Shown piece by piece: positions 1 through 37,050 of a stretch of 37,050 nucleotides of DNA. The position numbers and the translations under genes were made by a program. The notes under the pieces were generated by a model. It saw only the letters and a list, made by a program, of their open reading frames with translations, searched no databases and had not been told where the DNA came from. The stretch is from a virus. The stretch spans positions 1 to 37,050 of the IMG/VR virus record IMGVR_UViG_3300027996_000087; one strand, written 5' to 3'. How positions within the stretch are numbered: position 1 is the stretch's first letter; each line of letters starts with the position of its first letter.

Positions 1-151
1 CGTGATTGTTGCGAGTAATTTGACAACATCTTTAATAACCGAGTTGATCTCAATAATCGAGTCTGACATGTATATAAGTGACTCTGTATTTCTTGATTTA
101 TCATTATCTTTGCCTTTTGGTTTCTTTAGCTCTTTAACAAACGCCGTTGCT
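1..151. repeat. Terminal direct repeat (left copy), genome closure point
   Basis: Bases 1-151 match 36900-37050 with one difference (A at 25, G at 36924). The difference is synonymous in the minus-strand gene crossing the join (GTT against GTC, both Val). This is the overlap expected from a circular or circularly permuted assembly, so the unique genome length is about 36,899 bp. A short physical terminal repeat is the alternative, but the repeat lies inside a gene. Confidence 0.9.
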
Positions 152-228
152 GCTGTAAACAATATCGCCCCCGCGAACAGGGTAAATGGGTCAGCTGCTA
201 GATTAGTTACTGCTTCTATGTCGCTCAT
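1..228 (-). CDS. Junction-spanning membrane protein, N-terminal part
   Basis: This is the first 76 codons of a 140-residue protein whose remaining 64 residues lie at 36705-36899, because the window ends are joined in the real molecule. The ATG at 228 has a GGA about 8 bases upstream. The N-terminus has one hydrophobic stretch (about residues 14-32, FTLFAGAILFTAATAF). It is followed by a lysine-rich charged segment and then a predicted helical C-terminal part. It lies between lysozyme and holin genes, so a lysis role is plausible (accessory holin, antiholin or another membrane factor). I do not recognise the family. The reading frame is continuous across the join, which supports circularity. 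Confidence 0.7.
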   Translation of the reverse strand, partial: MSDIEAVTNLAADPFTLFAGAILFTAATAFVKELKKPKGKDNDKSRNTESLIYMSDSIIEINSVIKDVVKLLATIT

Positions 229-254
229 ACTTCACATCCAGTATCTGGAATTTG

Positions 255-665
255 TTATTGGAATTCACCGGAGCGCATCATGTTAGCCAGTTCAATAGAT
301 CTACGGCCTACCTGTTCGCTCCAACGACTTCTGAGCATTTCTTTTGATGCTTCTCCAAAGTCGCCATCTGATATTAATTTAATCGTTTTCTTAAAGCCTG
401 AGAATGTCCTTAGTCCCATGTTAAAGATCATATTCTCAATTACAGCCTGTCTTGCACCGTTTAGGCTTTTATACCATTCAAAAGTTCTACAATCCCTGTA
501 TACCGATCTCATGTCTTCGTCAAACATTAGTTCTACAACGTCATCAGATACACCGCGCTCTAAATTACGCCCTATGCCAATTGACCAGATACCAAGAGAG
601 TCTTTATACATCTTGTTTCTTTTGGCTTCATGCCTAATAATTAGCTCTATAGATTGAGATATCAC
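255..665 (-). CDS. Phage lysozyme (T4-type, GH24 family)
   Basis: The 136-aa endolysin should cleave peptidoglycan glycan strands at the end of infection. It carries the T4 lysozyme N-terminal signature: a glutamate (E13) in IIRHEAKR, then YKDSLGIWSIGIGRNLE with D22. These correspond to T4 E11 and D20. The T4 Thr26 position is Ser28 here. The length is slightly under the usual 145-165 residues. No signal peptide or N-terminal TM is visible, so release should depend on a holin, and a good candidate lies two genes downstream. The start overlaps the end of the preceding structural gene by 4 bases, so it is expressed at the end of the late operon. Confidence 0.9.
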   Translation of the reverse strand: MISQSIELIIRHEAKRNKMYKDSLGIWSIGIGRNLERGVSDDVVELMFDEDMRSVYRDCRTFEWYKSLNGARQAVIENMIFNMGLRTFSGFKKTIKLISDGDFGEASKEMLRSRWSEQVGRRSIELANMMRSGEFQ

Positions 666-1294
666 GTCTTAGTAACCGTCATTGAGTCAACTGTTTGGTC
701 TGGATCGGCGCATGAAATACCGACTTGAGTACCATTTGATAAAACTGTAGACGTATGCGTAGCCGTATAATCAGTACCCGCAATAGTGGCGGTAGCTATA
801 ACGCTTGCGCCTGAACAAACTACGTGCAACGTCACCTGTGAATCAATCAATGCGCCGTCAGACACAATAACTTCTTTGCCTGTGTAATTACCGTTTACTA
901 CTTCGCCAATATTCACAGAAAAAACATTAAAGCCGAAGGCCTGCGTAATGCGAATGGCAACATAGTTATCTTTATTCACAGCTCTTACGATAATATCCAT
1001 TGAGATGTTGAAGTCATGTGAAGCATTAGTGCAAACACAATCAAGAGTTACATCTTCGTTTTGAACGTTTATAAGATTTATGCTATCACCAACCACATTA
1101 GACGAATCGGCCTTATTACTTGATATGATTAAATCCTGATCACCATAGGTAGCCCAAGCCGCTTGATTAACCGCTGCACCAGTAGGTGTGTGACTCGCTA
1201 ATGCTGTCGAATCAGCATCTTCAAACGTGTCTTCAAATAATGTAGAGCCTGATTGATACAATAAAACCCTGTTTGTCGCCGCTACTCTGCTCAT
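662..1294 (-). CDS. Virion appendage protein, tandem paralogue 2
   Basis: The 210-residue protein starts MSRVAATNRV, with an ATGA overlap with the upstream gene; an upstream in-frame Met would overlap that gene further. Its N-terminal half resembles the preceding gene (1291-1920): both begin with a short basic or polar segment, then a QSG motif, an acidic ED-F segment and an LIISSN/TIISNN block. The composition is beta-rich with few charges, as in jelly-roll or concanavalin-like carbohydrate-binding modules of phage tails, but no specific fold is proven. It probably belongs to the tail or surface of the virion. Confidence 0.6.
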   Translation of the reverse strand: MSRVAATNRVLLYQSGSTLFEDTFEDADSTALASHTPTGAAVNQAAWATYGDQDLIISSNKADSSNVVGDSINLINVQNEDVTLDCVCTNASHDFNISMDIIVRAVNKDNYVAIRITQAFGFNVFSVNIGEVVNGNYTGKEVIVSDGALIDSQVTLHVVCSGASVIATATIAGTDYTATHTSTVLSNGTQVGISCADPDQTVDSMTVTKT

Positions 1295-1920
1295 GATTTC
1301 CACACCTTGAAGTTTTGCCAAATTTGATCATTAAAATCGTTTCCTTTAATGCCAACTTTGGTTGAATTATTAAAGATAGTTGTAGCAAATGAAAAGACTG
1401 ATTCACCATTATAATAAACAGTAATATTTGATCCATCATCAACCGCTTTTAGCGTAACCGCTGAACCATCATGCGCTGGCGATGGGGCATATCCCCCGCC
1501 CTTTTCAGCAGCAATATCATTTACAGTCTCTTTTAAAACAACCGCACTAATAATATTGCCAATATAATTTAACTGCACCGCATAGTGGTTTTGAGCATCA
1601 ATACCACGAATAATTAACGACTGAAATACAATCTCTGAACCGGACTTATTGCAATCCATAATAGATTCTATAGTGACATTATTCGTGCCAACTTCTATTA
1701 AATGGTCATTTTCTTTGTAGTCGTTATCATCATCCGTGAACCCCTCAGTCTCAAGGTTATTAGAAATAATAGTCAGATCAAGATTGTTGACCTTTTCCCA
1801 TTGCGCACCCTGAACATTAACAGTATCAGGCGTTCTGCCTTCCAATGTATCGTTATCCGCACCATTAAAGTTGTCCTCTAATAGTAGAGCGCCAGACTGA
1901 GGTATTATTAATCTACGCAT
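1291..1920 (-). CDS. Virion appendage protein, tandem paralogue 1
   Basis: The 209-residue beta-rich protein starts MRRLIIPQSGALLLEDNF. The start ATG overlaps the stop of the upstream gene by one base (TAATG). It shares a layout with the next gene: QSG near the N-terminus, an acidic ED-F, an LTIISNN block, an IIRGIDAQNHYAVQ segment matching IIVRAVNKDNYVAIR, and a C-terminal TKVGIKG matching TQVGISC. The two look like a diverged tandem duplication. A role as tail-associated adhesin or decoration is inferred from position and composition. Confidence 0.6.
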   Translation of the reverse strand: MRRLIIPQSGALLLEDNFNGADNDTLEGRTPDTVNVQGAQWEKVNNLDLTIISNNLETEGFTDDDNDYKENDHLIEVGTNNVTIESIMDCNKSGSEIVFQSLIIRGIDAQNHYAVQLNYIGNIISAVVLKETVNDIAAEKGGGYAPSPAHDGSAVTLKAVDDGSNITVYYNGESVFSFATTIFNNSTKVGIKGNDFNDQIWQNFKVWKS

Positions 1921-2372
1921 TACTTGGCTTTCCAGAAAACTATCACGGCCTCATCAGCGCTCGCTGTGACCGTCAAGCCCGCTTGGTCATTAATAGCACC
2001 CTTGAAGTCAAAGAAACGATCCGTTGCACCCGCTTCATCTGCATCTTCACCAGTTAAGACAATACTAGCAGCCGCTTCTGTGCCTGCGTTGTTCTTTTTG
2101 GTGAACCCCGCTATAGTCGCTGTGACTGGTGTTGCGGCCGCTAATATCGTAACGCCTAATAAATGCGTATCACTAGCTGATCCTGCGCCAATAGCAACAC
2201 TAGATGTACCATCACATACAGTGACGTTACATTCATTCCGTGTTACTTGATAACCATCAGTAGCACTATCGACATTTCGCTCGCCAGCACCTAAGCCTTG
2301 CTCGTAACTATGATCCGCGTCATCTGTTACAGCGGTCCTAGCGTTACCACTGTCTTTGTACTTAGTAACCAT
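1920..2372 (-). CDS. Putative virion protein, 150 aa
   Basis: The small Ala/Thr/Val-rich protein has a low-charge C-terminal half of likely beta strands (LTVTASADEAVIVFWKAK at the end). It sits inside the string of translationally coupled structural genes, its start overlapping the upstream stop by one base. Composition and position suggest a minor head or tail decoration protein. I do not recognise a family. Confidence 0.55.
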   Translation of the reverse strand: MVTKYKDSGNARTAVTDDADHSYEQGLGAGERNVDSATDGYQVTRNECNVTVCDGTSSVAIGAGSASDTHLLGVTILAAATPVTATIAGFTKKNNAGTEAAASIVLTGEDADEAGATDRFFDFKGAINDQAGLTVTASADEAVIVFWKAK

Positions 2373-2581
2373 TACTCTCTCCCGTTCTTAATTTGTTTGT
2401 TTACATCATATAACTCTTGATCCAACTGCTCTAAGCGTAGATCAATAGCTCGTTTTGTTCTTTCTACCATATCACCAGAGGACGAGTCTCTCATATCAAT
2501 GAGGTTTGATACTTCATCGACACCCAATAAATTAGAATCTACGGACTCTCTAAAATCATTCATTGCTTCACGATAACTCAT
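2372..2581 (-). CDS. Small helical protein, 69 aa
   Basis: The short charged protein is largely predicted helix (ERTKRAIDLRLEQLDQELYD, then VNKQIKNGRE), likely a coiled coil. Its start overlaps the upstream stop by 4 bases and its stop overlaps the next start (TAATG), so it belongs to the late operon. The function is unknown. A small chaperone or virion component is possible. Confidence 0.55.
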   Translation of the reverse strand: MSYREAMNDFRESVDSNLLGVDEVSNLIDMRDSSSGDMVERTKRAIDLRLEQLDQELYDVNKQIKNGRE

Positions 2582-2841
2582 AATATTCTACTCGAAACCA
2601 ATATCTGTATGAACTCTAGCACTTCTTGGTCTTGCTGCAAAATTAACTGCTTTCTTCTATTTAATCTTTTCCCTGATCCATCTCCTGTTCCAGACTTCCC
2701 AACTTCATTCTGAAATAACAGAAGGTAACCAAGTCCCATTGGACCATCTTCATAATACGAATCTAAAAGACAGTTATTTGCCCCATCTGCTGTAATACAA
2801 GAACTGTCAGCATATAGATAACTAGCATCTGCTGTTGTCAT
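2578..2841 (-). CDS. Hypothetical late protein, 87 aa
   Basis: The protein starts MTTADASYLYADSS and has an acidic, Tyr/Cys-containing N-terminal half. A basic KRLNRRKQ patch follows, then a hydrophobic helical C-terminus. It is coupled to both neighbours by 4-base overlaps, so it is likely translated. I see no family signature. Confidence 0.5.
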   Translation of the reverse strand: MTTADASYLYADSSCITADGANNCLLDSYYEDGPMGLGYLLLFQNEVGKSGTGDGSGKRLNRRKQLILQQDQEVLEFIQILVSSRIL

Positions 2842-3065
2842 ACCACATCAACTAGATCCGTTATTATTTTAGCTCTTTCATCCTTATGCACTTTACTGAC
2901 GTAATAACCCATTATTTGCTGCTTTATTAAACGCTCAAGAAAGTCTTTACGGTTCTCTCCATCTTCTGCTTTATCCGCATACAAAACTTCAAAATACGGA
3001 CGTAAAGCGGCATCAAATGAAAGTGTCACATCGACTGCTGTTCCTGCTTGTAAGTTATAAGCCAT
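2838..3065 (-). CDS. Hypothetical late protein, 75 aa
   Basis: The protein starts MAYNLQAGTAVDVTLSFDAA, likely beta strands. It continues into a charged helical segment (KDFLERLIKQQIMGYYVSKV). The start overlaps the stop of the upstream fibre-like gene by one base. Small proteins of this kind often sit beside phage tail-fibre genes. The function is not recognised. Confidence 0.5.
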   Translation of the reverse strand: MAYNLQAGTAVDVTLSFDAALRPYFEVLYADKAEDGENRKDFLERLIKQQIMGYYVSKVHKDERAKIITDLVDVV

Positions 3066-3799
3066 TATGGAGCCATTAATCCTAAATCCCTAAGAATTTG
3101 TTTAAGTTCGTTAACTTCTGTCTCTAGTTGCCCAAGTGTAGCACCAGACGTATCCGCATTAGCCACCGGCTGAACAACAGGCGTTGTTGCATAAAAGCCC
3201 AGTTTAGCATTAGCAAAGCCAATCTCCATTCCTTGCGCAGAATTATTAGCGCTCTGATTCACTCTAACTGTCGTTGCATCAATGTAAGTAACGTATAAGC
3301 CAACAGCAGAGCTATTAACCTTTAATGCAAATACTGTAGTAGAAGCTAAGAATCCTTGAAATGTCATTGCTAGCGTGCCATTAGCGGCATAGTCAAACGT
3401 CACATCACCACTGCTGCCAATATTATCGAATACAAGGCTACTAAATGCCCCACCCAAGAAACCATCTGTCGTTCCCGTTATAACGGTGTCGTAAACAGGC
3501 CCCGCAGCCTCATCTACGCCCACACTCAATCTTGTTGTTCCGTTGTCTTTTAACTTAATTCCATTTGTTGAATTCAATCCATTTGCGCAATCAACAGATA
3601 AGTGACCATTCGTATTGGCAGAAGTGTCGCCTGATATATAATCAATATTATCCGTGTAAGTTATCGTAGCTCCAGCATCAACTGTATGAGAGCCGTACAA
3701 TTCATCTGCATTATCATTACAAATATCAAATGAATCACGAATAGTATCGCCTGCACCATCGTTTGGACTAGAGCCTAAGTTTATTGACTGCTTCGCCAT
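3065..3799 (-). CDS. Tail fibre or appendage-like protein
   Basis: The likely start is the ATG at 3799 (MAKQSINLGSSPNDGAGD), which overlaps the upstream stop as TAATG; a longer reading would overlap that gene by 37 bases. The 244-aa protein begins with NLGSSPNDGAGDTIRDSFDICNDNADELYG. That segment resembles the short N-terminal virion-attachment region common in phage tail fibres and structural proteins (pattern G-x-x-x-NDGtGD-lR-aF-k-iN-N-elY). The rest is beta-rich, ending in a short helix (LGQLETEVNELKQILRDLG) that may trimerise. Inference: a fibre or appendage protein attached to the short tail. Confidence 0.65.
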   Translation of the reverse strand: MAKQSINLGSSPNDGAGDTIRDSFDICNDNADELYGSHTVDAGATITYTDNIDYISGDTSANTNGHLSVDCANGLNSTNGIKLKDNGTTRLSVGVDEAAGPVYDTVITGTTDGFLGGAFSSLVFDNIGSSGDVTFDYAANGTLAMTFQGFLASTTVFALKVNSSAVGLYVTYIDATTVRVNQSANNSAQGMEIGFANAKLGFYATTPVVQPVANADTSGATLGQLETEVNELKQILRDLGLMAP

Positions 3800-5166
3800 T
3801 ATCTTATTTCTTCCCACTGAATAGACGCCAAGCAATCAGCATCTGAGGTTCCCGTTCTAATCGCCGCTATTGTTAATACGCCAGTTGGCGAGCCAATTTT
3901 ATTCCATAATACAGATTTACCCAATAACCCCTGCTTAGAAGCTGAGGTGTTTTTACGCTCTGTCGCTATATAGTCTGAATAAATCTCATGACCGTTAGCA
4001 ACGGCTGTTGCTGCTACATCAAACTCCATCATGCTATCCGCTGTATCTACATTGCCCCAGCTTTCCCCTGTTAATACAGCGTCATGAATAATAACTAATT
4101 TTATGGGATTCGTTGCTGTTATTGAAAACGTTTTAGGCAAGCTTAGTCCCAGATTCGCGTAGCCTTGGTATGTTGTTTTCGGACGTATAGATATTAGGGG
4201 GATTAAAGTTGTGCTCGCGGTAACTACCGTTACATGATTGTCAGCCGAGCGAGGAAATCCCGGCATTTCTAATAAATCTAACCCGCCTTCACTCTTGGCA
4301 GTACAACAGATAGCTTTCATTGTTGCGCTTGCGTTAGCTGTTATCTTATACCTTAAACCAATAGCGTTAGCTTCGTCGCCGTATCCCATCTCCATATAGG
4401 TGTCTGTAGCAGTGTTGTATATTCGCCAATACGCGCCACCCATTGGCATCTGCCAGTAACCTGTATTTCTTACGTTATCATTATTAATGGATGTTAGTAG
4501 TACACATAAGCCGTCCTGAACTAAGCAAAAGCGTATGCGTCCAACTTTTAAACTTTGGAAATCCATGCTAAAAATGTGCGAATCAGTCCAATCAACACCA
4601 GTAGTATTGCTGTCCCATGCTGACTGCTCAACTGTAGTCTCAACAACGCTACCGGTTACACTCGATCTTAAAAAGCATTCAGCAGTGCCGCTACCAATAG
4701 CCGCAAGGTCTAGCACACCTGTAATGTCGATTAATTGACTATTACCAGGAGTATAAGGCGCAGGATGGCTGCGCATAGTTGCGTGAGACGCATCAACAGC
4801 ATCTGAAAGGCTTAAGGTTAAATCTCTTGAATTGCCATTGAATGTGACCGTGCCATTACTAGTGGACTCATCCACCAAGTCATCTTGTTTATTATAAATA
4901 AACTCAATATCTAGTCGTTGACCTGTTCCCGAAGTCCTAAGACGACCAAAAGCATCAAAGTTAACTGAATCTGTTGGAAATGAAATAGGCTGATTTGCAG
5001 TTTTATCGGTAACAACAGGCAATGGATTAGTGGAATCTACAGGCGTTTGAACACCTAAAGCGCCATAAGCCACCTTATAGATCGGGTAGTGTATCGAATT
5101 GATTTCATCTGTAGCTGTATCTACCGCACCTGAATGTGTGGCAGGTTGAACCTTAATATTCGACAT
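3799..5166 (-). CDS. Large virion appendage protein, 455 aa
   Basis: The beta-rich protein contains the segment FDAFGRLRTSGTGQRLDIEF about 70 residues in. Similar 'AFGRLR' segments are common in uncharacterised phage structural proteins. It has few charged residues and many Thr/Ser/Asn. It overlaps the upstream gene by 14 bases. It sits among tail-appendage genes after the ejection proteins, so a tail, neck or fibre role is likely. No enzyme motif is visible. Confidence 0.6.
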   Translation of the reverse strand: MSNIKVQPATHSGAVDTATDEINSIHYPIYKVAYGALGVQTPVDSTNPLPVVTDKTANQPISFPTDSVNFDAFGRLRTSGTGQRLDIEFIYNKQDDLVDESTSNGTVTFNGNSRDLTLSLSDAVDASHATMRSHPAPYTPGNSQLIDITGVLDLAAIGSGTAECFLRSSVTGSVVETTVEQSAWDSNTTGVDWTDSHIFSMDFQSLKVGRIRFCLVQDGLCVLLTSINNDNVRNTGYWQMPMGGAYWRIYNTATDTYMEMGYGDEANAIGLRYKITANASATMKAICCTAKSEGGLDLLEMPGFPRSADNHVTVVTASTTLIPLISIRPKTTYQGYANLGLSLPKTFSITATNPIKLVIIHDAVLTGESWGNVDTADSMMEFDVAATAVANGHEIYSDYIATERKNTSASKQGLLGKSVLWNKIGSPTGVLTIAAIRTGTSDADCLASIQWEEIR

Positions 5167-5563
5167 CTATTATCTCTTTTAGAGTAAACCTATTAATAAA
5201 GCCATTGTCATCTCTCATAACATAAGCCTCCCATTCCTTCGGCAAGGAAGGCTCAACAACCACTTCTTCAATCTCATCAAATAACGGCTTTTCATTCATC
5301 TTACTAAGGATAGCGTTATTCTGGGAAATTAAATGCTTAAATTGATTTAATAACGGCTTTAGATCAACTTTCTCTATCGTATCAGGCTTATTGATTGATT
5401 CTATCAATGATTGGTTCTGCTGAAGCAATTCACTAAATTTAGCCAATAAATCATCTGACTTATCTTTAGGCTTAATGATGATTTCTTCTTTCTTCTCATC
5501 AAACTTAACATTGAAGCCTTTTTTATCCGCAACTGCTTTTAACTTAGTTTTATTTACTTTCAT
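5153..5563 (-). CDS. Charged coiled-coil protein, 136 aa
   Basis: The protein is Lys-rich and basic at the N-terminus (MKVNKTKLKAVADKK). The middle has heptad-like helices (LLAKFSELLQQNQSLIESI and LKPLLNQFKHLISQNNAIL). The C-terminus ends in a short beta-like segment. It lies between the large ejection-type protein and the appendage protein, with ATGA coupling. It may be a linker or a minor virion protein. No family is recognised. Confidence 0.5.
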   Translation of the reverse strand: MKVNKTKLKAVADKKGFNVKFDEKKEEIIIKPKDKSDDLLAKFSELLQQNQSLIESINKPDTIEKVDLKPLLNQFKHLISQNNAILSKMNEKPLFDEIEEVVVEPSLPKEWEAYVMRDDNGFINRFTLKEIIDVEY

Positions 5564-7377
5564 CCTAATGCAGCCCTTAACGCAATGAGAGAGTCCTGAC
5601 GAGACTTAATATCAGATACCATGTCACTACCGTTTATTCCTGTTGCCATACCTGGAGTACCATCTGCGTCCGTTAGAGGTACTGATATTTGAACGTCTTC
5701 AGGCTCTTGTGGTCTAGACTCGATAAATTTATTAACATTAGGGTTGGATGGCTTTTTAGCTTCTGGAGCTGGATCTGCTTTTTCTTCTGGGCTTTCGAAA
5801 TCAATATTTTCAAGCAATTCAACAATAGCCGCTCTATCCACACGAAGCTGTTTCCTCATTTGAGATGATGTGGCAATTCTCAGTCCTTCGTCTGTTGCCT
5901 TTAATAGCTCACCTAGACCTTTTTTGAAGGCAGGGGTTTTCCATGCGGAATTAATACCTTTTGCGCCAAGATATAAAGATATTCCAGCGCCGATAGGGCC
6001 AGCAACCGCTTGAGATGCGGCAAGTTGAGTTGTTCCAAGCCCAATGGCTGCTATACCTAGTATTTTACTTCTTGCCCCAAGAACCTCTGTTAGATTATGA
6101 ACCTGCCTCATAATCATGTTAGTTGCTTCGGCTTTTGCTTTAGGGGCTATATTATCAATTGCTTTGAATAGGTTAGATGATGAATCTAATAATCTCTGTG
6201 TTTTAACCCCTTTTGAATTCTTAACAACCACTTCATTTAATGCGCCTCTAATGGATCTATTTGCAGAGTCAAACATTCCAGCTTTGTCTGGAAATGATCC
6301 TTTTGCTTCTTTTACAAGCCTATCTAATTCTATTCTTGCCTTCCATATTCCATGAGCTGAATTATCAGTATTAGCCAATATCTTGTTAGCAGCCGTAACT
6401 ATTTCTTTTACATCTTTACTTCCTTCTTTTAGGAATATCTTCTCGTTTAGCATCTTTGAAACAGCAGAATCAATAGACTCAGACGCCTCTTTTATTAAAT
6501 CCTTCTCTGAAGCCGGTAATGCTTTAAGTCCGTCATCAAGCTCTTTTATTAAAGCGTCTTTATGCGCTACAATTTTATTCTGATTTCTTGTGAAGTTTGC
6601 CGAAGGATTTATTCCAGGCACTTTATTTACAGCCTTAGCAATTATCTTTTCTTCAGCAGAAGCAATAATCTCTTTTGTCCTTAATCCACCTACATCTATA
6701 GTCCTTAAGCTTTCTTTAGAGCCTTCCTTTGTATTAGCTGAAGTCTTTGGTCTAATAAGCTTTATAATGCTTCTTCGTCTATCTGCTGCGCTTAATTGCT
6801 TAGATCGCTTAACTAAGTCGCTTCCAGCTCTGCCAATAATAGTAGGCTGTGCAACAGGATTGCCTTTTCCAGCAGGATAAGCCGCCATTAGCGTATTAGC
6901 TACGTTTTCTACTTGCTGCATTGCTCTTGGGTTATCTTTCTCTAATTCCTTATAGAAATCTACCGCATCCCCACCAAATTCTAATATATTTGCGCCTTTC
7001 TCTGATAATGAAGTCCTTATCTCAGATGGTATTGCATTTACAAATGTCTTAGTGCTCTCTACTACTGCATCCTTTAATAAATTAGGAGTGTTTTTAGCAA
7101 TCCCTTTTATCCCTGTAACAATGGCATTGCCAACAGTATCAAGATAATAACTTGCTGCATTGCCTAGCAAGTCTCCAGCTAACTCAGGTGTTGATATTTC
7201 ACCTAACTGGTGTTTACCAATCTGGCCTGCGCTTTTTTCAAGGCCCTTAACTGCAATACCCTTCTGTCTTGTAGAAAATGATTCTGACTCTTGCTTTTCA
7301 TCAACTTCAACAGCAATACCACCAAATCTTCCACCATTGGTATTGTCTTCTACTAATGTCCCGCCAAATTTAGCCAT
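5560..7377 (-). CDS. Internal virion / DNA ejection protein, 605 aa
   Basis: The large helix-rich protein is the third of three consecutive genes after the tail genes. That is where short-tailed phages encode the internal proteins ejected with the DNA. It has a long mostly helical body with many Lys, Glu and Ala. A Gly/Ala-rich hydrophobic region lies near residues 440-475 (ILGIAAIGLGTTQLAASQ, then AGPIGAGISLYLGAK) and could insert in the host membrane. The acidic, Pro-containing tail ends KSRQDSLIALRAALG. No transglycosylase motif was recognised. Function is inferred from context and composition. Confidence 0.6.
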   Translation of the reverse strand: MAKFGGTLVEDNTNGGRFGGIAVEVDEKQESESFSTRQKGIAVKGLEKSAGQIGKHQLGEISTPELAGDLLGNAASYYLDTVGNAIVTGIKGIAKNTPNLLKDAVVESTKTFVNAIPSEIRTSLSEKGANILEFGGDAVDFYKELEKDNPRAMQQVENVANTLMAAYPAGKGNPVAQPTIIGRAGSDLVKRSKQLSAADRRRSIIKLIRPKTSANTKEGSKESLRTIDVGGLRTKEIIASAEEKIIAKAVNKVPGINPSANFTRNQNKIVAHKDALIKELDDGLKALPASEKDLIKEASESIDSAVSKMLNEKIFLKEGSKDVKEIVTAANKILANTDNSAHGIWKARIELDRLVKEAKGSFPDKAGMFDSANRSIRGALNEVVVKNSKGVKTQRLLDSSSNLFKAIDNIAPKAKAEATNMIMRQVHNLTEVLGARSKILGIAAIGLGTTQLAASQAVAGPIGAGISLYLGAKGINSAWKTPAFKKGLGELLKATDEGLRIATSSQMRKQLRVDRAAIVELLENIDFESPEEKADPAPEAKKPSNPNVNKFIESRPQEPEDVQISVPLTDADGTPGMATGINGSDMVSDIKSRQDSLIALRAALG

Positions 7378-8507
7378 TATGGTTTCCTGTATTTCTTGCC
7401 ATCATCAGGGTCTATATACTCTGCCCCACTCTTAAGATTATTATAGTCATCTTCTGTTAAAGGAGTTGGCAGTTTCTTTAATGGGCTTTTGAATTTAGGA
7501 GCATCTATCCTAAGATCAAATGGCATCGACCCTCTAGGAATCTTGCTTAAATCATCATTAAACCTATTAATTGTATTTAAGTTTACTTTTTGATTAAGTG
7601 ATAATATCCTTCTTATAGCCTTCTCTGATAATGAGATTTCTCCACCAGCAATCTGCTTTGCAAACTTTCTATCATTATCTGAAATGCCAGTACCTGCACC
7701 AAGAGCGCCACTACCTAAGATAGCTAGAGTAGCATTGCCCATATTAGCCATAAATGCTTCTGTATTTTTAACATCATCTTCAAAAGCACTAAACCCTATT
7801 CGATTAATTAATTTTCCAGTATTTTTAATGAACTCAGCGCCTGTTCCAGTAATAACGCCTGAGTTTAGTAAATCAATGGCGTCATTTGACTGATTAAGAG
7901 CCTTGCTTGCTGTTGTAGCAATAATTCTTTGTTCTGCTATATCAGCACCGATCTGTCTTGATAGAGACTTAGCAAACTCATCTTGATCGCCAAGATTGTT
8001 ATTAATGACCGTATCTGGGTCTTTAGCAGCGTTAGGATGCGCTACAATTTTATTAGTTGATAAATTCTTTTGTGCAATAGGCTTTCCATCGGCCCCAAAT
8101 ATCTCTTCAAACTTATCAACAGTTTTAGGCGCCTTAATAGATGCTCTAATCTCATTAGCAAACTGCATAGCTTGAGCAGACTCATTAGTAAATCCAGCCT
8201 GACCCAATAATTGAGCAGTTTTACCCATCATCTGCATTTGAATTTGCGGATCTTCTAACTTCTGGCCCTGAAACTCTTGAGTTATTTGAGCTTGAACAGC
8301 CTGAAACTTCTCAGCCTTTTCTTGCCCAGGCAATTTACCGCCTGTAGCTTCGCCTATGGCCTCACCAAATAATCCACCTGCCTGACTAGCTAGTTGAACG
8401 AATCCACGGCCTCTAGGCGTTGCTGCTGCCTGTTGTGCTCTTTGGAATAAACCCTGTCTAGCAGATGTTCTTACTTGCTCAGGGGATGGCATATTAAATA
8501 ATGGCAT
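7377..8507 (-). CDS. Internal virion / DNA ejection protein, 376 aa
   Basis: The Gln/Ala-rich helical protein starts MPLFNMPSPEQVRTSARQGL. An N-terminal Gln-rich helical stretch (AQQAAATPRGRGF, then KFQAVQAQITQEFQGQKLED) precedes a Gly/Ala-rich stretch (LAILGSGALGAGTGISDND) near the middle. The charged C-terminus ends DPDDGKKYRKP. It is coupled to both neighbours by one-base overlaps. With the genes at 8507 and 5560 it forms a three-gene set like the ejection proteins of P22-type or T7-type short-tailed phages. This is an inference; no catalytic motif is visible. Confidence 0.6.
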   Translation of the reverse strand: MPLFNMPSPEQVRTSARQGLFQRAQQAAATPRGRGFVQLASQAGGLFGEAIGEATGGKLPGQEKAEKFQAVQAQITQEFQGQKLEDPQIQMQMMGKTAQLLGQAGFTNESAQAMQFANEIRASIKAPKTVDKFEEIFGADGKPIAQKNLSTNKIVAHPNAAKDPDTVINNNLGDQDEFAKSLSRQIGADIAEQRIIATTASKALNQSNDAIDLLNSGVITGTGAEFIKNTGKLINRIGFSAFEDDVKNTEAFMANMGNATLAILGSGALGAGTGISDNDRKFAKQIAGGEISLSEKAIRRILSLNQKVNLNTINRFNDDLSKIPRGSMPFDLRIDAPKFKSPLKKLPTPLTEDDYNNLKSGAEYIDPDDGKKYRKP

Positions 8508-9346
8508 TACACGTTCCCCTGAAAATTAAACTGCTGCTCTTGCAGGAATCTCGGGTCAACATTTTGAGGTAGATTAGTAAATAAACCGACATTCTGCTGT
8601 TGCGGCTGTGAATATTGCGAATAGCTTTGACCTAAGTTACCAAAGAATCCAGCTAAAGCATCAGCGTTATTCTGACCTGCTTGGAAATTAAATTGCGCTG
8701 CATTTGTATTAGCAGATGTTTGAGCGCCACTAGCTGAGATTGCTTGTTGTAACTGATTAGACAAAGACTGATCTATAGTCTGAGCGCCACCAAATGCACC
8801 TAATGCGTTTTGGAACAATCTTTCTTGCTGCTGCTGACCCATTGTAAGGCCTGTTAATTCTCTTTGCTGCTGAGCCGTTGCCTGCGCATTAAATAATGCC
8901 TGCGTATTCATTTGTCCAGCAGTAGCGCCCGTCAGTCCTTTGGCGAAATTTCTATTCTCTAAATTAAGCATTGCTTGCTGCTCTTGAGGCGCTGCAAGAT
9001 CAGTTAATTGCTGAGTAAATATGCCGCCTGCTTGTGCTGGATCAAAGGTTTGAAAGTCCTGTAAACCTTGCTGGCCTAATCCCCATAATTGATTTCTTAA
9101 TTGCTGTTGCTCAGGGGATAATTGCGTTCTGAACTGACCATCTTCAAAACTAACTGTCCCTTGACCTGTTTCTATTCCAACCGGAGCGAATCTAGAAGCT
9201 CTAGCTGCGTCCTTAGCCGCCTTACTGCCTATAATTGCAGAGCCTATAGCTCCAGCAGCCATTAAGCCACCGCCTATAGCGCCAATAACATGAAGCTCAT
9301 TAAAAGGCTTAAGGATAAATGTTAATAGTTTATTTAAAGTAATCAT
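8507..9346 (-). CDS. Ejection-type protein with Gly-rich hydrophobic N-terminus
   Basis: The 279-aa protein has a glycine-rich hydrophobic stretch near residues 20-40 (VIGAIGGGLMAAGAIGSAII), followed by an AAKDAARAS helix. The rest is very Gln-rich (LSPEQQQLRNQLWGLGQQGL and TMGQQQQERLF). This pattern (Gly-zipper-like segment plus Gln-rich helices) is typical of podovirus internal core or ejection proteins of the T7 gp14 / P22 gp7 kind. The start is the ATG overlapping the upstream stop as ATGA; a shorter start inside the glycine stretch is possible. Confidence 0.65.
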   Translation of the reverse strand: MITLNKLLTFILKPFNELHVIGAIGGGLMAAGAIGSAIIGSKAAKDAARASRFAPVGIETGQGTVSFEDGQFRTQLSPEQQQLRNQLWGLGQQGLQDFQTFDPAQAGGIFTQQLTDLAAPQEQQAMLNLENRNFAKGLTGATAGQMNTQALFNAQATAQQQRELTGLTMGQQQQERLFQNALGAFGGAQTIDQSLSNQLQQAISASGAQTSANTNAAQFNFQAGQNNADALAGFFGNLGQSYSQYSQPQQQNVGLFTNLPQNVDPRFLQEQQFNFQGNV

Positions 9347-10248
9347 ACATAATATCCCGCTAGGTAAATTCTGACCGTTCGTGATGTAGGAGCTGTGCCT
9401 GTTTGCAAGATTGCGTAGTCAAATATCTCACCAGAAGCAAGATTAACTGTAATTTGATTTGAGTTAGAGTCATTCGACGTTATTGTTGGAGCGTTAGCAT
9501 AAACCGCCCTATGAACAAATGTCGTTAATGTCTCTCCACCTTCTCCGACAACAATTTCAGACGCCCCTGTTGAGCCGCCGCTCAATTGATCTACATATAC
9601 GTTTAAAATCGCTTTTACCGCTGTTCCAGTTATCGATCCATGCGCTGATAGATCAACGGGAGTGTTGCCAGTTGCTGTTGTCGATGTGTCGGTAGCTAAT
9701 GACACAGGAGTATCTAGGATAACCATGCCGTAAATGGGTGTTGCATCTACAGTGATTTCGCCAGTTCCATTTCTTGTTAAGTCAAGATCTGAATTAGTTT
9801 CAGTAACACTGACTGAAGCCGCATTACCTGTAGCTGCATTAGTAACCCTTACATTATTAGCGGCGCTTGCCGTTGTGACGACCGTTAAGGCATCAGCAGC
9901 ATTTGTATCAACAAGCTTAGTTGCGGTAGAGGCAAGTCCTGTTAAATCACCAGTTACATTACCAGTTACATTGCCGGTTAAATTGCCAGTTACGTTTCCT
10001 GTCAAAGTCGCCGTTATCGTTCCAGACCCATTAGTCGCTATAGTCGAATCTTTAAGATCACCATTAGCATCCATTGTTAATAGATTGTTATTTGTGGCGG
10101 AAGATACTTTATTTGACTTTGTGCCGACAGCAGTCGATATATTGCTGTATTCAGTATCATGCTCAGAGCCTTTAATGACTTTATTAGCATCACCTGTAGC
10201 AAGCGAATCCTTAGCCGTAAAGTTTGTGGTTTTTGAATAGTCAGACAT
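9343..10248 (-). CDS. Tail fibre-like protein with TGNV repeats
   Basis: The 301-aa protein has an N-terminus (MSDYSKTTNFTAKDSLATGD) typical of phage fibre attachment segments. A tandem 4-residue repeat follows (TGN[VL] five times, then TGDLTG), ending in a beta-rich C-terminal domain. Such short repeats are common in phage fibre shafts. The gene follows the nozzle-like gene directly (TAATG overlap). It likely forms a trimeric fibre on the short tail. Receptor specificity cannot be read from the sequence. Confidence 0.65.
   Translation of the reverse strand: MSDYSKTTNFTAKDSLATGDANKVIKGSEHDTEYSNISTAVGTKSNKVSSATNNNLLTMDANGDLKDSTIATNGSGTITATLTGNVTGNLTGNVTGNVTGDLTGLASTATKLVDTNAADALTVVTTASAANNVRVTNAATGNAASVSVTETNSDLDLTRNGTGEITVDATPIYGMVILDTPVSLATDTSTTATGNTPVDLSAHGSITGTAVKAILNVYVDQLSGGSTGASEIVVGEGGETLTTFVHRAVYANAPTITSNDSNSNQITVNLASGEIFDYAILQTGTAPTSRTVRIYLAGYYV
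9946..10017 (-). repeat. 12-nt tandem repeat in the fibre gene
   Basis: About six copies of a 12-base unit (plus-strand form CCAGTTACATTR, imperfect) encode TGNV/TGNL/TGDL blocks in the fibre protein. Unit number could change by slippage and so alter shaft length. Confidence 0.7.
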
Positions 10249-11942
10249 TAGTTTATTCGTCCTCTTTTGGCTTTTAAGGTCACTTTATTAACACCTACTT
10301 TACCATTGTTTATTTTGGCTTCAAAGCCTATTTTTATTAGCTCGCCAGTACCCGTTAAATTGAAATTAACTTCAACTGTAGATTCGCCATATCCATATTC
10401 GTCAACACCGTATTCAGCAATATTGTATTCGGATACACTACCAGCTAAAGGCACTAATGATTTTGCTTGAGAGCTTTCTGTTGTTTGAAAATCATAATCC
10501 CAAGTCCCTGCGACATTCAAAGAATAACTGCTGTATATGTAGAATCTCATATTCTTCCATATCAACTCCATTCCATTACTTCCCGGGTCTATCCATCCAG
10601 ACTTATAATCCATTAAGTAAGTTAATCCATTATCCAAATAACCAGAATACCTCCCTAATTTACCGGACTTCATTCCAAATATAAGGTCTCCATTCCTTCT
10701 TGTTACTGCTCCATATGGGTTTATCGAATTCCATATAAAAGGACGTATTACTTGTTTTGAAATTAGCCTTACATCGAAAACATAAACGAGTCCATTCTTT
10801 GGCATCGTTATTATATACATGCCTTTTCTTTCATTATAAGCACTTCTTACATCCGATAAATCATCATAAGATGAAGAGTCACTAACAATGCTAGACCTAA
10901 CCTTTTCGGATATAGTCGATAAAGGCATATTATTCTGAAGTATAGTCCTTCCTAGGCTTCTAACACCTTCTTCAGATAGCCATAATAAATCCTGACCTAT
11001 ACTCTGAACTGTATCTCTTGCCATGCATCCAATATTTTCAATAACCTCACTTAAGGCTAGATTAGTTATATTATCAATGCCGCTATAAACAATTACTGAC
11101 TTTTTACATAAGATTATTAGGAAGTTATTATGTACTGATAGCGCAACTATTGAATCATTACTTGTAACCCAAACGGTATTTAAATCTATCTTCCCAGCAC
11201 TTCCAACGTCTGTTGTGCCGCCTGTATCAAATGAGCTAGGTATTAATAAGTCGCTGTAATAGATTGTTGTATCATCAGATAGCCATAAGCGACCATATGC
11301 AGTTAATGCTACATTAGACTGTGGAATCTGCCTTGTAGTCCAGACAACTCCATCTGTTTCGGTTGTTGTTCCGCCTAAAGTGGTTGACCACGCTGGCTCA
11401 CCCTCGGTATCATTTGTTGTATTTGCTGTTGTGCATTCGTAGTAATACCCGTTTCGAGTAGTTGGGATAACTAAATCTCCAGCAGCCTTAACTGTACTTG
11501 CTGCCCACGCAGTATTCTGATCAACTAAGTATTCAAAATCACCACTGCCATTCCAGAATATAGGCTCATGCAATGATTGAACACCATAGCAATTACCTTG
11601 AGCATTTTGAAACTGCCAATTGTCTTCAGTTACAGCCAATGATCCAGTGGAATCGGTTAATACAGTATCGCCAGTAAATACCTTATTTCCACCAGCACTA
11701 ACTAATACCTCTGTCCCTGAATCACTTACATAAGAATGAACAACATCAATCGTTGGGTTTCCTGGCAAAGAGGCGCTATTTAAAGCCACCCACCCTTCTC
11801 TTGATTCTATTCGTCCATTTCTTGATAAAACACAGTTATATGCAGTTGTTGCATATCTATGGTCCAATACATCATCCTGATCTTCAGTGTTTAAACCTAA
11901 AGACCCAGGTGACTGTAAAGATATAGGCGATGCGCGAGTCAA
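10248..11942 (-). CDS. Tail nozzle / tubular protein B-like
   Basis: The 564-aa protein opens with the SLGLNTEDQDDVLDHRYATT pattern, then SRNGRIESREGW. That opening is typical of podovirus tail tubular protein B / P22 gp10-like nozzle proteins, which describe 'a list of variables' through WD-like beta blades. Beta-strand-rich repeats with Asp, Gly and Trp fill the rest. It follows the adaptor gene, as in other short-tailed phages. The start appears to be TTG, overlapping the upstream stop as TTGA; no ATG or GTG lies near it and the ribosome site is weak. It likely forms the hexameric tip tube through which DNA passes. Confidence 0.7.
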   Translation of the reverse strand: MTRASPISLQSPGSLGLNTEDQDDVLDHRYATTAYNCVLSRNGRIESREGWVALNSASLPGNPTIDVVHSYVSDSGTEVLVSAGGNKVFTGDTVLTDSTGSLAVTEDNWQFQNAQGNCYGVQSLHEPIFWNGSGDFEYLVDQNTAWAASTVKAAGDLVIPTTRNGYYYECTTANTTNDTEGEPAWSTTLGGTTTETDGVVWTTRQIPQSNVALTAYGRLWLSDDTTIYYSDLLIPSSFDTGGTTDVGSAGKIDLNTVWVTSNDSIVALSVHNNFLIILCKKSVIVYSGIDNITNLALSEVIENIGCMARDTVQSIGQDLLWLSEEGVRSLGRTILQNNMPLSTISEKVRSSIVSDSSSYDDLSDVRSAYNERKGMYIITMPKNGLVYVFDVRLISKQVIRPFIWNSINPYGAVTRRNGDLIFGMKSGKLGRYSGYLDNGLTYLMDYKSGWIDPGSNGMELIWKNMRFYIYSSYSLNVAGTWDYDFQTTESSQAKSLVPLAGSVSEYNIAEYGVDEYGYGESTVEVNFNLTGTGELIKIGFEAKINNGKVGVNKVTLKAKRGRIN

Positions 11943-12589
11943 TTAACACACCATGTAGTTTCAGATGAGTGCTGATTAGCGGCATCTATTGATATAGCGT
12001 CAGATAAGGCGTTTTTATACTTAGCATCTAACTCGTTGTATGATGCCCCGCCATCTTCACCGCGCTCTGATACAGCAAGCGCCCATGCTCCTAACTCAAC
12101 AACACGGGAAGGGACTAAAATAATATCGCTATCAGCGCTTAAATCAGCTTGGCTTAACACCATGTTGAAATCAATACTATAAACCCCATCGGGCTTTGGG
12201 TATAAATCAATCTGAAGGTCGCCATCAGTACTCACGCCATTTATCCCATAAAGACTTGGCGCACCTGTTTGGACACTAGAATCAATAAACAATGAATTCA
12301 AATGGCTCATTGACGTCTTTCTTACCCTAGAATTATCCGTGTCATTCCATACATCTTGTATTAATGGGCTATCACCTGATCCCGTTAATATATATCTAAA
12401 CACACCACTAGAAGTTGTTACTATAGTTGTATATCTTAGTGCGTTCCATTTCCAAGAGTCTTCAACCTCTTTTTTCGTGACGTTAATGAAATCGCCAACA
12501 AGTTGTGAGATGACGTTTTCAGATACTGTAGCCACTGCATCTTCTCTTAGCTTTCTTAACACTGAATTAACTGCTTCAAGATAAGTCAT
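11939..12589 (-). CDS. Head-tail adaptor / tail tubular protein A-like
   Basis: The 216-aa protein starts MTYLEAVNSVLRKLREDAVA and contains KKEVEDSWKWNALR near residue 40. This is the hallmark opening of gp11-type (T7) / gp4-type podovirus adaptors, which sit under the portal and hold the nozzle. Family length is about 190-220. It is immediately upstream of the nozzle gene and just after the tailspike gene (TAATG overlap). Confidence 0.75.
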   Translation of the reverse strand: MTYLEAVNSVLRKLREDAVATVSENVISQLVGDFINVTKKEVEDSWKWNALRYTTIVTTSSGVFRYILTGSGDSPLIQDVWNDTDNSRVRKTSMSHLNSLFIDSSVQTGAPSLYGINGVSTDGDLQIDLYPKPDGVYSIDFNMVLSQADLSADSDIILVPSRVVELGAWALAVSERGEDGGASYNELDAKYKNALSDAISIDAANQHSSETTWCVN

Positions 12590-14271
12590 TAAGCAACCTC
12601 ATACATGCCGGAGATATAAATAGTATTGCCATTAGCTGACCATACAGGCGTATATATAAATGTACTTTCTGCAACACCGTTTCCTAAACTTAATAAATTT
12701 GTATCCACTACAGAAACAGCCCCATCATATTGGCAGGCTGGCTGGCCGGTTATTGTCGATGTTCCAGCGACACTTGCTATCGTTGCGCCGCCTGCACATA
12801 CAATTTTAACCTGAACATAAATATTCTTACCAATCCGAGTATATCGCCCTGTAGGTGTTATTGACCCGCCGCCGACAACTTCAGTAAATGAATTTAATGT
12901 TGGAGTGAACGTCTGTGTATCGCCAATTACTGGATAGGCCGCATTTGATGCTAATGTATATAGAAATGATGGAGCCAAAGCGCCTGTATTTGGGTACTTA
13001 GGTGACTCCCATATTAGCTTTTGACCTGCAATTGTAGCCGTTGAGCCTGACTGCCAAAAGCAATTACTGCCCTCGGCCCCCCTAACTGTAGCATCAGCAT
13101 TAAACGCCTCCAGCGTAGCAGATGTGTAGTAGAAATCATCAACTTTAAAATTAGATACCTTCCTTAAATAGATTCCGGCACGATCGCCCCCACGCCCGCC
13201 TTTAATAGATAGGTTTTGAATATCAAAGTTGTGAGATATGTAATATAGATACTTTGTAGTATCTACGCCTTGCTCAAATCTTACGTTATTAAATGATATG
13301 TCTGAGGAGACAGCTGATGATGTTGTGTCATTCCAATAAAGCCCATGCTCACCACCAATCCACGCTTGATAGCCAGTGAATGACAATGACGTTAGCAACA
13401 ATCCATCAGCTACCTCTATAACACTATATCCAGATGCCGCACCGCTGCCAAGATACATATTATGAAAGTTATGATGATCGCATCCGATATTTACCGCTGG
13501 ATGAGGCGCGGGGATTTTATCTAATAATATAACTCGATCAGCGAAAGCGTACCAATCACTACAAGCACAAAGCTCACGACCTTTAAAATGAGCGAATGTT
13601 GACCCAGCACCATAAACGTGAGGATAAACTGTTCCCAGATTCTCAAATATATAACCCGAACAATCAATGACCTCTATTATTTTCTTTAAGTAAGTCGTAT
13701 CCACTGATGAAAAAGACATATGCTTTAATGAGCCTTGATATAAGACTCCATCATTATCATTTTCAAATAAGAAGCATGTATCATTCGCTGTTGGCTCAAA
13801 AGTTATGTGGGTAGAGCCGACACCTGTGCCATATATATGTGTTCTATCTTTATCTATTAATATAGTGCTTGTTACTAGGTAGGTTCCAGCAGGTATAAAT
13901 ACTTGGCCCGCACCACTGGATAAAACTGCGATAGTTGCTTGAATAGCTGCGGTGTCGTCAGCAACGCCATCTCCTTTTGCGCCAAACCATGATGTATTTA
14001 AGTCACCATCATATATTCTCATCCATCTACCTGTCGTTACGCCAGTCGCTTGAATAATTGTCCCATCATTATTAGTTGCCGTAGATGCTGAATCCCAATA
14101 AAATTCACCGCCACCGTTATCACCAGCAGCATAATAACCCTGAACAGATAAACCATCTTCAGGGCCGCTAAATGTTTTTAGGGCGGATATTGTTTCAACA
14201 GTAGCTACTCTATTAATTGAGCCTCTGCTTGTTCCAGCTCCAGACCCGCCTATATTCCTATCTATTGCCAT
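12589..14271 (-). CDS. Tailspike with pectate-lyase-type beta-helix
   Basis: The 560-aa spike has an N-terminal virion-binding part (about residues 1-90). The segment WFGAKGDGVADDTAAIQATI (about 94-113) follows, then VFIPAGTYLVTSTILIDKDR. This is the classic start of Pectate_lyase_3 (PF12708) beta-helix domains in capsular or O-antigen depolymerases. Repeating short strands run to about residue 430, then a C-terminal domain (SFTEVVGGGSITPTGRYTRI) typical of fibre tips. Catalytic residues cannot be assigned. It lies between the decoration and adaptor genes, after a terminator. The ribosome site AGGA is about 8 bases before ATG. Confidence 0.85.
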   Translation of the reverse strand: MAIDRNIGGSGAGTSRGSINRVATVETISALKTFSGPEDGLSVQGYYAAGDNGGGEFYWDSASTATNNDGTIIQATGVTTGRWMRIYDGDLNTSWFGAKGDGVADDTAAIQATIAVLSSGAGQVFIPAGTYLVTSTILIDKDRTHIYGTGVGSTHITFEPTANDTCFLFENDNDGVLYQGSLKHMSFSSVDTTYLKKIIEVIDCSGYIFENLGTVYPHVYGAGSTFAHFKGRELCACSDWYAFADRVILLDKIPAPHPAVNIGCDHHNFHNMYLGSGAASGYSVIEVADGLLLTSLSFTGYQAWIGGEHGLYWNDTTSSAVSSDISFNNVRFEQGVDTTKYLYYISHNFDIQNLSIKGGRGGDRAGIYLRKVSNFKVDDFYYTSATLEAFNADATVRGAEGSNCFWQSGSTATIAGQKLIWESPKYPNTGALAPSFLYTLASNAAYPVIGDTQTFTPTLNSFTEVVGGGSITPTGRYTRIGKNIYVQVKIVCAGGATIASVAGTSTITGQPACQYDGAVSVVDTNLLSLGNGVAESTFIYTPVWSANGNTIYISGMYEVA

Positions 14272-14282
14272 TTTATTTTCCT

Positions 14283-14305
14283 AAAAGAAAACCTCCCGAA
14301 GGAGG
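14283..14305 (-). terminator. UUCG-loop terminator after the decoration gene
   Basis: On the minus strand CCTCC-TTCG-GGAGG (305-292) is followed by TTTTCTTTT. A five-pair GC stem with a very stable UUCG loop and a U-rich tail fits an intrinsic terminator or attenuator. It lies just before the tailspike ATG and should reduce transcription of downstream tail genes relative to coat genes. Confidence 0.75.
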
Positions 14306-14312
14306 CATCTAT

Positions 14313-14663
14313 TTACCAAGATGGACGACCAATTAACATCTTAAAAGATGCTGCATTAAGTGCGTCTGCTGCAAATTGCGCATCATCAGCCATCCACTGT
14401 ACTGTAACAGTGTTTGCCGCTGAAACATGAGCAGAAGGAAGCGCTTGATCTGTGCCATCATCAAAATCAGCACCAAAAGCCATTCCTAAAACCATATCGC
14501 CAAGAGCTACGCCCGCAACAGTGATGTCGAACTCGCCAATAGCAGTCGCTGCTACTGCGTCACTATCTGTGACACTACCAGTAACTTTCCACATTTCTTT
14601 AAATGCGCCTTGAAACTGACTCTTGCCTTGGTCTACATTACTAATCGTAATCGTATTAGCCAT
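14313..14663 (-). CDS. Putative head decoration protein, 116 aa
   Basis: The small acidic, beta-rich protein (MANTITISNVDQGKSQFQ...) is encoded directly after the coat protein. It has its own ribosome site (TGGAG) and terminators on both sides, the arrangement expected for an abundant virion protein. It contains no Cys or enzyme motif. A capsid-cementing or decoration role is inferred from position, size and expression signals. Confidence 0.55.
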   Translation of the reverse strand: MANTITISNVDQGKSQFQGAFKEMWKVTGSVTDSDAVAATAIGEFDITVAGVALGDMVLGMAFGADFDDGTDQALPSAHVSAANTVTVQWMADDAQFAADALNAASFKMLIGRPSW

Positions 14664-14677
14664 TTTATTCTCCAGTT

Positions 14678-14701
14678 AAGAAAGAGGGGCTTTCACCCCT
14701 C
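14678..14701 (-). terminator. Terminator after the major coat gene
   Basis: Minus strand GAGGGG-TGAAAG-CCCCTC (701-684) is followed by TTTCTT. The six-pair GC stem with U-rich tail begins nine bases after the coat stop. It is probably a partial terminator allowing some read-through to the decoration and tail genes. Confidence 0.75.
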
Positions 14702-14709
14702 AATCAATT

Positions 14710-15753
14710 CTAATTTGCCACGATTATGCCAACTCCAGCATAATCACGACATTCCTGAATACCGTATAAACGGTCAGCAACATGCAAATCACCTAAGTAC
14801 TCAAGCTTATATTGAGACTGTAGACGAAGATCAGTTTGTTCAGCTAATGCCATAGCATCTTTCTGGAACATAAGGGCTACACGACCAACAACACCACCAT
14901 CAGTACCAACTGTTACCGCTGTACCTGCTTTAGTAGCAGGGTTTGCTACCGAGCCTGTACCAATAGCAGCAGAACTGAAGTTATAGACCTTGTTAGCATC
15001 AGCAGTATCGTCATGAACGTGAGGGCAGTTTGTAGAAATCGCCACATCAACACCATAAAGATTACCAATAATACCGTTACGGATAGTATTGCCGTTGCCA
15101 ATGAACGCTTGCTCAGTGAAACGCGCTAGACCCATTAAGTTGTTACGCTCAACAGGTGGAACAACTAAAGAACGATTCAACATTGGATTATCAGAATCAT
15201 CAAGAGTCTGAATCAAGTTACGAATACCAGCATCAGTTAATGCAGAAGCATTACCTACGTTAGCATTTGCAGTTGGGTCCCATGTAGTTGTGCCATCGCC
15301 AATTACTGCTGCATCCCAACCGGTGCTACCACCAATGTCAGAGAAGTTAGCAAATAGATCTTGGTCAACTTGTTTAGCAAGGCCGTAACCCGCGTCTTCC
15401 ATATATTCACGAAGAATTGAATCAAGCGCTTGAGTTGAAACACGATCTTCAATTAAGAATGAATACTCATAGTGCTTATCTAGCGCAATAGTAATATCTG
15501 TATCAGTACGAGTGATAAGACTAACTACTGTGTTCTCAGCCTTTGCAGAAGGAGTGCCGCGAGAACTTAAAGAAGGCAGGATAATTGCATCACCCTTGTT
15601 GCCTGAGAAATCAATACGCTTAACCTTATTTGCAAGGACAAGATTTTGATTATAAGTGACGATAACATCGTCGATCCACTTAGTTGGAACGAACCCGCCT
15701 GGGTCACTACCTGTGGCATGTGTTATGCCTAAATGATTAGTACCTAAAGCCAT
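14710..15753 (-). CDS. Major capsid (coat) protein
   Basis: The 347-aa protein starts MALGTNHLGITHATGSDPGG, behind a good ribosome site (GAGGTAA, 6 bases). It follows a scaffold-like gene and is followed by a terminator. The sequence has the feel of HK97-fold coat proteins of podoviruses: N-terminal FVPTKWIDDVIVTYNQN and VKRIDFSGNKGDAIILP, a long spine-helix-like region (RVSTQALDSILREYMEDAGY), and central SLVVPPVERNNLMG. Length suits a T=7 head. The assignment rests on order, size and these patterns. Confidence 0.8.
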   Translation of the reverse strand: MALGTNHLGITHATGSDPGGFVPTKWIDDVIVTYNQNLVLANKVKRIDFSGNKGDAIILPSLSSRGTPSAKAENTVVSLITRTDTDITIALDKHYEYSFLIEDRVSTQALDSILREYMEDAGYGLAKQVDQDLFANFSDIGGSTGWDAAVIGDGTTTWDPTANANVGNASALTDAGIRNLIQTLDDSDNPMLNRSLVVPPVERNNLMGLARFTEQAFIGNGNTIRNGIIGNLYGVDVAISTNCPHVHDDTADANKVYNFSSAAIGTGSVANPATKAGTAVTVGTDGGVVGRVALMFQKDAMALAEQTDLRLQSQYKLEYLGDLHVADRLYGIQECRDYAGVGIIVAN

Positions 15754-15778
15754 TTTGAATTACCTCATAATAAACGGC

Positions 15779-16510
15779 CTACTTGGTCACTCGACCTTCA
15801 TCGTAGGCTCGCATAATTTCATCTTTTTTAGCGAGGTACATTTCTTCATTGTTTAATCGTAGATCACGAATGTAGGCTCTCGACCACATCTTCTTACGAC
15901 TACCACCAGAAGCTGTACTTCGCTCCATAGAGGCTGCTTTCAAATCTCTTTCACGCTTACCATCATCCGGCACTTCAACGATCTTCTGGTCTTCCCATCC
16001 GTTCATCAACTCACCTGCTGCTGATAGATCCAATCCATTCGTATTCTTATTATAAAGATTACGCCTGTATTCAGATCCTTGTACCCAGCCCATGAACTCA
16101 GGACTCACAGAGTCTTTGTCAAAGTCTGGATAACGTGACTTAAACTTACCTAAAGCAGTCTCACTTTTCATATTCTGAAGTTCTGTCTTCAGTCCACCAA
16201 CTTCTTTGTCAACAAGATTCCTTGCAGCTTTCTCGGGCTCATAATCCCAGTCAGGTGCTTCGGTCGTGTCTTCAATCGGTTGGTTCTCGGATTGTAGAAG
16301 TTTATCTACCAGTTTACGATTCTCTCCAAGCTCATTCCCTATTCTGGAATGGTCTTTTTCTAGATTACCGTACATACCAATAATGTCATCCATTGATTTC
16401 CCCTGAAATTTATCAGGAATCGCGGATTCGTTAACTTCTGTTCCTTCTGATTCTGCGTTACCCTCATCGGACATAGAATCATCATTTATGATGTAATTAG
16501 CATCGCTCAT
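15779..16510 (-). CDS. Capsid scaffolding protein
   Basis: The 243-aa acidic, helical, Met-containing protein lies directly upstream of the coat gene. It opens with an acidic Ser/Glu-rich tail (MSDEGNAESEGTEVNES), then KFQGKSMDDIIGMYGNLEKD and long charged helices. The C-terminus is basic and helical (KKMWSRAYIRDLRLNNEEM, then EGRVTK), as expected for the coat-binding end of scaffolds. It would direct procapsid assembly and then leave. Confidence 0.75.
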   Translation of the reverse strand: MSDANYIINDDSMSDEGNAESEGTEVNESAIPDKFQGKSMDDIIGMYGNLEKDHSRIGNELGENRKLVDKLLQSENQPIEDTTEAPDWDYEPEKAARNLVDKEVGGLKTELQNMKSETALGKFKSRYPDFDKDSVSPEFMGWVQGSEYRRNLYNKNTNGLDLSAAGELMNGWEDQKIVEVPDDGKRERDLKAASMERSTASGGSRKKMWSRAYIRDLRLNNEEMYLAKKDEIMRAYDEGRVTK

Positions 16511-16537
16511 TTTGCTGCCTCTCGGTTATAGCATTAA

Positions 16538-16561
16538 AGATAGTTACCCAACGGGCTATCT
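16538..16561 (-). terminator. Hairpin before the scaffold gene
   Basis: Minus strand AGATAG-CCC-GTT-GGG-TAA-CTATCT (561-538) is followed by TTTAA. The stem is interrupted by a 3-base bulge and the U-tract is short, so it is a weak terminator or attenuator between the zinc-ribbon and scaffold genes. A TATAAC-like -10 lies just downstream (about 16530-16525), so a promoter for the capsid genes here is possible but not convincing. Confidence 0.35.
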
Positions 16562-16572
16562 AGTTATACTCA

Positions 16573-16824
16573 CTACTTATAAGAACCATGTTCCTTTAAG
16601 TTATGAGCTTCTTTCTTCATTTGCCGCTCTCGTCCTTTTGCCCATCTGTCGGTTGCACCAATATGGTCTCCGCAAATAGGATCTAGGCTCACTGTTGGAG
16701 CTGACAAAATAATTCTTTCACCATCGCCACCACACTCACAAGTGAATGGATCGCTATATTCTGATAATCTTCTAGTTACTTCTGTAACTTTTGAGCAGTC
16801 CTTACAAATAAAGCTATACTTCAT
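16573..16824 (-). CDS. Zinc-ribbon (FmdB-like) protein
   Basis: The 83-aa protein starts MKYSFICKDCSKVTEVTRRL. C7-x2-C10 and C29-x-C31 likely bind one zinc, and a basic helical C-terminus (RWAKGRERQMKKEAHNLKEH) follows. The layout matches the FmdB-type zinc ribbon (PF09723-like) that is frequent beside phage portal and scaffold genes, although the second knuckle is CxC rather than CxxC. Its role in phages is not known. It overlaps the upstream gene by 11 bases. Confidence 0.6.
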   Translation of the reverse strand: MKYSFICKDCSKVTEVTRRLSEYSDPFTCECGGDGERIILSAPTVSLDPICGDHIGATDRWAKGRERQMKKEAHNLKEHGSYK

Positions 16825-17083
16825 CGTCTAAGTCCTGATACTCACCTGATTGATAATATTCTAAAACACCAATCAACCAGTTTAACGCCGATACATAGCC
16901 CATTCTCTTAAATAACTCATCTTGAGTAGGGCTTATAATCATATTAGACCTTTCATCAATAATAGGCATTACAAATATCGTATCAGAAGAATCTTTATTC
17001 GCTTTAATGTCTTCAATTAAGATCTTTCCACCATCAGAAAGAGCCATATCCTTCAAGACTTCAAATTTTCTCTTCTCATCCAT
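16814..17083 (-). CDS. Hypothetical protein, 89 aa
   Basis: The acidic, mixed helix/strand protein (MDEKRKFEVLKDMALS...) contains a hydrophobic helix (GYVSALNWLIGVLEYY) and an acidic tail (YQDLDDEV). It overlaps the sulfotransferase-like gene by 31 bases. A shorter start at 17047 (MALSDGG) would avoid the overlap but has its AAGGA too close to the ATG. I do not recognise a family. Confidence 0.5.
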   Translation of the reverse strand: MDEKRKFEVLKDMALSDGGKILIEDIKANKDSSDTIFVMPIIDERSNMIISPTQDELFKRMGYVSALNWLIGVLEYYQSGEYQDLDDEV

Positions 17084-17565
17084 AAATTATTCATTCTCTC
17101 TATCGTTTCGTAATAAAAGTCGATCTGATATTGAGGTGCTTCAGGACAATCATCCAAATCAATATCGTGGTTGCCTAAACCTTCGCCTGAGCGACTACAG
17201 ACAGTCCAATCTGATACCAAATCCTTTTCTACAGCATCAGAGATCAACTCAATCTCTTTATTCTTTATCTCATCATCAACATGTAAATACAATGGATTGA
17301 ATTTATCTATCAATACCATCAGCTTCCATTGATTATCTAAATGAATCTTAGCATAAGGCCATTTAGTATTCTTTCTTTCTCTATCCTTGAAAGATTTAGC
17401 TATTCTTCTAGGATGCCTTAATGGAGAAATTATTAATCCTTCATTAAGCTCTTTTCTATACTTATCCATTTCGTAAGTATGGAAGCCTGTAAAATCTTGA
17501 CCTTCTAAAATAACATTCCTAAGCAATCGCGTGCCGGAGTGCATTATTGAAGGAACAACTATCAA
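17053..17565 (-). CDS. Sulfotransferase-like P-loop protein
   Basis: The 170-aa protein opens MIVVPSIMHSGTRLLRNVIL. This resembles the PAPS-binding 5' phosphosulfate loop of sulfotransferases (R/H-S-G-T-T/R-x-L). About 45 residues on, IISPLRHPRRIAKSFKDRER resembles the 3' phosphate-binding motif (R-x-P-x-x-x-x-x-S). It is short for a sulfotransferase (usually 200-300), so the core is compact. It sits between portal and scaffold genes, with a 4-base overlap with the portal. It may modify a virion or host-surface component, or use another nucleotide. Family assignment is by motif only. Confidence 0.6.
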   Translation of the reverse strand: MIVVPSIMHSGTRLLRNVILEGQDFTGFHTYEMDKYRKELNEGLIISPLRHPRRIAKSFKDRERKNTKWPYAKIHLDNQWKLMVLIDKFNPLYLHVDDEIKNKEIELISDAVEKDLVSDWTVCSRSGEGLGNHDIDLDDCPEAPQYQIDFYYETIERMNNLWMRRENLKS

Positions 17566-19415
17566 TTCTTGCCGAACTCTTGGCGGTCTAATTCGCCTTC
17601 TTCAACTGCTGAGATGGCATTAAACTGATTAATCTCTGTTTGTTTCTGTTTAACATCAGCCTGAGCGTAGTTTTCTATAGTTTCAGAGCCTAATTTCTCT
17701 ATTTCAGCCTTTAATTTAGCATTTTCAAGCATCGCATTTTCCATCTGCATCTGCTGTAATTGTTGCTGCATAGGGTCAGGTGGTGCGTTAAATGTCGCAT
17801 CAATAGCGTCTTGAAGACCTTGTTTTGCAGGAATAGACGAATTATCAATAAATGCTTGTAATAAAACGCCTTTAGCAGGGCCATCAGGCACAACATTCAT
17901 GATATTAGCTATCTGCTGTTGCTCCATCTCTCTCGCCATTATCCCCATAGTTGAATAAGGGAGTAATTTGTAATCACCAAACGGGTATCTTTCAGGGTCA
18001 AACTGCTGATAACGCCAAACAGTCTTATTTATTAACGGCTTTAAGAAATCTATTTCAATATTGCGCATGGTTCGTTTATTTCGCTTAACTGACCCGCTTT
18101 GAATCATCGACATACCACTTGCCGTTTGATTTCGTGGCGATTGACCAATTGGTGTAGCAGAATCCATCTGACCGGTAGCCATTGTCAACATGCGCTCTAA
18201 ACTCGCCGCCTCACTATAAGTATGTGAAGACATTTCCCCAAAGTGCATAGGATTATAGGTTTGACGCGGATCACCATTACTTAATAGAGTTTTACCAGGT
18301 GCTACTTTAGGCTTAAAGCCTCTTGGTAGTCGGGTAGCGTCAATTGCCATCATAGGATGGATTGTTAGAGCTAATCCGTCTTGTCTTGCGCGTAATTCAG
18401 CATTTAATGCACGTTGAGAGTGGATTCCTTTCTCACCAATGCCTCGACCACAAAACCTATTTGGTACTGTGTCGTGTTGGTAGGCTATAAATGAGCGATC
18501 TTTATAAATAAAGGGATTTGGAACAGCTTTTAGTAGAGATTCACGATTACCAATGGTAACAATAGCCTCAACCATGTCGGTTTCATCAATATCATAGATA
18601 TCTTGAGCTAATTCTTGTGATAATTCATCATCATCTAATTTCATTAGCAGAACAGCAGGGACTAATCCGTGATATTCAATGATCTCAACCCTGTCTCCAG
18701 TGATTGATGATCTACTTTCGCCAAATGTACTTAAATCTTCATCATCTACAAATGATCCCAAAACAACATCTTTGTAAATGCCGTCTTCTATCTTCTTAAG
18801 AACGTCTATTTTTGGCTTAATTGGTGTATGTGCGCAACCAAGACCTTCGTTCACATTCCTTGCAGATGGATCTATTGCAAATTCAAATGGTGATACGGGT
18901 TCAGTTAGGACTTCAATTCGTGTTTTTTCTACAGGCTGACCGTTTTCAGATATGAATTCGGTCTTTTCAGATACGATTATCTTGGCTATTCCCGTTCCGT
19001 AGATAGCGCCATTTAGATAAGATTCTGAGATAGCAGAAGGAACTTTAGCCAGCTCCATGTCTTCAATTAATTGATCTCTTAAAGGCTCTACATCTTTTTT
19101 AAACTGATCGCTAAGATCGTCATCAATGTCTAGCCAGTATCTTTTATTAAAAGTAGCCTCTTCCATATCGGAAACAGCCATTTCAATTGCTTGAGGAAGT
19201 GCAGGGGAGATAAATCTTGATCGTTCAGAGTCACGTGTTTTAGAGTCAGAAGTCCAAATAGCCTTCCACTCTTTATATAGCTCTTTCCATAATGGCTCGT
19301 AATTATCTTTTCTGTGCTGTTCCCACGGCTCTACCGTACCGACAACCCAGCTTACAAGCTCATCATCAATCATTGATTGCGTTATTTCTGGTTTTTCCAC
19401 TAAATTCCCGTCCAC
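17562..19415 (-). CDS. Portal protein
   Basis: The 617-aa protein follows the large terminase (16-base overlap) and precedes the capsid genes, the canonical portal position. It contains YEPLWKELYKEWKAIWTSDS near the N-terminus and SERSRFISPALPQAIEMAVS. A C-terminal Gln/Met-rich helix follows (MQQQLQQMQMENAMLENAKL), a likely coiled-coil barrel of the kind seen in podovirus portals. It would form the dodecameric ring for DNA entry and exit. Length is at the upper end for portals. Confidence 0.85.
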   Translation of the reverse strand: MDGNLVEKPEITQSMIDDELVSWVVGTVEPWEQHRKDNYEPLWKELYKEWKAIWTSDSKTRDSERSRFISPALPQAIEMAVSDMEEATFNKRYWLDIDDDLSDQFKKDVEPLRDQLIEDMELAKVPSAISESYLNGAIYGTGIAKIIVSEKTEFISENGQPVEKTRIEVLTEPVSPFEFAIDPSARNVNEGLGCAHTPIKPKIDVLKKIEDGIYKDVVLGSFVDDEDLSTFGESRSSITGDRVEIIEYHGLVPAVLLMKLDDDELSQELAQDIYDIDETDMVEAIVTIGNRESLLKAVPNPFIYKDRSFIAYQHDTVPNRFCGRGIGEKGIHSQRALNAELRARQDGLALTIHPMMAIDATRLPRGFKPKVAPGKTLLSNGDPRQTYNPMHFGEMSSHTYSEAASLERMLTMATGQMDSATPIGQSPRNQTASGMSMIQSGSVKRNKRTMRNIEIDFLKPLINKTVWRYQQFDPERYPFGDYKLLPYSTMGIMAREMEQQQIANIMNVVPDGPAKGVLLQAFIDNSSIPAKQGLQDAIDATFNAPPDPMQQQLQQMQMENAMLENAKLKAEIEKLGSETIENYAQADVKQKQTEINQFNAISAVEEGELDRQEFGKN

Positions 19416-20686
19416 GAGTCTAAAGGCTCATATTCTTCAACATCAACGAATTGTGAGTAGTTTGTCGTAGCGATTTGATCTATATACGCTAACGAATCTA
19501 ACAAGTCGTCATGTGCCATAGGGTTAGGAAAATCCAATAATTGATCTATGAACGCACGATTCCAATGATCTTTCTTCAAGGTGATCCTACCATGCTCAAA
19601 TCTTCCTTGTAAAGCCCACAGTATCCGCTCAGTCTTCTTTTTACCACCATGACTTAACGGCTCGATGCGTGGATAGATGTTCATTCTACGCATTTGATCG
19701 TCTAAATAAGGCATAACAGCGTTCTTCAAAGAGCCTGACTCAATCCCTAAAGCGACAGGATGATAGTCTTTTGCTGCTTTTATAATTCTCATCGATGTCT
19801 CTCGAACATCCCATCTTCCATGAATAATGTCTACAACAAACCATCCTTTACTAGAGACCTCTACTACAGATATAGCAGTTTCATCGAGTTTTGCAATAGC
19901 TGACTTAACCATTCCAGCACCATCACCAAAGCCCGCTAAATCCACAGCAATGTAGACAGCGCCCACTTCATCGGCTTTTTCTTCTATTTTTAGATGTTCT
20001 TCTTTGAATGATCCACCACCGCCAGCAGCAAATGATGCTTCGTACTCTTGCCTAAAAGCTGACGCACTCATACTTAGTCGAGCAGCTTCTATCTCTTTAT
20101 TCTTTATATGGGGGTTATCCATCGAGTTGAAGTGAAATGCAGCCCATTCATCCGTTTCTTCTGACATCTTCCCTGCAAAACACCATAAATCATAAAAATG
20201 ATTCTTACCATCAGGTGTTCCTATAAACATAGCCCCACCTTCAACATCACTCAAAGCAGGTCTTATAATTAAATCCCATACTTCAGGCTTCATATCGGCG
20301 TATTCATCCATTACGACAAACGATAAACCAACACCACGTAATGTATCAGGTCGATCTGACCCACAAATCGTAATCGTTCTTCCATTAACTAACTTCAAGA
20401 CTCCGGTATTCTCTACAACACCTTCTATAACTCCTTCTCCCAACTCCTTAAGCATCTTCCACATGATCTTCTTGCCCTGCTGAAAGGTAGGTGCAACGTA
20501 AAATACTTCCTTAGACTTTAGATTATATCCATGCTCATTAGTCTCTTTAAGACCTTCTATAATAAGGGCTACAGCAGATAAATAGCTCTTACCGCCACGG
20601 CGTCCAGCAGCAGCTACCTTAAACCTTGCAGGGGAGTTAAATATCTCTAACTGCTTATCATGTAAGACGAAATTTAACTCAGGCAT
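19400..20686 (-). CDS. terL: Terminase large subunit
   Basis: The 428-aa packaging motor ATPase and nuclease has Walker A AAGRRGGKS at about residues 26-34. Walker B SFVVMDEYADM lies near residue 127, with the catalytic Glu after Asp. The C-terminal RNase H-like nuclease has YIAVDLAGFGDGAG (first Asp, about 248), GIESGS and HDDLLDSLAYI (final Asp). The start overlaps the upstream stop (TAATG). Packaging by headful would fit the circularly permuted assembly, but the sequence does not prove it. Confidence 0.92.
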   Translation of the reverse strand: MPELNFVLHDKQLEIFNSPARFKVAAAGRRGGKSYLSAVALIIEGLKETNEHGYNLKSKEVFYVAPTFQQGKKIMWKMLKELGEGVIEGVVENTGVLKLVNGRTITICGSDRPDTLRGVGLSFVVMDEYADMKPEVWDLIIRPALSDVEGGAMFIGTPDGKNHFYDLWCFAGKMSEETDEWAAFHFNSMDNPHIKNKEIEAARLSMSASAFRQEYEASFAAGGGGSFKEEHLKIEEKADEVGAVYIAVDLAGFGDGAGMVKSAIAKLDETAISVVEVSSKGWFVVDIIHGRWDVRETSMRIIKAAKDYHPVALGIESGSLKNAVMPYLDDQMRRMNIYPRIEPLSHGGKKKTERILWALQGRFEHGRITLKKDHWNRAFIDQLLDFPNPMAHDDLLDSLAYIDQIATTNYSQFVDVEEYEPLDSWTGI

Positions 20687-20976
20687 TAACCATCAAGCTC
20701 TTTTCTTAATGTCTCAATATTCTTCTTCCAATGAGCCTTCTTACCCTTTTGAGCAAAGTATCTTTCTCTCAACTCAGTTAGCTCAGGATTAATATCCTCC
20801 TTACTCTTACTAGATGCATCAGCGCCATACTTCATATAAGTAGCAGCCTTCTCATTAACTACAGGCTTATTAGCTAACTCCCATACATCCTTGCCATTGT
20901 TAATTATCCTCTCTGCACATGCTTCACTAGGACATTGCCTAACAGTACCAAATAACTTATGCCTGATCTTTATCAT
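20686..20976 (-). CDS. Small protein between terminase subunits, 96 aa
   Basis: The basic protein (MIKIRHKLFGTVRQCPSEAC) has two Cys near its N-terminus and a C-terminal charged helix (PELTELRERYFAQKGKKAHW). It is coupled to terS (4-base overlap) and terL (one base). Its position suggests an accessory packaging protein, but no family was recognised. Confidence 0.55.
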   Translation of the reverse strand: MIKIRHKLFGTVRQCPSEACAERIINNGKDVWELANKPVVNEKAATYMKYGADASSKSKEDINPELTELRERYFAQKGKKAHWKKNIETLRKELDG

Positions 20977-21305
20977 TCTTCTTCCTCAATTATCTCACCA
21001 TCTATAATATCAACACTAGGCTCAACACCCTGTACATTAATACTAATCTGAAACTTACCAGCATCTACCTTCTCAGTATCCACAACAGGGACAATACGAT
21101 CCATTATCATCTTAGCAGCAACCATATCGCCATCTAATGCCGCAGTAACCACCGCATTAAACACCTTTTCACCATCTACAATTAACCTATCCTCAAATCC
21201 TTCACGCATTGCCTCCTTAAATAAAGTCGTCTTATTCTTAGCACCTTTAGGCCGACCCATCTTGTTTTGATTATTCTTGCGAGTTTGGATTTGTAGCTCA
21301 GACAT
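20973..21305 (-). CDS. terS: Terminase small subunit
   Basis: The 110-aa protein has a basic N-terminus and the signature KMGRPKGAKNKTTLFKEAMR, common in small terminase and terS-like phage proteins. A helical segment (FNAVVTAALDGDMVAAKMIM) follows, then an acidic C-terminus (DIIDGEIIEEEE) that may contact the large subunit. It should bind the packaging site. It is the first gene of the late operon. The ribosome site AAGGAA is about 15 bases from the ATG, so the start is moderately certain; an ATG at codon 16 is the alternative. Confidence 0.75.
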   Translation of the reverse strand: MSELQIQTRKNNQNKMGRPKGAKNKTTLFKEAMREGFEDRLIVDGEKVFNAVVTAALDGDMVAAKMIMDRIVPVVDTEKVDAGKFQISINVQGVEPSVDIIDGEIIEEEE

Positions 21306-21381
21306 GTAACTAGTTGATTTCCTTAGAGTTTGTAGATAAATCCTAAATTTACCTTTCTCTTGTAATTTAATATTCCACTTA

Positions 21382-21410
21382 AGCTTAGTTATATCTAATC
21401 ACTTAGTCAA
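21382..21410 (-). promoter_or_regulatory. Candidate late promoter (leftward, terS)
   Basis: Minus-strand TTGACT (21410-21405), a 17-base spacer, then TAAGCT (21387-21382). The -35 is good, the -10 weak (3 of 6), as for a promoter needing an activator. It lies about 80 bases upstream of terS. Confidence 0.35.
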
Positions 21411-21538
21411 ACTTAATGTTGATTCTAGGTGTTGTTTTTTATCCTGTAATCAGATTTTGTGTTATATCCAACTACTCACACTACTCATATGCCCCTACCC
21501 CCTTACTTGCCCAAACGTTGCAATTTGCTATGCAATGT

Positions 21539-21553
21539 ATAACTAATAGTTAT
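21539..21553. repeat. Perfect palindrome ATAACTA-A-TAGTTAT
   Basis: A 7+1+7 inverted repeat centred on 21546 in the non-coding divergent region. The size and symmetry suit a dimeric regulator binding site. Confidence 0.5.
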
Positions 21554-21854
21554 GATTAAGCTGGTATGTATAAGTATTAGTAATGATTATTAAGATAAGA
21601 GACTACATATAACCATTAAGAGCTTTATCTCATTGTAACTATTAGAAGGTTATACGCTTATGATTCATTCTAAGGGGCTGTATGTATTAAGTGGTACTAA
21701 CATGTAGGTATAAGATCAAAACCTAGTAGTGTGTTGTACTGTTCAGTCTGCCTTGTTGTTCAGGCTATCATATATTGGGCCATAGTTGTATCCACCTATT
21801 ATCGTGCCAAGTATTACCGTTTGTCGGTTAGTGTTATTAAATAGCATATGTTAC

Positions 21855-21882
21855 TTGTGTTATTATTTAGTAGTGCTACTAT
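21855..21882 (+). promoter_or_regulatory. Candidate early rightward promoter with operator
   Basis: TTGTGT (21855-21860), a 16-base spacer, then TACTAT (21877-21882). The perfect inverted repeat TAGTAG-TG-CTACTA (21868-21881) covers the spacer end and the -10, so bound protein would block polymerase. The start would be about 35 bases before the first early gene. Confidence 0.45.
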
Positions 21883-21923
21883 TTAATCATACATTAAGTA
21901 AACAACCTTTAAGAGGGTACAAC

Positions 21924-22100
21924 ATGAAATACACACACATAGACACAAAACTAACAGAGCTACCAGTTATTCAGGTAGAGATTATTGAACCAGAACTAAT
22001 TATTATCGACCGACCCGAATGGCTGGACTGTGATCCTGAGACTGTAGCGGCTTTAGAGCTTGCTGACACTATTCATTACTTTCAACATCAAGCTATATAA
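21924..22100 (+). CDS. Early small protein, 58 aa
   Basis: Starts at the ATG behind AAGAGGG (6 bases). An upstream in-frame Met exists but has no ribosome site. The acidic protein alternates hydrophobic strands (LTELPVIQVEIIEPELIII) with an acidic helix. It is the first gene of the rightward early cluster. No family is recognised. Small acidic early proteins often target host enzymes, but that is only analogy. Confidence 0.65.
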   Translation: MKYTHIDTKLTELPVIQVEIIEPELIIIDRPEWLDCDPETVAALELADTIHYFQHQAI

Positions 22101-22111
22101 GGGGAGTTATT

Positions 22112-22315
22112 ATGCAAAACTGGTTCAATACATTAAATGAGGCGCTAGCAAGTGAAGGCTTACTTCATACATGGACTATTAATATGAGCCCTATTAGTTA
22201 TGGGGAAAACAGGCGCTACACTTATCTAGACAATTCTAAATATGGTCATTTAATAACTGTATTTAGAGAAACAGACGGCCGTTATGAGCGTCCAGTACAT
22301 TACGCAAGGGGATAA
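22112..22315 (+). CDS. Early small protein, 67 aa
   Basis: Ribosome site AAGGGGAG, 7 bases before ATG (MQNWFNTLNEALASEGLLHT). The protein is aromatic-rich, with YTYLDNSKYGHLITVFRETD resembling a small beta domain. Function unknown. It is 3 bases from the next gene. Confidence 0.6.
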   Translation: MQNWFNTLNEALASEGLLHTWTINMSPISYGENRRYTYLDNSKYGHLITVFRETDGRYERPVHYARG

Positions 22316-22317
22316 GC

Positions 22318-22527
22318 ATGAAAATATTCGACACAATTTATAACAGCTATGAAACAGAAGGCGGTCATAAAGGCGCTATTGATTATCTACGCGGCATGGC
22401 TTGGTGTGAAGTTGAAACAACTGAGCAACCAAAGCCATTACATAGCGACTATGTAGAGTCATATCAAGGTGTGGATTTGTACTACGACTATGCCGCAGAT
22501 TATTATTTTTTTACTGATGAAGCATAA
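22318..22527 (+). CDS. Early small acidic protein, 69 aa
   Basis: ATG at 22318 follows GGGGATAAGC. The protein is strongly acidic and tyrosine-rich (VDLYYDYAADYYFFTDEA at the end). Such acidic, aromatic small proteins include DNA mimics, but no match can be claimed. It belongs to the tightly spaced early cluster. Confidence 0.6.
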   Translation: MKIFDTIYNSYETEGGHKGAIDYLRGMAWCEVETTEQPKPLHSDYVESYQGVDLYYDYAADYYFFTDEA

Positions 22528-22537
22528 GGGAATTATT

Positions 22538-22753
22538 ATGAACACATACACAACAAACAGAGTGGCTAAGGGTATGTACGATGCACTATATCAGTCTAAT
22601 GGTTATGCAAGGCGAATAGGCTTTATAGTTGGCGGCAATGGCAAGTATTTATCTGAAAGAGCTAATAAATCACTAGGTTATTTTAGAAGTATTAAACAGG
22701 CGCTAAAAGCTATTGAATTAAATTTTGAATCAACTAATAAGACTATAGATTAA
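22538..22753 (+). CDS. Early small basic protein, 71 aa
   Basis: Starts at 22538 (MNTYTTNRVAKGMYDALYQS) behind AAGGGAA. A longer in-frame reading would run into the previous gene without a ribosome site. The protein is basic and mixed helix/strand, with GFIVGGNGKYLSERANKSLG. No family is recognised. Confidence 0.6.
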   Translation: MNTYTTNRVAKGMYDALYQSNGYARRIGFIVGGNGKYLSERANKSLGYFRSIKQALKAIELNFESTNKTID

Positions 22754-22763
22754 GGGGATAATC

Positions 22764-22940
22764 ATGACACAAGCAGACAACTATATAAAACAATATCCTG
22801 ATGCTAATGATTTAATGAACGCTATTAATTCGGAAATTGAGTGTATCCAGGATTATGAAAACGAAACCACATTCTATATATTTGATGATAATTCTAAAAT
22901 CATTATATGTAATGAAGATATAACAGTAGTCAATTATTAA
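22764..22940 (+). CDS. Early small acidic protein, 58 aa
   Basis: ATG at 22764 follows TAAGGGGATAATC, the same stop/ribosome-site block as its neighbours. The protein is MTQADNYIKQYPDANDLMNA followed by an acidic segment and an isoleucine-rich strand (SKIIICNEDITVVNY). No family is recognised. Spacing and ribosome site support it as a gene. Confidence 0.6.
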   Translation: MTQADNYIKQYPDANDLMNAINSEIECIQDYENETTFYIFDDNSKIIICNEDITVVNY

Positions 22941-22960
22941 GAAGTGACAAAGGGGAAACA

Positions 22961-23143
22961 ATGAATATTAAACCAATAGAAACAAATCAAGATACAAAAT
23001 GGTTTTATGTGGATGATGTTGTTTATGGCCTATCCGATGATAACAAACTGATTGACTGCGATGGGTTAAAAGTAGCTGAATCTTATAATCATCCATACCT
23101 AGATATATTAGACGCACTGATAAAGTTTAAGGGGGATTTATGA
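22961..23143 (+). CDS. Early small acidic protein, 60 aa
   Basis: ATG follows AAAGGGGAAACA. The protein is acidic with several Asp pairs (KWFYVDDVVYGLSDDNKLID). It overlaps the next gene by 4 bases. Function unknown. Confidence 0.6.
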   Translation: MNIKPIETNQDTKWFYVDDVVYGLSDDNKLIDCDGLKVAESYNHPYLDILDALIKFKGDL

Positions 23144-23337
23144 ATACAATATTTTACATGGTTTCAAGTGGATGCAATTCAAGGCATTTATTCGATGCAA
23201 AACCTTTTGATTTAAAAAGAGACGCTATTGATTATGCAAACAATCTTGTTAACTCAATAGCTTACAAGTTAACGCGGCATGAAGAGTCTAATGGCTTTAC
23301 AGTTGAGATCACAACTATAAAAGAGCGGATATTATGA
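23140..23337 (+). CDS. Early small protein, 65 aa
   Basis: Starts MNTIFYMVSSGCNSRHLFDA behind AAGGGGGAT. Likely an alpha/beta fold (DLKRDAIDYANNLVNSIAYK helix, then FTVEITTIKERIL). It overlaps the next gene by 4 bases. Function unknown. Confidence 0.6.
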   Translation: MNTIFYMVSSGCNSRHLFDAKPFDLKRDAIDYANNLVNSIAYKLTRHEESNGFTVEITTIKERIL

Positions 23338-23507
23338 TACTTAAAAAATTGGATTCAAATAAATACCCGTGTTTATTTTGCTTTTCAACAGAAAGGATTA
23401 TTGAAATAAAAACGCATAACAACTGTGTTATTCATATATGCGATAAATGCGCGGCATTGCTACATAAAGAAATAGACACAGCTTATAAAATACAGGGGTT
23501 TAAATGA
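23334..23507 (+). CDS. Early zinc-finger protein, 57 aa
   Basis: A 57-aa protein with C13-x2-C16 and C36-x2-C39 (CLFC and CDKC), a two-knuckle zinc-binding layout. The start overlaps the previous stop as ATGA, and the stop overlaps the next start. It may bind nucleic acid or a host protein. No specific family is recognised. Confidence 0.6.
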   Translation: MILKKLDSNKYPCLFCFSTERIIEIKTHNNCVIHICDKCAALLHKEIDTAYKIQGFK

Positions 23508-23692
23508 AAAATAACATCCAATTACGCAAGATCATAGATAAGCACGGACTAACCTCACAACAGATGGCTGATTTACTATGTGTAAGACTCGCTACGGTTA
23601 ACTCTTGGCGTCGTATGGCTAATACTACTGCTATGCCTGATGGTGCCTTTAAACTGCTTAAATGCTTAATTAAATTAGGAGAGCTAAAATGA
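23504..23692 (+). CDS. Cro/C1-type HTH regulator, 62 aa
   Basis: Residues about 15-37 (GLTSQQMADLLCVRLATVNS, WRR) form a typical XRE/Cro helix-turn-helix with flanking helices and no dimerisation domain, as in a Cro-like protein. The ATG follows CAGGGGTTTAA. It lies within the early cluster, so it may repress early transcription or control the switch to replication. The operator could be one of the palindromes upstream of the cluster. Confidence 0.75.
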   Translation: MKNNIQLRKIIDKHGLTSQQMADLLCVRLATVNSWRRMANTTAMPDGAFKLLKCLIKLGELK

Positions 23693-23943
23693 TTACAGAA
23701 TACATTATGCTAAATAACGCACGAATATATGCTGCTAAAGTCAATCGAGAATGTGCTAAACATGCTTTTGATCCAGATTATGGCTTTGCTAGTCATATCA
23801 CTGATAAAGATAAGCAAGACTATGCAGATAAAGAGCTTAAACTGGCTGAAGAGATTGAAAACGGCTTGCATGACAATAACTTTACAGTATGGCAAAGGAT
23901 GAACTACTTTTTAACCGGTGATTGCGTGGCTTTACTTCCTTAA
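23689..23943 (+). CDS. Early protein, 84 aa
   Basis: The charged helical protein starts MITEYIMLNNARIYAAKVNR, with an acidic middle (DKDKQDYADKELKLAEEIEN). The ribosome site TAGGAGAG lies about 8 bases before the ATG, which overlaps the upstream stop. No family is recognised. Confidence 0.6.
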   Translation: MITEYIMLNNARIYAAKVNRECAKHAFDPDYGFASHITDKDKQDYADKELKLAEEIENGLHDNNFTVWQRMNYFLTGDCVALLP

Positions 23944-23952
23944 GGGGGATTT

Positions 23953-23988
23953 ATGAATTTTATAATGAAGTTAGTGGGGTTATTATGA
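23953..23988 (+). CDS. 11-codon leader peptide
   Basis: ATG at 23953 follows TAAGGGGGATTT, one of the best ribosome sites of the cluster. It reads MNFIMKLVGLL and stops as ATGA on the start of the next gene. It may only couple translation, or it could be a real hydrophobic micropeptide. Confidence 0.35.
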   Translation: MNFIMKLVGLL

Positions 23989-24134
23989 AAATCTTTAGCT
24001 TTATAAGCTGGACTAAAAACGAATACAACGTCCGCTATAAACTTAATGTAAAAGCCAGAACTCTTAAACATGCTAAAGCCATTGCTATCAGATTAATGGA
24101 TAACCCTGTTTTTAATGGTCAAAAACCTATCTAA
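23985..24134 (+). CDS. Early small basic protein, 49 aa
   Basis: Starts MKIFSFISWTKNEYNVRYKL and overlaps the 11-codon peptide by 4 bases. The basic protein has a likely helix (ARTLKHAKAIAIRLMDNPVF) and is the last gene of the main cluster. A longer in-frame reading from 23922 lacks a proper start. Function unknown. Confidence 0.55.
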   Translation: MKIFSFISWTKNEYNVRYKLNVKARTLKHAKAIAIRLMDNPVFNGQKPI

Positions 24135-24147
24135 TTAGTCAATTTAA

Positions 24148-24178
24148 ACCCCTTTTCTTCCTGATTAGGGGTATTTAT
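24148..24178 (+). terminator. Weak terminator after early cluster
   Basis: ACCCCT (24148-24153) pairs with AGGGGT (24167-24172) around a 13-base loop, followed by ATTTATT. The stem is short and the U-tract broken, so termination may be partial. Confidence 0.35.
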
Positions 24179-24200
24179 TGACGTTTTCATCAATTCTTAC

Positions 24201-24240
24201 TTGATTTAGATCAATATATACTTACACTTATATTTATAAC
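24201..24240 (+). promoter_or_regulatory. FNR/ANR-type box with a -10
   Basis: TTGATTTAGATCAA (24201-24214) is an exact match to the FNR/ANR consensus TTGAT-N4-ATCAA. A TATAAC -10 (24235-24240) lies so that the box is centred about 40 bases upstream of the expected start, the class II activator position. It would drive the small gene at 24300. Confidence 0.45.
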
Positions 24241-24255
24241 AATAAATAAACAAAT

Positions 24256-24292
24256 GACTCAAAAGGTCTGTTTATCAATTTACTCAAAAGGT
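24256..24292 (+). repeat. Direct repeat ACTCAAAAGGT
   Basis: Two exact 11-base copies (24257-24267 and 24282-24292, within a base) lie in the leader of the small gene at 24300. The second forms its ribosome site, so the first may be a decoy or a regulator-binding duplicate. Confidence 0.4.
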
Positions 24293-24299
24293 GAAAGTT

Positions 24300-24440
24300 A
24301 TGATTACTAAATACACTATGCAAAAGGCTTTTCTATTAGCATCTGAATTACGTTCACAAGGTTTTACTGTTGAAGTAATAGCTGAAGGTGAACTGTTTAA
24401 AGTTCTTATTATTCAGTCTTATCTTTGTTTAGCTGCTTAA
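24300..24440 (+). CDS. Small protein, 46 aa, behind an FNR-type promoter
   Basis: Reads MITKYTMQKAFLLASELRSQ, then a beta-like C-terminal half (GFTVEVIAEGELFKVLIIQS). The ribosome site AAGGTGA is 6 bases before the ATG. It converges with the leftward gene ending at 24409, with 32 bases of overlap. It has its own candidate promoter, separate from the early cluster. No family is recognised. Confidence 0.55.
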   Translation: MITKYTMQKAFLLASELRSQGFTVEVIAEGELFKVLIIQSYLCLAA

Positions 24441-24591
24441 TAAGAGATTCTAATTCTTTTATTCTATCGCTGCACATAGTAAAAACATCTCTTTCGCCAT
24501 TGTATATGACGTTTTCTAGCGCGTCCCATAACTTATCTAGTCCTGCGTGATATTGCTCTGGCGTTAGCCCGTAATCTGATTCGGCGCTCAT
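24409..24591 (-). CDS. Small helical protein, 60 aa
   Basis: The acidic protein (MSAESDYGLTPEQYHAGLDK) ends in a Lys/Glu-rich coiled helix (RIKELESLIKQLNKDKTE). It is the last gene of the leftward operon, coupled to the gene before by ATGA. No family is recognised. Confidence 0.55.
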   Translation of the reverse strand: MSAESDYGLTPEQYHAGLDKLWDALENVIYNGERDVFTMCSDRIKELESLIKQLNKDKTE

Positions 24592-24725
24592 TTACTTAAC
24601 CCCTCATTAATTAACTTTAATAACTCAACAGCCTTTTTCACTTGCTTCTCAGTAGAGAGATTATTGCTTTGACCTGCTACTAATATTGCTAGTATTAATT
24701 GATCTAGCATATCTTGTTCTGTCAT
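24588..24725 (-). CDS. Small helical protein, 45 aa
   Basis: Reads MTEQDMLDQLILAILVAGQS, then a charged helix (EKQVKKAVELLKLINEGLSK). The ATG overlaps the NinG stop (ATGA) and the stop overlaps the next ATG, so coupling at both ends supports it. The hydrophobic N-terminal helix may be amphipathic rather than membrane-spanning. Function unknown. Confidence 0.55.
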   Translation of the reverse strand: MTEQDMLDQLILAILVAGQSNNLSTEKQVKKAVELLKLINEGLSK

Positions 24726-25144
24726 ATTTCAAAACCCTTTTCTTTAGCCACTTCCTTGGCTAGTTGTTTATATTCCTGTTCCATTTCTAATAGATCATTG
24801 ACCGTGAATTTTAACGTAGTCCTGGATAATTCTATTAATTCGTCTATCTTTTCCTGGCCGTAAGTCTCAAGTATAAATTTGTTATACATAGGGCCATTAG
24901 AACCTAGATTAATATTGCACTGGTAGCACTGAGGGTGTACGTTTTCTTCAACGAAGTATACGGCGTTTCCAGCCTTCTTTGGTACGAAGTGACCCGCTTG
25001 TAAGCCTGAGTAGTGTTTCGTTGCGCCACAGGTCACACAGGAGCAGTAACCTAGATCATCGGAGTATTTCATACGGATATATTTACTAAACCACGTCCAT
25101 ACACGTTTTTTAACTGTAGATAGCTTTTGTTTTTTCTTAGGCAC
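24722..25144 (-). CDS. ninG: NinG (Rap)-like recombination protein
   Basis: The 140-aa protein matches the lambda NinG/Rap type. It has VWTWFSKYIRMKYSDDLGYC, then a zinc site (C-x-C and C-x2-C in CSCVTCGA), GLQAGHFVPKK, and a second Cys pair (HPQCYQCN) followed by NKFILETYGQEKIDEL. Rap is a structure-specific nuclease acting at recombination joints. I prefer the GTG at 25144 behind GAGG; an in-frame TTG at 25186 has no ribosome site. It overlaps the NinB gene end. Confidence 0.8.
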   Translation of the reverse strand: MPKKKQKLSTVKKRVWTWFSKYIRMKYSDDLGYCSCVTCGATKHYSGLQAGHFVPKKAGNAVYFVEENVHPQCYQCNINLGSNGPMYNKFILETYGQEKIDELIELSRTTLKFTVNDLLEMEQEYKQLAKEVAKEKGFEI

Positions 25145-25514
25145 GATAACCCGCCTCTGGTAATACAATGCCTTGCTCTGCTGCAATAACGTATGTCTGC
25201 TCTATCAGAAAACTATACCCTGCTTTCTTTTCATCCTCTGAACTTGCTGAAATATCCTTTATTTTCCCTTTATACTCAACCTGCTCAGTCCCTAGGATTT
25301 CATCCTTTAAAATCACTTTTAACTGCGCCTTCGTATACCCAAGTTCTTCAGCCATGATACCGATTAAGATATGCCAGAATCCACGCTGACTAGCTGTCTT
25401 ATCTTCCTTCCATTCCTGAATAATAACTTCCATTATCGGCTCGCTAGTGAGCTTAGAAACAGCTTCTACAGCGTTTTGCCTTATATGCTTGCTTGTTACT
25501 TTAAATTTAAGCAC
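25137..25514 (-). CDS. ninB: NinB-like recombination protein
   Basis: The 125-aa protein has SKHIRQNAVEAVSKL at the N-terminus and VIIQEWKEDKTASQRGFWHI in the middle. These match the NinB pattern (Q-N-A...V, then IQE...R-s-xx-Q-r-xxW). NinB binds ssDNA and works with NinG in lambda-type phages. It is just below the usual length of about 145. It overlaps the radical SAM gene end by 8 bases. Confidence 0.7.
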   Translation of the reverse strand: MLKFKVTSKHIRQNAVEAVSKLTSEPIMEVIIQEWKEDKTASQRGFWHILIGIMAEELGYTKAQLKVILKDEILGTEQVEYKGKIKDISASSEDEKKAGYSFLIEQTYVIAAEQGIVLPEAGYRA

Positions 25515-26502
25515 TGATCTTTAGCTCGCTGCCACCTAGTATTGCATTGCCGCAAGTTATTAAACCGTCTTCTTCATCTTGTGAAGGAATAAATACAAGC
25601 ACATCAAATCCAGCTCTTTTACAGCTTTCTTCGGGCTTTTTGTATGGCAAGTATGAGTCATAGCCATCAACTGTTTTAATGTTATTTTTGCTACAAGCAT
25701 TGTTGTTGTGTATTGGCGTTATCTTTACCATCCATTTATTAGGATCAAATAACATTGCTAGTTTTTCTCCATCAACTTCATTACCAGAAGCATAAGCAAT
25801 ATTAAGACAGTATTTTCTACCTATTGGCATGGGCAGATTTTCTGCCATATTAGAGATGTCAATTAAAGACATGCTACTACCGCCAAACATGGATTTTCTT
25901 TGTTCTTCATTCGTTGAATTAATACTTAACTGCAATCCGGCCTGACCATTAAATAAATCATTCTTAAAATAAGCCCATTGATTAATTCTATTAATGGTTT
26001 CGTTTCTATCTGGACACATAGTAGTCAGCACAGGATGTATGGTTTCTATTCTTACTCCTGTTTCTTCCTGTATTTCTCTTTTTGAATTAGCTAACCATCC
26101 AGCAAAAATGAAAACATTATTATTAAATGTTGGCTCGCCCATTCTGGCAAAGTGAATATTTAATCTGTCCGTGTATTTAACTTTTGGAAATAACGCCATT
26201 GCAGAATACATCTGTTTTTTCATATCTTCAAAAGACGCGTTTCCGCGAAATTTAACATTAGGGACATCACAGAATTTACATTTCATGACACAGCCATACT
26301 GGGTGCTTAAAGTTATAACCCATTTTTCCTGTAATGGCATAATTTCGCCATTTTCAACGCCGTTTAACTCTCTCGTATAACCAAGAAAATCAGCCTTAAT
26401 ATTCTTATGCTTTCCATAGTCGCCAATTGATAACGTCTCAAGTTCGCCTTTAGAGTATTGATCTGTAAATAAACAACCGGTTGGCAATTGAATTTTATTC
26501 AT
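25507..26502 (-). CDS. RlmN/Cfr-like radical SAM protein
   Basis: The 331-aa protein has the radical SAM cluster motif C71-x3-C75-x2-C78 (STQYGCVMKCKFC), then HFARMGEPTFN, which matches the RlmN/Cfr GMGEP motif. LQLSINSTNEEQR matches the LaiSLHa motif, and a C-terminal C317-G (DGLITCGNAILGG) matches the RlmN methyl-carrying Cys-Gly. RlmN and Cfr methylate adenine in 23S rRNA (RlmN also tRNA). Two differences stand out: the residue seven before the first cluster Cys, Cys118 in E. coli RlmN, is Thr64, and the N-terminal RNA-binding domain is much shorter. Function is therefore uncertain. Confidence 0.75.
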   Translation of the reverse strand: MNKIQLPTGCLFTDQYSKGELETLSIGDYGKHKNIKADFLGYTRELNGVENGEIMPLQEKWVITLSTQYGCVMKCKFCDVPNVKFRGNASFEDMKKQMYSAMALFPKVKYTDRLNIHFARMGEPTFNNNVFIFAGWLANSKREIQEETGVRIETIHPVLTTMCPDRNETINRINQWAYFKNDLFNGQAGLQLSINSTNEEQRKSMFGGSSMSLIDISNMAENLPMPIGRKYCLNIAYASGNEVDGEKLAMLFDPNKWMVKITPIHNNNACSKNNIKTVDGYDSYLPYKKPEESCKRAGFDVLVFIPSQDEEDGLITCGNAILGGSELKISA

Positions 26503-26681
26503 TCCATCATCTCCAAAAGTTGATCTAAACTATCTAGCTTTTTCTTCTCAATCCTATCTTCTAACTCATGCCGCCTCTTAACTGATAATGCGCATGTATT
26601 GTTATAAGTTCTAGGTGATTCGTCTTTTCTAAGGCTACCTAAACTATGCTGGTTCATCCAGTGATGCTTCTCATTGCTCAT
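26499..26681 (-). CDS. Small basic protein, 60 aa
   Basis: Starts MSNEKHHWMNQHSLGSLRKD behind AGAGGG (8 bases). A Met 7 codons upstream has no site and would extend the overlap. The C-terminus is a charged helix (RRHELEDRIEKKKLDSLDQL). It overlaps the radical SAM gene by 4 bases. Its position suggests it could partner that enzyme, but nothing proves that. Confidence 0.55.
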   Translation of the reverse strand: MSNEKHHWMNQHSLGSLRKDESPRTYNNTCALSVKRRHELEDRIEKKKLDSLDQLLEMME

Positions 26682-26937
26682 TATAAATTCCCTCTTCTTC
26701 ATCCTGGTGAATAATTAATTCTTCCTCTAATAAGACTATTTTTTCCTTAATAAAGCAGATTTCAGCCTTCATTATTTTATTTATGTCGTCTATATCCACA
26801 CCAACATCCATTCCATGAATATCATCTTCATAAACATGACGCTTTAATTCAGCATAAATATCTTCTAATAATCCAAGTTTAGACTCTAAGCACCCTAGCT
26901 CTATAGGCATTAATTTTAGTTTTGGCATTGCGTTCAT
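26671..26937 (-). CDS. Hypothetical acidic protein, 88 aa
   Basis: Starts MNAMPKLKLMPIELGCLESK behind GGGGGAA, overlapping the upstream stop as ATGA. It is acidic and mostly helical (LEDIYAELKRHVYEDDIHGM, then FIKEKIVLLEEELIIHQDEE), probably coiled coil. Function unknown. Confidence 0.55.
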   Translation of the reverse strand: MNAMPKLKLMPIELGCLESKLGLLEDIYAELKRHVYEDDIHGMDVGVDIDDINKIMKAEICFIKEKIVLLEEELIIHQDEEEGIYNEQ

Positions 26938-27131
26938 AATTCCCCCATTGAATACACAGCCCACTTCTTACCGTTACTGTGAGTTATTTTAGATTCTATT
27001 TTGTGACCCATGTTAATCAGGTCGTTTATGCGCGCTGCGCAGCGAAAACAATTAAACAAATTAAGCGCTTCTATTGCCGTTAAAGTATTACCCTGCTTTA
27101 AATAACTTAATATTGATTGGTTTTGACTCAT
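26934..27131 (-). CDS. Winged helix-turn-helix protein (HTH_39-like)
   Basis: The 65-aa protein starts MSQNQSILSYLKQGNTLTAI. The pattern Q-x-ILxyLkqGnxLTaxEALnxFxcfR-xaaRIxDLxxxGh-I, then WAVYxL, is typical of the small phage HTH domain PF14090. It probably binds DNA. An upstream in-frame GTG is less likely than this ATG, which overlaps the previous stop. It could control the operon or act in replication. Confidence 0.65.
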   Translation of the reverse strand: MSQNQSILSYLKQGNTLTAIEALNLFNCFRCAARINDLINMGHKIESKITHSNGKKWAVYSMGEL

Positions 27132-27277
27132 TTTCCCCACCCCATAGCTTTTAGTATTGATAACTTCTTTTCTGCTGATGCTTTATCTGCGAAATTCTCG
27201 TTAAAATAAGGTCTACTTGGTTTCATAATCATGTAATTCTTTCCGCATTTAACTATTCGGTATTCTGTTTCCTTCAC
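27128..27277 (-). CDS. Small basic protein with GTG start, 49 aa
   Basis: GTG at 27277 follows AGAGGG (9 bases). Reads MKETEYRIVKCGKNYMIMKP, then SRPYFNENFADKASAEKKLS and a short tail. The stop overlaps the next ATG. This is the first gene after the P27.3 promoter, whose predicted start lies about 40 bases upstream. Function unknown. Confidence 0.6.
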   Translation of the reverse strand: MKETEYRIVKCGKNYMIMKPSRPYFNENFADKASAEKKLSILKAMGWGK

Positions 27278-27306
27278 TAAAGTAAACCCTCTATTCGTTT
27301 GTTAAT

Positions 27307-27327
27307 CTGTATACTTAAGATATACAG
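27307..27327. promoter_or_regulatory. 21-bp inverted repeat at promoter P27.3
   Basis: CTGTATA-CTTAAGA-TATACAG, a perfect 7+7+7 inverted repeat, overlaps the -10 and the expected start of P27.3. It is an operator candidate. The halves resemble LexA half-sites, but their separation (13 bases between CTGT and ACAG) does not fit the LexA spacing of 8. Confidence 0.5.
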
Positions 27328-27352
27328 TAATCTACTGGATTGCTAAAGTAAA
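27324..27352 (-). promoter_or_regulatory. Promoter P27.3 with spacer operator
   Basis: Minus strand TTTACT (27352-27347), 17-base spacer, TACTGT (27329-27324). The spacer holds the near-palindrome AATCCAGTAGATT (27341-27329), the exact reverse complement of the 13-mer in promoter P31.2. It drives the operon from 27277 to 24409. Confidence 0.6.
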
Positions 27353-27480
27353 GGCTTTTCTGTTGTTTTCTTTACCTGAGCATTAGGGAAATACTCCCTA
27401 AATAAATCGATTGCTTTTGTTGTTTCTGGATATTTACGTCTGTTTTCCTTTAGCAAATCTGATCTGTTGGTATCTGACAT
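27343..27480 (-). CDS. Small basic protein, 45 aa, overlapping the helicase end
   Basis: ATG at 27480 lies behind AAGAGG (9 bases) inside the helicase 3' end. Reads MSDTNRSDLLKENRRKYPET, then KAIDLFREYFPNAQVKKTTE. It ends just at the spacer of promoter P27.3. The strong ribosome site and sensible composition support it; the 47-base overlap with the helicase is unusual for this genome, where most overlaps are 1-4 bases. Confidence 0.55.
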   Translation of the reverse strand: MSDTNRSDLLKENRRKYPETTKAIDLFREYFPNAQVKKTTEKPLL

Positions 27481-28876
27481 AATTTAAAACCTCTTGTGAA
27501 GGTGGTGAAGGTAGTACACCACGTTTTGTCTGCGGCCATTGGTCGAACTTTTCTTTGAATTTGTGACTACACCATCCCTCTGAATAACCCTTCTCTCTAG
27601 CGATATATAGAAGCTCGGCATACCATTGTCTTTTTACTTCTGGCTTAACTCGTTTTAGCTTTTCTAATTCGCCATGCTCAACCTCAATATCAGATCGTTT
27701 AGCGAATAAATGACCGCATTTAGGGCATGAAAATATATTAGACTCGACAAGAAAGTGACATTCAGGGCATTTCTTGGGCTTTAATTCTGTTTCTTTCTTT
27801 TCTTCGTTCTCTTCTTGGGTTTTATTCTCCGTCTTTTCCCCATCACATAAAACTGTAGGTAATTCGTCATCAGGCCAGCCTAATCTCTCAACATTCCCCG
27901 CATGATCTAATACAATGCAGTCCTTTTGTCCCTCATGAGATCTTAAGCCCCTGCCTATCATTTGAATGTATAAAGTTAATGACTTGGTTGGCCTTGCGAG
28001 AATCACACAATTAATACTCGTTTCATCAAAGCCCTTAGTTAAAACGCCTACACTTGATATTAACTGTATAACCCCATCCTTAAGGTCTTGAAAGATATCC
28101 TGCCTTTCTTCATCAGGTGTATGAGCATCAACATGAGCTGAGGGAATTCCTGCTAAATTAAACTCATTTATTAATTCTTTACTATGTCTGACATTAACGG
28201 GGAAAAGTATTGTTTTACGTCCTTCACCCTTTTCAAGGTAAGTATTAATAATGTCTGCCGTGATCTTTACAGAGCTAACCCGTTTATCCATCTGAATAGG
28301 GCTGTAATCCCCTGCTTGAATTTTTAAACCCTTAGTTGATATGGTAGGTGGTGCGTAAACAACAGGCTCAACTAAAAAGCCCTGCTCGATTAATTCAGCC
28401 GTTGTTATAGGATTAACTAAAGTCTCGTAGTGATTGCCTAATCCTCGTGTGAAAGGCGTAGCTGTAAGGCCAATAAATGGAACTAAAGACCATAATTTCA
28501 TCTGATTAGAAAGATAATCATAATGAGAATGACATTCATCGACTATAACCAGGTCAGCGTCGGGTATTTTCCTTCTCATTAAAGATTGAGCTGAACAGAT
28601 CTGGAATGGAAGCCACGGACGATAACATGGGTGATCTGCTTGAACTATTCCATGAGGTATATCATTAAATGCTTTGCTTGCCTGATCAATTAACGTCTTA
28701 CGATCAACAATAAATAAAACCTTTTTATTATTATCCAATGCTTTTTGAATGATTGTTTTAGCTATGAGGCTTTTTCCGCTACCAGTCGGTAGCATAAGCA
28801 CTACTCTCTTAAACCCCTTCTTTAATTCACCTCTAACAGCTTCTATTGAGTCAATCTGATACGGCCTTAATTTCAT
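27434..28876 (-). CDS. Superfamily 2 (DEAD/DEAH-type) DNA helicase
   Basis: The 480-aa protein has the SF2 motifs in order: LRPYQIDSIEAV, Walker A LPTGSGKS (about residues 30-37), motif II VDECHS, motif III LTATPF and motif VI QMIGRGLR. The C-terminal zinc ribbon is C-x2-C (CPECHF) with C-x2-C (CPKCGH). This is the phage replicative-type SF2 helicase found beside primase genes. It should unwind DNA at forks or recombination intermediates. It overlaps the HNH gene by 4 bases. Confidence 0.88.
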   Translation of the reverse strand: MKLRPYQIDSIEAVRGELKKGFKRVVLMLPTGSGKSLIAKTIIQKALDNNKKVLFIVDRKTLIDQASKAFNDIPHGIVQADHPCYRPWLPFQICSAQSLMRRKIPDADLVIVDECHSHYDYLSNQMKLWSLVPFIGLTATPFTRGLGNHYETLVNPITTAELIEQGFLVEPVVYAPPTISTKGLKIQAGDYSPIQMDKRVSSVKITADIINTYLEKGEGRKTILFPVNVRHSKELINEFNLAGIPSAHVDAHTPDEERQDIFQDLKDGVIQLISSVGVLTKGFDETSINCVILARPTKSLTLYIQMIGRGLRSHEGQKDCIVLDHAGNVERLGWPDDELPTVLCDGEKTENKTQEENEEKKETELKPKKCPECHFLVESNIFSCPKCGHLFAKRSDIEVEHGELEKLKRVKPEVKRQWYAELLYIAREKGYSEGWCSHKFKEKFDQWPQTKRGVLPSPPSQEVLNYVRYQQIRFAKGKQT

Positions 28877-29355
28877 GATAATAATTTCCTCTTGGCATAA
28901 TGCTTATTTTCTGTATTCCTTCTGCATATTCTGCATTGCCTCTCTGGGTTTCCTCGCTTCCCTTTTCTTATAGCTGTATTTTCATCAGAGTAAGGATGCC
29001 CATTTATACAATGCGTCTTAGCGGATTGCGCTTCCCCTTTATTCCCTATTCCTCTCTCGAAATTTACAGCCCGTGTCACTGGCTCAATATGCTCAGGATT
29101 TACGCAAGATGTGATCCTACAAAGATGATCTATCTCATGCCCTTCTGGAATTTCAATGCCGTGAATACGGCAAGACACTATATGAGCTGGAGTTACAGCA
29201 CCAAAATAACGAAAACTACCGTAACCCCCATTCTCTCTTTTGTAATATTTGCCCTGAATAGCGCCCATCCATAACCAGCACCCACTAGGCAGCTTAAGAA
29301 CCTTATTGAAGAATCGCTCTTTTATTATTTCTTGTGTTAGAATTTTCTTAGTCAT
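28873..29355 (-). CDS. HNH homing-type endonuclease
   Basis: The 160-aa free-standing nuclease has GCWLWMGAIQGKYYKRENGG and GYGSFRYFGAVTPAHIVSCR, then HEIDHLCRITSCVNPEHIEP. This is the HNH (H-N-H with zinc Cys) core of phage homing endonucleases. The C-terminal part (CINGHPYSDENTAIRKG, then RQCRICRR) carries a second zinc-like Cys set. It sits between the primase-zinc and helicase genes, as homing nucleases often do. Confidence 0.85.
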   Translation of the reverse strand: MTKKILTQEIIKERFFNKVLKLPSGCWLWMGAIQGKYYKRENGGYGSFRYFGAVTPAHIVSCRIHGIEIPEGHEIDHLCRITSCVNPEHIEPVTRAVNFERGIGNKGEAQSAKTHCINGHPYSDENTAIRKGKRGNPERQCRICRRNTENKHYAKRKLLS

Positions 29356-29448
29356 TTAGCTTACCCAAATAAGTTATTGATAGGTTGATAGGGTGTTAGC
29401 GCACCCTTGATGCTGAATATATTACAGCAGTCTTCACCTGTCCAGTAC

Positions 29449-29892
29449 TTATTTGTAATACCTCTTAATTAAAGAAGGCAGCTTAGCCAGTGCCTGTTTT
29501 TCCCTATCCCAAGCATCCCATTTCCCCTCGATATTAGGCTCTCCTGAGAATAATCTAGCTTTTAAACATTGCTGAATAATGCACAGCTCTGCGTACAAAG
29601 GGTGCATAGCCCTTTCCCTCGCTTCCTTATGATGCTTTTCAGCTCTTAATGATCGCCACTCACTATCATCAGTCTCTTCTGAATATAAATTCTTAGCCTC
29701 AAGGCCAACGCAAGATAAAATATCCTGATAATCACATCCAGCATGGCAATAAATACCTATTCTATCGACATGATCAAATATCATTAATCCGCTATTCTTA
29801 CTTGAGCCATGTGAAGGGCAAGTGCATCGGTAAACATTGTTTTTACTGGCAGGCTTTACGTTTTCAAATCGCTGCAAGAACTCATTAATCAT
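29449..29892 (-). CDS. Primase zinc-finger protein
   Basis: The 147-aa protein contains YRCTCPSHGSSKNSGLMIF, then GIYCHAGCDYQDILSCVGL. This is the CHC2/P4-type primase zinc-binding module (C-x-H ... C-x2-C) used to recognise template. No primase catalytic (TOPRIM or archaeo-eukaryotic) domain follows; the rest is a charged helical tail. It likely works with the helicase and host primase. The gene precedes the HNH and helicase genes in P30.2, separated from HNH by 93 non-coding bases. Confidence 0.75.
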   Translation of the reverse strand: MINEFLQRFENVKPASKNNVYRCTCPSHGSSKNSGLMIFDHVDRIGIYCHAGCDYQDILSCVGLEAKNLYSEETDDSEWRSLRAEKHHKEARERAMHPLYAELCIIQQCLKARLFSGEPNIEGKWDAWDREKQALAKLPSLIKRYYK

Positions 29893-30191
29893 AATCTGCG
29901 CTCCATTTCTTCCGTAAGAAACTTAATGCCACGCGCTAAAGATTCATCAGATAGAAACTTACGACTAGCAATAACCTGATTAATAATTAAATTTATGTCA
30001 TATATTTTACGTTTTGCAGGCTTCTTGCTTTCAAATTGCTCTGCCATTTCATCAGATATTTCATCCCCCTCAACATCATCCATCCACCCCGCTCTTGGAG
30101 GCCAATCTATTCCTAATGCTTCAATCTGTGGTTTAGTCCAAGCACCTTTATTTGTTCTGTTCGCCATTATATATTCTTTCGTGATAACCAT
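29889..30191 (-). CDS. Small protein, first gene of P30.2, 100 aa
   Basis: ATG at 30191 lies behind AAGGGG (8 bases); an internal Met at 30167 has a weaker site. It contains NKGAWTKPQIEALGIDWPPR, then an acidic stretch and basic KKPAKRKIYD. The helical C-terminus is SLARGIKFLTEEMERRL. It is probably a DNA-binding or regulatory partner in replication. No family is recognised. Confidence 0.6.
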   Translation of the reverse strand: MVITKEYIMANRTNKGAWTKPQIEALGIDWPPRAGWMDDVEGDEISDEMAEQFESKKPAKRKIYDINLIINQVIASRKFLSDESLARGIKFLTEEMERRL

Positions 30192-30194
30192 ATA

Positions 30195-30223
30195 TTTAAC
30201 CCCTTAAGATAAGTTTACATACT
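30195..30223 (+). promoter_or_regulatory. Possible rightward promoter for the structured RNA
   Basis: TTTAAC (30195-30200), 17-base spacer, CATACT (30218-30223). The match is moderate (3 of 6 and 4 of 6). It would start the RNA near 30230, just before its first helix, and it faces P30.2. Confidence 0.3.
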
Positions 30224-30247
30224 AAGGCTCAGATTCCCGCGTCTAAA
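30219..30247 (-). promoter_or_regulatory. Promoter P30.2 (leftward)
   Basis: Minus strand TTTAGA (30247-30242), 17-base spacer, TAGTAT (30224-30219). Start about 30212, giving a short leader with AAGGGG before the gene at 30191. Confidence 0.5.
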
Positions 30248-30760
30248 GTCTGGACACTAAGAAGCTTATAGGCGGTACGTTAATACCACTCTGTAAGCTT
30301 CTCAGTGACATACTATAGGACGAGAAACACAGGCCATAGTTGTCATTGCCTAATTTGTATTAGGAAGGAATCTTGTTAGCTTATAAGGTCATTAGTCTTA
30401 TAGTCTTCATGTAGAGCATCCCTATAAGTTTTGAGGTAACGGAAGGTTTTAAGACCAATCAACGCTCTCTAACTTATGTCGCAGCACTATCCGCTTGCCA
30501 TGAAACTCAATAACGGATTAATAAAATACGCCCTGAATCAGCTTTACAGACGTAAGTATCTGCAAACGGGTTTGACCTTGAGAGAATGTAAAACTATAAT
30601 TGGCTTAATTCTGTTGAATCTTAGAAGTCGAATCATAGTTCTGATTTCTCTGTTAGGGCTGTCACCCGTTGCAGATTGTTTTAAATCTTAGACTAAGCCC
30701 TCGCAAGCGTCAAGTCTAAAACTCGAAAGGCCACCTAATTATATCTGGTGGCCTTTTTTA
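30240..30760 (+). ncRNA. Large structured RNA, about 520 nt
   Basis: No convincing gene lies here, but helices run in order. P1 is 30255-30268/30294-30307 (13 of 14 pairs), with inner 30274-30277/30284-30287. P2 is 30307-30319/30334-30344 (bulged). P3 is 30349-30354/30359-30364, loop TTGT. P4 is 30380-30388/30420-30428. P5 is 30472-30480/30549-30557 (9 pairs, one GU), enclosing 30489-30493/30514-30518. P6 is 30558-30571/30664-30676 (13 pairs, one bulge), directly stacked on P5 and enclosing 30581-30586/30646-30651 and 30592-30597/30635-30640. P7 is 30688-30694/30713-30719. A strong terminator follows. It may belong to the large phage RNA classes (such as GOLLD or ROOL) or be new; I cannot tell from sequence alone. 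A 71-codon reading frame here (30476) lacks a ribosome site and is disfavoured. Confidence 0.75.
30726..30759 (+). terminator. Strong intrinsic terminator of the structured RNA
   Basis: AAAGGCCACC (30726-30735) pairs with GGTGGCCTTT (30747-30756) around an 11-base loop, with T at 30754-30759. A near-textbook terminator on the plus strand. Confidence 0.88.
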
Positions 30761-30817
30761 TATCGGCAAATCTATTCCTACTAATATCATCACCAGGATT
30801 AACATTGTTGATTTCAT
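30758..30817 (-). CDS. Possible 19-aa hydrophobic peptide
   Basis: ATG at 30817 lies behind GGAG (8 bases). Reads MKSTMLILVMILVGIDLPI, a single likely membrane helix, and ends in the terminator T-tract. It overlaps the -35 and spacer of the rightward promoter on the other strand. Too short to be confident. Confidence 0.25.
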   Translation of the reverse strand: MKSTMLILVMILVGIDLPI

Positions 30818-30835
30818 GGCTTTCTCCGCTATAAT
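30808..30835 (+). promoter_or_regulatory. Promoter P30.8 (rightward)
   Basis: TTGATT (30808-30813), 16-base spacer, perfect TATAAT (30830-30835). The start region carries AATCCAGT (30841), half of the operator at P27.3 and P31.2. It drives the small HTH-like gene. Confidence 0.6.
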
Positions 30836-30934
30836 CATTTAATCCAGTCTTCAGGTATAGGACTTAAAACGATCCTTCTGAACCTGTTGACTGGGTACTT
30901 GCTCTCTGCAATCTATCAGACTACAATGCCTATC

Positions 30935-31153
30935 ATGAATAAATACACCAAACTTGTCAATAGAACAATCGATCATCTTAAAGAAGTTAAAGCGAAATTT
31001 AATCGTGGCTCATTAGGTATTGTAGCGCAGCTCGCTAACGTTAATAAGATGAAACCCATTAACTTATTAGATGGTAGTCGAGTAAGCCCGCCTGAAGACG
31101 AGTGTAGACGTATCATAAGAATCTGTAAGGTCTTGCTTAAGACTTACTACTAA
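30935..31153 (+). CDS. Small basic protein, possibly HTH, 72 aa
   Basis: Reads from the ATG at 30935 (MNKYTKLVNRTIDHLKEVKA). An ATG at 30926 or an upstream TTG are alternatives, and no start has a clear ribosome site. The segment RGSLGIVAQLANVNKMKPIN resembles a helix-turn-helix, followed by LLDGSRVSPPEDECRRIIRI, typical of small Cro-like regulators. It has its own promoter and terminator. It is the best candidate in this block for the protein reading the shared operators, but that is an inference. Confidence 0.5.
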   Translation: MNKYTKLVNRTIDHLKEVKAKFNRGSLGIVAQLANVNKMKPINLLDGSRVSPPEDECRRIIRICKVLLKTYY

Positions 31154-31155
31154 GT

Positions 31156-31222
31156 ATATCCGGCTAGTTCTTTCCCATCATATGTTTCCCCGTATGAGAA
31201 CTGGCTGGATATTTATTTCATT
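31156..31222 (+). terminator. Long stem-loop terminator
   Basis: The 16-pair stem 31156-31171/31197-31212 has two GU pairs and no mismatch. An inner CATA/TATG stem sits in its loop, and T-rich TTATTTCATTTATTTTC follows. It separates the HTH-like gene from promoter P31.2. Confidence 0.6.
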
Positions 31223-31239
31223 TATTTTCATTAATTCCC

Positions 31240-31268
31240 TTTACATCTGCAATCTACTGGATTATAGT
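31240..31268 (+). promoter_or_regulatory. Promoter P31.2 with spacer operator
   Basis: TTTACA (31240-31245), 17-base spacer, TATAGT (31263-31268). AATCTACTGGATT (31251-31263) occupies the spacer, the same 13-mer as at P27.3. It drives the recombination operon from 31295. Confidence 0.65.
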
Positions 31269-31294
31269 TAACTCAACTTAAGAGGGGAAACAAG

Positions 31295-31555
31295 ATGAAA
31301 ATCATATTACTTAGAAATACAAAATACAACTTCGAATCAGTTTGGGAGGCTGGCGATAATTATCCAGACGAGCTTATTCCTGTGTCGGAACCAATGGAAG
31401 TAGAATTTAAAATGCTTCCTGATCTAGACGTGCTTAATCTTCAGATTGAAGAAATCGACAATCAGATTCAAAAAGAAAGAGCTAATAGTCAAGTCAGATT
31501 AAATAATCTTAATCAAAAGAAACAAGAGCTTCTTTCTATAGGGAGTGACTCATGA
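31295..31555 (+). CDS. Small acidic protein, 86 aa
   Basis: First gene of P31.2, with ribosome site AGAGGGGAAACA. It has an acidic N-terminal half (ESVWEAGDNYPDELIPVSEP) and a C-terminal coiled coil (LNLQIEEIDNQIQKERANSQ, then VRLNNLNQKKQEL). Stop and next start overlap as ATGA. No family is recognised. Confidence 0.65.
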   Translation: MKIILLRNTKYNFESVWEAGDNYPDELIPVSEPMEVEFKMLPDLDVLNLQIEEIDNQIQKERANSQVRLNNLNQKKQELLSIGSDS

Positions 31556-31968
31556 CTTATTACGGATGTATTGACAGAAGGCTTCCTACAAAAGAAGAGA
31601 CTGATTTAGAATTTTATAATGATTACGTTAAAAATGGTGACCCTTTCTTTCCTGATGATCTTGATTTTAAGAGATACGTTGAGCTGAGAGATATGATTAA
31701 AGCTAACATGAATAAACATGGAGCAAATTGTTTCTTTTGGCTTCATGCTAAAAGAAACAAAGATGATTATTTAGATAAAGCAACACCGGAATCCTTGCTT
31801 GAGTGGATGGGGTACGGCCCTGAGCTTCCACAAGAATATATAGATTTTCTTGATATTCGAGCTGAAGAAGGACTTGAGCATCAAATGACTCAGGAAGAAA
31901 TGGATTGCGATAAATCTGATCAGGAATATAACGCACGAATGGAAGATAGAGATCCATCACCTTTTTAA
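31552..31968 (+). CDS. Acidic protein, 138 aa
   Basis: Starts MTYYGCIDRRLPTKEETDLE and is acidic throughout, with aromatic stretches (NDYVKNGDPFFPDDLDFKRY, NCFFWLHAKRNKDDY). The tail is DPSPF. It is coupled to the gene before. No family is recognised. Its stop overlaps the outer strand of the RNA element that follows. Confidence 0.6.
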   Translation: MTYYGCIDRRLPTKEETDLEFYNDYVKNGDPFFPDDLDFKRYVELRDMIKANMNKHGANCFFWLHAKRNKDDYLDKATPESLLEWMGYGPELPQEYIDFLDIRAEEGLEHQMTQEEMDCDKSDQEYNARMEDRDPSPF

Positions 31969-32046
31969 TAAGGGAGAAGTCTAGTCCTTCTGGACAGCCC
32001 TCTTAAACTTACCGGCATGGCGGTAAGCATCCCTTAATACCCATGC
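31969..32046 (+). promoter_or_regulatory. Pseudoknot-forming leader before the annealing-protein gene
   Basis: TAAGGGA (31969-31975) pairs with TCCCTTA (32030-32036), enclosing GTCC/GGAC (31984-31987/31992-31995) and CTTACCG/CGGTAAG (32008-32014/32021-32027). The loop GCATGG (32015-32020) is fully complementary to CCATGC (32041-32046), an H-type pseudoknot. An alternative AGGG/CCCT pair (31971-31974/31998-32001) competes with the outer stem. A cis-acting control RNA is likely. Confidence 0.5.
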
Positions 32047-32066
32047 ACCTAATTTAAGAGAATGAT

Positions 32067-32627
32067 ATGAATACATATGAAGTTTTATCAAAAACAGATG
32101 TTAGAGAATTTACCAAGAAGAAGGGCAAATTTTCATATCTGTCATGGGCGGCTGCTGTAGATGTTTTGCTAAAGCATTGCCCTGACGCTACATGGGTTGT
32201 TATAGAGAACGACCAAGGATGGCCTTATGTGTCTACTCCTGCTGGCTGCTTTGTCACTGTGAGTCTTACTATAGATGGCGTCACGAGAACCCAGGTGCAT
32301 CCTGTTTTGGATAATAGAAACAAGTCTATTAAAGAACCTGATTCATTCCAAGTCAACACGTCTATTCAAAGATGTCTAGCAAAGGCTATCAGCCTTCATG
32401 GATTAGGGTTGTACATCTATCGTGGTGAAGACTTGCCGGATCAGGATGGGCTAGTAGTCGAGTTAATAACCACTGAACAGATTAACGAATTAAACGCTCT
32501 GATTGATTTAACTCAGTCAGATAAGGATATGTTTTTAGATTACTTAAAGATTTCTATGTTAAGTGATTTAAAGGCCTCTCAATTTGAGGGGGCAAGGAAC
32601 GCTCTTAAAAAGAAACTAAAGGTATAA
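32067..32627 (+). CDS. Single-strand annealing protein (DUF1071 / Sak3-like)
   Basis: The 186-aa protein opens MNTYEVLSKTDVREFTKKKG, then KFSYLSWAAAVDVLLKHCPD and DSFQVNTSIQRCLAKAISLH with GLGLYIYRGEDLP. This is the DUF1071 (PF06378) pattern of phage annealing proteins in the Rad52-like group. It would anneal complementary single strands during recombination-dependent replication. It is next to SSB and Gp157 genes, the usual setting. The helical C-terminus (KASQFEGARNALKKKLK) may contact SSB. Confidence 0.8.
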   Translation: MNTYEVLSKTDVREFTKKKGKFSYLSWAAAVDVLLKHCPDATWVVIENDQGWPYVSTPAGCFVTVSLTIDGVTRTQVHPVLDNRNKSIKEPDSFQVNTSIQRCLAKAISLHGLGLYIYRGEDLPDQDGLVVELITTEQINELNALIDLTQSDKDMFLDYLKISMLSDLKASQFEGARNALKKKLKV

Positions 32628-32630
32628 ATA

Positions 32631-33026
32631 ATGACTACTGTTATAACCGGAAAATTAAACAAAGACGCTAATGAATTTCAGGCCGGTGAATCCATTGGAT
32701 TTGGGATACGTCTTGGCGTTCAGTATTACGATAGAAAAACAAAAGGGAAAGAATGGACAAACTATTCAGCAGCTGTGTTTGCTAAAGCAGGGCCACAAGC
32801 TGAGTTCTATCGCTCTGCATTGACAGAAGGAGCAATAGTTGAGTTATCAGGCGCATCAGAAAAGATCGATTCTTACGATGGCGCTAATGGTGTCTTATTA
32901 ACTATTGAGTTAAATGATGCGAAATTAGGTTACATCGGTTTTGCAGGTGATCCAAAGCCTAAAGCGGTTAATGCACATAGTCCCGCCCCAGCAGCCGATG
33001 GGTTTGACGACGAAATTGATTTTTAA
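32631..33026 (+). CDS. ssb: Single-stranded DNA-binding protein (OB fold)
   Basis: The 131-aa protein has a beta-rich N-terminal domain (TGKLNKDANEFQAGESIGFG, then WTNYSAAVFAKAGPQAEFYR). A Pro/Ala linker and the acidic tip DGFDDEIDF follow, as in bacterial SSB tails (DDDIPF), which recruit repair proteins. It starts 4 bases after the annealing-protein stop. Confidence 0.8.
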   Translation: MTTVITGKLNKDANEFQAGESIGFGIRLGVQYYDRKTKGKEWTNYSAAVFAKAGPQAEFYRSALTEGAIVELSGASEKIDSYDGANGVLLTIELNDAKLGYIGFAGDPKPKAVNAHSPAPAADGFDDEIDF

Positions 33027-33030
33027 ATTG

Positions 33031-33101
33031 AACTACTCGCTATTCTCTGTATGCGAGTAATCATAGCGGCACACGGATTAATAGCGTAGTTCGTGTGCCG
33101 C
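33031..33101 (+). promoter_or_regulatory. Pseudoknot element between ssb and the Gp157-like gene
   Basis: Stem Y is GCGGCACACG/CGTGTGCCGC (33066-33075/33092-33101), 10 perfect pairs with a 16-base loop. That loop holds AATAGCGTAGTT (33080-33091), which pairs with AACTAC-T-CGCTATT (33031-33044) over 13 pairs with one bulge, ending directly next to stem Y: an H-type pseudoknot. An alternative local hairpin TACTCGC/GCGAGTA (33034-33040/33053-33059) excludes it. There is no U-tract, so it is not a simple terminator. Confidence 0.6.
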
Positions 33102-33120
33102 GACTTTAAGGGGAAACAAA

Positions 33121-33603
33121 ATGAATTTATACGAAATCTCAAACGATTATAAAAATGTCTTCAGCGAATTGGAGCGAATAGGATTTGATGAAGAAACCAT
33201 TAAGGACACACTCGCAGAAAAGAAGGACGATCTCCAGGTCAAGTGCCAATCGGTTGCCTTTTATATTGCCAACATCGAGGCTGAACAGAAAGCCGTTAAG
33301 GAAGCGGCTGCTAAGATGGCTGACAGAGCTAAGGTTATTCAAAATAAGATAGATGGTATGAAGGCTTATCTATTGGAGAATATGCTCTTAAACGACATTA
33401 CAGAAATAAGCTCACCTGAATTAGTTATTAAGACTGCTAAGACTCCAGCAAAGGTGATTATTGATGGCGATATTCCTGATGACTTTCTTATTCGTAGAGT
33501 AACTGATGCGCCAGATAAGAAGGCTATTAAGTTAGCGATTGATAATGGCGAGACTGTTAAAGGCGCTCATTTAGAAACAGGCTTTAGACTATCAATTAAG
33601 TAA
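33121..33603 (+). CDS. Gp157-like protein
   Basis: The 160-aa protein matches the siphovirus Gp157 family (PF05565). It has LYEISNDYKNVFSELERIGF, IKDTLAEKKDDLQVKCQSVA, a long helical coiled segment (AKVIQNKIDGMKAYLLENML), then a beta part with PAKVIIDGDIPDDFLIRR. The family is common in recombination operons; function is unproven. ATG lies behind AAGGGGAAAC. A 10-pair pseudoknot stem ends 20 bases upstream. Confidence 0.8.
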   Translation: MNLYEISNDYKNVFSELERIGFDEETIKDTLAEKKDDLQVKCQSVAFYIANIEAEQKAVKEAAAKMADRAKVIQNKIDGMKAYLLENMLLNDITEISSPELVIKTAKTPAKVIIDGDIPDDFLIRRVTDAPDKKAIKLAIDNGETVKGAHLETGFRLSIK

Positions 33604-33611
33604 GGGATGCT

Positions 33612-34043
33612 ATGAATTATCCAGCTAATAGAAAGTATAAAAAGATAACTAAGAAGCAGATAGTTTTGGACTTTGCACGCAAAAGAGAGGTTTTTACATC
33701 ACAAACATTATTACTAGCTTTAAGTCCTGATGGGATAGCTCAGCATGATGTTAACAATGCTATTACCTGGCTGTTAAAGCATCAGGATATCGAGGCTATA
33801 GGCGGTGATAGATATACTTTGTATCAGTTTTCAGACGTGTCACCAGTTAATAGAGCTTTGAAGTCTTTTGCATTTCTGAAGAAGAAGGTCTGCGCGAAGT
33901 GTGGGATAGAAAAGAGCTGGAGTGAGTTTTCAGAAACACGTAAGACTTGTATGAAGTGTCGGAATGATGGGCAGAAAAAGACGGTTAAGAAAGTTAAAGA
34001 GCCGAGTTATCAATTTGTGCCACCTGCTGAAAGCTTGGTTTAA
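33612..34043 (+). CDS. Winged-helix plus zinc-finger protein, 143 aa
   Basis: N-terminal half has a winged-helix-like layout (TKKQIVLDFARKREVFTSQT, then DVNNAITWLLKHQDIEAIGG and RYTLYQF). The C-terminal half has C-x2-C (KVCAKCGIEKSWSEFSETRK) and C-x2-C (TCMKCRND), a zinc-binding pair, and a basic tail. Likely DNA-binding. Ribosome site AAGGGA. No specific family is recognised. Confidence 0.6.
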   Translation: MNYPANRKYKKITKKQIVLDFARKREVFTSQTLLLALSPDGIAQHDVNNAITWLLKHQDIEAIGGDRYTLYQFSDVSPVNRALKSFAFLKKKVCAKCGIEKSWSEFSETRKTCMKCRNDGQKKTVKKVKEPSYQFVPPAESLV

Positions 34044-34066
34044 CCATTAATGTGATTGGAGTAGGT

Positions 34067-34246
34067 ATGAATATAAAAAAAGAAGTCCATGCGAGAATTG
34101 CTGAAAAATTAAAGCGAGAGCAAATGCATCTGCGAAATAAAATATCACTCAACAAATACACTATGAAAAAATTACTTGCTGAGCAAGTAATAAATAAACG
34201 CGAATTAGCGGAGCTAGAATCGCTAATACAACCATATGGGCACTGA
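34067..34246 (+). CDS. Small helical basic protein, 59 aa
   Basis: ATG at 34067 behind GGAG; an in-frame GTG at 34052 is less likely. MNIKKEVHARIAEKLKREQM then charged helices (KYTMKKLLAEQVINKRELAE), a likely coiled coil. Function unknown. Confidence 0.55.
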   Translation: MNIKKEVHARIAEKLKREQMHLRNKISLNKYTMKKLLAEQVINKRELAELESLIQPYGH

Positions 34247-34259
34247 TAAGAGGTGAGAG

Positions 34260-34910
34260 ATGAAAGTATTAATAGCTTGCGAATATAGTGGAAGAGTAAG
34301 GGATGCGTTTTTAAAATTAGGCCATGAGGCCATGAGCTGCGATTTATTACCATCAGATCGACCAGGACCACATTACCAAGGTGATGTGTTTGATATTATT
34401 GATGATGGTTGGGATTTAATGATAGCTCACCCACCTTGTACATATATAACTGGTGCTGCTGAATGGGCATATGATGATGTACCTATGATCAATGGTAAAC
34501 CACGTAAGATGAAACCTACCACGCTAATTGGTGAAGAACGCAGACAGGCAAGAAGTGATGCTTTACGATTTGTTGAAAAACTGTATGCGTTGCCTATTAA
34601 TAAAATTTGTATTGAAAACCCAGTGGGTATTATTAATAAGTTCCTGTTTATGATGCCTAAGCCTCAATACATACAGCAATACTGGTTTGGTGAAGATGCC
34701 AGCAAGAAAACAGGCTTATGGCTTAAGAATTTACCCGAGCTAGTGGCTACCGATATGATTGAGCCACGAATAGTTGACGGAAAAAAACGATGGGGAAATC
34801 AAACTGACTCCGGTCAAAACAAATTGCCACCATCTAAGGATAGATGGAAAATCAGAAGCACCACCCCGCAAGGCATTGCTGATGCAATGGCAGATCAATG
34901 GGGTACTTAA
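34260..34910 (+). CDS. Cytosine-5 methyltransferase-like protein
   Basis: The 216-aa protein has a motif I-like start (LIACEYSGRVRDAFLKLGHE), DLLPSDRPGPHYQGDVFDI, the catalytic Pro-Pro-Cys of C5 methyltransferases in IAHPPCTYITG, and an ENP (motif VI-like) in ICIENPVGIINK. It is shorter than full C5 enzymes and has no clear target-recognition domain. A solitary phage enzyme of this kind could modify phage DNA against host restriction. Ribosome site GAGGTGAGAG. Confidence 0.6.
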   Translation: MKVLIACEYSGRVRDAFLKLGHEAMSCDLLPSDRPGPHYQGDVFDIIDDGWDLMIAHPPCTYITGAAEWAYDDVPMINGKPRKMKPTTLIGEERRQARSDALRFVEKLYALPINKICIENPVGIINKFLFMMPKPQYIQQYWFGEDASKKTGLWLKNLPELVATDMIEPRIVDGKKRWGNQTDSGQNKLPPSKDRWKIRSTTPQGIADAMADQWGT

Positions 34911-34933
34911 CAATGAATAAGAGGAGAGAGGAT

Positions 34934-35446
34934 ATGAGTGATGCCTATAAAACAATCGATGGCATAAACGAAAGCACTGCAAAGATCAGTGATATTTTAG
35001 AAGAGGTGAAAGAAGACCCTGAACTCTACAATGAGTTGAAATCTATTATGAGTAACCTACCGGATAAGATTTATGCAGGTATCGCCCATAATCTTGACGG
35101 CGATGAAATCGGAGGTTGCTGGCAAGCCATACCTGAAGGCGAACCTGAATACACAAAAACCAGCACAGTAACGCAGGAGACAAACGAGTTTATAGAGTTC
35201 CATCAAAAAGCGCTTGATTACATGGAGGAAATAAACATTAAGCAGAAAATAGAATTGAGAGAAAATTATGCCGCATTTGATCAAAGTAAGATATATTCGA
35301 AATCAGAAGTTGAAGCGCTGCTTAAGGAGCAACGAGAGGCGTGTGCTAAAAATGCTTTACATGAAATTGACTGGCTTGAAGATCCAACAGCAGAAGGTAT
35401 AAGGGATGCTATTTTAAACGCAAAGATCGCAATAGAGGGGAGATAG
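34934..35446 (+). CDS. Acidic helical protein, 170 aa
   Basis: Start at MSDAYKTIDGINESTAKISD (34934), behind GAGGAGAGAGG; a start at 34913 is also possible. Acidic helices (ILEEVKEDPELYNELKSIMS), a Cys-containing middle (DEIGGCWQAIPEGEPEYTKT), then a Lys/Glu helix (EVEALLKEQREACAKNALHE). No family is recognised. The stop is joined to the next ATG. Confidence 0.55.
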   Translation: MSDAYKTIDGINESTAKISDILEEVKEDPELYNELKSIMSNLPDKIYAGIAHNLDGDEIGGCWQAIPEGEPEYTKTSTVTQETNEFIEFHQKALDYMEEINIKQKIELRENYAAFDQSKIYSKSEVEALLKEQREACAKNALHEIDWLEDPTAEGIRDAILNAKIAIEGR

Positions 35447-35689
35447 ATGGAATACAGAGTGAAAAACATAATTGAAACTCTAAAGCAGCTGCCTCAACCT
35501 GAGTATATAAATCAAGTGTTACAAGTCCCTATTATGATGGAATCATGGGAGCGTAATATTAATTACAATGAAAGTCAGAATCCATGCAAAGCAGTAGAAA
35601 ATGTTTTACGCGTCAAAGCCGAAGGATTTTCTAATTGTCATGGGGATAAATGGCTTGAGTGGGTTTATGATGTTTCAGGCAGCAAATGA
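35447..35689 (+). CDS. Hypothetical protein, 80 aa
   Basis: ATG behind AGAGGGGAG. Reads MEYRVKNIIETLKQLPQPEY, then ESQNPCKAVENVLRVKAEGF and a Trp-rich tail (DKWLEWVYDVSG). No family is recognised. It overlaps the next gene by 4 bases. Confidence 0.55.
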   Translation: MEYRVKNIIETLKQLPQPEYINQVLQVPIMMESWERNINYNESQNPCKAVENVLRVKAEGFSNCHGDKWLEWVYDVSGSK

Positions 35690-35877
35690 GGCTAAAAGAC
35701 ATTAGCTATAAAGTTGAGTTTTATTGGAAAGGGAAAAGATACCGTCAAGTAGTGCGGCCAATTAACCCAAAGAAAGGCGTATTTACGATTGCCTGTAGGC
35801 TGGCAGAGAGCCTTGATTCAGAGTGGATTGATATGCCTTCAGGTAGAAAGATTAAGCCAGTTATAAGGCTTGTATAA
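35686..35877 (+). CDS. Small basic protein, 63 aa
   Basis: The basic protein (MRLKDISYKVEFYWKGKRYR) is beta-rich with many Lys and Arg (QVVRPINPKKGVFTIACRLA, then GRKIKPVIRLV). It could bind nucleic acid. ATGA coupling with the gene before. Confidence 0.55.
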   Translation: MRLKDISYKVEFYWKGKRYRQVVRPINPKKGVFTIACRLAESLDSEWIDMPSGRKIKPVIRLV

Positions 35878-35932
35878 AATTAGCAACACAGACAACAAAG
35901 GTAGATGATATAGTTCAAATAAAGGTAAATAA

Positions 35933-36046
35933 ATGAAAAAAGATAATGATGAAATACTGATTTTCTTAATAGGAGCGTTCTTTTTTTGGGCGCTAACATT
36001 TGGCTTTATGATATCTATAATAATGATTATTATTGATGCCGCTTAA
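35933..36046 (+). CDS. Single-TM micropeptide, 37 aa
   Basis: Reads MKKDNDEILIFLIGAFFFWA, then LTFGFMISIIMIIIDAA: charged N-terminus and one or two membrane helices. Ribosome site AAAGGTAA. It ends the rightward operon and its tail overlaps the spanin gene on the other strand by 17 bases. Possible membrane-active or superinfection role. Confidence 0.5.
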   Translation: MKKDNDEILIFLIGAFFFWALTFGFMISIIMIIIDAA

Positions 36047-36275
36047 GCTGCTTTTCTTTGGCGTCTAACTGCTTTTTATAAATCATTAATATTTGTTGTC
36101 GCCATTGGTAAAGATCGTCACAGGTATATTTGGGATTAATAGTTGGTAGCTCAACCCCGTCTAGCAGGGAGTCACCTCGCTTATTTCCTGTTGGACTGCA
36201 ACCCATAGTCATTATCATAATAATACTTAGGCAGAGGCTTAGACAGGCAGTCTGGAATATCTTTATGGTCTTCAT
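36030..36275 (-). CDS. Outer-membrane spanin (Rz1-like lipoprotein)
   Basis: The 81-aa lipoprotein has a positively charged start (MKTIKIFQ) and a hydrophobic signal (residues 8-24). The lipobox TMGC places the mature Cys at 26. The mature part is short and ends in a charged helix (WRQQILMIYKKQLDAKEKQL). Its 5' end lies inside the inner-spanin gene in another frame, the typical Rz/Rz1 overlap. It lacks the proline-rich segment of lambda Rz1. Ribosome site AGGATAAG. Confidence 0.7.
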   Translation of the reverse strand: MKTIKIFQTACLSLCLSIIMIMTMGCSPTGNKRGDSLLDGVELPTINPKYTCDDLYQWRQQILMIYKKQLDAKEKQLKRHQ

Positions 36276-36507
36276 AGAACTTATCCTGCTTTTTATTGTA
36301 GATTTGAATCCAATCAGGGGTTAGCACCTTGAGTAATCGCTCTGTAAAAACACCGTCATCAACAACTACAGATAATTCAGCTTTCGATTCTAACGCCGCC
36401 CTAATAAACCATCCAGATATGCCGCCAATTAATAAAGTAGCAATAAAAAGTATTACAGTAAATAGCGATACTAGAACAGGATTATCTTTTAGCGTCACAA
36501 AGACCAC
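36181..36507 (-). CDS. Inner-membrane spanin (Rz-like)
   Basis: The 108-aa protein has a short N-terminal tail, one membrane helix (about residues 11-36, VLVSLFTVILFIATLLIGGI), and a periplasmic charged domain with a Cys near the end (DIPDCLSKPL). Start is GTG at 36507; no other start is in frame and the ribosome site is weak. It overlaps the outer spanin by 95 bases in a different frame. The pair would link inner and outer membranes in the last lysis step. Confidence 0.65.
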   Translation of the reverse strand: MVFVTLKDNPVLVSLFTVILFIATLLIGGISGWFIRAALESKAELSVVVDDGVFTERLLKVLTPDWIQIYNKKQDKFYEDHKDIPDCLSKPLPKYYYDNDYGLQSNRK

Positions 36508-36563
36508 ATGATGATCATAATCACTATGATTATTGAACCGGCTAATACTAAATCAGCTTTCAT
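36495..36563 (-). CDS. 22-aa membrane peptide between holin and spanin
   Basis: Reads MKADLVLAGSIIIVIMIIMW plus SL, one hydrophobic helix. ATG overlaps the holin end by 11 bases, and the stop lies inside the spanin start. It could be a lysis regulator or a translational coupler. Modest confidence because of its size. Confidence 0.4.
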   Translation of the reverse strand: MKADLVLAGSIIIVIMIIMWSL

Positions 36564-36708
36564 TTATATTAGCCCAATTGTACGCCCCTATGCAGGCAGC
36601 AAATACTATTCCGACATCACCTGTCATCTTCCCTAAATAAGCTAGAGCAAACGTAAGCAGGACTACAGAGGATGTGATTATGAACTTTCTTGAGCTGAAT
36701 CTATTCAT
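36553..36708 (-). CDS. Candidate holin, 51 aa
   Basis: Reads MNRFSSRKFIITSSVVLLTF, ALAYLGKMTGDVGIVFAACI, then GAYNWANINES: two membrane helices joined by a short KMTGDVG turn, with a basic N-terminus. The N-terminal SRKF-x-I and Gly-Ala-Tyr C-terminal end resemble small class II-type phage holins. It overlaps the upstream gene by 4 bases (ATGA). In the lysis cassette it is the best candidate for releasing the signal-less lysozyme. Confidence 0.7.
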   Translation of the reverse strand: MNRFSSRKFIITSSVVLLTFALAYLGKMTGDVGIVFAACIGAYNWANINES

Positions 36709-37050
36709 AGCTTCGCCAGGCTAACTCTTATTTCGTTTAATTCGTTAAACATATGATCAAGTCTGCCGTGTATTTTTACGGTAGCAAAAACAGAGTTCTC
36801 ATCATAGTGCATGCGGACAAGATTGTTAACCACACTAGAAAGGTCCTCCAGTTCTCTTTTAATAGTCTCTTCACACTCATCAGAATCATTATTTTGAGCC
36901 GTGATTGTTGCGAGTAATTTGACGACATCTTTAATAACCGAGTTGATCTCAATAATCGAGTCTGACATGTATATAAGTGACTCTGTATTTCTTGATTTAT
37001 CATTATCTTTGCCTTTTGGTTTCTTTAGCTCTTTAACAAACGCCGTTGCT
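36705..37050 (-). CDS. Junction-spanning membrane protein, C-terminal part
   Basis: This is the 3' end of the gene starting at 228 across the join. The last 64 codons (36705-36899) follow directly on base 1, and the rest (36900-37050) is the repeated sequence. The C-terminal part is acidic and helical (ECEETIKRELEDLSSVVNNL, then LDHMFNELNEIRVSLAKL), probably a coiled coil. As shown at the right end the gene is 5'-truncated only because the window is cut here. Confidence 0.7.
   Translation of the reverse strand, partial: ATAFVKELKKPKGKDNDKSRNTESLIYMSDSIIEINSVIKDVVKLLATITAQNNDSDECEETIKRELEDLSSVVNNLVRMHYDENSVFATVKIHGRLDHMFNELNEIRVSLAKL
36900..37050. repeat. Terminal direct repeat (right copy)
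   Basis: Matches 1-151 with one difference (G at 36924 against A at 25), synonymous in the coding frame. See the left copy. Confidence 0.9.

Follow-up and report, generated by a model that had tools for sequence, protein, structure and literature searches.

A structured non-coding stretch that separates the divergent replication and recombination operons in an aquatic phage, possibly a control region encoding a short antisense RNA

The stretch of DNA analysed here, referred to as the window, is a virus record of 37,050 bases from an aquatic phage (IMG/VR IMGVR_UViG_3300027996_000087). A preliminary description had placed a structured non-coding interval between two divergent operons. This was upheld, and the operons were identified as a replication operon on the minus strand and a recombination operon on the plus strand (Table 1). 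Among named phages the closest organisation was that of Pseudoalteromonas phages HS1 and HS5 and Vibrio phage 1.115.A, with helicases about 38-41% identical to that of the window. In kin the corresponding divergent operons are only ~140 nt apart (HS1 7881-8023, Vibrio 1.115.A 6839-6983, in locus coordinates). A further contig, IMG/VR 3300023210_000326 (L087), stems from what is essentially the same phage, its proteins being 99-100% identical. It extends from about window position 31391 across the window end to the window start. Because it spans the end-to-start join, the genome is circularly permuted or circular. The structured region is flanked by the direct repeat GGCMAATCTATTCCTA (15/16 positions; 30100-30115 and 30765-30780), one copy of which is located inside the gene 29889-30191; the repeat could be a mark of an insertion or duplication, or chance.

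Table 1. Genes, predicted RNA domains and transcription signals in and around the interval (window coordinates).
Feature	Position	Strand	Remarks
Terminase, portal, major head and tail genes		-	
Replication block		-	NinG-like nuclease, helicase, HNH nuclease, primase-like zinc-finger protein, 100-aa protein
Helicase (DEAD)	27434-28876	-	
Primase-like zinc-finger protein	29449-29892	-	
100-aa protein	29889-30191	-	Part of replication block; likely start codon 30168
Non-coding interval	30168-30757		~590 nt, from minus-operon start codon to end of plus-strand terminator; z about -5 on both strands
Proposed structured leader of replication operon	30168-30678	-	Based on fold z and weak promoter candidate
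Domain 1	30231-30373		7-pair closing helix, four hairpins
Domain 2	30403-30551	+	Weak
Domain 3	30558-30676		Long hairpin; continuous long hairpin on minus strand
Promoter-like site TTGACC-17-TATAAT	30572-30600	+	11/12 to sigma70 consensus; start expected near 30607
Proposed ~150-nt non-coding RNA	30607-30757	+	Promoter and terminator; fold z -3.9
Candidate promoter TTGACG-17-TAAGAT	30713-30685	-	9/12, weak
Intrinsic terminator	30726-30756	+	10 pairs (30726-30735/30747-30756), 11-nt loop, then TTTTTT
Second structured stretch	30842-31216	+ only	From promoter-like site 30808-30835 to terminator-like hairpin 31156-31212
Genes beyond the interval		+	72-aa ORF (30935-31153), two small ORFs, Sak-like annealing protein, SSB-like and Gam-like proteins

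The interval contains a 71-aa ORF (30476-30691) with a codon score of -0.231; on this scale real genes had +0.116 ± 0.077 and other ORFs -0.124 ± 0.158. As the score is far below that of genes, the ORF was taken as non-coding. There was no coding signal by codon score in the interval, in which the earlier description had seen no ribosome site supporting a gene. A tRNA search of the 37-kb window yielded none, which excluded a tRNA or tmRNA reading.

On the plus strand 30220-30765 had a predicted minimum free energy of -155.8 kcal/mol and a z of -4.8, and 0 of 100 shuffles was as good. For 30231-30757 z was -4.9, and across tests the plus strand reached -5.2. The ensemble was tight (diversity rank 1/50). 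When the terminator was left out z dropped to about -3. The minus strand folded at least as well, with z between -4.7 and -6.9. The stretch proposed as the minus-strand leader had z of -5.4 and -5.5 in two runs, and none of 100 shuffles matched it in the run with -5.4. Since the minus strand folds as well as the plus strand, the helices do not tell which strand is the RNA. A strand call from z alone was rejected, because a Watson-Crick hairpin folds both ways and z differs via base composition only. G-U counts were balanced between the strands and picked neither.

At least ten helices had been claimed; the partition function gave about 18 with at least three pairs, most of them with a mean pair probability above 0.8. 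Domain 1 (30229-30375) had z of -6.2 on the plus and -7.1 on the minus strand. In the plus-strand reading its helices abut at 30302/30303 and 30348/30349, and its closure is exact at 30231/30373 in the partition function. Domain 2 (30400-30552) was not above chance (z -1.0 on plus, +1.1 on minus). Domain 3 (30555-30680) had z of -3.9 on the plus and -8.3 on the minus strand. The 13-pair stem with one bulge seen previously was recovered exactly at 30558-30571/30664-30676, enclosing 92 bases. The claimed base-to-base contact of two helices at 30557/30558 was not reproduced; the helix before it stops at 30551 in the best fold.

When 520-nt tiles were folded genome-wide, the lowest z were those of tiles over 30180-31220; with 80 shuffles z was -5.2 on the minus strand for 30180-30699 and -6.4 on the plus strand for 30700-31219. 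Among 150-nt segments the lowest z of the genome was at 33001-33150 (-5.5 with 40 shuffles, -4.5 with 80), surrounding the short intergenic space that separates the SSB-like gene from the Gam-like one. Structured gaps are common in phages with related helicases: 5 of 22 long ORF-poor gaps had z of -5 or below on at least one strand, a rough count from 12 shuffles each. Their frequency makes the structure in the window less surprising. None of them had similarity to the window, and several contain small HTH genes. In three of these relatives (L216:719-843, L203:520-643 and L223; alignment A4) conserved hairpins lie in the space separating a small HTH gene from the gene that follows. One hairpin has a TATTATA -10-like loop, and by eye the aligned copies seem to keep the pairing. 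Two others, L204:8529-9060 and L215:5954-6461, have a long, partly ORF-free gap of low energy about 4 kb downstream of the helicase; the two gaps are about 70% identical. A relative by its terminase (L124:1240-1895, IMG/VR 3300038492_000068) has an ORF-poor structured gap with z of -4.7, which by eye carries a near-perfect sigma54-type promoter, TTGGCACGATTCTTGCT. This gap had no Rfam match and no homologue among phage records.

Among the sigma70-type promoter sites of the region the plus-strand one at 30572-30600 is the strongest; it is situated inside the interval, 150 nt before the terminator. A plus-strand site as good occurred in 30169-30757 in 0.25% of shuffles (P 0.0025). Genome-wide 15 sites scored at least 10/12, and 4 of these are in this 1.1 kb, which is 3% of the genome (P 0.0025); scoring was against the sigma70 consensus, which phage promoters may not follow. 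Further upstream on the plus strand, at about 30200-30230, no promoter-like site was present. The 10-pair terminator proposed earlier was confirmed; by our criteria neither genome strand has another site of such quality, and shuffled genomes had 0-2 each. Because of this terminator some non-coding plus-strand transcript probably ends there, and we consider an end at 30757 likely.

On the minus strand no promoter-like site of at least 9/12 was found from 30168 to 30685. The weak candidates at 30713-30685, 30766-30738 and 30960-30932 are not significant individually, and at 9/12 a minus-strand candidate does not exceed chance, with 8 sites in the region where 4.7 were expected. A promoter-like block, CTGCAATCTAyyrGAytAyart, is present twice (30906-30928 and 31247-31269) with zero expected by chance in the window, and as an exact pattern it was absent from IMG/VR. 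A transcript from the copy at 30906-30928 would be leaderless, beginning at ATG 30935. The region has no iteron array.

Downstream, 30842-31216 had z of -4.8 in one run and, in another, -4.2 on the plus compared with -1.1 on the minus strand. Its ensemble diversity ranked 1/50 on the plus and 44/50 on the minus strand. The stretch contains the 72-aa ORF 30935-31153. In the predicted fold the start codons of this ORF are base-paired; its codon score (-0.018) is ambiguous. The ORF product had no Pfam or PHROG match, gave a low-confidence structure model with no PDB match and showed no BLAST similarity to a small HTH protein encoded close to a relative's helicase. Inspected by eye, its sequence is reminiscent of an HTH regulator.

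Known RNA families were examined with the Rfam 15 covariance models, applied to the window at gathering thresholds and to the stretch alone at E up to 5. No family had a match at gathering score in the window. For GOLLD, ROOL, HEARO, OLE and raiA, the families the preliminary description had named for comparison, there was also no match at E ≤ 5 in the stretch. The best match in the stretch was Phe_leader on the terminator, with 26 of the 55 bits required. GOLLD is often found near tRNA islands and is often longer than 800 nt (PMC12286853); here the window has no tRNA and the stretch about 530 nt. Thus the resemblance to GOLLD and ROOL was not borne out by any feature tested.

Homologues were not detected by blastn in 50,697 phage records and 72,556 plasmids, by a DNA search of 42 records of kin, by low-stringency blastn over all collected loci, or by IMG/VR scans that used three proteins (primase-like, small ORF, helicase) together with two exact DNA patterns. 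Two covariance models, R1 (30229-30375) and R2 (30555-30680), were each built from the window sequence alone; searching about 1.65 Mb of kin with them turned up no homologue. The only other matches of these models were the opposite strand of the window itself and L231:1973-2091, which with E 0.19 was taken as chance. L087, found via the annealing protein, was discarded as a source of homologues, being the same phage and starting after the interval. A terminase search of genome contigs gave three MAG matches, none useful. Antisense complementarity to distant genes and repeats shared with the rest of the genome were not above chance. As it stands, the structured interval is an orphan known from one genome; near-identical records may be missing from the collections searched, so that strain variants may exist.

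How may these elements work together? Our tentative preference, which we hold with less than even confidence, is a replication control region in which a ~150-nt plus-strand RNA would act as an antisense to the long, structured leader of the minus-strand operon. With the promoter at 30572-30600 and the terminator at 30726-30756, the simplest transcription unit is a plus-strand RNA of 30607-30757. Own promoter-like and terminator-like sites opposite a leader are a feature of antisense RNAs, seen here in the sequence alone. Transcripts of the replication operon (start codon 30168) would cross the region and so begin with a long structured leader; we infer its length because no promoter-like site is nearer to 30168 than 30685. 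The plus-strand RNA would be fully complementary to the 5' hairpin of the leader, and pairing would reduce how strongly the replication genes are expressed, by analogy with antisense RNAs in plasmid copy control and phage immunity regions. The whole would constitute the region that controls expression of the two early, divergent operons, about 590 nt larger than in known relatives. The replication and recombination genes on either side and the ~140-nt gap of kin also counted for this reading. This reading is slightly preferred over a single long plus-strand RNA and over hairpins acting at the DNA level, since it relies on a promoter and a terminator that the sequence does contain and accounts for structure on both strands. 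Folding on both strands is expected where both are RNA and was counted in its favour; an inverted repeat, however, folds on both strands whichever is used, so that two-strand structure is no proof of two RNAs. The weak point is the minus-strand promoter, a candidate only. That domain 1 also forms a compact plus-strand domain was counted against it.

A single plus-strand RNA of ~530 nt, running from about 30225 to 30757 as a multi-domain structure and perhaps acting as a scaffold or oligomer like GOLLD and ROOL, is possible though doubtful. The plus-strand fold (z -4.9 to -5.2) with its top-ranked ensemble, the terminator on the same strand and the exact closure of domain 1 argue for it. A precedent is the ~800-nt RNA of phage ICP1 (PMC7567579). 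This account has to contend with a strong promoter inside the proposed RNA and none near its start, with better folding on the minus strand and a domain 2 not above chance, and with searches of phages, plasmids, IMG/VR and kin that returned no homologue. We regard it as unlikely that the region represents a new class, i.e. a large (about 530 nt) multi-domain plus-strand phage RNA without Rfam relative together with a second plus-strand RNA at 30842-31216.

Somewhat less probable than a single RNA is control at the DNA level, in which the repeats are operators, promoter palindromes, terminators and perhaps a replication origin, and no RNA structure functions. The multi-loop domains of 143 and 119 nt are bigger and more irregular than usual operator palindromes, an iteron array is missing and the terminator implies a gene-free plus-strand transcript. 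Yet the pairing is symmetrical on both strands, four promoter-like sites and the duplicated block (30906, 31247) are clustered here, and the frequent low-z gaps of helicase kin in some cases have small HTH genes followed by hairpins. A diverged GOLLD, ROOL, HEARO, OLE or raiA member missed by Rfam is highly improbable, as size and phage setting are all that favour it, and the sub-threshold Phe_leader match and the lack of a tRNA speak against it.

In layout the region resembles plasmid antisense and phage leader-RNA systems, by analogy, and GOLLD and ROOL only in size. In ColE1, RNA I and RNA II provide antisense control of plasmid replication. In plasmids R1 and pMV158 a small transcriptional repressor and an antisense RNA limit the replication gene (PMC5717011; PMC4485353). 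As in R1 (CopA/CopB), pMV158 (RNAII/CopG) and ColE1, a strong promoter and a terminator would set a short RNA opposite a long structured replication leader; as in R1 and pMV158, a small repressor-sized ORF adjoins (30935-31153, its repressor role putative). Unlike these plasmids the window is a phage, both transcripts are predictions and there is no sequence relation. Phages P1, P7 and N15 and the satellite P4 have non-coding RNAs complementary to gene leaders (PMC7567579). The proposed RNA is similar to C4 of P1 and P7, to those of N15 and P4 (CI) and to the PLE IIR transcript in being a control-region RNA, early or immunity, complementary to a leader (PMC7567579); in contrast to them it would be antisense in cis. 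In ICP1, a phage without tRNAs, the most abundant transcript is the RNA cited above, which comes from an ORF-less gap and was likened in length to GOLLD and ROOL by its authors (PMC7567579). The likeness to the window is that of a large ORF-less transcript in a phage without tRNAs; the ICP1 RNA was shown by RNA-seq and adjoins lysis genes, whereas that of the window is predicted and has the replication operon on one side and the recombination operon on the other. The phage RNAs GOLLD and ROOL, whose function is unknown, are often encoded close to tRNA islands and form RNA cages (PMC12286853). A pseudoknotted fold and a homo-oligomeric cage characterise ROOL. Phage setting, a size of hundreds of nucleotides and many helices are shared; the window differs in having no Rfam match and no tRNA, in being shorter than GOLLD and in its uncertain strand.

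Taken together, the findings point more towards a replication control region that yields a short antisense RNA than towards an established new giant RNA. If the single-RNA reading were true, it would add another large phage RNA beyond the known classes. If the antisense reading is true, early replication genes of a phage would be controlled like plasmid copy number, by a short RNA acting against a long leader.
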